Assembly (NCBI GenBank): GCA_017448685.1
Contig: JAFSKY010000106.1
Location: forward strand, 1 to 44,358
Origin: Synergistaceae bacterium
GTDB lineage: Bacteria > Synergistota > Synergistia > Synergistales > Aminobacteriaceae
Direction of reading: 5' to 3'
DNA: 44,358 nt
Positions 1 through 44,358 of the stretch are shown here, piece by piece. The position numbers were made by a program, and so were the translations under genes. Every line of letters begins with the position of its first letter. The first letter of the stretch is position 1. The notes beneath the pieces are model-generated. The model worked only from the letters and a program-made list of their open reading frames with translations. It did not search any database and was not told the DNA's origin.

Positions 1-873
1 CCTGAGACTACATCAACGCAAAAAATCATGGCCGTAATTGTCGCGCTGGTTTCATTGGGGCTTGGAACGTTCTTCACTTTGAGGCCGGAAATAGCTGACA
101 GCGTGAAGCCGGGTATGCAGTTCGTGATAGTTGGAGCGTATATGCTAATCGCCTCAATGTTCAATCCCGGAATGAATACCCGCGAATTTATCGACGCAAT
201 AGAACAGGGCGCGAGGGGTATACCGTTAGTGTGTGTAGCATGTGCCACAGCAGGACTCGTACTCGGTGCTGTGTCATTAACTGGTATCGGAGGAAAACTT
301 GTAGGGTTCGTGATTTCGTTCGCTGGCGACATGAGACTTCTTGCGCTTGTGCTGGTGATGCTGATTGCGACATTGCTCGGAATGGGACTGCCCACAACGG
401 GAGCATACATACTTGCGGCGGCATTGGGTGCGCCCATCCTCGTGAAGCTGGGATTTCCTCCTATAGCGGCTCATATGTTCGTGTTCTATTACGCGATAAT
501 CTCGAACATCACACCTCCTGTAGCTTTGGCGGCATATGCTGCAAGCTCAATCGCCGACTCGAATCCCAACAAAACGGGCTTCCAGGCAATGCAACTTGGA
601 TTCTTGGCGTATGTTGTGCCGTTTGCGTTCTGCTATGACCCTGGGCTTCTCATGCAAGGCTCATGGGCTGAAATCGGCTGGGCTGTCATTAGCGGAGTCG
701 GTGCTGTGTTTGCGTTCGCGTATATGTGGATGGGGTATATCAGGAAGCCGCTGAATCTCGTGATGAGGCTGCTGCTGTTAGTGGCGGGGGTATTGTGCCT
801 TATGGTGTGGCCTGCTGCGACTATTGCGGGGCTTGTGATCCTTGTGGCGGTATATGCTTTGTCGTTGCGTTAA
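1..873 (+). CDS. TRAP transporter fused permease (DctQM-type), 3' part
   Basis: This is the C-terminal 290 residues of a membrane permease; the frame is open to the first base, so the start lies outside the window. It is almost wholly hydrophobic and carries the GMGLPTTGAY segment followed by PPIAAHMFVFYYA and ITPPVALAAYA, which I recognise from the large (DctM-like) subunit of TRAP transporters, particularly the fused 4TM/12TM type. Such permeases import organic acids using a sodium gradient with a periplasmic TAAT-type binding protein, which would be encoded upstream. The last ~80 residues form extra membrane segments, as in the fused family. A terminator follows directly. The substrate cannot be told. 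Confidence 0.88.
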   Translation, partial: PETTSTQKIMAVIVALVSLGLGTFFTLRPEIADSVKPGMQFVIVGAYMLIASMFNPGMNTREFIDAIEQGARGIPLVCVACATAGLVLGAVSLTGIGGKLVGFVISFAGDMRLLALVLVMLIATLLGMGLPTTGAYILAAALGAPILVKLGFPPIAAHMFVFYYAIISNITPPVALAAYAASSIADSNPNKTGFQAMQLGFLAYVVPFAFCYDPGLLMQGSWAEIGWAVISGVGAVFAFAYMWMGYIRKPLNLVMRLLLLVAGVLCLMVWPAATIAGLVILVAVYALSLR

Positions 874-886
874 TGTGGAAGTTTTG

Positions 887-921
887 CAGGCTCGTGAAAG
901 TTTGCGGGCCTGTTTTTTTTT
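887..921 (+). terminator. Rho-independent terminator after TRAP permease
   Basis: An 8-bp stem (CAGGCTCG at 887-894 with CGGGCCTG at 905-912, one G-U pair) is followed by nine T. It starts 14 bases after the TRAP stop codon. Confidence 0.85.
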
Positions 922-936
922 GCCGATTAGTGTGAA

Positions 937-1346
937 TTACTCACCGCTTGTTTTCTTGCGGTACATGATGATATATGCGCACAAATTTTTCACGTCAGGA
1001 TATTGTTCGAAGCCAATCATAAGACCGCATCCATTCTGGCAGTCAGTATGCTCATTCTTCCATTCGTCAAGGAAGTCCTTGAACTCTATTTTTTCGCGGA
1101 CAATGGCATCAATCTGGAAATAATGACTCTCTTCCTCATTGGCCGGAGTGCATGAGAAGGAAATCTTGTTGAAATCGTAACTGTATAGTGGCGTGTCGAG
1201 CGTAATTGTTTTGCCGTCAACCTTCTTAGCATATTGCACTGTAAGGTGGCCTTCTGACTCCTCAAAACAAATACCTGCCAACGCCTGATTAATGTAGCCT
1301 ACGCCCCTTTGCCGAAATCGAGGGTCAGCACAAATTTTGTCTCCAT
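937..1346 (-). pseudogene. Small family A/B/C member A, frameshifted near its start
   Basis: I do not recognise the family, but the product is clearly a paralogue of the proteins at 1445-1888 and 7808-8308: all share YINxxL near the N terminus, an E-x-x-x-FQID motif, a D/E-x-W-x-x-EH segment and a C-terminal I/V-x-x-YRKK-like strand. The open frame could begin at a TTG at 1353, but its first ~13 residues do not match the family. An ATG at 1346, preceded by a GGGGAAGGA-type ribosome site, reads METKFVLTLDFGKGA and then stops; that matches the N terminus of member B. One extra G in the GGGG run (1304-1307) would join this start to the downstream frame. So this is either a frameshifted gene or a base missed in a homopolymer. 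No signal peptide is seen. Confidence 0.7.
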
Positions 1347-1444
1347 GACTCAAATCCTTCCCCCTTCAAGAAATAAATTCTGCGAGGCCATCTGTAGTTG
1401 GGAAAACCGTATTGGCCTCTGTTACTGCCGAAAAGTTTCACCAG

Positions 1445-1888
1445 CTAATCATCCCCGTTTGTCTTCTTGCGGTAGAGTACAACGAATACGCATATATCTT
1501 TTGCATACAGGTTGTCCCCGAAATCAATCCTCATGCAGTCCGCGGGCTGGAGGCCGGGGTGTTCCTCCTGCCATTCATCACGCATCTTACTCGCGTCGGC
1601 CAGTTTGCGGATGCTTGCATCTATCTGGAAAAAGTAAGACTCCTCATTGCTGGACGAAGTGCAGTCCAAGTATACGTCACCGAGTTTGTAGCTGTATGAC
1701 GGCGGATTGTTGCGGACAGCCTCCTCGTAATTGCTATAATCAGCTCTTGGCAATGACACATCTAGGCGTACGCTCAAGTCCCTGAAATAAACCTTAGACA
1801 GCGGAAGCCCCGACAATGCCCGGTTGATGTAGTCAAGATTCTCTTCTTCTTCCCGGTCAAACCTGAAATCCAGCACAAAATCAGTCAT
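1445..1888 (-). CDS. Small family A/B/C member B, hypothetical
   Basis: A 147-residue protein of unknown function, paralogous to member A downstream and member C at 7808-8308. Shared signals are LDYINRALSGLPLS, the YSYKLGDVYLDCT strand, FFQIDASIR, DEWQEEHPG and the closing VVLYRKK. The pattern suggests a small alpha/beta fold. I placed the start at 1888 because the residues from there (MTDFVLDFRF) align with the reconstructed start of member A. A longer form from ATG 1948 (167 residues) is possible and has a GGGAG element at normal spacing, while the AGGAGG before 1888 is rather far. Members A and B are probably cotranscribed leftward from the promoter at 2069-2097, divergently from the first Ro60 gene. 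Confidence 0.6.
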   Translation of the reverse strand: MTDFVLDFRFDREEEENLDYINRALSGLPLSKVYFRDLSVRLDVSLPRADYSNYEEAVRNNPPSYSYKLGDVYLDCTSSSNEESYFFQIDASIRKLADASKMRDEWQEEHPGLQPADCMRIDFGDNLYAKDICVFVVLYRKKTNGDD

Positions 1889-1998
1889 AATGTTGCCGCC
1901 GCCTCCTCTCGTCAGGAAAGAAATGAAGATGCCGTGAATGTTTTTCATGGCAACTCCCGAAGGAGCGCGAAAATAATCGAGTGAATACTGTAAAGTCA

Positions 1999-2021
1999 GA
2001 TGCAGTCATGAAATCCGCATC
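1999..2021. promoter_or_regulatory. Conserved dyad, possible operator (copy 1)
   Basis: GATGC at 1999-2003 and GCATC at 2017-2021 form an interrupted palindrome. The core GCAGTCATGAAA-CCGC is almost unchanged at 5403-5420 in the second Ro60 locus, whereas sequence beyond it on the left is unrelated. It lies just downstream of the leftward promoter. The XRE-type protein encoded at 4815-5078 is the obvious candidate to bind it, which is inference. Confidence 0.35.
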
Positions 2022-2068
2022 GGCATCTGTTCCCGCCAGATTGTTGCTTTCCGGCTGAAACGCTGAGA

Positions 2069-2097
2069 ATTTTACACTCAGGTTATCCCATTGTCAT
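2069..2097 (-). promoter_or_regulatory. Leftward sigma-70-type promoter (copy 1)
   Basis: On the minus strand ATGACA (2092-2097), a 17-base spacer and TAAAAT (2069-2074). Both hexamers and the spacing recur at 5471-5499 although most of the spacer differs, which supports function. It should drive the genes at 1445-1888 and 937-1346. Confidence 0.6.
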
Positions 2098-2112
2098 TAA
2101 ACCAGAAGTTTA

Positions 2113-2141
2113 TTGCGGGCTTGCGTGTTAAGGTCTATCAT
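2113..2141 (+). promoter_or_regulatory. Rightward promoter of first Ro60 gene
   Basis: TTGCGG (2113-2118), 17 bases, TATCAT (2136-2141). The same two hexamers with the same spacing occur at 5515-5543, again with a diverged spacer. It stands back to back with the leftward promoter (35 boxes 15 bases apart). It predicts a transcript starting near 2148 with a ~200-base leader. Confidence 0.5.
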
Positions 2142-2147
2142 TCCTCA

Positions 2148-2351
2148 CGCAACATTCCCCCACAAGACACACAGAGCTGGCATCGCTGACTCAAAATAGC
2201 GTTGTCCGTTGAGACTGCCTGAAGGCCTACCTCGCCGGGCATCTTTGCGGAACCTGAAATGATAGGGATTCTACGGACGGGCATACGGGATTCTGATGAT
2301 GGGCTGCCGTTAAGGCTCTATGCGTCAAAACGGGAGGAGGTGAAAACAAGA
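2148..2351 (+). ncRNA. Conserved structured leader of first Ro60 gene (candidate Y-RNA-like)
   Basis: The ~200 bases from the predicted start site to the first Ro60 gene match the leader of the second Ro60 gene in long blocks: GAGCTGGCAT, GTTGAGACTGCCTGAAGGC, CCTGAAATGATAGGGAT, ATTCTGATGA and GCCGTTAAGG. The hairpin GCC-TGAA-GGC is identical. A helix at GCATA (2281-2285)/TATGC (2319-2323) is replaced in the other copy by CAAGA/TCTTG at the same place, a compensatory change, and encloses a small hairpin ATGG-GCTG-CCGT (2299-2310). Bacterial Ro60 genes are commonly linked to Y RNA genes, so this may be a Y RNA or a structured regulatory leader. I could not match it to a YrlA consensus from memory. 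Confidence 0.45.
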
Positions 2352-4631
2352 ATGGCACACAGAGGCAGGAAATTAGACGAACTTAACCGGCAGATGAGGA
2401 AAAAATCCCTGCTTGATGAGCGCGACGCAAGGCCTCAGAGGCACAGGGGCGGCGGAGGATGGCGGACTAGGGTCAAGACTCCCGGCGGATACTACTGGAA
2501 CTACACGGGCGAAGAACCCGCAGAACTCACCGCTGAGGCTGAAGAGATGCTCAGGCAGGCAGCTTACTGCGAGAGTTACAGCCCTGAGACGGCGGAATAT
2601 TTCAGGACTCAGGCGGAAGACCTCAAGACGGAGGCCGCTGAGCTGGTGGCATGGGAACGTGAAGACACCATCAGCCGCAGGCGCAGGAATTGGCGGGAGC
2701 GTCGCTCTCACTGGAACTGTTGGAGACACTGTTTTTTTCATCCTTTCATGCCTCCTCAGCGCAAGGCACAGCATCTTTCTTTCCCTCCGGTTCTCTGGGG
2801 ATATGATAGATACAGCAGATACTGGTATTTCAGCAATTATCGCACGGCATGGAGTCAAAGTTGGGAGTACAGTTATTTCAGGCGTTCTGTTGCTGACCGT
2901 ACGCGGGATATAAACTTCATGGGCGGAGTCTCATACAGGATGGTTACCCCACTCGACACGCTCAAGCTCATAAGCGCGGGGTCAATATTTGGCGAGCCAA
3001 TGTATTACCGTGAAGGCGACAATGAAGCCCCCGATAATTTCGACTCAATCTACGGCATAGGCTGGGAGAACGATGCCCGCATCATGTATTACGACGACAC
3101 TAGGCGCAAGAAGAAGCATTTACGGGCTGAGGATGAATACTTCCAGAGGATGGCTCTCTATTTCAGCAGGCTCACGGCCTCGCAGGTCATGGAGAAGGTC
3201 ATAGATGACTCGCTGGAGTTCGACTTTGAGGGGACGCTTAAGTGGGCTGTTGAGCTCCGCACGCGCTTCCTCATGAGGCTAAATCCGCAGGTTATCATAG
3301 TGAGGGCTTCTGTCCATAAAAACAGGCCGGACTTCACGCGCCAAAACCCGGGAAAATTCCAGGATTACGCGCAAAGAATCATGACCCGCGGCGATGATGT
3401 GATTCATCAGCTGGAATACTGGCTCTCAGTCCGTGGGTCAAAGAAGGGAATCCCTCCAGTCCTCAAACGCTCATGGGCGCGCAATATCGGCTCAATGGAT
3501 GCTTACTCGATGTCGAAATACGCTAACGCCGGGACAGGCCTCATTGACACCGTAAGAATATGCCACGCGAAAGGGCCTATCGTTGATACTCTCATGAGGA
3601 CGGGTAAAGTCCCAATGCCGGAAGGCGAAAACACATGGGAACGTCTCAGGGCTTCCGGGATGAGCTGGCAGGAAATCCTCCGCACAATCAAGATGCCTCA
3701 CATGGCTTTGCTCCGTAATCTCAGAGGAATATTCCGCGAGGTCAAGGACGAAGAAACTCTGTCAGACGCTCTCGAACTCCTCAAACGTGGCGTGAGAGGA
3801 GGAAAGCAGTTCCCGTTCCGATATTATAGGGCGTGGAAAATTTTTGAGGACGAAAAAGACTCGTGGCTCTGGGACGTGATAGAGAGAGCATTTCCGTGGC
3901 ATGATAGAGTGCAGGCTGCCCTTGAAGAATGCATCACTATATCCTGCGAGAACCTCCCGGAAATTCCCGGGCGCAGCGCGTTCCTCACCGACAATTCAGG
4001 CTCGGCTTGGGACACTCACACCTCAGAGCATGGAAGCGTGAGCATGGCCGAAATCGGCAACCTAAGCAGCGTCATCGGGGCAATCCGTTCGGAGAAAGGC
4101 ACGGTGTATGCTTTCGGCAACAAACTGAGTGCTGTACCGATAAGCCGTGAGGGGGGAGTCCTTGAGCAGGCCCGGCTCGTAAACAGCATAGGCATGGAGT
4201 GCGGTATGTCGACCGAGAGCGGATTATACGCATTCTTCAGGGACGCTGTATGTCAGAAACAGCACTGGGATAACATCTTCATATACTCTGACATGCAGAC
4301 GAGTTCGAAGCCCACATTCGGCATAAGCCCCGCGGCCTTCAAGAAAATGGGAGCATGGAGAGGAAGGGGTCGGATCGACATCAATGAAGTCGTGAGGGAA
4401 TACCGCGAGAGGGTCAACCCTTGGCTGAACGTGGTATGTGTCCAGACAGCGGGCTACACCAACGCAGTAATGCCAGAGTATGGTTATAGGTCATCAATAC
4501 TTTGCGGGTGGACTGGGAAAGAGCTTTTGTTCGCTGACGAAGTGCGCAGGTTCTGGGACGACATAGAGCAGCGCAGAGGAAGCCACTTCGAGATATTGGA
4601 CACGGAAAAAGTGAACGTCCGCGGATTCTAA
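2352..4631 (+). CDS. Ro60-like TROVE/vWA domain RNA-binding protein (Rsr family), copy 1
   Basis: Ro60 proteins are ring-shaped HEAT-repeat RNA-binding proteins that hold Y RNAs and misfolded or fragmented RNAs; in Deinococcus the homologue Rsr works with polynucleotide phosphorylase. This 759-residue protein has the TROVE pattern from residue ~188: NFMGGVSYRMVTPLDTLKLI and GSIFGEPMYYR at the start, then MPHMALLRNLR and KQFPFRYYRAW. A vWA-like domain follows with the metal-site motif DNSGS at ~547 and HWDNIFIYSDMQ. The start at 2352 has GGAGGTGA in front and aligns with the start of copy 2; an upstream in-frame codon at 2259 lies inside the conserved leader. The protein is longer than usual Rsr because of a basic ~187-residue N-terminal region. 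Residues ~112-185 are rich in Trp, Tyr, Cys and His and absent from copy 2 (see findings). Confidence 0.85.
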   Translation: MAHRGRKLDELNRQMRKKSLLDERDARPQRHRGGGGWRTRVKTPGGYYWNYTGEEPAELTAEAEEMLRQAAYCESYSPETAEYFRTQAEDLKTEAAELVAWEREDTISRRRRNWRERRSHWNCWRHCFFHPFMPPQRKAQHLSFPPVLWGYDRYSRYWYFSNYRTAWSQSWEYSYFRRSVADRTRDINFMGGVSYRMVTPLDTLKLISAGSIFGEPMYYREGDNEAPDNFDSIYGIGWENDARIMYYDDTRRKKKHLRAEDEYFQRMALYFSRLTASQVMEKVIDDSLEFDFEGTLKWAVELRTRFLMRLNPQVIIVRASVHKNRPDFTRQNPGKFQDYAQRIMTRGDDVIHQLEYWLSVRGSKKGIPPVLKRSWARNIGSMDAYSMSKYANAGTGLIDTVRICHAKGPIVDTLMRTGKVPMPEGENTWERLRASGMSWQEILRTIKMPHMALLRNLRGIFREVKDEETLSDALELLKRGVRGGKQFPFRYYRAWKIFEDEKDSWLWDVIERAFPWHDRVQAALEECITISCENLPEIPGRSAFLTDNSGSAWDTHTSEHGSVSMAEIGNLSSVIGAIRSEKGTVYAFGNKLSAVPISREGGVLEQARLVNSIGMECGMSTESGLYAFFRDAVCQKQHWDNIFIYSDMQTSSKPTFGISPAAFKKMGAWRGRGRIDINEVVREYRERVNPWLNVVCVQTAGYTNAVMPEYGYRSSILCGWTGKELLFADEVRRFWDDIEQRRGSHFEILDTEKVNVRGF

Positions 4632-4645
4632 GACGCTTGTTTGGG

Positions 4646-4685
4646 CCTGAGAGGGTGAAGGATGCCTGCTCAGGTTTTACTTTTA
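4646..4685 (+). terminator. Weak terminator-like stem after Ro60 copy 1
   Basis: CCTGAG (4646-4651) pairs with CTCAGG (4669-4674), followed by TTTTACTTTT. A similar CCTGAG/CTCAGG stem and T-rich tail sits at the end of Ro60 copy 2 (7752-7785), so it belongs to the duplicated unit. The loop is large, so termination may be partial. Confidence 0.45.
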
Positions 4686-4700
4686 CGGTGTAGAAATTTA

Positions 4701-4729
4701 TTGCGCGTTTGTTTCCTGTATGCTAAAAT
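4701..4729 (+). promoter_or_regulatory. Promoter of XRE regulator gene
   Basis: TTGCGC (4701-4706), 17-base spacer, TAAAAT (4724-4729), followed by an AT-rich ~80-base leader to the start codon at 4815. Confidence 0.55.
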
Positions 4730-4814
4730 TTGCTATTCGCTGAAAATTGGACTTCACATAAACATTACGATATCCCCAAAAATTACAACCACGTCAAAAT
4801 CAGGAGGAGCAATA

Positions 4815-5078
4815 ATGACTCTCAAGTCGACTTTTCCAGTTATTGATGTGCGTGAGACAGGACGCAGGATTGAGACCCTCCGCAAAGACTCCGGCCTCAC
4901 AGTGAGAGACCTTCAGGAATATTTCGGCTTTGAATACCCACAGGCCATATACAAATGGCAGCGCGGAGAATGCCTCCCCGCCGTGGATAACCTCCTTGCA
5001 TTGTCGCACCTTCTTGGTGTGAAGATTGAGGATCTCCTTGTGTACGAGGACAGGGAGATCTCTTGGCCTGCCGCATAG
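4815..5078 (+). CDS. XRE/Cro-CI family helix-turn-helix regulator
   Basis: An 87-residue DNA-binding protein made almost entirely of one Cro/CI-type helix-turn-helix domain. GRRIETLRKDSGLTVRDLQEYFGF and YKWQRGECLPAVDNLLALSHLLGV are the classic helices 1-5, and IEDLLVYED follows. The start is the ATG at 4815 with AGGAGG 7-8 bases before it; an open frame further upstream covers the promoter and is not used. The gene lies between the two Ro60 genes and has its own promoter. The dyads conserved in the two divergent Ro60 promoter regions (1999-2021, 5403-5422) are possible targets, by inference. No ligand or sensor domain is present. Confidence 0.85.
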   Translation: MTLKSTFPVIDVRETGRRIETLRKDSGLTVRDLQEYFGFEYPQAIYKWQRGECLPAVDNLLALSHLLGVKIEDLLVYEDREISWPAA

Positions 5079-5184
5079 CTTTTTGACGGGCTGCCCTGAG
5101 TCGAGGGTGGCCTTCAACATTTCACATTCCACGCAACAAACCTCACACGCTCAAAGCAATTCCCCATCACAATCACAGCACAAC

Positions 5185-5226
5185 AAAAAACGCCTGAACC
5201 CGGAAATGTTCCTCCAAGTTCAGACG
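5185..5226 (-). terminator. Strong leftward terminator in the gap before Ro60 copy 2
   Basis: Read on the minus strand, CGTCTGAAC (5218-5226) pairs with GTTCAGGCG (5191-5199), 8 of 9 positions, with an inner GGAA/TTCC pairing, followed by six T (5185-5190). No minus-strand protein gene ends here, so it points to an untranslated transcript from the right. Confidence 0.65.
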
Positions 5227-5402
5227 CTGGAATATACGCTCGCACCGCGAATACCATTCATGACAGGTTGGCGTATACATTTCTGCGTCCGCCGCTCCTG
5301 AATACGTCAGGCCGCCAGGTGATAACGCACTTGGAACGTTTGCAGCTGTAACCGTGCTGCCCCGGTACTCCGCGAATTTGAATGTCTGTCGATATAATAG
5401 AT

Positions 5403-5422
5403 GCAGTCATGAAAACCGCTGC
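5403..5422. promoter_or_regulatory. Conserved dyad, possible operator (copy 2)
   Basis: GCAG (5403-5406) and CTGC (5419-5422) flank TCATGAAAACCG, the counterpart of the dyad at 1999-2021. A TATAAT (5393-5398) sits next to it on the plus strand, but without a good 35 box. Confidence 0.3.
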
Positions 5423-5470
5423 GATGCTGTATTCAGAAGTCCGATTGCCTTTCCCCTGAACACGTGAGAA

Positions 5471-5499
5471 ATTTTACCAGCCACATAACGTATTGTCAT
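5471..5499 (-). promoter_or_regulatory. Leftward sigma-70-type promoter (copy 2)
   Basis: On the minus strand ATGACA (5494-5499), 17 bases, TAAAAT (5471-5476). It is identical in hexamers and spacing to 2069-2097, and reads into the candidate small RNA. Confidence 0.6.
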
Positions 5500-5514
5500 T
5501 AAACCTACAGTTTA

Positions 5515-5543
5515 TTGCGGGCATATCTCGTTAAGGCTATCAT
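5515..5543 (+). promoter_or_regulatory. Rightward promoter of second Ro60 gene
   Basis: TTGCGG (5515-5520), 17 bases, TATCAT (5538-5543), matching 2113-2141. The predicted transcript starts near 5550. The TATCAT could alternatively pair with ATGATAG downstream as part of an RNA stem, so the promoter reading is not certain. Confidence 0.5.
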
Positions 5544-5549
5544 ATTCCA

Positions 5550-5736
5550 CAGATGCATGGAGCTGGCATTACTGGCACGGAAAAGCATTGAGCGTTGAGA
5601 CTGCCTGAAGGCCATACCTCGCCGGGGGTCTTTACGAAGCCTGAAATGATAGGGATATTCGGACGCGCAAGAGCAATTCTGATGACGGAATGCCGTTAAG
5701 GTTTCTTGTGTCAAACAGGAAGCGAGGTGAAAGAAA
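5550..5736 (+). ncRNA. Conserved structured leader of second Ro60 gene (candidate Y-RNA-like)
   Basis: This is the counterpart of 2148-2351. The distal helix here is CGCAAGA (5666-5672) with TCTTGTG (5704-5710), 7 pairs with one G-U, enclosing the hairpin ACGG-AATG-CCGT (5685-5696). In copy 1 the helix sequence is different but still pairs. The GCC-TGAA-GGC hairpin is unchanged. The leader runs straight into the ribosome site GCGAGGTGA of Ro60 copy 2, so it may act as a leader, be processed out as a separate RNA, or both. Confidence 0.45.
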
Positions 5737-7767
5737 TTGACATACCAAGGCAGAAAATGCATAGAAATGGCACGGCTCATGAGGAAGAAATCTGTACCCG
5801 ATGAAGAATCCCTCGCAAAACCTCAAAGGCGCGGAACAAGCAAATCAGCAAGGAAAGCCCGTTACATCAAACGCCACAGCAGGAAAATCCTTGAAGGACT
5901 CCGCATTAAGGAAGCAGCAAGCCTCCGTGAGGAAGCATCCGTGCTTCTTGAGAGGGCGAAAATCTACGAGTCATTTTATCCCGAAGAAACACAAAGGCTC
6001 ACGGAGCAGGCAAAACTCCTCAACGACATAGCAGACTGGGCAATAGAACATTACACAGGGACATGCGCCACTACAGAAACAGAATACTTCAGGTACATGG
6101 ACGAGTTCAGCGCAAAAAGCAAGACTGAATCCCATTCGTCTGACTCAGAAATGCCCGGCCATGACTCCGTGGTTAACTTCATGGGTGGAGTGTCATATAA
6201 CATTAGCCCGCTTGAAACACTGAAGATGGTCAGCGCAAGCTCAATTTTCGGTGAACCTCAGTACTACAGGCACGGAGAAGACTCAGAGGCGACAATCCTC
6301 GATGGCACATACGGACTTGACCGCCTGTTTGCTGAATACAGCCTGAGCGTTATGGATAACTTTCAGGGCAAAACAACATCTCAGATCATGGAGAAGGCTA
6401 TTGATGACGCGTTGAGCTATGATTTCGGCGGAGTCCTTGAATGGGCCGCAGGACTCCGTGATCGCTATATGATGAGGCTCAACCCTCAAATCATCATGGT
6501 GAGGGCGGCAAAACACCCTGCCCGCGAGGCATTCACGGCGGAAAATCCCGGCAAATTCGCGGAAATTTCCCAGCAAGTAATGTCGCGTGGAGATGACGTA
6601 ATCAATCAGCTTCAGTACTGGCTGCATTCAAACGGCTCAAAGCGCAAAATTCCCGCAATCCTCAAACGGTCATGGGCGAAAAATATCGGCTCAATGAGTG
6701 CTTACTCCATGTCGAAATACTGCCACGCCGGAATAGGTCTCGTTGATGCTGTGAGAATCTGCCACGCAAAAGGAAGCCTCGTTGATACACTCATGCGCGA
6801 GGGAAGAGTCCCAATGCCTGAAGGCCAAGACACATGGGAGCGTCTACGTTCAACGGGAAAAAGCTGGGAGGAAATCATCAGGACTATACGTATTCCGCAC
6901 ATGGCCTTGTTGCGTAACCTTCGCGGAATATTCTCAGAAGTCAGCGATGAAAATATCCTGAATGACGTTCTCGAATCTCTCAAGGCAGGAGTCCCCAATG
7001 GTAAGCAATTCCCGTTTAGATATTTCTCTGCGTGGAGAATAATTAGACGGTTAGAAGCCCCTTGGGTTGAGCGTGTGAAGTCTGCGCTTGAAGAATGCAT
7101 GAATATATCCTGCGGGAATTTGCCGAAAATGCCGGGACGTTGTGCGTTTTTGTCGGATAATTCCGGGTCTGCGCTGAACACACACGTATCTGAATACGGC
7201 TCAATGAATGTTGCTGCAATCGGGAATCTTAGTGCTGTTATTGGTGCAATGAGTTCGCATGAAGGAGTCGTTTTCCCATTTGGCGATATGCTCTTAACGT
7301 TCAACATCAGCAAAGACACCGGGATTCTTGAACAGTTGAACAACGTCAACGGAAACGGAAGATATTGCGGCACAGCAACTGAAAACGGAGTGTGGCTGTT
7401 CTTTGACGAGGCAATTCACAAAAAACAGCACTGGGATAACATATTCATATACTCAGACATGCAGGCCGGGCATGGAGGCTTATACGGCATGAATCCTGAA
7501 GGCTACAGGGCTTTGGGATGCTGCATTGAGGGCGGTTGTTATCCGTATATTGACGTGAACAAGCTGGTGAAGATTTACCGCGAGAGGGTCAACCCAAAAG
7601 TCAACGTTTACTGCATACAGACAGCCGGATATACGAATGTTCTTGTGCCTGAATACGGTTACAGGACTGCTATACTTTATGGCTGGACGGGTAAAGAGCT
7701 GATTTTTGCGGATGCTCTGAGGCGGATATGGGATAAGATTGAAAGCGCGAGACCTGAGTGTAATTAG
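5737..7767 (+). CDS. Ro60-like TROVE/vWA domain RNA-binding protein (Rsr family), copy 2
   Basis: A 676-residue paralogue of the protein at 2352-4631, closely similar over the whole TROVE (from ~147) and vWA-like (from ~470) parts. NFMGGVSYNISPLETLKMV, GSKRKIPAILKRSWAKNIGS, IPHMALLRNLRGIF and KQFPFRYFSAW mark the TROVE ring; DNSGS at ~474 is the metal-site motif and HWDNIFIYSDMQAG follows. The start is a TTG at 5737 behind GAGGTGAAAG, aligned with the ATG of copy 1 (both followed by x-x-x-GRK and MRKKS). The N-terminal region is basic and partly helical, shorter than in copy 1 and without the Trp/Tyr-rich insert. Having two Ro60 genes in one locus suggests subfunctionalisation, for example different RNA partners. 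Expected to act in the cytoplasm. Member C of the small family follows after 40 bases. Confidence 0.87.
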   Translation: MTYQGRKCIEMARLMRKKSVPDEESLAKPQRRGTSKSARKARYIKRHSRKILEGLRIKEAASLREEASVLLERAKIYESFYPEETQRLTEQAKLLNDIADWAIEHYTGTCATTETEYFRYMDEFSAKSKTESHSSDSEMPGHDSVVNFMGGVSYNISPLETLKMVSASSIFGEPQYYRHGEDSEATILDGTYGLDRLFAEYSLSVMDNFQGKTTSQIMEKAIDDALSYDFGGVLEWAAGLRDRYMMRLNPQIIMVRAAKHPAREAFTAENPGKFAEISQQVMSRGDDVINQLQYWLHSNGSKRKIPAILKRSWAKNIGSMSAYSMSKYCHAGIGLVDAVRICHAKGSLVDTLMREGRVPMPEGQDTWERLRSTGKSWEEIIRTIRIPHMALLRNLRGIFSEVSDENILNDVLESLKAGVPNGKQFPFRYFSAWRIIRRLEAPWVERVKSALEECMNISCGNLPKMPGRCAFLSDNSGSALNTHVSEYGSMNVAAIGNLSAVIGAMSSHEGVVFPFGDMLLTFNISKDTGILEQLNNVNGNGRYCGTATENGVWLFFDEAIHKKQHWDNIFIYSDMQAGHGGLYGMNPEGYRALGCCIEGGCYPYIDVNKLVKIYRERVNPKVNVYCIQTAGYTNVLVPEYGYRTAILYGWTGKELIFADALRRIWDKIESARPECN

Positions 7768-7785
7768 GCCGCTCAGGTTTCTTTG
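7752..7785 (+). terminator. Terminator-like stem at the end of Ro60 copy 2
   Basis: ACCTGAG (7752-7758) pairs with CTCAGGT (7772-7778) across the stop codon, followed by TTCTTT. It recalls the stem at 4646-4674. The T tract is broken, so it may reduce rather than stop transcription into 7808-8308. Confidence 0.4.
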
Positions 7786-7807
7786 CTTCAAGATTGGAGG
7801 AAGTAAT

Positions 7808-8308
7808 ATGTTCGTCAAATATTCTGCGTTATTCGTGCTTCTCGTAGTGATGCTACTTATGTCGGTTGTTACCTGTCATGCTGCCCCCAACACTTTCAGC
7901 TTGATGTTCAGCTTCCCGGAACGCGATGAAACAGACATTGCCAGAATCAATGAGGTACTTTCACGGCTTCCACTGAGTAGCCTTAACATTGACACTTCCA
8001 GCGGGGAGATTGATGGCTATATTTGCACGACGAAACATTACGATAAAGACGAAAAATTGACCGGGACGACATACCGTTATGGTTTCGACAGCCTGATTCT
8101 TGAATGCGAAATGAACAATGACGGGGATATGAACATCTACCAGATTGACACTAAAGCATACTCGCGTTCAGAGATGAAAGACTCTAAGATGTTCCGGGAA
8201 TTATGGCTGAAAGAACACCCCGGGCGTGTCATGCGCGTAATGATGGAGATAGAGTTCAATAGCAGCAACGCCGCGGGGTTCATCGTGTTGCATCATGAGA
8301 AAAAGTGA
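7808..8308 (+). CDS. Small family A/B/C member C, exported, hypothetical
   Basis: A 166-residue protein with an N-terminal signal peptide (MFVKYSALFVLLVVMLL, cleavage plausible after CHA at ~24). The mature part matches members A and B: ARINEVLSRLPLSSL, YRYGFDSLILECE, IYQIDTKAYSR, FRELWLKEHPG and a final FIVLHHEKK. Function unknown. Start chosen at ATG 7808 with TGGAGGAAG in front. It lies 40 bases behind Ro60 copy 2 and is probably cotranscribed. Members A and B show no clear signal peptide, so the family appears to have exported and cytoplasmic forms. Confidence 0.7.
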   Translation: MFVKYSALFVLLVVMLLMSVVTCHAAPNTFSLMFSFPERDETDIARINEVLSRLPLSSLNIDTSSGEIDGYICTTKHYDKDEKLTGTTYRYGFDSLILECEMNNDGDMNIYQIDTKAYSRSEMKDSKMFRELWLKEHPGRVMRVMMEIEFNSSNAAGFIVLHHEKK

Positions 8309-8326
8309 GGGGGGCTAGAACCTCAC
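8300..8326 (-). terminator. Leftward terminator of ccdA-like gene
   Basis: On the minus strand GTGAGG (8321-8326) pairs with CCTCAC (8305-8310), followed by five T. It overlaps the stop codons of the two convergent genes. Confidence 0.6.
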
Positions 8327-9022
8327 CTCGCTAATCATATATATTCCGCCGATGATTAACGCCAGCCCGCAAAACACGTTCACTGCCTTCACCATTCCAG
8401 TAAGCACACTGTCTTCATCGCTGTGAAGGTAGAACGAGAATATTTGCGCGAATGTCCCGGCGCAAACCAGAACCGTGCAATATCCCAACGCATAGCACAG
8501 CACCATCATAACCGCTCCAATAATCCCGCTGGAAGCCTCATGCATTGCCAGCGATAACACTGGACTAACGTATGCGATGTTGCAAGGCCCGATAGCAAGC
8601 CCCGAAATTATGCCGAGAATTATTGCGCCCTTCATGCTCTGGGATTCCGTACCCTTAATGCGCGAGGACATTCCCAGAAATTTCACGCGTAAAAGCCCCG
8701 TTATGTGAAGCCCCATGATGATGAACACCGCCGCAGTTATGAGCGTCAAGAATCTCTCATAGCCTCCCAAAAGCGCACCTATTCCCGATGTGATGAAGGC
8801 AATCAGCATTAGGTTGATGATTATCCCCAAACAGAACGCGCACGAAATCTTGAACGCACGGAAATGCGAGGGAGTATCGGTGTTTGCGACATAGCCAACG
8901 ACTAACGGTATCAGGCTTATTCCGCATGGGCTGAGGATTACGCTTGCGACTCCCCATAAGAACGCACCGAGATATTTCACTGCGCCGGATGAGTACATGA
9001 AATTGAATATTCCGCTTAACAT
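8315..9022 (-). CDS. CcdA/DsbD-like cytochrome c biogenesis transmembrane protein
   Basis: A 235-residue, six-helix membrane protein of the CcdA family, which carries reducing equivalents from cytoplasmic thioredoxin across the membrane to extracytoplasmic thiol proteins. The two redox cysteines are in place: C33 in SPCGISLIP at the end of the first helix and C147 in GPCNIAYVSP in the fourth. Length fits the stand-alone CcdA rather than full DsbD. The start ATG at 9022 has GGAGTGAAAG upstream. It appears to be a single-gene unit, with a terminator just before it that ends the upstream DUF262 operon. No thioredoxin-like partner is visible next to it. Confidence 0.82.
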   Translation of the reverse strand: MLSGIFNFMYSSGAVKYLGAFLWGVASVILSPCGISLIPLVVGYVANTDTPSHFRAFKISCAFCLGIIINLMLIAFITSGIGALLGGYERFLTLITAAVFIIMGLHITGLLRVKFLGMSSRIKGTESQSMKGAIILGIISGLAIGPCNIAYVSPVLSLAMHEASSGIIGAVMMVLCYALGYCTVLVCAGTFAQIFSFYLHSDEDSVLTGMVKAVNVFCGLALIIGGIYMISEVRF

Positions 9023-9039
9023 AAACTTTCACTCCTCAC

Positions 9040-9075
9040 AAAAAAAACCGCGCCCGCGAATTTTCACAGGCACGG
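9040..9075 (-). terminator. Leftward terminator after DUF262 remnant
   Basis: On the minus strand CCGTGCCTG (9067-9075) pairs with CGGGCGCGG (9048-9056) using G-U pairs, followed by eight T. Confidence 0.75.
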
Positions 9076-9107
9076 CCATAATTTTACATTGCCATAAATT
9101 ATGCGCG

Positions 9108-10026
9108 TTAAAATTCTAGGCTTCGCAGGGTTTCCTCTAATACAGCTTTTACCTTCATAAATCGGCAACGTACTTTAGCAGATGCACCAGTTCCTTCCGA
9201 TATTGAGGCTATGAACTCATTGTCGCTTTTGAGCAAGGTTTTTATTTTCTTCACGGCTGATATGCGTCCAGCTATGAGTGTTTCCTGCTCTTCTGGCGTG
9301 AGATTTCCTATGTTCACTGACACGGCCTCAAAAAGTGCTTTGTTGAACTTCTTGGTGGAGTCATATTTTCGGAATGCATTTTTCCCGAATATTTCATGCG
9401 ACACTCTCATTGCCCGAAGGAAACGCTCTCCGTATTCATCCGCTTGACTTGGAGAAAGGCTGTTACCGAGTCTCATAACCTCATTCAGAAAATCATCAAC
9501 TTTCCTCCGTGAGTAATGATCCGGCGGAAATAATGTGAAGGCCATGAAACGCAATACACATTCCTGATCCTCCATGCGCTTTGATGAAACTCCCTTTATG
9601 ACAGCTTTCTTGAACTCATCACTCCTAGCAAGTCTCGCGAGCATATCCGTAAAATATCCCGGATTCATTGCGTGTCTTATCTCCTGCGCGTTAAGAGGAG
9701 TTCCGCCTGTGTTGACACGGCTGAATATTTCATATCTCACAGCTTCAGGAGTTCCCGGCATTATCTTGTGTATGATAATTTCAGTTTCCTCAATGCGTCT
9801 CTGCAATTCCCGTGAGAGCTGGCTGAATCTCTTCCCGTTGCATTCTGTCATGATTTCCAGCCCCTTTAGCCTCAGACTGCCCTCAACAACGAAACGCTGA
9901 ATCGTATGTAGCCTCTGAAGGCTGTCAACAACAAGCCACATAATCAGCGCATCCATCTGAGCTGTTTTCGTCTCTACATGAACATCACCGGGATTAAATG
10001 GCAAGCCTTCACAGTTCAATATTCAT
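9108..10026 (-). pseudogene. DUF262 (GmrS/Ssp-type) protein with internal deletion
   Basis: DUF262 proteins are ParB/Srx-fold nucleotidases that act in anti-phage and type IV restriction systems and need an FQR and a DGQQR-type motif. Here the start (LPFNPGDVHVETKTAQMDALI) and the later part (WLVVDSLQRLHTIQRF, then RYEIFSRVNTGGTPLNAQEIRHA) are family-like, but they are joined directly: the ~45-55 residues that should hold the FQR and LIESLLL segment are missing, and DGLQR has become DSLQR. The only in-frame start is a TTG at 10019; an ATG at 10026 is one base out of frame. This looks like a decaying gene. It lies 16-22 bases behind the SUMF1-flavodoxin gene, at the end of that operon. Confidence 0.65.
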
Positions 10027-10041
10027 TGTCTCTTTCGGGGA

Positions 10042-11394
10042 TTATTTGCTGTTAGAAATCCATTCTAGCACATCATCTTTCAGCCTTCCTCCGCCGGAAT
10101 AATGCACCGATAAACCCTCAGCAATAACGGCATTCGGAGCAAGTTTTGCTATTGCTGTGAGACTCTGCCCAAAACGCCCGCCACCATGAGAGCAGAACGG
10201 CATGATGATTTTCCCGCTGAAGTCATACTCCTCAAGGAATGACGCTATCGGCATTGGAATACTTGCCCACCAATTTGGATAGCCGAGCATAATCACGTCA
10301 TAATCCGCGAAATTCCTCACATGATTCTTCAGCTTCGGCCTTGCTTGCCTGCGTTGGTCTCTTTGTGCCTCACGCAAAACTGTGTTGTAGCTCTCGGAGT
10401 ATGCTTTTTCCGGGACAATCTCGAATATTTCCGCGCCCGTCTGTTTCTGAATCTCGTAGGCGATCCCCTGAGTATTTCCGCTCCATGTGAAATAGGCTAT
10501 GAGGACTCTTTTGCCACCGCCGGAAGACTCCTGCATGGCCTGACTCACTGCGACTCCCGTACCTATTGCCCCTCTTGCGACCCTGAATCCTACGTTGAAG
10601 AGCCTGCGTTCTTGTGGAGCTGCTGCACGATAAGCTGAGCGCATGTTCTTGGCAAAATCGTTCCAACCTCCACCGCGATTGACTCGCCGTGTTCCAGACT
10701 CCGGGCCTGTTGGATTCATTGCCGCGTTCACGTCATAGGGGGCGTAAATGTCCCAGCACCATTCGCCTACGTTCCCATGCATGTCGTAGAGTCCGAGCTT
10801 GTTGGGCGTGAATTGTCCCGGCTCAACTGTTGTAGCGCGGTAAATTCCTGGCTTTGTCGTGAGTTTGTGCTGTGAAAAGTAATTCTCCTCAATCTCATAC
10901 GGATAATGACCGTAAAAATTTGCCTCGTCAGCTCCGATTGAATGTTCAAGGTTGAAGGGGGTATTTGTCCCGGCTCGGCAAGCATATTCCCATTCCGCTT
11001 CGGTCGGTAGCCTGTAGCCATCGGATGAAAGATCCCATGTTACTTTTGCGCCGTCAACCACATACGCGGGAGTCAGTCCCTCGGCTATGCTCTTTGCGTT
11101 GCAGAATTTGACCGCCTCAAGCCACGTTACATTTTCGACAGGCAGATTATCACCCTGAAAGCTGGAAGGGTTATCGCCCGTTAAAGCTCTGTATTCTGAC
11201 TGCGTAACCTCATGAGCTGCTATCATGAAATCTGACACAGTAACTTCATGCCGCAATTCGTCATCACTGCGCCAATTTTCCGACTCAGGGCTGCCCATGA
11301 AGAATTTTCCGCCCTTCACGCTGACCATATCACCCGCAAACGCACGCCCGGCCATGAGCATAACCAGTGCGAGAATTATTGCCGTTCTCATCAT
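10042..11394 (-). CDS. Exported SUMF1/FGE-like domain fused to flavodoxin
   Basis: A 450-residue protein with a signal peptide (MMRTAIILALVMLMAGRAFA), a SUMF1/formylglycine-generating-enzyme-like domain at ~22-275 (GGKFFMGS, HEVTVSDFMIAAHEVTQSEY, YRLPTEAEWEYACRAGT, LYDMHGNVGEWCWD, NRGGGW) and a flavodoxin-like domain from ~295 (VLIAYFTWSGNTQGIA, the FMN phosphate loop, and MLGYPNWWASIPMP). The cysteines of catalytic formylglycine enzymes near the C terminus are absent (RGGGWNDFAKNMRSAYR), so this half is probably a binding or structural domain. A flavodoxin with a signal peptide is unusual; FMN would have to be acquired outside the cytoplasm. Start at 11394: its ATG overlaps the stop of the upstream gene (ATGA), a sign of translational coupling. 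A longer frame runs upstream inside that gene. Confidence 0.82.
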   Translation of the reverse strand: MMRTAIILALVMLMAGRAFAGDMVSVKGGKFFMGSPESENWRSDDELRHEVTVSDFMIAAHEVTQSEYRALTGDNPSSFQGDNLPVENVTWLEAVKFCNAKSIAEGLTPAYVVDGAKVTWDLSSDGYRLPTEAEWEYACRAGTNTPFNLEHSIGADEANFYGHYPYEIEENYFSQHKLTTKPGIYRATTVEPGQFTPNKLGLYDMHGNVGEWCWDIYAPYDVNAAMNPTGPESGTRRVNRGGGWNDFAKNMRSAYRAAAPQERRLFNVGFRVARGAIGTGVAVSQAMQESSGGGKRVLIAYFTWSGNTQGIAYEIQKQTGAEIFEIVPEKAYSESYNTVLREAQRDQRRQARPKLKNHVRNFADYDVIMLGYPNWWASIPMPIASFLEEYDFSGKIIMPFCSHGGGRFGQSLTAIAKLAPNAVIAEGLSVHYSGGGRLKDDVLEWISNSK

Positions 11395-12149
11395 TCCGCC
11401 GCCTTGTTGATGCAAGTTATAGCGTTGAGGCTTCTGGGGTAACCTATATACGGGACACACTGCGCGACAACGTCAAGGAGAAATGCTTTGTCATTGCCCA
11501 TGTTGAAGTTGCCTTTTGCGTGGCCGATGAGCTGAGGCTCGCAACCTCCCTGCGCGGCAATGTAGCAGAATGTAATCATTTCGCGTTCCCTGAGAGTGAG
11601 TCCTTTGCGTGTGTAGTAGTCGCCGAAGCAATTTCCTGCTAGGAACACGTTTATCACTCGTCTGTCTTCTGGGGCATTCTCGACAAATCCCTTCATGCCA
11701 TCGCCAAATATCTCAATCTGCGTGTCATTCCCGGCCTTTACGCGGTTTTCTGGAGTTGTCGTTGATGCTGGCGGTAATGGCAGGGTGATTCCTTTTGCCG
11801 CGAAAATCTCATTTGCCGCCGTCAAAAATGGGCGAGTCCTTCCGATTCCAAGATACGCAGTACCCTGATAGATTACCTCTTTGATTTCTGCGGGCTTGAG
11901 TCCGGCCTCTAACGCTTCAGGCAGAATAGCTTTGAACTCATCGACTCCCTGACAGCCCATAAGAGTTGCTACAATCGCCATGTACCTTGTGCGGGGATCA
12001 AGTTTTGTCTGTGAGGGAACTTCATTCCCTGCGAAATTCCCGAAAAACTCGGCAAACTCCGGGTCAGTCGTCCGAAATTCCTCAACACTTGCGCAAGCTG
12101 TTACGCTCATAACCATAACCGCAATCACTCCAATCAATATTTTCTTCAC
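11391..12149 (-). CDS. Carboxymuconolactone decarboxylase-like lipoprotein (double domain)
   Basis: A 252-residue protein with a lipoprotein signal (lipobox SVTAC, Cys ~19) followed by two carboxymuconolactone decarboxylase/AhpD-like helical domains at ~45-110 (RTRYMAIVATLMGC, PAEIKEVIYQGTAYLGIGR) and ~150-245 (TLREREMITFCYIAAQGGCEPQLIGHAKGNFNMG). The family includes decarboxylases and peroxidase-like enzymes; which reaction applies is unknown. The start is GTG 12149 with AAGGAGG upstream and overlaps the hydrolase stop (GTGA). It is likely anchored outside the cytoplasmic membrane, like the other exported proteins of this operon. Confidence 0.82.
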   Translation of the reverse strand: MKKILIGVIAVMVMSVTACASVEEFRTTDPEFAEFFGNFAGNEVPSQTKLDPRTRYMAIVATLMGCQGVDEFKAILPEALEAGLKPAEIKEVIYQGTAYLGIGRTRPFLTAANEIFAAKGITLPLPPASTTTPENRVKAGNDTQIEIFGDGMKGFVENAPEDRRVINVFLAGNCFGDYYTRKGLTLREREMITFCYIAAQGGCEPQLIGHAKGNFNMGNDKAFLLDVVAQCVPYIGYPRSLNAITCINKAAE

Positions 12150-12745
12150 GATAATACCCTCCTTAACCATTTGTCCAGAAAAGCAACTTGCTCTTCCGTG
12201 TGAAACCAATGCTCGCCATTCTCCATGACCGTAAGTTTCACGTCATGGCCGCGCACAAACTCATTCACCGTAGCACGAGAAGTTATGCCGTCATTGCCCG
12301 CATAAAGTATTTCTGTCGGCACGTTCCATGACAGCGGATTTTCCCGGACGAAGCAGAGATATTCCCACGATAATATTTCGCCCATAACTGTGAGGATTTC
12401 GCCCTTCCTGCGCAATTCATCCTCAGAGACTCCCGCACGTCTCATCATGCCGAGTATTACCCGTTCCATGTCGAGAATTGGCGAGATGAATAGGGCTTTT
12501 TCGACATCACAGCCCTGAAGCGCAAGCATGGCGAAATATGCACCTATGCTGTTTGCGAGAAGGTACACGAATTCATATTCCAGCCGTAAAACGTTATAGG
12601 CTCTGCGAATGTCAGCACTTGCCTTTGAGGGAAAAGAGCCATCATATTTCGCGCCGACAACGTCAAATCCGGGGCAGTCCTTCCTGAATGCCTCAGCCTC
12701 GCGGGAACTTCCTCCCATGCCGTGAACGTACAGAATGACTTTCAT
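12146..12745 (-). CDS. Alpha/beta hydrolase, serine hydrolase type
   Basis: A 199-residue small alpha/beta hydrolase. YVHGMGG gives the oxyanion loop, ANSIGAY the nucleophile elbow (Ser in a degenerate G-x-S-x-G), LYAGNDGIT the acid and ENGEHWFHTEEQ the catalytic His. It has no signal peptide, unlike its operon neighbours, so it acts in the cytoplasm. The ATG at 12745 overlaps the stop of the cupin gene (TGATG) and lacks a good ribosome site, so translation is probably coupled. Substrate unknown. Confidence 0.75.
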   Translation of the reverse strand: MKVILYVHGMGGSSREAEAFRKDCPGFDVVGAKYDGSFPSKASADIRRAYNVLRLEYEFVYLLANSIGAYFAMLALQGCDVEKALFISPILDMERVILGMMRRAGVSEDELRRKGEILTVMGEILSWEYLCFVRENPLSWNVPTEILYAGNDGITSRATVNEFVRGHDVKLTVMENGEHWFHTEEQVAFLDKWLRRVLS

Positions 12746-13875
12746 CACTTCAAGAGCGCGTATTCTTCCGGGTCAACAGCCTCGCACCATTCGTTTGATG
12801 TCTCATCCCCAGCAACCTCAACCGCGAAATGTTGAAACCATGAATCTTTTGCGGCACCGTGCCAGTGTTTTACGTTCGCGGGAATGTTCACCACATCTCC
12901 GGGCTTCAATTCCTGCGCGGGCTTCCCCCATTCCTGATACCATCCGCGTCCTGATACGGCTATGAGAATCTGACCGCCTCCGCTCTTGGCGTGGTGAATG
13001 TGCCAGTGATTACGGCATCCAGGCTCAAACGTAACGTTGAAGATTGCGACTTGCTCAAGCGATAACGGCGCAAGATAGCTCATTCCGTCAAAGTACTGCG
13101 CGTATGCTGTGTTGGGCTTGCCTGCCGGGAAAGGGAGGTTTGCCGCGTCCGGGTCAAGATGAAGCCCCTTTGCGCTTAGCGTGATATTTGCCGGGAGGCT
13201 CTCGAAGTCCTTGCGTGTTTCTGTCATGGTATCTGCCTTCTTCCTGTATGATTTGTACTGCTCTGATTCCGTGTAGCCTGCGTAAGCTGATTCATCCGCG
13301 TAAATCTCCATCGTGTGAATGAAGTTAGAGCGTTCACCTCTCTCACTTGTCGCGAACATTCCCATAACGCCGGGTATTTCCGCAACAGCCCGTGAAAATT
13401 CCTGAGTTATTGCCGACTTGAACGCCTCCAAATTTCCGGGCTTCACCTCAATCAACGACAACATGACGAATTTCCCCACGCCTGATTTCTTCTGCTCAAG
13501 AACAACCGCATCTACTGGGAGGAATTTCACGCCTTCAAGTATTGGCTTGCGTTCCTCAGTGAAAGCCTTGAAGCCCTCGCTTGAAGTGTGAATCGTGTAG
13601 GCTGATTCGTCCTCGTAGATCTCAAGCAGCCGCATAATATCGGGGTTAGCTTTGTCGATTGCGCCGTAAAGGGAATATGTGCCGGGTTCATTCGGCGTTG
13701 ATTTGGCTACAGTGCGTGAGCTTATTGCGGCCATGTCTGACATTTTGCCGGGCTTTGACTCCAATACCGCCCAATGAAGTTTGAGCGTCTTCCCTTCAGG
13801 AGCAAACACGGTGTGAGCATATGCGTTCCCGTTCATCAATGCCGCGAAAAGAATCGCCATCATAAAGATTTTCAT
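12745..13875 (-). CDS. Exported double ABM-domain plus cupin protein
   Basis: A 376-residue protein with a signal peptide (MKIFMMAILFAALMNGNAYA). Two antibiotic-biosynthesis-monooxygenase (ABM, quinol monooxygenase-like) domains follow at ~30-115 (LHWAVLESKPGKM, LLEIYEDESAYTIHTSSEGFKAF) and ~135-225 (FVMLSLIEVKPGNLEAF, TMEIYADESAYAGYTESEQYKSY), then a cupin at ~260-370 with the metal-ligand pattern HWHIHHAKSGGGQ and, later, HWHGA. First gene of a four-gene operon with SD TGGAGGG. The set suggests extracytoplasmic redox handling of a small aromatic or quinone-like compound, which is inference. Confidence 0.8.
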   Translation of the reverse strand: MKIFMMAILFAALMNGNAYAHTVFAPEGKTLKLHWAVLESKPGKMSDMAAISSRTVAKSTPNEPGTYSLYGAIDKANPDIMRLLEIYEDESAYTIHTSSEGFKAFTEERKPILEGVKFLPVDAVVLEQKKSGVGKFVMLSLIEVKPGNLEAFKSAITQEFSRAVAEIPGVMGMFATSERGERSNFIHTMEIYADESAYAGYTESEQYKSYRKKADTMTETRKDFESLPANITLSAKGLHLDPDAANLPFPAGKPNTAYAQYFDGMSYLAPLSLEQVAIFNVTFEPGCRNHWHIHHAKSGGGQILIAVSGRGWYQEWGKPAQELKPGDVVNIPANVKHWHGAAKDSWFQHFAVEVAGDETSNEWCEAVDPEEYALLK

Positions 13876-14003
13876 CGCGATTTTTTCCCTCCATAAAATT
13901 TTTGTTGGATGAGCTGAATTTTACATGCTTCAACCTGAGTCAAAGACTTGCGCAATTCCTGCTATTTTGCGTTGCGTCTGAGTATATTTCCCTGTTGAGG
14001 CTG

Positions 14004-14009
14004 TATAAT
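14004..14009 (+). promoter_or_regulatory. Likely -10 element of Rpn-like gene
   Basis: A perfect TATAAT 25 bases before the start codon at 14034. No convincing 35 box is seen at normal spacing. Confidence 0.4.
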
Positions 14010-14033
14010 CTGCGGACAAAGGGAGGTGAGCTA

Positions 14034-15011
14034 ATGACTCAAGATTCAGGGCGCATTAAGTATCATTACGGCTTTTACGCGGCCATGAAGGTTGAATACG
14101 GTCTCATTCATGCTGATTTAACGTATGATCAAGAAGTCCAGTTAGGTGAAGAACCCGTAAGGCTAGATTTCCTCATCATCAAGAAAAATCCCGGCGTTGT
14201 ACTGACTGACCCAATCGGAAAATTTTTCGAGACTGTCAATATCTTTGAATACAAATCACCCAAAGACGGCTTATCGATTGATGATTTCTACAAGGCAATC
14301 GGCTATTCATTCATCTATAAAGGGCATAACAGGAAAGTTGATGAGTTGCCCATACAGGATATGACGTTGACGCTTGTACGGCATACTTACCCTAGGGAAT
14401 TGATGAAGTCTCTTATGGCAGAAGGATTTGCGGTTGAAGAGAGTCATCCCGGGATTTACCGCGTTAAAGGCAATATCAACATGAAGGTTCAAATCATAGT
14501 TTCATCGAGGCTTCCGGCTGATGAATACGAGGGCTTGCAGCTTATAGCGAGTGGCTGCACAAAAGACGCTGTTATACGTTATGCTGGGAAAGCTGCCGCA
14601 AGTGATAACGCTAACGTCAAGACCGATGCCGAGGCAGTGATGACTATATGCCTTAGCATCAACAAGGAATTGGGTTCACAAATGGAGGAGGATGGAAATA
14701 TGAACATACGAGAAACGATAGACGGTATTTTCGCCGTTGCAAAAGAGGAAGGCATGAAGGCAGGCATTAGGGAAGGCATGGCCCAAGGCATGGCCCAAGG
14801 CATGGCCCAAGGCATGGAAAAGGGCATGGAAAAGGGCATGGAAAAGGGCATGGAAAAGGGCATGGAAAAAGGCGTGAATGAGACAAACGAACGCGTTGCC
14901 ACAGACATGCTGAAGAAGAATCTGCCACTCTCATTGATCGCGGAAATCAGCAGGCTCTCTGAGGACACAATACGCAACCTCGCAGGCTCTCTCGGCATTT
15001 CTGTAGTTTAG
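14034..15011 (+). CDS. Rpn/PDDEXK-type nuclease-like protein with tetrapeptide repeats
   Basis: A 325-residue protein of the Rpn / PD-(D/E)XK 'transposase-like' group. The N-terminal half has the nuclease core: D45 in RLDFLII and E72-x-K74 in FEYKSPKD. Residues ~248-279 are eight GMxx tetrapeptides (three GMAQ, five GMEK), and the tail has the MLKKNLPLSLIAEISRLSEDTI helix pair common at the end of this family. Rpn proteins are recombination-promoting DNA nucleases; whether this one is active is unknown. Start at ATG 14034 with GGGAGGTGAG in front; the upstream in-frame codons cover the promoter. A terminator follows. Confidence 0.78.
   Translation: MTQDSGRIKYHYGFYAAMKVEYGLIHADLTYDQEVQLGEEPVRLDFLIIKKNPGVVLTDPIGKFFETVNIFEYKSPKDGLSIDDFYKAIGYSFIYKGHNRKVDELPIQDMTLTLVRHTYPRELMKSLMAEGFAVEESHPGIYRVKGNINMKVQIIVSSRLPADEYEGLQLIASGCTKDAVIRYAGKAAASDNANVKTDAEAVMTICLSINKELGSQMEEDGNMNIRETIDGIFAVAKEEGMKAGIREGMAQGMAQGMAQGMEKGMEKGMEKGMEKGMEKGVNETNERVATDMLKKNLPLSLIAEISRLSEDTIRNLAGSLGISVV
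14775..14870 (+). repeat. Eight 12-bp tandem repeats inside the Rpn-like gene
   Basis: Three copies of GGCATGGCCCAA, then five of GGCATGGAAAAG (the last ends in A). The unit is a multiple of three, so copy-number change would lengthen or shorten the protein without a frameshift. Confidence 0.95.
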
Positions 15012-15021
15012 CTTGAAACTT

Positions 15022-15058
15022 CCCCGTTCTCTAAAACCTAGGGAGCGGGGTTTTTTTT
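15022..15058 (+). terminator. Terminator after Rpn-like gene
   Basis: CCCCGTTCTCT (15022-15032) pairs with AGGGAGCGGGG (15040-15050) with two G-U pairs, followed by eight T. Confidence 0.9.
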
Positions 15059-15073
15059 CACGGAGGCCATATC

Positions 15074-15712
15074 ATGACACCAGACCCACGCAAGATTTTC
15101 CCCCTTCCTGACTCTGACACAGTAACATACATCAAGCCCACGATAACGAGGCCGAACATAATCGCCGGGGATTTCTCGTATTACGCCGGGCGCGATTTCG
15201 AGTCCTGCGTAACGCATCACTATGACTTTATCGGCGACAAGCTCATAATCGGGAAATTCTGCCAGATTGGAGCGGGCGTTGAGTTCGTGATGAATGGCGC
15301 AAACCACCAAATGAACTGCGCAACAACATTCCCATTCTACATATTTGAAGGCTGGAATGAATCCCAGAATCCCCCGGCCATGTCTGATTTGCCACTTAAG
15401 GGCGACACAGTGATAGGCAATGATGTTTGGATAGGGCAGAATGTTACGTTTCTTCCGGGAGTCCATGTAGGAGACGGAGCTATTATCGGTCTCAACAGCA
15501 CAGTAACGCATGACATCCCAGCATACACAGTAGCGGCGGGCAACCCGGCAAAAGTGATTCGCGCAAGGTTTGACGATGAAATGACCGGGCTTTTGTTGCG
15601 TTTAAGGTGGTGGGACAAAAATATTGATGAGATTCAAGAATTAATCCCTCTGCTTACATGTCCTGATATTGAACGCGTTAAAGAGGGAATCAAAAGTTAC
15701 TTGCCTAAGTAA
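15074..15712 (+). CDS. CatB/Vat-type hexapeptide acetyltransferase
   Basis: A 212-residue left-handed beta-helix acetyltransferase of the xenobiotic acetyltransferase (XAT) group. Hexapeptide turns are clear (IGKFCQIGAGVEFVMNG, VIGNDVWIGQNVTFLPGVHVGDGAIIGLNSTV), AAGNPAKVIR closes the helix, and NGANHQM holds the catalytic His (~78). Members include streptogramin (Vat) and chloramphenicol (CatB) acetyltransferases, but many housekeeping homologues look the same, so resistance should not be assumed. SD CGGAGG lies 9 bases before the ATG. The gene stands alone between a terminator and the groES promoter. Confidence 0.82.
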   Translation: MTPDPRKIFPLPDSDTVTYIKPTITRPNIIAGDFSYYAGRDFESCVTHHYDFIGDKLIIGKFCQIGAGVEFVMNGANHQMNCATTFPFYIFEGWNESQNPPAMSDLPLKGDTVIGNDVWIGQNVTFLPGVHVGDGAIIGLNSTVTHDIPAYTVAAGNPAKVIRARFDDEMTGLLLRLRWWDKNIDEIQELIPLLTCPDIERVKEGIKSYLPK

Positions 15713-15721
15713 AATTGACTA

Positions 15722-15750
15722 TTGCAATTTCAAGAGCAAAGGTTTAATAT
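15722..15750 (+). promoter_or_regulatory. groESL promoter
   Basis: TTGCAA (15722-15727), 17 bases, TAATAT (15745-15750). The CIRCE operator follows 16 bases later, where a bound repressor would block the start of transcription. Confidence 0.5.
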
Positions 15751-15766
15751 TCCCCGCGTTGTTCGA

Positions 15767-15793
15767 TTAGCACTCTTTGTGATTGAGTGCCAT
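15767..15793. promoter_or_regulatory. CIRCE operator (HrcA binding site), one arm imperfect
   Basis: TTAGCACTC, nine bases, GAGTGCCAT. The left arm and spacing match the CIRCE consensus exactly; the right arm should end in TAA and ends in CAT. CIRCE is bound by the heat-shock repressor HrcA, so groES-groEL should be heat-induced. Confidence 0.88.
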
Positions 15794-15817
15794 TAAACAA
15801 AGGAGGCAAACAGTATC

Positions 15818-17762
<1,945 letters not shown>

Positions 17763-17794
17763 ACTACAGCCGTATAACACGCAGAATAATAACG

Positions 17795-17828
17795 TCCCCG
17801 GAGGCAGAACGCTTCCGGGGATTTTTTT
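17795..17828 (+). terminator. Terminator after groEL
   Basis: TCCCCGGA (17795-17802) pairs with the complementary TCCGGGGA (17814-17821), followed by seven T. Confidence 0.92.
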
Positions 17829-17835
17829 GTGCGCG

Positions 17836-18483
17836 CTACTCCTCCTCGTATATCATTCGGGTAATTTTGCCGTCCCTCACTCTGAACGTGAACGTCGCGT
17901 AACTCCCGGCCATGTATACACATTCTGAGTCGCTCTCCTTGTCAGGCTCGCCGAGAATATCACGGAGCTTGCTGACATTGTCGCCGATGCGAATATCCCC
18001 GAAGCCGAAATCCTTGCTTGGATTCCACAATTCAACCCTCGATAGCCAACCCTGACTGTTGTACTTGCGCTTTATCTCCGGGTAATCGAACTCGCCATCA
18101 TACTCACCCCAATAATCATCGTCCTCGTAGGCGCAATAGGTCTGAAGCACGTCAATGATCAGCTTGTTGAGTAGAGACCGCTGTAACTCCTCGTTGAAGA
18201 ATGGGGCAATGTATTTCCCGAAAACATATGCCGACTCCTGCGCGTTCTTGGGCAGAATCTCGTACCATACTTCCCCGTCAACCGCTGTCTGCCCAACAAC
18301 TATGACCTTATCGCCCATACTGAGTCGCCCCCAGATGTCAGAGTCGGTGCTGGGTTCAGCGCGGTAACGCACGTAGCTTCCTGTACATTCTCCGAGCGTG
18401 GGGAAGTCAACGAAACGTGTACGACCTTCGCAGGCTGAAACGCACAGAATGAATACGGCAATAACCGCAAGAATTTTACGCAT
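17836..18483 (-). CDS. Lipoprotein with SH3-like domain
   Basis: A 215-residue protein with a lipoprotein signal (LCVSAC, Cys ~18). Residues ~33-95 look like a bacterial SH3 domain: GSYVRYRAEPSTDSDIWGRLSMGDKVIVVGQ and EVWYEILPKNAQESAYVFGKYI. The C-terminal part (IGDNVSKLRDILGEPDKE, then a strand-rich end) recalls SmpA/OmlA-like lipoprotein domains, tentatively. SD AGGAGGAAC stands before ATG 18483. Likely on the periplasmic face of a membrane. It converges with groEL. Confidence 0.68.
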   Translation of the reverse strand: MRKILAVIAVFILCVSACEGRTRFVDFPTLGECTGSYVRYRAEPSTDSDIWGRLSMGDKVIVVGQTAVDGEVWYEILPKNAQESAYVFGKYIAPFFNEELQRSLLNKLIIDVLQTYCAYEDDDYWGEYDGEFDYPEIKRKYNSQGWLSRVELWNPSKDFGFGDIRIGDNVSKLRDILGEPDKESDSECVYMAGSYATFTFRVRDGKITRMIYEEE

Positions 18484-18692
18484 GATTGTTCCTCCTTCAA
18501 GATTTGAAAATGTCCCGGTAATTTTCGCGTATCACCATGACACTGGCAAGCTCATTGTTACGTATGACGATGGGCAGTAAGTGAAGTGCGGTGTTGGTTG
18601 AAGGCAGTTTTTGCAGAAGAATGCTTAATGCAAGCGGCGGCGGTCATGTGTCTTTATGATTTTGGCGGAAAATCTCACAGGAGGCAATAATC

Positions 18693-21053
18693 ATGAAGAA
18701 GTATGTTGTGTTGTTCATGGTCGTGTGTCTGCTTGCGATGGATTCAGGGGCGTGGGCGGATTACTGGAACGAAGGACATTCAGGGACGGAGGCAGATCCG
18801 TATGTGATTGATACGAATGCGGATCTTATTGCGTTACGGGACAGGGTTAATGCGGGGACTGAGTCGGGGGATATGTGGTACAAGCTGACTGAGAACCTGA
18901 ATATCTCGCAGATTACGGACTGGGAACCTATCGGGAACTCTGAGAGCCGGGCATTCACTGGACATTTTGACGGTAACGGGAAATCGATTCACGTCAATAT
19001 CGACCGAAGTGAATATACTTATGCCGGGCTGTTCCGTTATGTGAGTACTGAGGTTGACATGTACGCTGTCAAAAACCTAACTGTAAGCGGTACAGTCAGA
19101 GGCAAATGGGTAGCTGGTATTGTGCTGGACTTGTACTCGGGAGTCATCGACAACTGCTCTTTTACAGGCACGCTGTCAAGAAAAAATTGGGATCCCGGTA
19201 ACGCAGGCGGTATCGTTGAGTATATGACGGGCGGGAAAATCACAAATTGTACTGTGAACGCAACGATTACAGGCAATACTCACTATGGCCGCCCGGAATA
19301 CGGTGGAGGTATCGTTGCTGTAATGACAGGAGGCAGTATCGAGGACTGCAAGGTTGAAGGTACAACTATTTACGGTTTTCACCGTGCAGGGGGCATTGCT
19401 GGCGATGTAAAGATGGCAAATTTTGACTCCATTAAGGATTGTACATTTTCTGGAACACTTGACGCTTCCAGAACAGGAGGCGAAGGCTCCGCTACACGCT
19501 ATTATTACGGCGGCGGTATCGTGGGCTACATTGAGGGCGGAAATCTCCAGAACAACCACGTAACCGCAGACGCTAATGCCAGCTCGTCAGTGTCAGGCTT
19601 AAACTACGCGGGCGGAATCGCAGGGCGTATCGGCGAGTCAACAGTCCTCGAAAGCTGTGATGTCTCTTCACTCGTAACCGTCTCCGGCGGGTCAGACGCA
19701 ATCGGCGGCATCGTCGGTCTCATGAATGCCTCAACTGTCCGCAACAACCAGTCCTACGCCACAATCAGCGGCGACATCGAGAATATGGGCGGGGTAGTCG
19801 GCAAACTCGATGCCGCAAGCTACACCATCGACAACAACCGCTACAGCTCCGCAGAACACGGCATCGGCAACAACGCACAGGGTGTCCCCAGTGAGGAGGG
19901 CTGCATCAAGGTCGGCGCAAGCATCGCAATCACAACCTCCTCACCGCTCCCGGACGCTGTCGTGAATAGCCCCTACACCACGACCCTCACGACTGACTCA
20001 TCATCCGCTGTAGTGTGGAATCTCACCAACGGAACAAGCCTCCCCGAAGGTCTCGAACTCGGAAGGTCAACCGGGCAAATCTCCGGGACTCCAACAACAG
20101 CAGGGGATTACACGTTCACGGTCAAGGCCAGCCCAACAACAGGCGCGCCCGCAACAAAGGAGTTCAAGCTCACAGTTCAGGCTGAAGGGACTCTCGCGAT
20201 AACGACAACTGACCTTCCTTCGGGGACAACTGGCACAGCATACACAGCAAGCCTCGTGTCGAATCCTGCGGGGGCTTCATGGTCGGTTGCTTCGGGGAAT
20301 CTTCCGGCAGGATTGAGCCTCAGTGCTTCGGGTACGATTTCCGGGACTCCGACAACAGCAGGGACTTCACGCTTCACGGTCAGGGCGACGCTTGGCGAGA
20401 AGAGCGCGACAAAGGAACTATCCATCACAATCACAGGCGGGTCAACACCAACTCCCGCGACAATCACAATCACAACGACCACAATCCCGGCAGGCATCGC
20501 AGGAATGAGCTACAATGCCTCGCTTGCCTCGAATCCCACTGGCGCAACATGGACACTTACCGGGAATCTTCCGGCGGGACTCACTCTCGACTCATCCGGC
20601 AAAATCTCAGGGACTCCCACAGTAGCAGGCAGCTTCCCGTTCACGGTAACAGCGGCTTACGGCACTGCGAGCGCGGTACGCAATCTCACTCTCACGGTTG
20701 ACGCTCTCGAAATCACAACGTCCTCACTACCTGACGGCAAAGTCTCTCAGGCCTACAATCAGACTCTCAGCTCGAACGGCTCAGGCTTAAGCTGGCGGGT
20801 AAACGCAGGGAGGCTTCCGGCTGGTCTCACGCTTTCAGAGGCTGGGCTTCTTTCCGGGACATTGACCGAGTCAGGGGAGTACACGTTCACGGTCTATGCA
20901 TACAACACTTACGCGAGCGCATCGAGACAATACACCGTGAAAGTAACAGGAGGCTCTTCCGATGGGAATGGTTCATCGGGAGGGGGTTGTGATTCTGCGC
21001 TTGGGATTATAGGGCTAACTGTGCTGGGATTATGCTTAGTGAAGAAATCTTAG
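18693..21053 (+). CDS. Surface protein with GLUG-like repeats, four He_PIG domains and Synerg-CTERM tail
   Basis: A 786-residue exported protein. Signal peptide MKKYVVLFMVVCLLAMDSGAWA. Residues ~110-400 are a beta-helix-like series of GLUG-type repeats (GGIVEYMTGGKITNC, GGIAGRIGES, GGVVGKL). From ~405 to ~755 there are four putative Ig (He_PIG) domains, each with the pattern LPAGLxLxxxGxISGTPTxAGxxxFTV. The end, GSSGGGCDS followed by a hydrophobic stretch and Lys-Lys-Ser, matches the Synerg-CTERM sorting signal found in Synergistota, which implies processing and cell-surface attachment. SD AGGAGG. Likely an adhesin or other large surface protein; ligand unknown. The gap before it (18484-18692) holds its ribosome site and nothing else I can support. 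Confidence 0.85.
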   Translation: MKKYVVLFMVVCLLAMDSGAWADYWNEGHSGTEADPYVIDTNADLIALRDRVNAGTESGDMWYKLTENLNISQITDWEPIGNSESRAFTGHFDGNGKSIHVNIDRSEYTYAGLFRYVSTEVDMYAVKNLTVSGTVRGKWVAGIVLDLYSGVIDNCSFTGTLSRKNWDPGNAGGIVEYMTGGKITNCTVNATITGNTHYGRPEYGGGIVAVMTGGSIEDCKVEGTTIYGFHRAGGIAGDVKMANFDSIKDCTFSGTLDASRTGGEGSATRYYYGGGIVGYIEGGNLQNNHVTADANASSSVSGLNYAGGIAGRIGESTVLESCDVSSLVTVSGGSDAIGGIVGLMNASTVRNNQSYATISGDIENMGGVVGKLDAASYTIDNNRYSSAEHGIGNNAQGVPSEEGCIKVGASIAITTSSPLPDAVVNSPYTTTLTTDSSSAVVWNLTNGTSLPEGLELGRSTGQISGTPTTAGDYTFTVKASPTTGAPATKEFKLTVQAEGTLAITTTDLPSGTTGTAYTASLVSNPAGASWSVASGNLPAGLSLSASGTISGTPTTAGTSRFTVRATLGEKSATKELSITITGGSTPTPATITITTTTIPAGIAGMSYNASLASNPTGATWTLTGNLPAGLTLDSSGKISGTPTVAGSFPFTVTAAYGTASAVRNLTLTVDALEITTSSLPDGKVSQAYNQTLSSNGSGLSWRVNAGRLPAGLTLSEAGLLSGTLTESGEYTFTVYAYNTYASASRQYTVKVTGGSSDGNGSSGGGCDSALGIIGLTVLGLCLVKKS

Positions 21054-21069
21054 ACTGCGAAATTTCATG

Positions 21070-21099
21070 CTCCCCTTGCTTGACGTGAGGGGAGTTTTT
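21070..21099 (+). terminator. Terminator after Synerg-CTERM protein gene
   Basis: CTCCCCT (21070-21076) pairs with AGGGGAG (21088-21094), followed by five T. Confidence 0.85.
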
Positions 21100-21170
21100 C
21101 CAGTGATGACGACTCCCCCAAGTCATTACCTCTAGGAGAGTCGCCAAGTCTCATGTTACATTTCTGAATC

Positions 21171-22172
21171 TTAAGCCGTGCGCTGTGATATTCCCCTCAT
21201 ACCACAAATCGCCCAATCAGCATTTACCGCCGTAATCACACTCCCACAATATTCACACCTCGCTGAAGCGTTCAGCTTTATGGGTGCGCCACAATGTGGA
21301 CATGTCGCAGATTTCGCGCCGTCAGATTCTGGGGCTGTAAGCTCGCCGGATTTCCTGCACAGCTCTATCTCGTACTCCATGAATTTCTCGCGATTCTTGT
21401 CGCCTGATATGAGCTGCCCGGTTCTGTCATCAAGAACGTATGACACTATTCGGGCGTTAAGCCTCACCGTGATATAGTCCATCCCAGCAGATTGCCTCCA
21501 GCCGATTAAGCCCGTGTTAAGCACAGCAATTCGCTCCGTGTAATCTGTCCTGCCTGCCTTCCTGAACGCCTCAAGCTGATTGTCCATCTGCGAGAAGAAT
21601 TTATCCGTCATGTATGGTCTCAAGCTCGATATGTCTTTGCGCTGCCATGTCTCTTGCATTTGCACATAAAGGTTTGACATTAGCGTTCTGATTCGTTCCT
21701 CGTCAAACTGCGGGTCAAGCTCTAAGTATTCATTCATCGGACGCAAGACTCTCATTGTCTCCTGAATGTTGATGATGTTGCGTTCCTGTTGCTGTTTCTT
21801 CCTGCCATGGCTGATTAGAATCCAGAACACGAAGAACACCGCAAGCACGAATATTACCCCGGCGATTTCGTCAAAACTTTCATCTTCGCTGTCGCCATAT
21901 GATGAGCTGAAGCCGTAATTGCTGGTTATCCCTCCCGTAAAGGGAATGCCCCCGCCAGTGTTATATTCTGGAACATTGCGAGTTGTGCGTGTGCGTGTCG
22001 TGCGTGAATATGATGATGAGCCTGATGAGCCTCTAGATGATGAGGATGATGAACTTGATGACGAGCTACTGTAATCGGAATTTCCCGAAAAGCTCCCGAA
22101 ATCTGAATGTGCTATCCCGGCGAATATGAATGTGATGATTATGATTATGCCGGGAATGAGTTTGCGTTTCAT
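21171..22172 (-). CDS. Tim44-like membrane protein with Ser-rich linker and zinc ribbon
   Basis: A 333-residue protein. An N-terminal signal or anchor (IPGIIIIITFIFAGIAHS) is followed by a Ser run and low-complexity Arg/Thr stretch (~30-70), a second membrane segment (~104-122, GVIFVLAVFFVFWILIS), and then a Tim44-like domain (~155-280: DEERIRTLMSNLYVQMQETWQRKDISSLRPYMTDKFFSQM). The end has a C-x-x-C ... C-x-x-C zinc ribbon (CPHCGAPIKLNASARCEYCGS). Tim44-like bacterial proteins are membrane proteins of unclear role. SD GGAGGC before ATG 22172. Confidence 0.75.
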   Translation of the reverse strand: MKRKLIPGIIIIITFIFAGIAHSDFGSFSGNSDYSSSSSSSSSSSSRGSSGSSSYSRTTRTRTTRNVPEYNTGGGIPFTGGITSNYGFSSSYGDSEDESFDEIAGVIFVLAVFFVFWILISHGRKKQQQERNIINIQETMRVLRPMNEYLELDPQFDEERIRTLMSNLYVQMQETWQRKDISSLRPYMTDKFFSQMDNQLEAFRKAGRTDYTERIAVLNTGLIGWRQSAGMDYITVRLNARIVSYVLDDRTGQLISGDKNREKFMEYEIELCRKSGELTAPESDGAKSATCPHCGAPIKLNASARCEYCGSVITAVNADWAICGMRGISQRTA

Positions 22173-22224
22173 GCGCGTAATATGCCTCCTTGTTGAGTTA
22201 TGCCAGTATTATACGCAAAACTGT

Positions 22225-22230
22225 TATAAT
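22225..22230 (+). promoter_or_regulatory. Likely -10 element of restriction-modification operon
   Basis: A perfect TATAAT 21 bases before the endonuclease start codon at 22251, so the leader is very short. No clear 35 box. Confidence 0.4.
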
Positions 22231-22250
22231 CGCGGCAAGGGGGCAGGAGA

Positions 22251-22841
22251 ATGAATTACTGGACAGAGAAGAGTATAGCGTTTGCTGAACAGAGGAATTA
22301 TCTTGATGAGCTATTCAGAGTTTATCCGCTGAGTCCCAACCATATGGGATTTGATGCAATAATCGAGAAATGTACAGCCCCAAAAGAGACTAACAGGCAG
22401 ATGGGGCCGATGTTCAAGAACTGGATAGCAAGAGGCGTAATAGGTGTGCCAATACTGAATGACCCGGAAAAATTCTTGCGTACTAACGGTAATTGTCTCC
22501 TCAACTCTACAGACTCGGTAATGCAGGACTTCGCCCGGAAATTTCTCGGTTTCACACGCAACAAGGGCGTGGATTTCCTCGCAAAGTTCAGCGGCAAATA
22601 TATTGTCGGCGAGGCGAAATTTCTGACGGATTTCGGCGGGCATCAAAACGCGCAATTCGATGACGCACTAAGCACACTTCACAGCTTCACGGCATCAGAG
22701 TTTGAGGTGATACCAGTAGCAATAATCGATGGCGTAATCTACATCAGGAATCACAGCAAGATGCACGACTACTTGCAACATCACCCGGAGTATAACATAA
22801 TGTCTGCTCTTGTATTGCGTGAGTTTCTCTACTCGTTGTGA
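22251..22841 (+). CDS. Putative type II restriction endonuclease
   Basis: A 196-residue protein without a family I can name, but with a PD-(D/E)XK-like core: D108 in GVDFLAKF and E121-x-K123 in IVGEAKFLTDFGG, spaced as in restriction enzymes. It overlaps the following DNA methyltransferase gene (TGATG), the usual layout of a type II restriction-modification pair. Size fits a stand-alone type II enzyme. SD GCAGGAG. No control (C) protein is seen. The recognition sequence cannot be read from the protein. Confidence 0.7.
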   Translation: MNYWTEKSIAFAEQRNYLDELFRVYPLSPNHMGFDAIIEKCTAPKETNRQMGPMFKNWIARGVIGVPILNDPEKFLRTNGNCLLNSTDSVMQDFARKFLGFTRNKGVDFLAKFSGKYIVGEAKFLTDFGGHQNAQFDDALSTLHSFTASEFEVIPVAIIDGVIYIRNHSKMHDYLQHHPEYNIMSALVLREFLYSL

Positions 22842-23950
22842 TGCTGAGACTTAATTTTGACGGCAAATTATCACGCTGGGACATCCTCCAGCGAGCTCAC
22901 ACTCTCGCGCTGAAACATGGCCGGATAATTCCCGCTGAAGGCAACATCATCATACAGTCCGAAAACTTATTCGCTCTCTCACTATTGCTCCGTGATTATT
23001 CCGGGAAGATTGACCTCGTTTATGCTGATCCCCCATTCAACACGATGCAGGACTTCTACATTTCCGACAACAGAGCAAATTCCGTAAGCACAACAAAATC
23101 CCGAAAAGCATACGCCGACAAGATGCCGCTGGAAAAATTTCTAGCCTTTATCCGTGAGAGACTCATTCTCATTCATGAGCTGTTATCCGAAAGAGGCTCG
23201 CTGTATCTTCACATTGACTGCAAGACAGGCCATTACGTGAAAATATTGCTTGATGAGATATTCGGGGCTGAAAATTTCCTGAACGACATTGCCCGCATAA
23301 AGTCCAATCCGAAAAACTTTCACCGCCGGGCATGGGGCAATCAGCGCGACATGATACTTTTCTACGCGAAAAATTCCGGCCTCAACATCTGGAATGACAT
23401 CACATTTCCCCTCAATGACTCTGAAATCTCACGCTTATTCCCGAAAACTGACGCTGACGGAAGGCGTTACACTACGATTCCTCTTCACGCACCCGGCGAG
23501 ACTCGCAACGGAATCACGGGTAAGGCTTGGCGTAATATTCCTGTTCCTGAAGGTCGGCATTGGAGGACAGACCCGGCGGAATTTGACAGGCTTGATGCTC
23601 AGGGGCGCATAGAGTGGTCATCGTCAGGCAACCCACGCATAAAGAAATACGCTGACGAACACGAGGGCATGAAGATTCAAGACGTGTGGACGTACAAAGA
23701 TCCCCAATCGCCAGCATACCCCACAGAGAAAAATCATGACATGCTGAAACTGATTATTGCGCAGTCCTCATTACCTGATAGCTTAATCCTTGACCCTTTC
23801 GCCGGGAGCGGGGCAAGCCTTCTTTGTGCGTTGGAACTTGGTCGGAAATTCATCGGGATTGACCAGTCGGAAGAAGCTGTGAGAGTTATGCGTGAGAGGT
23901 TGGAAGGCAAGTGTTCGTTCGTGAATCCTGTTGACAAAATCGGGGTGTGA
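22841..23950 (+). CDS. Site-specific DNA methyltransferase (N6-adenine or N4-cytosine), beta class
   Basis: A 369-residue amino-methyltransferase. DPPF (63-66, in LVYADPPFNT) is the catalytic motif IV, and DPFAGSG (~318-324) followed by GRKFIGIDQSEEAV is the S-adenosylmethionine site (motifs I-II). Motif IV coming before motif I is the beta-class order. YPTEKNHDMLKLII is also typical. It should protect the host site cut by the endonuclease encoded just upstream. A GTG at 22838 could add one residue. Confidence 0.9.
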   Translation: MLRLNFDGKLSRWDILQRAHTLALKHGRIIPAEGNIIIQSENLFALSLLLRDYSGKIDLVYADPPFNTMQDFYISDNRANSVSTTKSRKAYADKMPLEKFLAFIRERLILIHELLSERGSLYLHIDCKTGHYVKILLDEIFGAENFLNDIARIKSNPKNFHRRAWGNQRDMILFYAKNSGLNIWNDITFPLNDSEISRLFPKTDADGRRYTTIPLHAPGETRNGITGKAWRNIPVPEGRHWRTDPAEFDRLDAQGRIEWSSSGNPRIKKYADEHEGMKIQDVWTYKDPQSPAYPTEKNHDMLKLIIAQSSLPDSLILDPFAGSGASLLCALELGRKFIGIDQSEEAVRVMRERLEGKCSFVNPVDKIGV

Positions 23951-23974
23951 GGGGTAAAATTCCCTTCGTTGCGT

Positions 23975-24050
23975 TCCGCCATAGCGCAATCGGCAGCGCG
24001 GATGACTGTTAATCATTAGGTTCCAGGTTCGAGTCCTGGTGGCGGAGCCA
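23975..24050 (+). tRNA. tRNA-Asn (GTT)
   Basis: A 76-base cloverleaf: acceptor TCCGCCA/TGGCGGA, D arm GCGC/GCGC, anticodon arm with loop CTGTTAA (anticodon GTT), T arm CCAGG-TTCGAGT-CCTGG, discriminator G and an encoded CCA. It starts 24 bases after the methyltransferase stop. Confidence 0.97.
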
Positions 24051-24078
24051 AAACATTACGACTATGACAATAACAGGG

Positions 24079-24109
24079 ACTCCCGGTGAAAAGGCCGGGA
24101 GTTCTTTTT
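24079..24109 (+). terminator. Terminator after tRNA-Asn
   Basis: ACTCCCGG (24079-24086) pairs with CCGGGAGT (24095-24102), followed by TCTTTTT. Confidence 0.88.
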
Positions 24110-24203
24110 ACGTGTTCATTTCCGCATTCATTTATGATGGTTGATTCTGGCGGAATTGAGGGGTAATCTTTCACGCGAAATTTATTCGGAAGGATTACAT
24201 ACT

Positions 24204-25775
24204 ATGCTCATCAAATCGGTATTAGTGGTACTCTTCTTCGGTGTCATGATAGGCATCGGGTTATATTGCCGCAAGCATTCGACTGACGTTAGCGGCTTCG
24301 TTCTCGGCGGAAGGTCAGTAGGGCCTTGGCTTACTGCGTTTGCATACGGCACAAGCTACTTCTCGGCGGTCGTGTTCGTGGGTTATGCGGGTCAATTCGG
24401 CTGGCGTTACGGAATCGCAGCGACATGGGCGGGACTCGGTAATGCGTTCATCGGCTCGCTAATGGCATGGGCGGTTCTCGGCAGGCGGACTCGCATCATG
24501 AGTCAGTATCTCTCAAGCGCAACAATGCCCGACTTTTTCGGCAAGAGATTCCGCAGTGATGCCCTCAAGATTGCCGCGTCAATAATATGCTTCATCTTCC
24601 TGATTCCCTACACAGCTTCACTCTATAACGGACTCTCAAGGCTATTCGGAATGGCGTTCAGCGTGGATTACTCCGTGTGTGTCATCATCATGGCCGTGTT
24701 GACGGGTATATACGTTGTTGCGGGCGGATATATGGCAACGGCAATCAACGACTTCATTCAGGGAATAATCATGCTGATAGGGATTGTAGCTGTAATTGTT
24801 GCTGTGCTTGAAAGCAGGGGCGGACTCTCTGAGGCTCTTGCGGGTATCGCGCAAATCTCAGACCCTAACGCCGTAACTCCCCTCGCAAAATCCCCCGGAA
24901 TATTCGCGTCATTCTTTGGCCCTGACCCGGTGAACTTGCTGGGAGTCGTCATACTTACGAGCTTGGGTACATGGGGATTGCCTCAAATGGTGCAGAAATT
25001 CTACGCCATCAAGAATGAGGCCGACATCACAAAAGGCACTGTAATATCGACATTATTCGCGCTAGTTGTGGCAGGAGGATGCTATTTCTTGGGCGGCTTC
25101 GGGAGGCTTTTCACGTCTCAGCTTGACCCGTCCGGGATTGGAGTCCCCGTTGAAGGTTATGACTCAGTTATTCCCGTAATGCTGTCGAACTTGCCGGACA
25201 TACTGATAGGCGTTGTCGTGATTCTCGTATTGTCGGCTTCAATGTCGACTCTTTCATCGTTAGTGCTTGCGTCAAGCTCAACACTCACACTTGACCTCCT
25301 CAAAGGCCATGTGATAAAGGATATGGACGAGAAGAAGCAGCTTTTCATCATGCGAGTGTTAATCGTGATATTCATCATAATCTCCGTAATACTTGCGCTG
25401 ATTCAGTACAGCTCCAACGTTACATTCATAGCTCAGTTAATGGGCGTGTCATGGGGAGCATTAGCCGGGGCATTCCTCGCACCATTCATGTACAGCCTTT
25501 ACTGGAAGGGTACGACAAAGCTCGCCTGCTGGGTAAACTTCATATTCTCAAGCGCGGTAATGACGGCAAATATTTTCGTGAGGCCAGATTTCCCGGAGCT
25601 TTTACGTTCTCCGATAAACGCGGGGGCATTCTGTATGCTTGCGGGATTCGTGATTGTCCCAATCGTGAGCATAATCACTCCCAAGCCTGAACGCAAATTC
25701 GTGGATGATGCATTCTCCTGCTACACAAGAACCGTAACCGTGAGACAATCGCGGGCATTGGGCGATGATAATTGA
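24204..25775 (+). CDS. Sodium:solute symporter (SSS family)
   Basis: A 523-residue membrane protein with about 13 predicted helices. The family signature is at the start: FVLGGRSVGPWLTAFAYGTSYFSAVVFVGYAG; SATMPDFFGKRF and VAGGYMATAINDFIQGIIMLIG follow, as in the proline/pantothenate/monocarboxylate type. It would import a small organic solute with sodium. Start at ATG 24204 with GGAAGGA upstream; the frame is open further upstream but without a ribosome site. The gene overlaps the next one by 11 bases, so the transported compound may be the substrate of that hydrolase. Confidence 0.88.
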   Translation: MLIKSVLVVLFFGVMIGIGLYCRKHSTDVSGFVLGGRSVGPWLTAFAYGTSYFSAVVFVGYAGQFGWRYGIAATWAGLGNAFIGSLMAWAVLGRRTRIMSQYLSSATMPDFFGKRFRSDALKIAASIICFIFLIPYTASLYNGLSRLFGMAFSVDYSVCVIIMAVLTGIYVVAGGYMATAINDFIQGIIMLIGIVAVIVAVLESRGGLSEALAGIAQISDPNAVTPLAKSPGIFASFFGPDPVNLLGVVILTSLGTWGLPQMVQKFYAIKNEADITKGTVISTLFALVVAGGCYFLGGFGRLFTSQLDPSGIGVPVEGYDSVIPVMLSNLPDILIGVVVILVLSASMSTLSSLVLASSSTLTLDLLKGHVIKDMDEKKQLFIMRVLIVIFIIISVILALIQYSSNVTFIAQLMGVSWGALAGAFLAPFMYSLYWKGTTKLACWVNFIFSSAVMTANIFVRPDFPELLRSPINAGAFCMLAGFVIVPIVSIITPKPERKFVDDAFSCYTRTVTVRQSRALGDDN

Positions 25776-26622
25776 CATTCACACGCACACATTCCCTGCG
25801 AAAATAGCAGCACATGCTTTGAGGACTCTCAGCAATAACAGCCACACGAGGCCATTCACTGATGGCACAATATCAGGACTCAAAGCATCAATGACGGAAT
25901 CGGGCGTAACATGCTCAATCATTCAGCCAGTCGCAACAAAGCCGGAACAGGTCAGGCGCATCAACGACTCGGCCATGAAGATTAACGCTGAGGGTGAATC
26001 CACGGGGATATATTCCTTTGGGGGGATTCACCCCTTTTTTGATGACGTTCGCGGGGAATTGTCGCGAATATCTGAAGCAGGCATAAAGGGAGTCAAGATT
26101 CATCCTGTGTATCAGGGACTCAATATCGATGACTCGCGTTATGTCGAAATCCTGAAATGTGCGGGCGAGTTGGGGCTAATCGTGATGATTCATGCGGGCT
26201 GGGATATTGGATTTCCCGGTGATGATTCTGCGTTGCCTGTGAGAATTGCGCGGGCTTTGGACATGTCTGGGAATGTTCGTGTGATTCTCGCACATATGGG
26301 AGGCTGGCGGAATTGGGATGAGGCTTTGAGGCTTTTTGCCGGGCGCGTGAATGTGTATGTTGACACGGCGTTTTCGCTTGGAAGGTTCACGCCTAACGGG
26401 GATGGCTATTATCCCGGCTGTGATGAATGCATGATGCTTCGGGCTGATGAGTTTGCTGACATGGTGAGGGCTTTCGGCTCTGAACGTGTAATTTTCGGGA
26501 CGGACTCGCCTTGGATGTCTCAGCGTGAATGCGTGAAGGGGATTATGTCATTGCCTCTGAGTGATGACGAGAAAACGAATATCCTTTGCAGGAATGCCCG
26601 CGACATTGCACTAGCGGTTTAA
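25765..26622 (+). CDS. Amidohydrolase family (amidohydrolase 2-like) metal-dependent hydrolase
   Basis: A 285-residue TIM-barrel hydrolase. Metal and active-site motifs are in order: DIHTH (H6, H8), GVKIHP (~112), MIHAGWD (~141), LAHMGG (~172) and FGTDSPW (~248). It resembles the ACMSD/amidohydrolase-2 group, which includes decarboxylases and lactonases, so hydrolysis of a C-N bond is not assured. Cytoplasmic. Coupled to the symporter by overlap. Confidence 0.82.
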   Translation: MIIDIHTHTFPAKIAAHALRTLSNNSHTRPFTDGTISGLKASMTESGVTCSIIQPVATKPEQVRRINDSAMKINAEGESTGIYSFGGIHPFFDDVRGELSRISEAGIKGVKIHPVYQGLNIDDSRYVEILKCAGELGLIVMIHAGWDIGFPGDDSALPVRIARALDMSGNVRVILAHMGGWRNWDEALRLFAGRVNVYVDTAFSLGRFTPNGDGYYPGCDECMMLRADEFADMVRAFGSERVIFGTDSPWMSQRECVKGIMSLPLSDDEKTNILCRNARDIALAV

Positions 26623-26684
26623 TGACTCCGGCGCGTTAAGGCGTTACAATATGTCATCCAAATTCGATTGAGGAGTGTAAATCC

Positions 26685-27380
26685 TTGAAGGGCATAACAA
26701 GACTACGCAACAAGGACATGAAGAAAAAGCTTTTTGACCGGGCGCAGTTCTTCTTCTGGGCTGAATGGGGCGCAATGGGCGATGCCGGAGCAGTCGAGAT
26801 GATTACGGAAGACGGATGCCGGTATTGCTGCAATTTCGTCCGTGATGATGTTGACCCGGATATAATCGCTGAGGCATGTCCGCTTTTCGGCCTTGATCGC
26901 CCAATCCCGGAAGGCTGGATGTATCACTATTTGGGCATGGGGAATCATCTGTATTACCGCATGAAATACGATGAGGAATATTGCAGGCTTCTCGGTGAAA
27001 TCGAAAATCCCGGCCAAGAATATCAGCGTTGGCTTGATACGGCCATGAAAGTTTTGGGCGTGTCAGATGATGATGATGATAGCGATGAATTTCCCCTGCC
27101 AGTTTCAGCCCCAGAGGATCAGACGGTGTTTATTGCGTGGCAGGAAGGTGGCTCAGGTCTTGCGGGAGTCATTGAGGGCAAAAGCGGAGTGGTATATATC
27201 GATTTCGCGGAGGGTGTTGACATTAACGCGTTTTACCCTGTGGCCAGCCTCATGAAAAATGGCGAATGGGTGTACAAAGATATGGGGAACGGGAAAAATA
27301 TCATCGTGAACAAAAAGCATTCTGGAGCGTTCATGAAATTGTCAGAAGAACCGCGTCTCCTTCTCTGGCTCATGGAGTAA
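26685..27380 (+). CDS. Hypothetical protein
   Basis: A 231-residue acidic, Trp/Tyr-rich soluble protein that I do not recognise. An Asp run (~127-133) separates an N-terminal part (FFFWAEWGAMGDAGAVEMITEDG) from a C-terminal part (YIDFAEGVDINAFYPVASLMKNGEWVYKDMGNGK). No signal peptide or membrane segment. The start is a TTG at 26685 with GAGGAG 9 bases before it; an ATG at 26718 is the alternative but lacks a good site. It stands alone and is followed by a terminator. Confidence 0.65.
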   Translation: MKGITRLRNKDMKKKLFDRAQFFFWAEWGAMGDAGAVEMITEDGCRYCCNFVRDDVDPDIIAEACPLFGLDRPIPEGWMYHYLGMGNHLYYRMKYDEEYCRLLGEIENPGQEYQRWLDTAMKVLGVSDDDDDSDEFPLPVSAPEDQTVFIAWQEGGSGLAGVIEGKSGVVYIDFAEGVDINAFYPVASLMKNGEWVYKDMGNGKNIIVNKKHSGAFMKLSEEPRLLLWLME

Positions 27381-27391
27381 GGGAGCAACAA

Positions 27392-27424
27392 GCCTCCTCA
27401 TGAAAAGGGGAGGCATTTTTTTTT
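27392..27424 (+). terminator. Terminator after hypothetical gene
   Basis: GCCTCCTC (27392-27399) pairs with GGGGAGGC (27407-27414), followed by A and nine T. Confidence 0.85.
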
Positions 27425-27428
27425 GCGT

Positions 27429-27881
27429 CTATATCCCGGACAAATCGCCCTGTTCAAAAACTTTTATCCCCGCAGAACTAAACGCCTCAATAGCACCGTT
27501 ATTGTCGCTCATCCTGAATACAAAAAGCTGCATGTCCGCCCCATCTGGTGTGAGATGCCTCCTGTTACCGCGAATCTCGTACATGTAATCGATATTTATT
27601 CCCGCGCCGTCAAGAATCTCAAGAACATGCGCAAGTCCGTCCGCGGTGTCAGGGACTCCCACAGCTACAACATCATTCAGGCTCACGGTAAAGCCCGCAT
27701 CCTTCAACACAGACGATGCCCAAAGTACATTGTCGACGATGATTCTTACAGTGCTGAACGTGCTAGATTCCGCAACTGTCAATGCCCTTATGTATATGTC
27801 ATTCGCTGAAAGAGTCCGCGCCATTCTCAGAACACTTCCCGGCTCATTGCTCATTACTACAGAAACCTGCTTAACGTTCAT
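27429..27881 (-). CDS. Tandem ACT-domain protein (1)
   Basis: A 150-residue protein made of two ACT-type ligand-binding folds: residues ~1-70 (MNVKQVSVVMSNEPGSVLRMARTLSANDI) and ~72-148 (VSLNDVVAVGVPDTADGLAHVLEILDGAGINIDYMYEI). ACT pairs bind amino acids; stand-alone pairs of this kind often lie beside aryl-CoA ligase and 2-oxo acid oxidoreductase genes and probably sense the amino acid. Paralogue of the next protein. SD GGGAGGG. A leftward terminator (27897-27932) lies before it, so its expression may be lower than that of the rest of the operon. Confidence 0.85.
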   Translation of the reverse strand: MNVKQVSVVMSNEPGSVLRMARTLSANDIYIRALTVAESSTFSTVRIIVDNVLWASSVLKDAGFTVSLNDVVAVGVPDTADGLAHVLEILDGAGINIDYMYEIRGNRRHLTPDGADMQLFVFRMSDNNGAIEAFSSAGIKVFEQGDLSGI

Positions 27882-27896
27882 GAATTTTCCCTCCCC

Positions 27897-27932
27897 AAAA
27901 AATAAAGCCCCCCTGTTATTGCTTGGGAGGCT
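27897..27932 (-). terminator. Leftward terminator between the two ACT genes
   Basis: On the minus strand AGCCTCCC (27925-27932) pairs with GGGGGGCT (27906-27913), followed by TTATTTTTT. It would end or attenuate the ior operon transcript before the last ACT gene. Confidence 0.75.
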
Positions 27933-27958
27933 CTCTTCTTCTATTGTACGTGTGCTTG

Positions 27959-28393
27959 CTACAACGCGGAAAGCTCCTCAGCTCCCATAATTTTCACGCC
28001 TGCCCCTGTGAGCGCAGACGAGGCTTTAGCGTTGTCATTGACGCGGAAAATCATATAAGCCGTGTCGGATTTCTTGTTGCCGAGTATAGCGTACATGTAC
28101 TCAACGTTAATCCCAGCACCGTCAAGAATCTCAAGCACCCTGTTCAGCCCTCCCGGCACATTCGGAACTTCAACCGCAAGAACATCCGTAAGGCTCGCAA
28201 CGAATCCGGCCTCTTTGAGGGTATTTGCTGTGCCGAGAACGTCATCAACGATAAGCCTCACGATTCCGAAATCGCTAGTTTCAGCGAGGGACAATCCACG
28301 TAAATCAATTCCCGCCTCAGCAAGTGCCTTCGTCATTTCGTGGAGGCAGCCGGGACGGTTCTCAAGAAACACTGAAATCTGCTTCACGCTCAT
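27959..28393 (-). CDS. Tandem ACT-domain protein (2)
   Basis: A 144-residue paralogue of the preceding ACT protein, with the same two-domain layout (MSVKQISVFLENRPGCLHEMTKALAEAGI; VLAVEVPNVPGGLNRVLEILDGAGINVEYMYAI). Likely an amino-acid sensor for the aromatic degradation operon. SD GGAAGGGTG. It follows the CoA ligase by 15 bases. Confidence 0.87.
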   Translation of the reverse strand: MSVKQISVFLENRPGCLHEMTKALAEAGIDLRGLSLAETSDFGIVRLIVDDVLGTANTLKEAGFVASLTDVLAVEVPNVPGGLNRVLEILDGAGINVEYMYAILGNKKSDTAYMIFRVNDNAKASSALTGAGVKIMGAEELSAL

Positions 28394-28408
28394 GAATATT
28401 CACCCTTC

Positions 28409-29710
28409 CTATATTTTCCTGTTGTCGATTACTCGCACAGCTTTACCCTCACTGCGGGCAATCGTTTTCGGCGCAACAAGTGTAACTTTTGCCGTAAGTC
28501 CCAGCATTGAGCGCAGTCCCTCAACGAGTTTTGCCTGACGCTGATTGACGACTCCGAGATTGTCCGTGAACATTTCGGGAGTCATTTCGACTCTCACATC
28601 AAGAGTGTCTGTGTTGTTCACGCGGTCAACAATAATCTGATAGTTCGCCGGGTAGCCCTGGTTGATGAGGACTGTTTCAATCTGCGACGGGAACACATTA
28701 ACGCCACGAATGATGAGCATATCGTCAGTACGTCCCTTGAGCTTTGTCATGCGTACATGAGTTCTTCCACATGGGCATGGTTCATGAGTGAGGCTCGTTA
28801 TGTCGCGAGTCCTGTAGCGAATCAGCGGGAAGGCTTCCTTCTCCAATGTCGTGAACACTAATTCACCCGTGCTGCCTTCGGGCAAAACTTCTCCCGTTTC
28901 AGGGTTAATGATTTCTGGGATGAAGTAATCCTCGTTGATGTGCATTCCGTGCTGGTCTGAGCATTCAAATGACACGCCAGGCCCGCAAAGCTCCGTCAAC
29001 CCGTAAATGTCATACGCCTTAATCCCCATTGTAGCCTCAATATCACGCCTCATGCTTTCACTCCATGCTTCAGCACCGAAAATTCCGGCCTTAAGGGGTA
29101 TATCGTCAGGGGACATTCCCATTTCTTTCATGCGTTCACCGATGAATGCCGCATAGCTTGGTGTGCAGCAGAGAATTGTTGCGGATAAGTCCTTGATGAA
29201 CATAATCTGCCTGTCAGTGTTGCCTGATGACGCTGGAATCGTGAGCGACCCTACGAGGTGGCTTCCACCATTGAGGCCGGGACCGCCCGTGAAGAGTCCG
29301 TAACCGTATGACACCTGCACGACTGACTCATTGCTTCCGCCCGCCGCTACAATAGCTCTTGCGCACATAGTCTCCCAAATGTGAATGTCATTCTGTGTGT
29401 AGAACGCCACGACTCTTTGTCCTGTTGTGCCGGAAGTCGATTGAATGCGCACACAATCTTTGAGGGGTTTCCCCATGAGGCCGTAAGGATATGCCTCGCG
29501 TAGGTCTGCTTTTGTCAGGAACGGGAGAAGGTGTAAATCATCCTGTGAGTGAATATCGTCAGGGGTAACGCCTTTTTCCTGCATCTTTGCGCGGTAATAT
29601 GGGACATTCTCCCAAACGTGATGAACCTGCTTGATGAGTCTCTCATTCTGTAGCTTGCGGATCTGTTCGCGTGGCATTGTCTCTATTTCGGGCTGGTAAT
29701 ACTTCTCCAT
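28409..29710 (-). CDS. Phenylacetate-CoA ligase family protein
   Basis: A 433-residue AMP-forming aryl-CoA ligase of the PaaK type: QSTSGTTGQRVVAFYT is the ATP-binding loop, YDIYGLTELCGPG the adenylate contact, and RTRDITSLT, GRTDDMLIIRGVNVFPSQIE the hinge and C-terminal domain. It joins arylacetates to CoA. Next to IorAB in anaerobes it may run toward ATP formation from the arylacetyl-CoA or rescue free arylacetate. Start at ATG 29710 (MEKYYQPEIETM), with AAGGAAGG 10 bases upstream; ATG 29716 is too close to it. Confidence 0.92.
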   Translation of the reverse strand: MEKYYQPEIETMPREQIRKLQNERLIKQVHHVWENVPYYRAKMQEKGVTPDDIHSQDDLHLLPFLTKADLREAYPYGLMGKPLKDCVRIQSTSGTTGQRVVAFYTQNDIHIWETMCARAIVAAGGSNESVVQVSYGYGLFTGGPGLNGGSHLVGSLTIPASSGNTDRQIMFIKDLSATILCCTPSYAAFIGERMKEMGMSPDDIPLKAGIFGAEAWSESMRRDIEATMGIKAYDIYGLTELCGPGVSFECSDQHGMHINEDYFIPEIINPETGEVLPEGSTGELVFTTLEKEAFPLIRYRTRDITSLTHEPCPCGRTHVRMTKLKGRTDDMLIIRGVNVFPSQIETVLINQGYPANYQIIVDRVNNTDTLDVRVEMTPEMFTDNLGVVNQRQAKLVEGLRSMLGLTAKVTLVAPKTIARSEGKAVRVIDNRKI

Positions 29711-29745
29711 AAACATAAAACCTTCCTTGCTGTGAATGTGTATCT

Positions 29746-30321
29746 CTATGCGTTTCTACCAAGCTCAAAAGCTCGCCTGTTAAGGTCAAGGAATTTGGCC
29801 GGGACGCATTCTGTAATAGCTTTCTGCCATGCCTCTTGTGGAATGTCCGGGAAATAATGCGATAACCGTCCAAGCAATACGAGGTTGACGGCTTTAGGGC
29901 TCCCGGCTTTTTCGGCTAAGGTGAGGCAGTCTAGAGCGTCAATTTTCGCGCCCGTGTTCTGAATCTCATGGAGCAAATTCTCCGGGTAAGTCATTGCCCC
30001 TGTAAGCACTGGCATGGGGTCAATCTGCTGTGTTGAGGTTACTATTCTTCCTTCGGGGGCTAGGTATTCAATCCATCTTGCCGCCTCCAAAATCTCAAAC
30101 GACACAATGAAATCTGCCTGCCCTTTGTCCGTAACGGGGGAATATACCTTTTCGCCGTAACGCACGTATGTAACGACGCTTCCACCGCGCTGACTCATGC
30201 CGTGAACCTCTGAGACTTTAACGTCAAATCCCCGTGATGTCAGGAGATGACCTAGGAGCTTGCTTGCGAGGACGCTTCCTTGTCCGCCAACGCCTACAAT
30301 CATGATATTTTTCGTAGTCAT
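29746..30321 (-). CDS. iorB: Indolepyruvate:ferredoxin oxidoreductase, beta subunit
   Basis: A 191-residue protein of the gamma-type pyruvate/ketoisovalerate oxidoreductase domain: NIMIVGVGGQGSVLASKLLGHLL at the start, SEVHGMSQRGGSVVTYVRYG, and LGRLSHYFPDIPQEAWQKAI. Together with IorA it oxidatively decarboxylates aryl 2-oxo acids (from Trp, Phe, Tyr) to aryl-acetyl-CoA with reduction of ferredoxin. Its ATG overlaps the stop of the coiled-coil gene (ATGA). Confidence 0.94.
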   Translation of the reverse strand: MTTKNIMIVGVGGQGSVLASKLLGHLLTSRGFDVKVSEVHGMSQRGGSVVTYVRYGEKVYSPVTDKGQADFIVSFEILEAARWIEYLAPEGRIVTSTQQIDPMPVLTGAMTYPENLLHEIQNTGAKIDALDCLTLAEKAGSPKAVNLVLLGRLSHYFPDIPQEAWQKAITECVPAKFLDLNRRAFELGRNA

Positions 30322-30812
30322 TCTGTTTTGCCTCCGCTCAAATGGCGCTCAATCACAGTGTTTGCTACACGCTCGGCGATTTTCTCCATCTCTTCCTTGA
30401 AGTGTGTTGGCTTAATGAATCTCCTTACAGACTCTAGAATTGACGGAAGTAGTGTTGCCACAGCAAGAATTATCCCGAATAAACCGAGTCCCCAGTAAAG
30501 AACATTCTCCATTGAGTCAACTCTAGCAGTCAGCACCTTCACCTCATTCTTGACTTCAACGACTTCTGCCCTTAAGCTACTAAATTCTGCCCTCAAGCTA
30601 CCAAATTCTGCCCTTAAGCCACCAATCTCAGACTTCACTTCGTCTCTTAGGCCACCTATAGCTTTCTCAACATATGTTTTTGTCTCGCCTGTCGACTTGT
30701 CAACGTATGCTTTGATTTCAATCACAGTTTTCTCAAGCAACATTTCCATACGATCCATGCGAGCTTCAAACACATCTCTGCGGACGTAAATATCTCCCTG
30801 ATTTTCGGCCAT
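30318..30812 (-). CDS. Coiled-coil membrane-anchored protein inside the ior operon
   Basis: A 164-residue protein: a charged N-terminal head (MAENQGDIYVRRDVFEARMDRMEMLLEK), a long heptad-rich coiled coil (~30-100) with near-exact repeats GLRAEFGSLRAEFSSLRAEV, a membrane segment (~105-125, VLYWGLGLFGIILAVATLLPSI) and a cytoplasmic tail. It recalls DUF1640/hemolysin-XhlA-like coiled-coil proteins. Start at ATG 30812 with GGAGGTGA, one base after the iorA stop; its stop overlaps iorB. Why it sits between the two enzyme subunits is unknown; tethering of the complex to the membrane is only a guess. Confidence 0.78.
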   Translation of the reverse strand: MAENQGDIYVRRDVFEARMDRMEMLLEKTVIEIKAYVDKSTGETKTYVEKAIGGLRDEVKSEIGGLRAEFGSLRAEFSSLRAEVVEVKNEVKVLTARVDSMENVLYWGLGLFGIILAVATLLPSILESVRRFIKPTHFKEEMEKIAERVANTVIERHLSGGKTE

Positions 30813-30813
30813 G

Positions 30814-32544
30814 CTATTCACCTCCAATGAACGCCCCAAACTTACACAGCTGTTTGCATACCCCACAGCCTACACACAGCGTAGAGTCAACACGTGCTTT
30901 TCCATCCTTCATGGACAATGCCGGGCAGCCTATTCTCATGCATGATTTACAGCCTTTGCATTTTTCCGCGTCAACTTTAAGCGGCGGATTGTGCTTCACA
31001 TACTTCAGCAAAGCGCACGGTCTCCGGGAAATTATCACTGACGCTTCCCCCGCGGATAATTCTTCCTTCAAGGCATCAGCGCATTCCTTCAGGTTATACG
31101 GATCAACGACTCTCACTCGTCCGAATCCCATTGCCCTGCATAGGCTCTCAAGGTCAATTTTCCCGGCTGGGTCGCCTTTGATGTTACGGCCTGTTGTCGG
31201 ATTCTGCTGGTGTCCTGTCATGCCCGTTATTGAGTTATCGAGGATTATCACGACTCCTGCGCTCTGATTGTAGGCGATATTCGCGAGGCCAGTCATCCCA
31301 GAATGCATGAACGTTGAATCGCCGATAACAGCCACAGCGTTTTTGCCGCCTGCCTTGCTGAATCCATGCAAAGCACTCACTGAAGCTCCCATGCAGAGAG
31401 TCATCTCCATTGCCGACAACGGAGCAACTGCACCCAATGTGTAGCACCCAATATCCCCCAGCACCGTGCAACCTGCCTGTTTCAACGCGTAGAATATCCC
31501 CCTATGAGGACAGCCCGCACACATCATTGGTGGCCTTGCTGGAATCTTCACGGACTCTGAGAGCTTCACGCCAGAATGCACAGGGACTCCGAGCTTATCG
31601 GCTATGATGTTCTGACTGAGTTCACCGAGATACCCAAAGAGTGATTTCCCCTCACACTGAAGCCCTAATGCCCGGCAATGTTCCTCTATGAAACCGTCAA
31701 GCTCCTCAACGATAACTAGCCTTCCAACATGGCCGGAAAATTCACGTATCATTCTGTCAGGCATTGGCCATATCATTCCAAGTTTCAGCACCGGGTATTT
31801 GTCGCCAAGAGCCTCTTTCACATACTGGTAACATGTCGATGAGGTTATTATGCCTGTTGAATTGTCGCTTCCTTCTTCAACGCGGTTAAGGGGGGAAGTT
31901 TCAGCATACTCAGCAAGCCTTCTCATTCTCTCCTCAACAACTGGATGACGCTTTATTGCGTTGCCAGGCATCATTACATACTTGGCTATGTTCTTCTCAT
32001 ACGGGCGGGCGGGAATCTCTTTGCGTTCTCCAGTCTCAACAAGCGACTGTGAATGCGCTATCCTCGTACACATTTTGACGATTACGGGCGAGTCAAATTC
32101 CTCTGAGATGTCATAGGCAATGCGGAAAAACTCTAAGGCTTCCTGCGAGTCTGACGGTTCAAGCATGGGGAGCTTTGCGGCTCTTGCGTAATGCCGTGAG
32201 TCCTGCTCATTCTGTGATGAATGCATCCCGGCATCATCGGCAACGCATATAACCATTCCGGCATTTATCCCCGTGTATGACACTGTGAAAAGCGGATCTG
32301 CGGCAACGTTCAAGCCAACATGCTTCATCCCGCAGAAAGATCTCCTTCCTGCTAGGCTTGCTCCGAACGCGGCTTCCATTGCTACTTTCTCATTCGGTGC
32401 CCACTCGCAATATACTTCGTCATACTTGGCGAGTTCCTCTGTGATTTCTGTGCTTGGGGTACCGGGATAACTTGACGCGAAGAAGCAACCTGCCTCGTAT
32501 AATCCTCTTGCGGCGGCGGTATTGCCCTGCATCAGCTGTTTCAT
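30814..32544 (-). CDS. iorA: Indolepyruvate:ferredoxin oxidoreductase, alpha subunit
   Basis: A 576-residue enzyme subunit. The N-terminal pyrimidine domain (SSYPGTPSTEITEEL, ADDAGMHSSQNEQDSRHYA), the thiamine diphosphate domain (CAGCPHRG, DIGCYTLG, GDSTFMHSGMTGLANIAYN, ILDNSITGMTGHQ) and the C-terminal ferredoxin domain with CKGCKSCMRIGCP and CVGCGVCKQLC are all present. It decarboxylates aryl 2-oxo acids and passes electrons to ferredoxin. First gene of the operon; a TATAAT on the minus strand at 32584-32589 is the likely promoter element. Confidence 0.96.
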   Translation of the reverse strand: MKQLMQGNTAAARGLYEAGCFFASSYPGTPSTEITEELAKYDEVYCEWAPNEKVAMEAAFGASLAGRRSFCGMKHVGLNVAADPLFTVSYTGINAGMVICVADDAGMHSSQNEQDSRHYARAAKLPMLEPSDSQEALEFFRIAYDISEEFDSPVIVKMCTRIAHSQSLVETGERKEIPARPYEKNIAKYVMMPGNAIKRHPVVEERMRRLAEYAETSPLNRVEEGSDNSTGIITSSTCYQYVKEALGDKYPVLKLGMIWPMPDRMIREFSGHVGRLVIVEELDGFIEEHCRALGLQCEGKSLFGYLGELSQNIIADKLGVPVHSGVKLSESVKIPARPPMMCAGCPHRGIFYALKQAGCTVLGDIGCYTLGAVAPLSAMEMTLCMGASVSALHGFSKAGGKNAVAVIGDSTFMHSGMTGLANIAYNQSAGVVIILDNSITGMTGHQQNPTTGRNIKGDPAGKIDLESLCRAMGFGRVRVVDPYNLKECADALKEELSAGEASVIISRRPCALLKYVKHNPPLKVDAEKCKGCKSCMRIGCPALSMKDGKARVDSTLCVGCGVCKQLCKFGAFIGGE

Positions 32545-32583
32545 GAGATTTTATCCCCCTTCTGAATTGCTCTGAATTTTAAC

Positions 32584-32589
32584 ATTATA
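32584..32589 (-). promoter_or_regulatory. Likely -10 element of the ior operon
   Basis: TATAAT on the minus strand, 40 bases before the iorA start, followed by the ribosome site AAGGGGG. The 35 box is not clear. Confidence 0.4.
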
Positions 32590-32600
32590 CTGTCATTCGC

Positions 32601-32642
32601 AAACGACTCATTAATACGCGCCATTAGCATAAACGATTCATT
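32601..32642. repeat. Direct repeat AAACGAYTCATT in the iorA/ankyrin intergenic region
   Basis: AAACGACTCATT (32601-32612) and AAACGATTCATT (32631-32642) are spaced 30 bases apart (about three helical turns) just upstream of the iorA -10 element. This is a plausible regulator site between two divergent genes. Confidence 0.45.
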
Positions 32643-32748
32643 GAGGGTAGTAGCGTGTTTCAATGTGAAAATTACGTGTTGTATACTAGAAACCGCATAC
32701 GCCGTAAAAGAATTAATCACACAACTTTAATCACGCAGGAGAAATACT

Positions 32749-35700
32749 ATGCAAAGCAGATTCACATTTCTTGAGGACGATTACCCTAAGCTAGCTAATT
32801 ATGGAAGGAAGGCTGAAGATTGTTCGGACTCTGATCCGAATATTTGCCTTCTGAATCTCGGTCGCATGGCCGAATTTATCGCCCGTGAATTATGCGCAAG
32901 GAATAACATCCCCGCTGAAGGAGGAACGGAGAATCTTTCACGCAAACTTTTGGACGCAGGGACAATCACGGAGGAAATATCCCGCAAGATAACAACGCTC
33001 TCGGAAATCAAACATGACGCAGCTAATGACGGCTATGACTCTGAAATGGCATGTTCAAGACTCATGGACTCGGCTGAAGAGTTATGCAGGTGGTTCATGT
33101 CCTATCACGGCGGAGGGAAGTTCGCTTTCCTGGCGGATATTTTCCCGGAGAACAGCCCTGCTCCCCCGTTGGCATGTCTTGCTGAATACGGCAGGGAGGC
33201 TGAACGCAATCTCAGCACAAACACACGGTATAGCTTCATATGTCTTGGCGATATTGGCGAGGCAGTTACGGATATTCTTCTTGAGAGGGATGGTATACGC
33301 CCTGACAAAAACACAGGCCAGCATGACCGCATCAATATGCTGTTTAACATTGTAGGGATGTCCAACAAGGACAAAATCGACATTCTTCACCGTTTGAGGC
33401 AGACGAGGAATGACGCAGTACACAAACGCTATGAGTCAGCTGAGGAAGGCAGGCAGCTTATTGGCGAGGCGTTAGAGCTGTGCAAATGGATGTTCCTTTT
33501 CGTGATGTCTGAGGGCGATTTCGTCAGGGGAGTCATAACTGAGTCGGGCAATGACGGACTCGGCGTTATGGTCGGAGAAATTCCCGCAAGCGTCCCAGCC
33601 TCAGAGATTCCCGATGACAAAGCCGTGTATGTTGCTGGAAGTTACCCTGTTGGAGAACGGCACATATTCCGTGCAAAAGGCAATGACGGCCAACAAATCA
33701 CACTCAGCATGAGTCAAGCAAACGCTGACCCATGGACGAACACGGCGAGGCGTTACGGCAGATACACGGAAGGGCAGTTGCTCAACGCGAGAATCACGGC
33801 TATCACGGAGAATTTCGGAATGACCGCTGAAATTGGAGATGGATATGAAGTTCTCGAAGCCAGAATCCCGGAATCAGAATACAGCCTCACAGAGAAATAC
33901 AAGGCAGGCGACATTGCAAGAGCGTCTGTGAAATGGCTCAGTCCGAAAGAATATCCGTATATCATCCTGTCGATAAGGGATGCTGAAGAAAGCTCGAAGC
34001 CTGACAAATGGGCGGGGAATGATGATTCGCATGAGCGTGAAACAAAGAATGAGGCCATGACGGATAAAGATTTCCGGGCGTTCTGCAAGTCAGCAAGGTA
34101 TGAGGAAATATTACAGGCTCTTGATGAGGGAGCGAACTATGACGCGAAAAACAGCAGTGGAGTTACGGCACTAATGACTGCTGCCGAGTTCAACAAAGAC
34201 TCCAGAGTCGTGAAAGCACTTGTTGAGGCTGGAGCTGACATTCAAGCAAGGGATAATGATGGGAGGACGGTTGCGGATTATGCGGTGAGGAATCCGAATC
34301 TTGAGGGTACAGAGATACTTGCGCGGTTGCTTGAGGGGAATGCGCATGAAGATTTTGCTGGTGATTTGGGGAGTGAGACATTAGCGGAAAACTTAACGGA
34401 TGCTTCACAGGATGAACAATCGCCGGAAATTGAAGCTGACATTGCACAACCTGATACAATGCCGGGAGCTTCCTCAGAGCCTGAAACGTTGACGGAGGAC
34501 TTTGCGCAACCCACACAGGATGAAGCATCGCCAGAAAACGAAGCCGACATTGCACAGCCTGAGACATTGCCGGGAGATTCCGTAGAGCCTGAAACGTTGA
34601 CGGGTAACTTCACGGACTCGCAGGATGAAGCATCGCAGGAAATTGATACGGACATCGCACAGTCTGAGACATTGCCGGGAGATTCTGTAGAGTCTGAAAC
34701 GTTGTCGGAGAATTTCACACAGGCCACGCAGGATGAAACATCGCAGGAAATTGAAGCCGACATTGCACAGCCTGACATACTGCCGGGAGATTCCTCACAG
34801 CCTGAAACATTAACGGAGGACTTCACACAGGCCACGCAGGATGAACCTTTGCCGGGAAATTATACGGACATCGCACAGCCTGATATACCGACGGGAGATT
34901 CCTCAGAGCCTGACACATTGACGGAGGATTTCACGCAGGCCACACAGGATGAACCATTGCCGGAAATTGATGCGGACATTGCACAGCCTGAGACATTGCC
35001 GGGAGATTCCTTAGAGCCTGACACATTGACGGAGGATTTCTCGCAAGATGCGCAGGATGAACCATCCTCGGAAATTGATACGGACATCGCACAGCCTGAC
35101 ATATTGCCGGGAGATTCCGTAGAGCCTGAAACATCGCAGGAAATTGAAGCCGACACTGCACAGCCTGATACACTGCCGGGAGATGCCTCACAGCCTGAAA
35201 CATTGACGGAGAATTTCACGCAGGACTCACGTGATGAACCATCGCCGGAAATTGATACGGACATCGCACAGCCTGATACATTGCCGGGAGTTTCCTCAGA
35301 GCTTGAAACCTTGACGGAGGATTTCACGCAGGCCACGCAGGATGAAACATCGCAGGAAATTGAAGCTGACACTACACAGCCTGAAACAGATCAGCCCCCA
35401 AGCGACTCAGACTTCCTCGAATTATGTCAGAATGGCACGGAAGATGACATCATCCACGCAATCGAGGCAGGCGCAAACCCCAACGCAGTAACTCAGCACG
35501 GAACAACCGCCCTCATGTATTCGGCCATGCGTCAACCCGGACACGTAACAGAAGCACTTTTGCGGGCAGGTGCTTTGATTGACGCGGCAAATGACAAGGG
35601 CAACACGGCTCTGATGCTCGCTGTAATGTACCGTAAGCACGACAACATAGATATTCTGTTGAGGAAAGGCGCAGGGGTCATCGCTGAAAACAAAGAGGGC

Positions 35701-36681
35701 AAGACAGTAATTGAATATGCCCGCGAAAATCTCTCAACCGAAGCCGGATGGGGCTACCTTCACCACATAAAGAGGAAAGCTCGCAACATTCTCGCGGATA
35801 TGTGCAAGGTTGAAGGCCACGAAAATGAAGCCGATATTATGCGCCTCATCGGACATCATGCAAGCGTCAATGCTACACGTGGCAACAAGCATGACACTAC
35901 GTTAATGTACGCGGCAAGGAACAAATCTGCGAGTGTGATTCGTGCATTGCTTGAGCGGGGAGCTGACGTGAACGCAACGAATCTTAACGGTGAGAACGCT
36001 CTCATGTGGGCAGCAAGATACAATGACGAAGAAGCCGTTTGCGCCATTCTTGACGGAGGAGCAGATATTTCCGCAAAAGATGGGGAAGATAATACAGCCC
36101 TTCATTACGCACAGGAGAACCCTAATATTCATGACAGCGACATTCTCACTAGGTTAGGTGCTGAAACTGAACCTGAATACGATGATGATGATACGCCGCC
36201 TGCATACGAGATTGAAGCACCAGAAAACTCTGACCATGATGACGAGGAAGACAGGCCATTGACACAGGAGCAGGAAGAAGAATCACGCAGAGTTTTGCGC
36301 ATGACGATGCAAAAAGACTTCCTCAAGATTTGCCGCTCTGGTGCTGAAGACGACATAACTCAGGCTGTAAATGCTGGCGTAAATGTCAACGTAACCAACA
36401 GGACAGCTTCAACCGCTCTGATGTTCGCGGCTCAAAGCAACACAGCAGGAGCTATTGACATTCTCATACAGGCTGGCGCAGACGTAAACGCACAGGATGA
36501 TAACGGCAACACGGCTCTGATTTATGCGGCCTCATACAATACGGATGATGTTGTTGACGTACTCATTAACGCAGGGGCTGACAGCGGGATAACGAATAAT
36601 GCCGGGCATAAGGCTTCGGATTACGCGAGGCATAATTACAGGCTGGCAGATACAGATGCTGTGAAAAGGCTTGAGGCGTAA
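32749..36681 (+). CDS. Large DUF4145 / S1-like / ankyrin repeat protein
   Basis: A 1310-residue protein. Two DUF4145-like helical domains open it (FTFLEDDYPKLANYGRKAEDC... ~1-115, and FLADIFPEN...REAERN...RQTRNDAVHKRY ~120-250). An S1/OB-like part follows (~335-425, GQLLNARITAITENFGMTAEI, YKAGDIARASVKWLS), then one ankyrin block (~440-535), ~340 residues of acidic tandem repeats (~540-882), and three more ankyrin blocks (~885-1000, ~1025-1145, ~1185-1310: ALMYAARN, ALLERGADVNATN, TALIYAASYNTDDVVDVLINAGAD). No signal peptide. DUF4145 is common in restriction and defence proteins and S1-like folds bind RNA, so nucleic-acid binding with protein-protein contacts is possible; the role is unknown. 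SD GCAGGAG. Transcribed divergently from iorA. Confidence 0.75.
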   Translation: MQSRFTFLEDDYPKLANYGRKAEDCSDSDPNICLLNLGRMAEFIARELCARNNIPAEGGTENLSRKLLDAGTITEEISRKITTLSEIKHDAANDGYDSEMACSRLMDSAEELCRWFMSYHGGGKFAFLADIFPENSPAPPLACLAEYGREAERNLSTNTRYSFICLGDIGEAVTDILLERDGIRPDKNTGQHDRINMLFNIVGMSNKDKIDILHRLRQTRNDAVHKRYESAEEGRQLIGEALELCKWMFLFVMSEGDFVRGVITESGNDGLGVMVGEIPASVPASEIPDDKAVYVAGSYPVGERHIFRAKGNDGQQITLSMSQANADPWTNTARRYGRYTEGQLLNARITAITENFGMTAEIGDGYEVLEARIPESEYSLTEKYKAGDIARASVKWLSPKEYPYIILSIRDAEESSKPDKWAGNDDSHERETKNEAMTDKDFRAFCKSARYEEILQALDEGANYDAKNSSGVTALMTAAEFNKDSRVVKALVEAGADIQARDNDGRTVADYAVRNPNLEGTEILARLLEGNAHEDFAGDLGSETLAENLTDASQDEQSPEIEADIAQPDTMPGASSEPETLTEDFAQPTQDEASPENEADIAQPETLPGDSVEPETLTGNFTDSQDEASQEIDTDIAQSETLPGDSVESETLSENFTQATQDETSQEIEADIAQPDILPGDSSQPETLTEDFTQATQDEPLPGNYTDIAQPDIPTGDSSEPDTLTEDFTQATQDEPLPEIDADIAQPETLPGDSLEPDTLTEDFSQDAQDEPSSEIDTDIAQPDILPGDSVEPETSQEIEADTAQPDTLPGDASQPETLTENFTQDSRDEPSPEIDTDIAQPDTLPGVSSELETLTEDFTQATQDETSQEIEADTTQPETDQPPSDSDFLELCQNGTEDDIIHAIEAGANPNAVTQHGTTALMYSAMRQPGHVTEALLRAGALIDAANDKGNTALMLAVMYRKHDNIDILLRKGAGVIAENKEGKTVIEYARENLSTEAGWGYLHHIKRKARNILADMCKVEGHENEADIMRLIGHHASVNATRGNKHDTTLMYAARNKSASVIRALLERGADVNATNLNGENALMWAARYNDEEAVCAILDGGADISAKDGEDNTALHYAQENPNIHDSDILTRLGAETEPEYDDDDTPPAYEIEAPENSDHDDEEDRPLTQEQEEESRRVLRMTMQKDFLKICRSGAEDDITQAVNAGVNVNVTNRTASTALMFAAQSNTAGAIDILIQAGADVNAQDDNGNTALIYAASYNTDDVVDVLINAGADSGITNNAGHKASDYARHNYRLADTDAVKRLEA
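34366..35395 (+). repeat. About nine ~100-bp acidic tandem repeats
   Basis: Imperfect in-frame repeats of ~33-35 codons, each with DIAQPxTLPGDS, EPETLTEDF and ATQDExSxEI. I count nine recognisable units plus a partial last one; one unit (near 35120-35150) is shortened. The encoded segment is rich in Asp, Glu, Thr, Pro and Gln and probably disordered. Confidence 0.9.
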
Positions 36682-36687
36682 CAGAAA

Positions 36688-37332
36688 ATGCCGGGTAATT
36701 TCGCTTTTCTGAGGGGAAAATTTCCTGAGCTTGCTGATGATGGCGAGAAGGCAGAAAAATATCTTTATGCGGATAATGAAGTGTGCATGTTCTTTATTTC
36801 GCGCATATTTGATAATGTGGTTAAGATTCTCTGCTCCATTAACGGCGTGAAGAATAACGGCGATAACATGGCCGGACCTCTGGCGGAACTGTTCAAGAAT
36901 AAAGCTATTGATCAGGGTATTTTCCTTGTGCTTGAAATGATGAGGATATTCCGCAATGGCAACGCACACAACAAAGACTACTCACTGAATGAAAGTCTCA
37001 TACTTCTTCAGCTGAGTCATATCGTGTGTGAGTGGCTCATGGAGACTCACGGAGGTTCTAATTACCGCCGCAAAGGTTACGCCGTCCCGCCTCGTGAAAT
37101 TCCCGCCCCCGAAGCGAAACCCCCGGCAACCGTCCAAAAACCACCTGCACCAAAGCCAGCAGTCAAACCCGCTCCAATGTCGGACAAAGAGTTTGTTGCT
37201 CTTTGCGCCAAAAATAACAATGGACATACCGCACTGTTTTACGCCACGTACAACAAGAAATTGCAAGGCACAGAAACACTTAAACGCCTTGAGAGTAAAT
37301 CAGTGACAAAGGCAAAAGCAAAAGCTTCATGA
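36688..37332 (+). CDS. DUF4145 protein with collapsed ankyrin block
   Basis: A 214-residue paralogue of the N terminus of the preceding protein: FAFLRGKFPELADDGEKAEKYL and FRNGNAHNKDYSLNESLILLQLSHIVCEWLMETHGG match its first domain. A Pro/Ala/Lys linker follows, then MSDKEFVALCAKNNNGHTALFYATYNKKLQGTETLKRLE. Compared with residues ~440-535 of the upstream protein, about 50 residues of the ankyrin block are missing, so only the two ends are left. It begins 6 bases after the upstream stop without a strong ribosome site, so it is probably translated by coupling. Function unknown. Confidence 0.7.
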   Translation: MPGNFAFLRGKFPELADDGEKAEKYLYADNEVCMFFISRIFDNVVKILCSINGVKNNGDNMAGPLAELFKNKAIDQGIFLVLEMMRIFRNGNAHNKDYSLNESLILLQLSHIVCEWLMETHGGSNYRRKGYAVPPREIPAPEAKPPATVQKPPAPKPAVKPAPMSDKEFVALCAKNNNGHTALFYATYNKKLQGTETLKRLESKSVTKAKAKAS

Positions 37333-37355
37333 TATATTCACGCAGATTTAATTCC

Positions 37356-37384
37356 TTGACATAAATTTTGATTTGGGGTAATTT
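37356..37384 (+). promoter_or_regulatory. Promoter of acyl-CoA synthetase gene
   Basis: TTGACA (37356-37361), 17 bases, TAATTT (37379-37384). A consensus 35 box. Confidence 0.7.
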
Positions 37385-37390
37385 CACAAA

Positions 37391-37423
37391 GTCCTGTCAT
37401 TTTCACGGCAGGGCTTTAATTTT
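37391..37423 (+). terminator. Terminator or attenuator hairpin in front of acyl-CoA synthetase gene
   Basis: GTCCTGTC (37391-37398) pairs with GGCAGGGC (37407-37414) with two G-U pairs, followed by TTTAATTTT. It ends the DUF4145 operon, but lies just downstream of the promoter at 37356-37384, so it would also affect transcripts from that promoter. Confidence 0.6.
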
Positions 37424-37450
37424 ACGCAAAGGAATGAATATTATCCCCTC

Positions 37451-39088
37451 ATGCCAATAACAGACCTCCTCGAACGCAACGCAAAACTTTACGGCGATGA
37501 AGTCGCCCTCGTCGAAATCAATCCCGAACAAACCGAGCCAGTCCGAATCACATGGAAGGAATATGCCCTCATTCAGCCAACATCATCAAAGCCATATCGT
37601 CGCGAAATCACATGGACAGTCTTTGAGGAAAAAGCCAACAGGGTCGCAAACATGCTGCTTTCACGTGGGGTGAAGAAAGGCCAGAAAGTCGCTATCCTCC
37701 TCATGAACTGCCTTGAATGGTTGCCGATTTATTTCGGAATCCTCAAGACAGGTGCTATTGCCGTCCCTCTGAATTTCCGCTACTCCTCTGAGGAAATCGA
37801 ATACTGCGTTAAACTCGCTGACGTGGATATACTATTCTTCGGCCCGGAATTTATCGGCAGGGTTGAGAATACTGTTCTTGCGCTTGGCGAGTCATGCCTT
37901 CTGTTTTTTGTCGGCAACAATTGTCCATCATTCGCAGAAAGCTACAATGAGGCCGTGAACAATTGCCCGTCAACCGCACCGAAAATTCTCATTGAAGACC
38001 ACGACGAAGCCGCAATATATTTCTCGTCAGGCACAACGGGATTCCCTAAAGCTATTCTGCACAACCACACAGCTTTGTTGCAATCGGCAAAAATGGAGGC
38101 CGTTCACCACGCAACGACTCATGATGACGTGTTTTTGTGCATTCCTCCGCTCTATCACACGGGGGCAAAAATGCATTGGTTCGGCTCATTGTACACAGGA
38201 AGCAGGGCGGTTATCCTCAAAGGCACTTCCCCGAAAGCCATTCTTGATGTCGTCTCGTGGGAACGCTGTACTATCGTGTGGCTGTTAGTGCCGTGGTGTC
38301 AGGACATATTGACGGCATTAGATCGCGGCGAGCTGAAACTCACGGGGCGCAACTTATCTCAATGGCGACTCATGCATATAGGCGCGCAACCTGTTCCGCC
38401 CTCATTGATTCGTCATTGGCTGGACTATTTCCCCAATCACAAATACGACACGAATTACGGCCTCTCAGAATCAACCGGGCCTGGGTGCGTTCATTTGGGC
38501 ATGGAGAATATACACAAGGTCGGCGCAATTGGAGTACCTGGTTACGGCTGGGAATTGAAGATTGTGGACAATGACGGCAAAAACGTAGCTCAGGGTGAAA
38601 CTGGCGAATTGTGTGTGAAAGGCCCGGGCGTTATGCTCTGCTACTACCACAACCCAGGCGCGACTCATGAGACATTGCGTGATGGATGGCTGTTTACCGG
38701 CGACATGGCCATGATGGATGATGACGGATTCGTGTGGCTTGTTGACCGCAAGAAGGATGTAGTCATAACTGGCGGGGAAAATATATATCCCGTTCAGGTG
38801 GAGAACTTCATCATAACTCACCCTAAAGTTCATGATGTTGCTGTGATTGGGCTTCCTGAACCGAGACTAGGCGAGATTGCCGCGGCTGTGATTCAGGTGA
38901 AAAAGGGCATGACTTGCACGGAGGAAGAAATCAACCATTTCTGTTTGGGACTCCCACGCTACAAGAGACCGCGCAAGATAATCTTTGCTGACGTTCCGAG
39001 AAACCCAACCGGGAAAATCGAGAAGCCTAAGCTCCGTGAGATGTATGGCAAGGGCAGTAGCTTTTTCAGCGAGGACAGCGCGAAATAG
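37451..39088 (+). CDS. AMP-dependent acyl-CoA synthetase
   Basis: A 545-residue class I adenylate-forming enzyme. YFSSGTTGFPKAILH is the phosphate-binding loop (~195-209), TNYGLSESTGPG the A5 motif, GWLFTGDMAMMDDDGFVWLVDRKKDVVITGGENIYPVQVE the A7-A9 hinge, and NPTGKIEKPKLRE holds the catalytic Lys. It activates a carboxylic acid to its CoA ester; chain length cannot be told. Start at ATG 37451; the ribosome site is weak. Its own promoter and attenuator lie upstream. Confidence 0.92.
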   Translation: MPITDLLERNAKLYGDEVALVEINPEQTEPVRITWKEYALIQPTSSKPYRREITWTVFEEKANRVANMLLSRGVKKGQKVAILLMNCLEWLPIYFGILKTGAIAVPLNFRYSSEEIEYCVKLADVDILFFGPEFIGRVENTVLALGESCLLFFVGNNCPSFAESYNEAVNNCPSTAPKILIEDHDEAAIYFSSGTTGFPKAILHNHTALLQSAKMEAVHHATTHDDVFLCIPPLYHTGAKMHWFGSLYTGSRAVILKGTSPKAILDVVSWERCTIVWLLVPWCQDILTALDRGELKLTGRNLSQWRLMHIGAQPVPPSLIRHWLDYFPNHKYDTNYGLSESTGPGCVHLGMENIHKVGAIGVPGYGWELKIVDNDGKNVAQGETGELCVKGPGVMLCYYHNPGATHETLRDGWLFTGDMAMMDDDGFVWLVDRKKDVVITGGENIYPVQVENFIITHPKVHDVAVIGLPEPRLGEIAAAVIQVKKGMTCTEEEINHFCLGLPRYKRPRKIIFADVPRNPTGKIEKPKLREMYGKGSSFFSEDSAK

Positions 39089-39102
39089 ACAGGTGATATT
39101 TG

Positions 39103-39207
39103 ATGTACGTCAAGAACGGAATATGCTATGCGGGCGAGCTTGAGCCGGGAATAACCATTACAGCCGCCAAGCCTTTAGACTTGGGATATGATTGCGGAGG
39201 TGTTTAG
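39103..39207 (+). pseudogene. Truncated DUF2442-like fragment
   Basis: A 34-codon frame, starting MYVKNGICYAGELEPGITIT and continuing with AAKPLDLGYDCGGV, has the look of the first third of DUF2442 proteins (which continue after the xxVxPLxDYKL motif). It ends at a TAG that is part of the next gene's leader. SD CAGGTGA. Either a remnant or a short coupling peptide for the next gene, whose ribosome site lies inside its last codons. Confidence 0.5.
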
Positions 39208-39209
39208 CC

Positions 39210-40091
39210 GTGTATGAGCTTGTTCACCTCGCAGGAGGAACATATTACATTCAAAGCCCGGCAAAAATCGGACTCATAAAGCTCGGAGGCTCTGAGGTTT
39301 GCCTGATTGACAGCGGTAACGACAAAGAAGCAGGCCGTAAGGTGAAAAAAATCCTTGACGCAAACGCTTGGCATCTGACAGCGATATACAACACTCACTC
39401 AAACGCCGACCACATTGGCGGGAACAAATACCTCCAGTCAAACACAGGGTGCAGGATATTCGCGCCGGGGGCTGAATGTTGCTTCACGAATTACCCCGTG
39501 TTAGAACCGTCATTCCTTTACGGCGGCTTCCCAATGAAGGAGTTACGGCATAAATTCCTCATGGCACAAGCAAGCAATGCAGAATATCTCACACCTGACA
39601 CACTCCCAGAAGGCTTCAGCATGATAGATCTGCCGGGTCATTTCTTCAACATGGCCGGATTCAGGACACCTGATGATGTCATATTTCTTGCCGATTGCCT
39701 CTCAAGCCGTGAGACACTCGACAAATACAGGATAACATTCATCTATGACGTTGGAGCTTACATCAATACTCTAGAAACGGTGAAGACTCTGAAAGCCCGG
39801 TTATTTGTCCCTTCACACGCTGATATAACTGAGGATATATCATCACTCGCACAGCTCAACATTGACCGCGTGAATGAGAATGCCGGAATCATAGCGGAAA
39901 TTTGCGCGTCCACTGTCAGCTTTGAGAGTCTGCTTGCTAGGCTGTTTCAGATTTTCGGCCTCGAAATGAATTACGAGCAATACGTTCTCGTGGGCAGTAC
40001 TGTGCGTTCTTATCTGTCATGGCTGAAGGACATCGGCAGAATCAGCGCGGGCTTTGAGGGCAATATTCTTATGTGGCGAAAAGGGGATTAA
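39210..40091 (+). CDS. Metallo-beta-lactamase-fold hydrolase
   Basis: A 293-residue protein with the MBL fold: IKLGGSEVCLIDSGND, then the metal motif THSNADHIGG (usual H-x-H-x-D-H with the first metal His pair altered to H-S-N-A-D-H), DLPGHF with the next His, FLADCL with the bridging Asp and PSHAD with the last His. The C-terminal ~70 residues are a helical extension. Substrate unknown. Start GTG 39210 with GGAGGTG upstream, chosen over ATG 39192, which lacks one. Confidence 0.82.
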   Translation: MYELVHLAGGTYYIQSPAKIGLIKLGGSEVCLIDSGNDKEAGRKVKKILDANAWHLTAIYNTHSNADHIGGNKYLQSNTGCRIFAPGAECCFTNYPVLEPSFLYGGFPMKELRHKFLMAQASNAEYLTPDTLPEGFSMIDLPGHFFNMAGFRTPDDVIFLADCLSSRETLDKYRITFIYDVGAYINTLETVKTLKARLFVPSHADITEDISSLAQLNIDRVNENAGIIAEICASTVSFESLLARLFQIFGLEMNYEQYVLVGSTVRSYLSWLKDIGRISAGFEGNILMWRKGD

Positions 40092-40093
40092 GC

Positions 40094-40903
40094 ATGTACC
40101 CGGTATTGTTCAAGATATTCGGCATCACCATAGACACATACAGCGTTATATGGTTCATAGCGTTATCACTGGCTATAGTCTGGTGCATAAAACGCCTTGA
40201 CCTTTACGGCCTCGATGAATACGAATCACGCCGAGTAATGTCCGTGTCATTCTTCTGTATGTTGTTGGGAGCGGTGATGTTCAAGAAGCTGTATTACCTG
40301 CGTTATATCAGCTATTTTATTGCGCATCCCTCATTGTTGTTGCAATTCAAGTCATGGGGATTGAGTGAGTTCGGCGCGGTAATGGGGGCGTTCATTTCGG
40401 CGTTAGTGATGTGTGTGATTTCCCGCAAGGTGTCATTCCTGAGACTTTGCGATGCTGCAACACCTCCGGCAATGCTGGCTATTGCTGTTGGTCGTTGGGG
40501 ATGTTTCTTTCACGGATGCTGCTCAGGACTCCCGACAAAGTGCTTCACGGCTGTGCATTTCCCGCTTGACCGTGCTGGATTTACTCGCCATCCAACGCAA
40601 ATATATTACTCCGTCATTGCGGCTGTGAGTGTGATGATTCTGCTTTACGCCGAGAAGAGAGTTATCCCCCTCCAGAAGAAACACAGCAGGTATTATTCCG
40701 TCATTGCCCCACTCGGAATGATTCTGTATGCGTTAATGCGTTTTGCCGTTGCGCCGTTCAGGGAATGGAGTTCTCTCACCTCTATGATTATGCGTTGGCA
40801 CAGGCCAAACACGTATTTTTCGCTGGCAGTCATTTTCCCGATTCTGTGTGCGTGGCTTGCGTATAGCCTGATTAAGCTAAAATATGATGGTCAAGATAAG
40901 TAA
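40094..40903 (+). CDS. Prolipoprotein diacylglyceryl transferase (Lgt)-family membrane protein
   Basis: A 269-residue protein with about seven membrane segments. GRWGCFFHGCCSGLPT and the later FRHPTQIYYSV match the Lgt family (RHPxQxYE). The catalytic Lgt pattern normally reads GRxGNFxNxE, and here it is a Gly-Cys-rich version found in Lgt-like paralogues, so it may not be the main Lgt. Start ATG 40094; the stop of the MBL gene is two bases before it, so the two are probably coupled. Confidence 0.78.
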   Translation: MYPVLFKIFGITIDTYSVIWFIALSLAIVWCIKRLDLYGLDEYESRRVMSVSFFCMLLGAVMFKKLYYLRYISYFIAHPSLLLQFKSWGLSEFGAVMGAFISALVMCVISRKVSFLRLCDAATPPAMLAIAVGRWGCFFHGCCSGLPTKCFTAVHFPLDRAGFTRHPTQIYYSVIAAVSVMILLYAEKRVIPLQKKHSRYYSVIAPLGMILYALMRFAVAPFREWSSLTSMIMRWHRPNTYFSLAVIFPILCAWLAYSLIKLKYDGQDK

Positions 40904-40974
40904 AACAGGCCATGAATCATTCACAATCCGCCGTTAAAATACATGCCTGAAAAAAACAAAGGAGGTAACCAGCT

Positions 40975-42423
40975 TTGAAGGCAAGTAAAATTTTCGCGTT
41001 AATCATTGCGCTCGTATTGGCATTCACAGTATCAGGGAGCGCATTTGCCCTCTCACCTTTCAACGCAGGGGGCGCAAATCCTGTTGTGCCTATCGTGAAG
41101 AGAGCTTCTCCAGCTGTCGTGAATATTGACGTGGAGAAAACTGCAAGACGTTCCGTAACTCCATTCCCGTTTGATGATGATCCGTTCTTCAAGAGATTCT
41201 TCGGCGACTCGTTCAAAGAGTTCTCGCGCTCAGTTCCCATGAAGGGACGCGGTTCAGGCTTCATCGTGTCAGAAGAAGGCTTAATCCTCACGAATAATCA
41301 TGTTGTTGACGGTGTCGACAAAATCACAGTGTCATTACAGCTAGCTGACGGCAGCAAAAAGACATATCCCGCTGTCATAAAGGGACATGACAGAGATTAT
41401 GACCTCGCTGTGATAAAGATTGAGCCTGACAGATCATTACCCGTTCTTGAGCTTGGAGACTCTGATGCTCTTGAGGTCGGTGAATTTGTCGTAGCAATCG
41501 GCAACCCTTACGGCTTTGAGCATTCTGTAACGGCAGGTGTAATCAGCGCAAAGAATCGTAGCATTCACGCACATGATGTGAATTTTGATGACTTCTTGCA
41601 GACTGACGCGGCAATCAACCCGGGCAATTCCGGCGGGCCATTGCTTGACATGAACGGAAAAGTCATAGGCATAAACACGGCGATTATTCCTTACGCGCAG
41701 GGACTCGGCTTCGCTATACCCGTCAACAAGGCAAAAGAAATCATGGGTCAGCTCGTCGAAAAAGGCAAAGTTAGCCGCGGTTGGCTCGGAGTGAATATCA
41801 CTGACGCAGATCCCGATGTCGCGAAAATGTACGGTGTCCCGGACGGAAGCGGAGTCGTAATCGCAAAGGTTATTCCCGGAGACCCAGCCGAGAAGGCCGG
41901 CATTAAGGCAGGGGATATTGTCGTTGAGGTGAACGGCCAGAGGGTGAAGAACTCAGCTGAATTGCGCCTGAAAGTCGGTGCATTACCGCCGAACTCATCA
42001 GCAAGACTCACAGTCTACAGAAACAGGAAGCGTCAAACATTCACCGTAAGGCTTGGTGAACGTCCCAATGAAACGCAGAGCAATGCGGAAACCTCAAAGA
42101 GCGATGAGAAGTCAAAGGCTTCAAGCGATGCCCTGAAGGATTACGGGATAATGAGAGTCGCGGAAGTCAATGACACGTACAGGAGCAAATACAAACTCAC
42201 GTCAGAGAATGGCCTCGTGATTCTTGAGGTTGATCCCAATTCGCCAGCCTCATATGAAAATGGATTGCGTGAAGGTGATATGCTGATTGAGTTGAACCTG
42301 CACGGCCTGAAGACAGTTAATGACCTCGCCGCGGCATTGAAGGACTCTGACAAGAAGATTATCGTTGAATTTGAGCGTGAAGGCACTGTGAATTACCAAG
42401 CTGTAACGAAAAAAGACAAATAG
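40975..42423 (+). CDS. degP: Periplasmic serine protease Do, HtrA/DegP family
   Basis: A 482-residue protease and chaperone for misfolded exported proteins. Signal peptide MKASKIFALIIALVLAFTVSGSAFA; trypsin-like domain with the catalytic triad H109 (NNHVVD), D143 (DYDLAVIKI) and S219 (NPGNSGGPLL); two PDZ domains at ~255-355 (GWLGVNI, GDPAEKAGIKAGDIVVEVNGQ) and ~390-475 (DPNSPASYENGLREGDMLIELN). The start is a TTG at 40975 behind a near-perfect GGAGGTAA. Confidence 0.95.
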   Translation: MKASKIFALIIALVLAFTVSGSAFALSPFNAGGANPVVPIVKRASPAVVNIDVEKTARRSVTPFPFDDDPFFKRFFGDSFKEFSRSVPMKGRGSGFIVSEEGLILTNNHVVDGVDKITVSLQLADGSKKTYPAVIKGHDRDYDLAVIKIEPDRSLPVLELGDSDALEVGEFVVAIGNPYGFEHSVTAGVISAKNRSIHAHDVNFDDFLQTDAAINPGNSGGPLLDMNGKVIGINTAIIPYAQGLGFAIPVNKAKEIMGQLVEKGKVSRGWLGVNITDADPDVAKMYGVPDGSGVVIAKVIPGDPAEKAGIKAGDIVVEVNGQRVKNSAELRLKVGALPPNSSARLTVYRNRKRQTFTVRLGERPNETQSNAETSKSDEKSKASSDALKDYGIMRVAEVNDTYRSKYKLTSENGLVILEVDPNSPASYENGLREGDMLIELNLHGLKTVNDLAAALKDSDKKIIVEFEREGTVNYQAVTKKDK

Positions 42424-42447
42424 CCGGAAATAGTCGGGAAAAAATTT

Positions 42448-42480
42448 GCGGGAGTCCGTGAGAGGATTCCCGCTTTTTTT
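42448..42480 (+). terminator. Terminator after degP
   Basis: GCGGGAGTCC (42448-42457) pairs with GGATTCCCGC (42464-42473), nearly complete, followed by seven T. Confidence 0.9.
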
Positions 42481-42483
42481 GTG

Positions 42484-43470
42484 TCATTGCACCTCTACGC
42501 CGTGAAGTTTCTTCCCCGTTCCAAACTCGTAACAGCTCCGAAAATTTCCTTCCACCATGTCGCAAACATCCTCAGCCGTGTAAAACGCCGTATGAGGACT
42601 CAATATCACATTCGGGAATGAACGCAGTATAGCGAGCTTCTGATTCACCATAACTTCGCCCATCCTGTTGTAGTAGTACAGGCCGTTCTCAAATTCCAAG
42701 ACATCAAGCGCAGCCCCGCCCAATTTCCCGGACTCAATCCCAGCGATTAACGCCTCAGAATCAACCAGCTTCCCGCGAGCAGTGTTTATGACATACGCGC
42801 CCGGCTTCATCTTCCTGATTGCGTCATGGCCGATAATGTGATAGTTCTCATCGTTGGCGTTCATGTGGAGGGTGATTATGTCGGACTCAGCTAATATCCC
42901 GTCAAGGCTCGTATATTCCGCATACCTTTTCGCCTCGTCATTCTCGCGGACATCATACGCCAATAACCTGCACCCAAACCCGGACAAATGCCGCAATACT
43001 GTTGTTCCGATTCTGCCTGTACCCATTACGCCAACAGTGCAAGCCGTGAAATCACGCCCCAATTTGTTCTTGAGGGAGTAATCTTGAAGATCTGCCCGCC
43101 TTAGAATATGCGCAAACCTCCTCACACACGCAAGCATGAGCATAATCGCATAATCCGCAACTCCTGTAGGCGTGTAGCTCACTGTGTCAACCTTCATCCC
43201 CAATTCGCGAGCCGCAACCAAATCTATATGGTCATATCCGATTGAGCGCGTGAGAATGTATTTCACTCCCACATTGTGAAAAGCCTCAAGTGTTTTCCGG
43301 GACATGTCGCAAGGGGTGCAACTCATCCCATCACAGCCAGCAGCAAGGGATATATTTCCGTCATTGGGATAATCAGCCGTCCAGACAAAATCAATGCCGT
43401 ATTTGTCCCTCATCTGCTCGCAGAATTGAAGCTCGTCATATTCCCTCAACGCGTAAAAGCATATCTTCAT
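42484..43470 (-). CDS. D-2-hydroxyacid dehydrogenase (D-lactate dehydrogenase/VanH type)
   Basis: A 328-residue NAD-dependent dehydrogenase. GTGRIG (150-155) is the nucleotide-binding loop, NTARGKLVD holds the substrate Arg region and SPHTAFYT the catalytic His. SIGYDHIDL and TPTGVADYAIMLML are typical of the D-lactate/VanH group. It would reduce a 2-oxo acid such as pyruvate to the D-hydroxy acid; VanH-like activity should not be read as glycopeptide resistance without VanA/B neighbours. Start at ATG 43470 with TGGAAG upstream; GTG 43479 is possible. It follows the AGCS carrier by five bases. Confidence 0.9.
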   Translation of the reverse strand: MKICFYALREYDELQFCEQMRDKYGIDFVWTADYPNDGNISLAAGCDGMSCTPCDMSRKTLEAFHNVGVKYILTRSIGYDHIDLVAARELGMKVDTVSYTPTGVADYAIMLMLACVRRFAHILRRADLQDYSLKNKLGRDFTACTVGVMGTGRIGTTVLRHLSGFGCRLLAYDVRENDEAKRYAEYTSLDGILAESDIITLHMNANDENYHIIGHDAIRKMKPGAYVINTARGKLVDSEALIAGIESGKLGGAALDVLEFENGLYYYNRMGEVMVNQKLAILRSFPNVILSPHTAFYTAEDVCDMVEGNFRSCYEFGTGKKLHGVEVQ

Positions 43471-43475
43471 ACGTA

Positions 43476-44358
43476 TCACTTCCAGTAATCGAGATTGCCG
43501 GGGTCAAGCCCTATTGATGACGCACGAAACACAGGGTTGACTCCTGAATGTCTCTGCGACTCGTAATCAGCTAGAGCGCGTATCACAATTCCGCTCCCGG
43601 CCATGATGCATGGAATGTTGATGAGTGCCATTCCGGCCATGAGAATATCTGCCACAGCCCACGCCGCCGACATTGGCATTAAAGCTCCAGCAAAGACCAC
43701 AAGTGCGCATATAGTCCTGAACCAGCTCATGAACTTTTCACCGGGCATCTTTTTGCCGTTGATGTAGGCTAAAGCGTTGTCGACATAGAAGAGATTTCCC
43801 AGCAGAGTCGTGAACGCAAAGAGGAACATTATTGCCGTGATGAAAACAGGCCCGGCCTCACCGAATATAGTCTTCAATGATGCCTGAACGTATTGCGCCC
43901 CAGCAGCCTCATGTGTTACTGGGACTCCTGACATTAGGCACATGAAAGCCGTTGCTGAACATATAAATATCGTGTCAATATACACTGAGAGCATCTGAAT
44001 TAATCCCTGCTTCACCGGGTGTGAAGTCTCAGCAGAAGCCGCCGCATTAGGTGCAGAACCGACTCCCGCTTCGTTGGAGTAAAGCCCGCGCTTAATCCCG
44101 TATACGAGGCATGAGCCAGCAATCCCGCTCCCTATTGCCTTGAAGTTGAACGCATCCGCAAATATCATCCTCATTACAGCCGGAAGCATGTCAAACTTCA
44201 TGACCATAACCGCAATTGCCGTAACCACATACACGACTCCCATGATAGGCACAAGGAAGCCCGTTACCCTCACGATTCTTTTTGCGCCGCCGAACAAACA
44301 CCACCCTACTATGAGTGCTGTTGCAGCTCCGATGATGAGCGGCGTGGTTGAGATGTCA
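43476..44358 (-). CDS. AGCS-family sodium:alanine/glycine symporter, 3' part
   Basis: The C-terminal ~293 residues of an amino acid:cation symporter; the frame stays open to the right edge, so its start lies outside. The family hallmark GIKRGLYSNEAGVGSAPNAAASA is intact, and SVYIDTIFICSATAFMCLMSG and FFTLLGNLFYVDN-like helices follow. Such carriers import Ala, Gly or Gln with sodium, fitting an amino-acid fermenter. Cotranscribed with the D-hydroxyacid dehydrogenase, which could reduce the pyruvate made from imported alanine. Confidence 0.92.
   Translation of the reverse strand, partial: DISTTPLIIGAATALIVGWCLFGGAKRIVRVTGFLVPIMGVVYVVTAIAVMVMKFDMLPAVMRMIFADAFNFKAIGSGIAGSCLVYGIKRGLYSNEAGVGSAPNAAASAETSHPVKQGLIQMLSVYIDTIFICSATAFMCLMSGVPVTHEAAGAQYVQASLKTIFGEAGPVFITAIMFLFAFTTLLGNLFYVDNALAYINGKKMPGEKFMSWFRTICALVVFAGALMPMSAAWAVADILMAGMALINIPCIMAGSGIVIRALADYESQRHSGVNPVFRASSIGLDPGNLDYWK

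What the first reader, a model, noticed from the sequence alone, without database searches (positions are those of the whole stretch)
1949..7808. A duplicated Ro60 (TROVE) ribonucleoprotein locus
Seen: two long paralogous TROVE/vWA proteins (2352-4631, 5737-7767), each with its own near-matching divergent promoter region and leader, an XRE regulator between them and three members of one unknown small family around them. Known: bacterial Ro60/Rsr is usually a single gene linked to Y RNA genes, PNPase or RtcB/RtcA. Inferred: whole-module duplication with divergence, perhaps one Ro60 per RNA partner. No rtcA/rtcB or pnp is present here.
Basis: partly seen in the sequence, partly recalled or inferred. 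Interest (0 to 1): 0.88.

Follow-up and report, generated by a model that had tools for sequence, protein, structure and literature searches.

The report
Two Ro60 genes, each with Y RNA
A gut bacterium carries two copies of the ring-shaped RNA-quality-control protein Ro60, and each copy is paired with its own previously unannotated small partner RNA (a Y RNA) made from a shared two-way promoter, a set-up related to one found in giant phages.

Summary
In detail: 2352-4631 and 5737-7767 encode two Ro60/TROVE-vWA proteins (53% identical), with an XRE gene between them and three relatives of one unknown small family around them. Each gene is preceded by a divergently transcribed, structured small RNA on the minus strand (1925-2031 and 5238-5432). 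A covariance model built from 20 such RNAs finds only these two places in the genome. Across 101 genomes the RNA occurs only where this Ro60 occurs. RNA and Ro60 mRNA start from one bidirectional promoter over a near-palindromic operator (GTCATTAAAC-N5-GTTTAWTG), found in 11 genomes only beside this module; the XRE protein is the likely binder. The RNA is homologous to Y RNA arrays beside Ro60 in large phages: there 15 of 16 pairs show compensatory changes, and the phage-trained model recovers the RNA in a genus relative (E 2e-6). The bacterial Ro60 clade (three phyla) falls among phage Ro60s. The two copies belong to old, separate lineages, not a recent duplication, and the A lineage keeps its own RNA type. 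New variant of a known kind (Ro60-Y RNA RNP). Binding and function are untested.

The parts
2352..4631 (+). Ro60 (TROVE-vWA) copy A, 759 aa, with a long variable N-terminal extension
   Evidence: PF05731 23.3 bits; PHROG 850 5e-32; 53% identical to B; A-type clade of 5 genomes
5737..7767 (+). Ro60 (TROVE-vWA) copy B, 676 aa, TTG start, DNSGS MIDAS motif
   Evidence: PF05731 31.2 bits; fold matches only Ro60 structures at E<=0.001; B-type clade
1925..2031 (-). Y-like RNA A, conserved core (transcript probably starts near 2062 and runs on into the small gene at 1888)
   Evidence: model R1 89.4 bits; phage-trained model R2 ranks it first in the locus, 14.9 bits, E 0.015; fold z -3.3
5238..5432 (-). 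Y-like RNA B, conserved core
   Evidence: model R1 123.1 bits; covariation in A5
5189..5228 (-). intrinsic terminator of RNA B (stem, then T run at 5188 downward)
   Evidence: 18 pairs, 7 GC; equivalent stems downstream of the RNA in many relatives
2069..2097 (-). promoter of RNA A: ATGACA-17-TAAAAT
5471..5499 (-). promoter of RNA B: ATGACA-17-TAAAAT
2093..2115 (.). operator A, near-palindrome GTCATTAAAC-N5-GTTTATTG overlapping both -35 boxes
   Evidence: only two sites in this genome, none in three relatives without the locus
5495..5517 (.). operator B
2113..2141 (+). promoter of Ro60 A: TTGCGG-17-TATCAT
5515..5543 (+). promoter of Ro60 B: TTGCGG-17-TATCAT
2253..2268 (+). conserved 5' UTR element CCTGAAATGATAGGGA before Ro60 A (function unknown)
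   Evidence: no covariation
5640..5655 (+). the same 5' UTR element before Ro60 B
4815..5078 (+). XRE-family regulator, candidate binder of the operator
   Evidence: HTH_3; 66-83% identical homologue next to the module in 10 other genomes
1448..1888 (-). small unknown gene s2, downstream of RNA A; ATG at 1888 is the likelier start because the listed start at 1948 lies inside the RNA
940..1353 (-). small unknown gene s1, same family as s2
7808..8308 (+). small unknown gene s3, same family, N-terminus looks like a signal peptide

Best explanation
The locus encodes two Ro60-Y RNA ribonucleoprotein modules. Each consists of a Ro60 gene and, transcribed away from it, its own Y RNA. Shown computationally: the proteins are Ro60 by sequence and fold. 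The RNA is a conserved structured transcript with an outer stem, an AGCGG/AUAUUC internal loop, an inner stem, a UGCAUC motif and a variable apical module. It has its own promoter, and RNA B has a terminator. It is homologous to Y RNA arrays beside phage Ro60 genes. Inferred: the paired stem region binds the outer face of the Ro60 ring and the variable part recruits or excludes partner RNAs or enzymes, as for other Y RNAs. The XRE protein binds the operator over both -35 boxes, most simply as a repressor, so that protein and RNA are induced together. Each Ro60 works mainly with the Y RNA made next to it (least certain step). The module descends from a large-phage Ro60 and spread among gut bacteria of three phyla.
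For: Protein. RNA: 20 bacterial RNAs, 93.1% of cells paired, 27 double changes against 10.3 in shuffles (0/500); fold z-scores -1.8 to -4.3; strand fixed by promoter and terminator and by wobble pairs, 27 G.U on the minus strand against 7 if read on the plus strand (p 0.0008). Linkage: R1 finds the RNA in 8 of 101 genomes, all among the 10 with Ro60, with equal copy numbers in G000 2/2, G003 3/3 and G030 2/2. Homology to phage Y RNAs: R1's only 6 weak hits in 1.2 Mb all lie just upstream of phage Ro60. The phage family has 15 of 16 pairs with double changes, 110 cells against 32. R2 gives 117 hits at E<=0.01 in 64 phage loci, all on the Ro60 strand, and finds the RNA of genus relative L033 (E 2e-6) and of L037 (E 8e-8). 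Regulation: bidirectional promoter and locus-specific operator, with one further operator before the XRE gene in G028. Origin: bacterial clade 100/100 among phage Ro60s. Pairing: A-type proteins 5/5 with the short CUCC..GGAG RNA, 0/15 of the other RNAs.
Against: No expression or binding data. The Pfam match covers only part of TROVE, and the AlphaFold model is of middling quality. R2 sees the window's RNA A only weakly (E 0.015 in 7.5 kb) and gives no convincing match to RNA B; the link rests on L033, L037 and position. RNA A has no terminator and runs into a protein gene, so it could also act as that gene's leader. tRNA-like modules, reported for at least one Y RNA per species, were not seen in the window's RNAs with a crude motif test. 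The RNA-protein pairing is one clade-level association, not repeated independent events. The XRE-operator link is by linkage only.
Confidence: 0.75

Rival explanations
1. The RNAs and operator act mainly as cis-regulation of the Ro60 and small genes (leader or antisense-type RNA), and are not Ro60 ligands.
For: RNA A has no terminator and leads into gene s2; a separate conserved 5' UTR element precedes most Ro60 genes.
Against: RNA B and many relatives end in a terminator, not a gene; homologous RNAs stand as arrays beside phage Ro60 in another strand arrangement; two tandem copies in L005 and L009.
Confidence: 0.13
2. The RNAs are Y RNAs but shared: the two Ro60 proteins are redundant or divided by expression, and either RNA serves either protein.
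For: The conserved core (CAUGACUGCAUC) is the same in both RNAs; both promoters carry the same operator.
Against: A-type proteins go with A-type RNAs in 5 of 5 genomes; copy numbers match one to one. These fit shared use too, since neighbours are inherited together.
Confidence: 0.4
3. The module is an anti-phage or anti-plasmid device: Ro60 captured from phages and put under an XRE repressor that is lifted during infection.
For: Phage relatedness, patchy distribution (1 of 250 genomes of one family; 8 of 101 genomes), XRE control.
Against: No effector enzyme; a conserved chromosomal neighbourhood in sister genomes. The defence-library scan failed on a coordinate error and was not repeated.
Confidence: 0.1

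Closest known systems
Bacterial Ro60/Rsr with Y RNA (Deinococcus radiodurans rsr; RYPER with PNPase)
   Same: Ro60 fold (2nvo among the hits), Y RNA gene next to the Ro60 gene, stem plus variable module
   Different: Two paralogs, divergent RNA genes from a bidirectional promoter with an XRE-type operator, RNA sequence outside known Rfam families
Salmonella rsr-yrlBA-rtcBA operon (PMC7790460)
   Same: Ro60 with linked Y RNAs under a dedicated regulator
   Different: No rtcBA at the locus, XRE instead of the RtcR/sigma54 activator, RNA divergent from rather than in line with Ro60
Ro60 of large phages (Bacillus phage G gp540; Thermus phage phiLo, PDB 9l5y)
   Same: Closest relatives in sequence (phage G 51%) and fold (9l5y); homologous Y RNA arrays
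   Different: Phage RNAs lie on the Ro60 strand, often as arrays; phage G gp540 lacks the long N-terminal extension, and the operator is not found there
YrlA (tRNA-mimic Y RNA)
   Same: Y RNA class, linked to Ro60
   Different: No Rfam match; no clear tRNA-like module in the window's RNAs

Membership tests
Ro60 / TROVE protein | TROVE domain by profile HMM | tested here: met
   Above the curated cut-off in both, C-terminal part only; longer match to PHROG 850
Ro60 / TROVE protein | HEAT-repeat ring closed by a vWA domain | tested here: met
   Foldseek: 13 PDB matches at E<=0.001, all Ro60 or TROVE; model pLDDT 66.7, copy B only
Ro60 / TROVE protein | MIDAS DxSxS in the vWA domain | tested here: met
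   D474, S476 and S478 invariant in 12 homologues, DNSGS in both window copies
Ro60 / TROVE protein | Binds Y RNA and 3' ends of misfolded RNA | not testable with these tools
   needs biochemistry
Bacterial/phage Y RNA | Encoded next to Ro60 | tested here: met
Bacterial/phage Y RNA | Two-stem structure with conserved internal loop and variable apical part | tested here: met
Bacterial/phage Y RNA | tRNA-like domain in at least one Y RNA of a species | tested here: inconclusive
   GTTCRA motif in 13 of 81 phage RNAs, in 1 of 20 bacterial RNAs and in neither window RNA; ARAGORN found no tRNA here
Bacterial/phage Y RNA | Bound and stabilised by Ro60 | not testable with these tools
   needs pull-down or a deletion strain
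rsr-rtcBA RNA repair operon | rtcB/rtcA linked to Ro60 | tested here: not met
   RtcB of this genome lies on another contig
RYPER (Ro60-Y RNA-PNPase) | Y RNA tethers PNPase | not testable with these tools
   no assay; PNPase not searched
Rfam Y RNA / YrlA | Match to the Rfam model | tested here: not met

The most novel reading that the evidence does not exclude
A bacterium runs two or three parallel, insulated Ro60 RNPs in one cell. Each Ro60 lineage has co-evolved with its own Y RNA lineage, was domesticated from large phages and is switched on as a protein-RNA pair by one dedicated XRE regulator.
Probability: 0.3. Interest if true: 0.75.

Novelty: new variant of a known kind. Interest (0 to 1): 0.58.

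Why it matters
The role of bacterial Y RNAs, and why some cells have more than one Ro60, are open questions. Here is a natural two- and three-copy system with matched RNAs, a dedicated operator and close relatives with one copy, so specificity (which RNA goes with which ring) can be tested directly. It also gives a covariance-supported RNA family, absent from Rfam 15, that links bacterial and large-phage Ro60 and lets unannotated Y RNAs be found, for instance about five in the gap before gp540 of Bacillus phage G.

Tried and rejected
Plus-strand RNA: first assumed because the conserved blocks lie upstream of Ro60; rejected by promoters, terminators and wobble-pair counts. Known Rfam family: rejected. 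The 5' UTR element as a second structured RNA: 15 predicted pairs, none with a compensatory change, so no support; model R1 does not see it either. Exact E1 motif in viral contigs: none, because phages keep the structure and loop motifs but not that sequence. Listeria phage P100, fetched because PMC12282133 reports abundant RNAs near an Rsr-like gene in a relative, was not analysed further. The key Y RNA papers (Chen 2014; Sim 2018, 2020) are not in the library, so overlap of the phage RNAs with that earlier survey could not be checked.

Full report
OBSERVATION. The two ORFs are as described. Both pass the TROVE cut-off, but only over the C-terminal part of the domain. A profile of 16 homologues matches the solved TROVE proteins 9kop and 9l5y at 2e-15. 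The AlphaFold2 model of copy B (pLDDT 66.7) finds 13 PDB matches at E<=0.001, all Ro60 or TROVE: Thermus phage phiLo Ro60, animal Ro60 and Deinococcus Rsr. The MIDAS residues are invariant. So these are divergent but genuine Ro60 proteins.

WHAT THE LEADERS ARE. The two upstream regions align, and short blocks in them recur before Ro60 genes in Synergistota, Bacillota and Actinomycetota. Two of the blocks, GATGCAGTCATGAAAACCGCTGCG and CGAATATCATTCATGAC, are the two strands of one RNA read on the minus strand. On that strand the order is promoter ATGACA-17-TAAAAT, then the RNA, then an intrinsic terminator at 5228-5189 for copy B. In an alignment of 20 RNAs, 93.1% of cells of the two stems are paired, with 27 double changes against 10.3 in shuffles, 0 of 500 reaching it. 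Wobble pairs fix the strand: 27 G.U on the minus strand against 7 if it were the plus strand, p 0.0008. A covariance model (R1) finds exactly two in this genome: 1925-2031 and 5238-5432.

LINKAGE. Among 101 genomes (the window's own and 100 relatives) the Ro60 occurs in 10 and the RNA in 8, all among those 10. Copy numbers agree at two, three and two in G000, G003 and G030. The two Ro60 genomes without an R1 hit are G082, with a distant TROVE protein, and G052, which carries a phage-type version on the minus strand just downstream of its Ro60 (L037 2611-2711, 38.5 bits with R2; fold -43.4 kcal/mol). In G001 the RNA stands before a TnpB-like transposase gene where a further Ro60 copy would be expected.

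PHAGE RELATIVES. The protein is 51% identical to Bacillus phage G gp540, and 119 IMG/VR stretches encode relatives. R1's only six hits in 1.2 Mb, all weak, lie just upstream of phage Ro60 genes on their strand. There a short motif, GAAGCGG-N9-TTACTTC, recurs: 92 hits upstream on the Ro60 strand against 1 on the other. When RNAs are picked by motif alone, the inner stem pairs in 78.6% of cells against 53.3% shuffled, and the outer stem in 86% against 63.7%. In a 28-sequence alignment 15 of 16 pairs show double changes, 110 cells against 32.4. Model R2 from these gives 117 hits at E<=0.01 in 59 of 64 phage loci, all on the Ro60 strand (the 28 training sequences match by construction). In reverse, R2 finds the RNA of the genus relative L033 at E 2e-6 and ranks window RNA A first in the locus, weakly, E 0.015. 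Conserved in both groups: outer stem, AGCGG/AUAUUC loop, inner stem, then UACWUC or UGCAUC.

REGULATION. RNA and Ro60 promoters face away from each other and share the operator GTCATTAAAC-N5-GTTTAWTG; each -35 box overlaps one arm. In 15 genomes searched it occurs in 11, always beside the RNA or the XRE gene, never in three relatives lacking the module, and never as the reversed control. In G028 a further site precedes the XRE gene. An XRE homologue 66-83% identical accompanies the module in ten other genomes. A repressor is the simplest reading; this is inference.

ORIGIN AND COPIES. The bacterial clade is 100/100 supported and lies among phage Ro60s (midpoint root). Copy A sits in a five-genome A clade and copy B in a four-genome B clade, so the two types predate the species. 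One clade of all Synergistota copies is not rejected (p-AU 0.218). All five A-type proteins go with the short CUCC..GGAG RNA and none of the other 15 RNAs has it. This fits cognate pairs, but also simple joint inheritance.

WHAT IS KNOWN. Y RNAs beside Ro60 in bacteria and phages are an established class. Chen et al. 2014, from memory and as cited in PMC12282133 and PMC4726728, surveyed them widely, and some phage RNAs found here may be among theirs. New as far as I could test: absence from Rfam 15, the divergent bidirectional arrangement with a dedicated operator, one RNA per paralog, and the phage-to-bacterium link. Ligand binding and biological role remain untested.

Noticed in passing
L173 1885-2943 (Bacillus phage G, between gp539 and gp540): Unannotated gap holding about five Y-like RNAs in tandem just before the Ro60 gene.
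   Followed up: partly
L005 5074-5413 and L009 5124-5470: Two tandem Y-like RNAs before a single Ro60 gene in Bacillota, behind one promoter.
   Followed up: partly
window 2253-2268 and 5640-5655: Highly conserved 5' UTR element CCTGAAATGATAGGGA, kept in most but not all relatives, without covariation support; possible regulatory leader.
   Followed up: partly
L034 3447-4595: TnpB-like transposase gene directly after an orphan RNA and operator, where another Ro60 copy would be expected.
   Followed up: no
window 940-1353, 1448-1888, 7808-8308: Small protein family without any Pfam, PHROGs or NCBIfam match; s2 lies directly downstream of RNA A, s3 has a signal-peptide-like start.
   Followed up: partly
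L041 1233-1496: Second copy of the RNA and a perfectly palindromic operator on another contig of the Coriobacteriaceae genome.
   Followed up: no
L172 6570-6642 and 7218-7293: R2 hits on a Pseudomonas sp. FeN3W megaplasmid downstream of its Ro60 gene.
   Followed up: no
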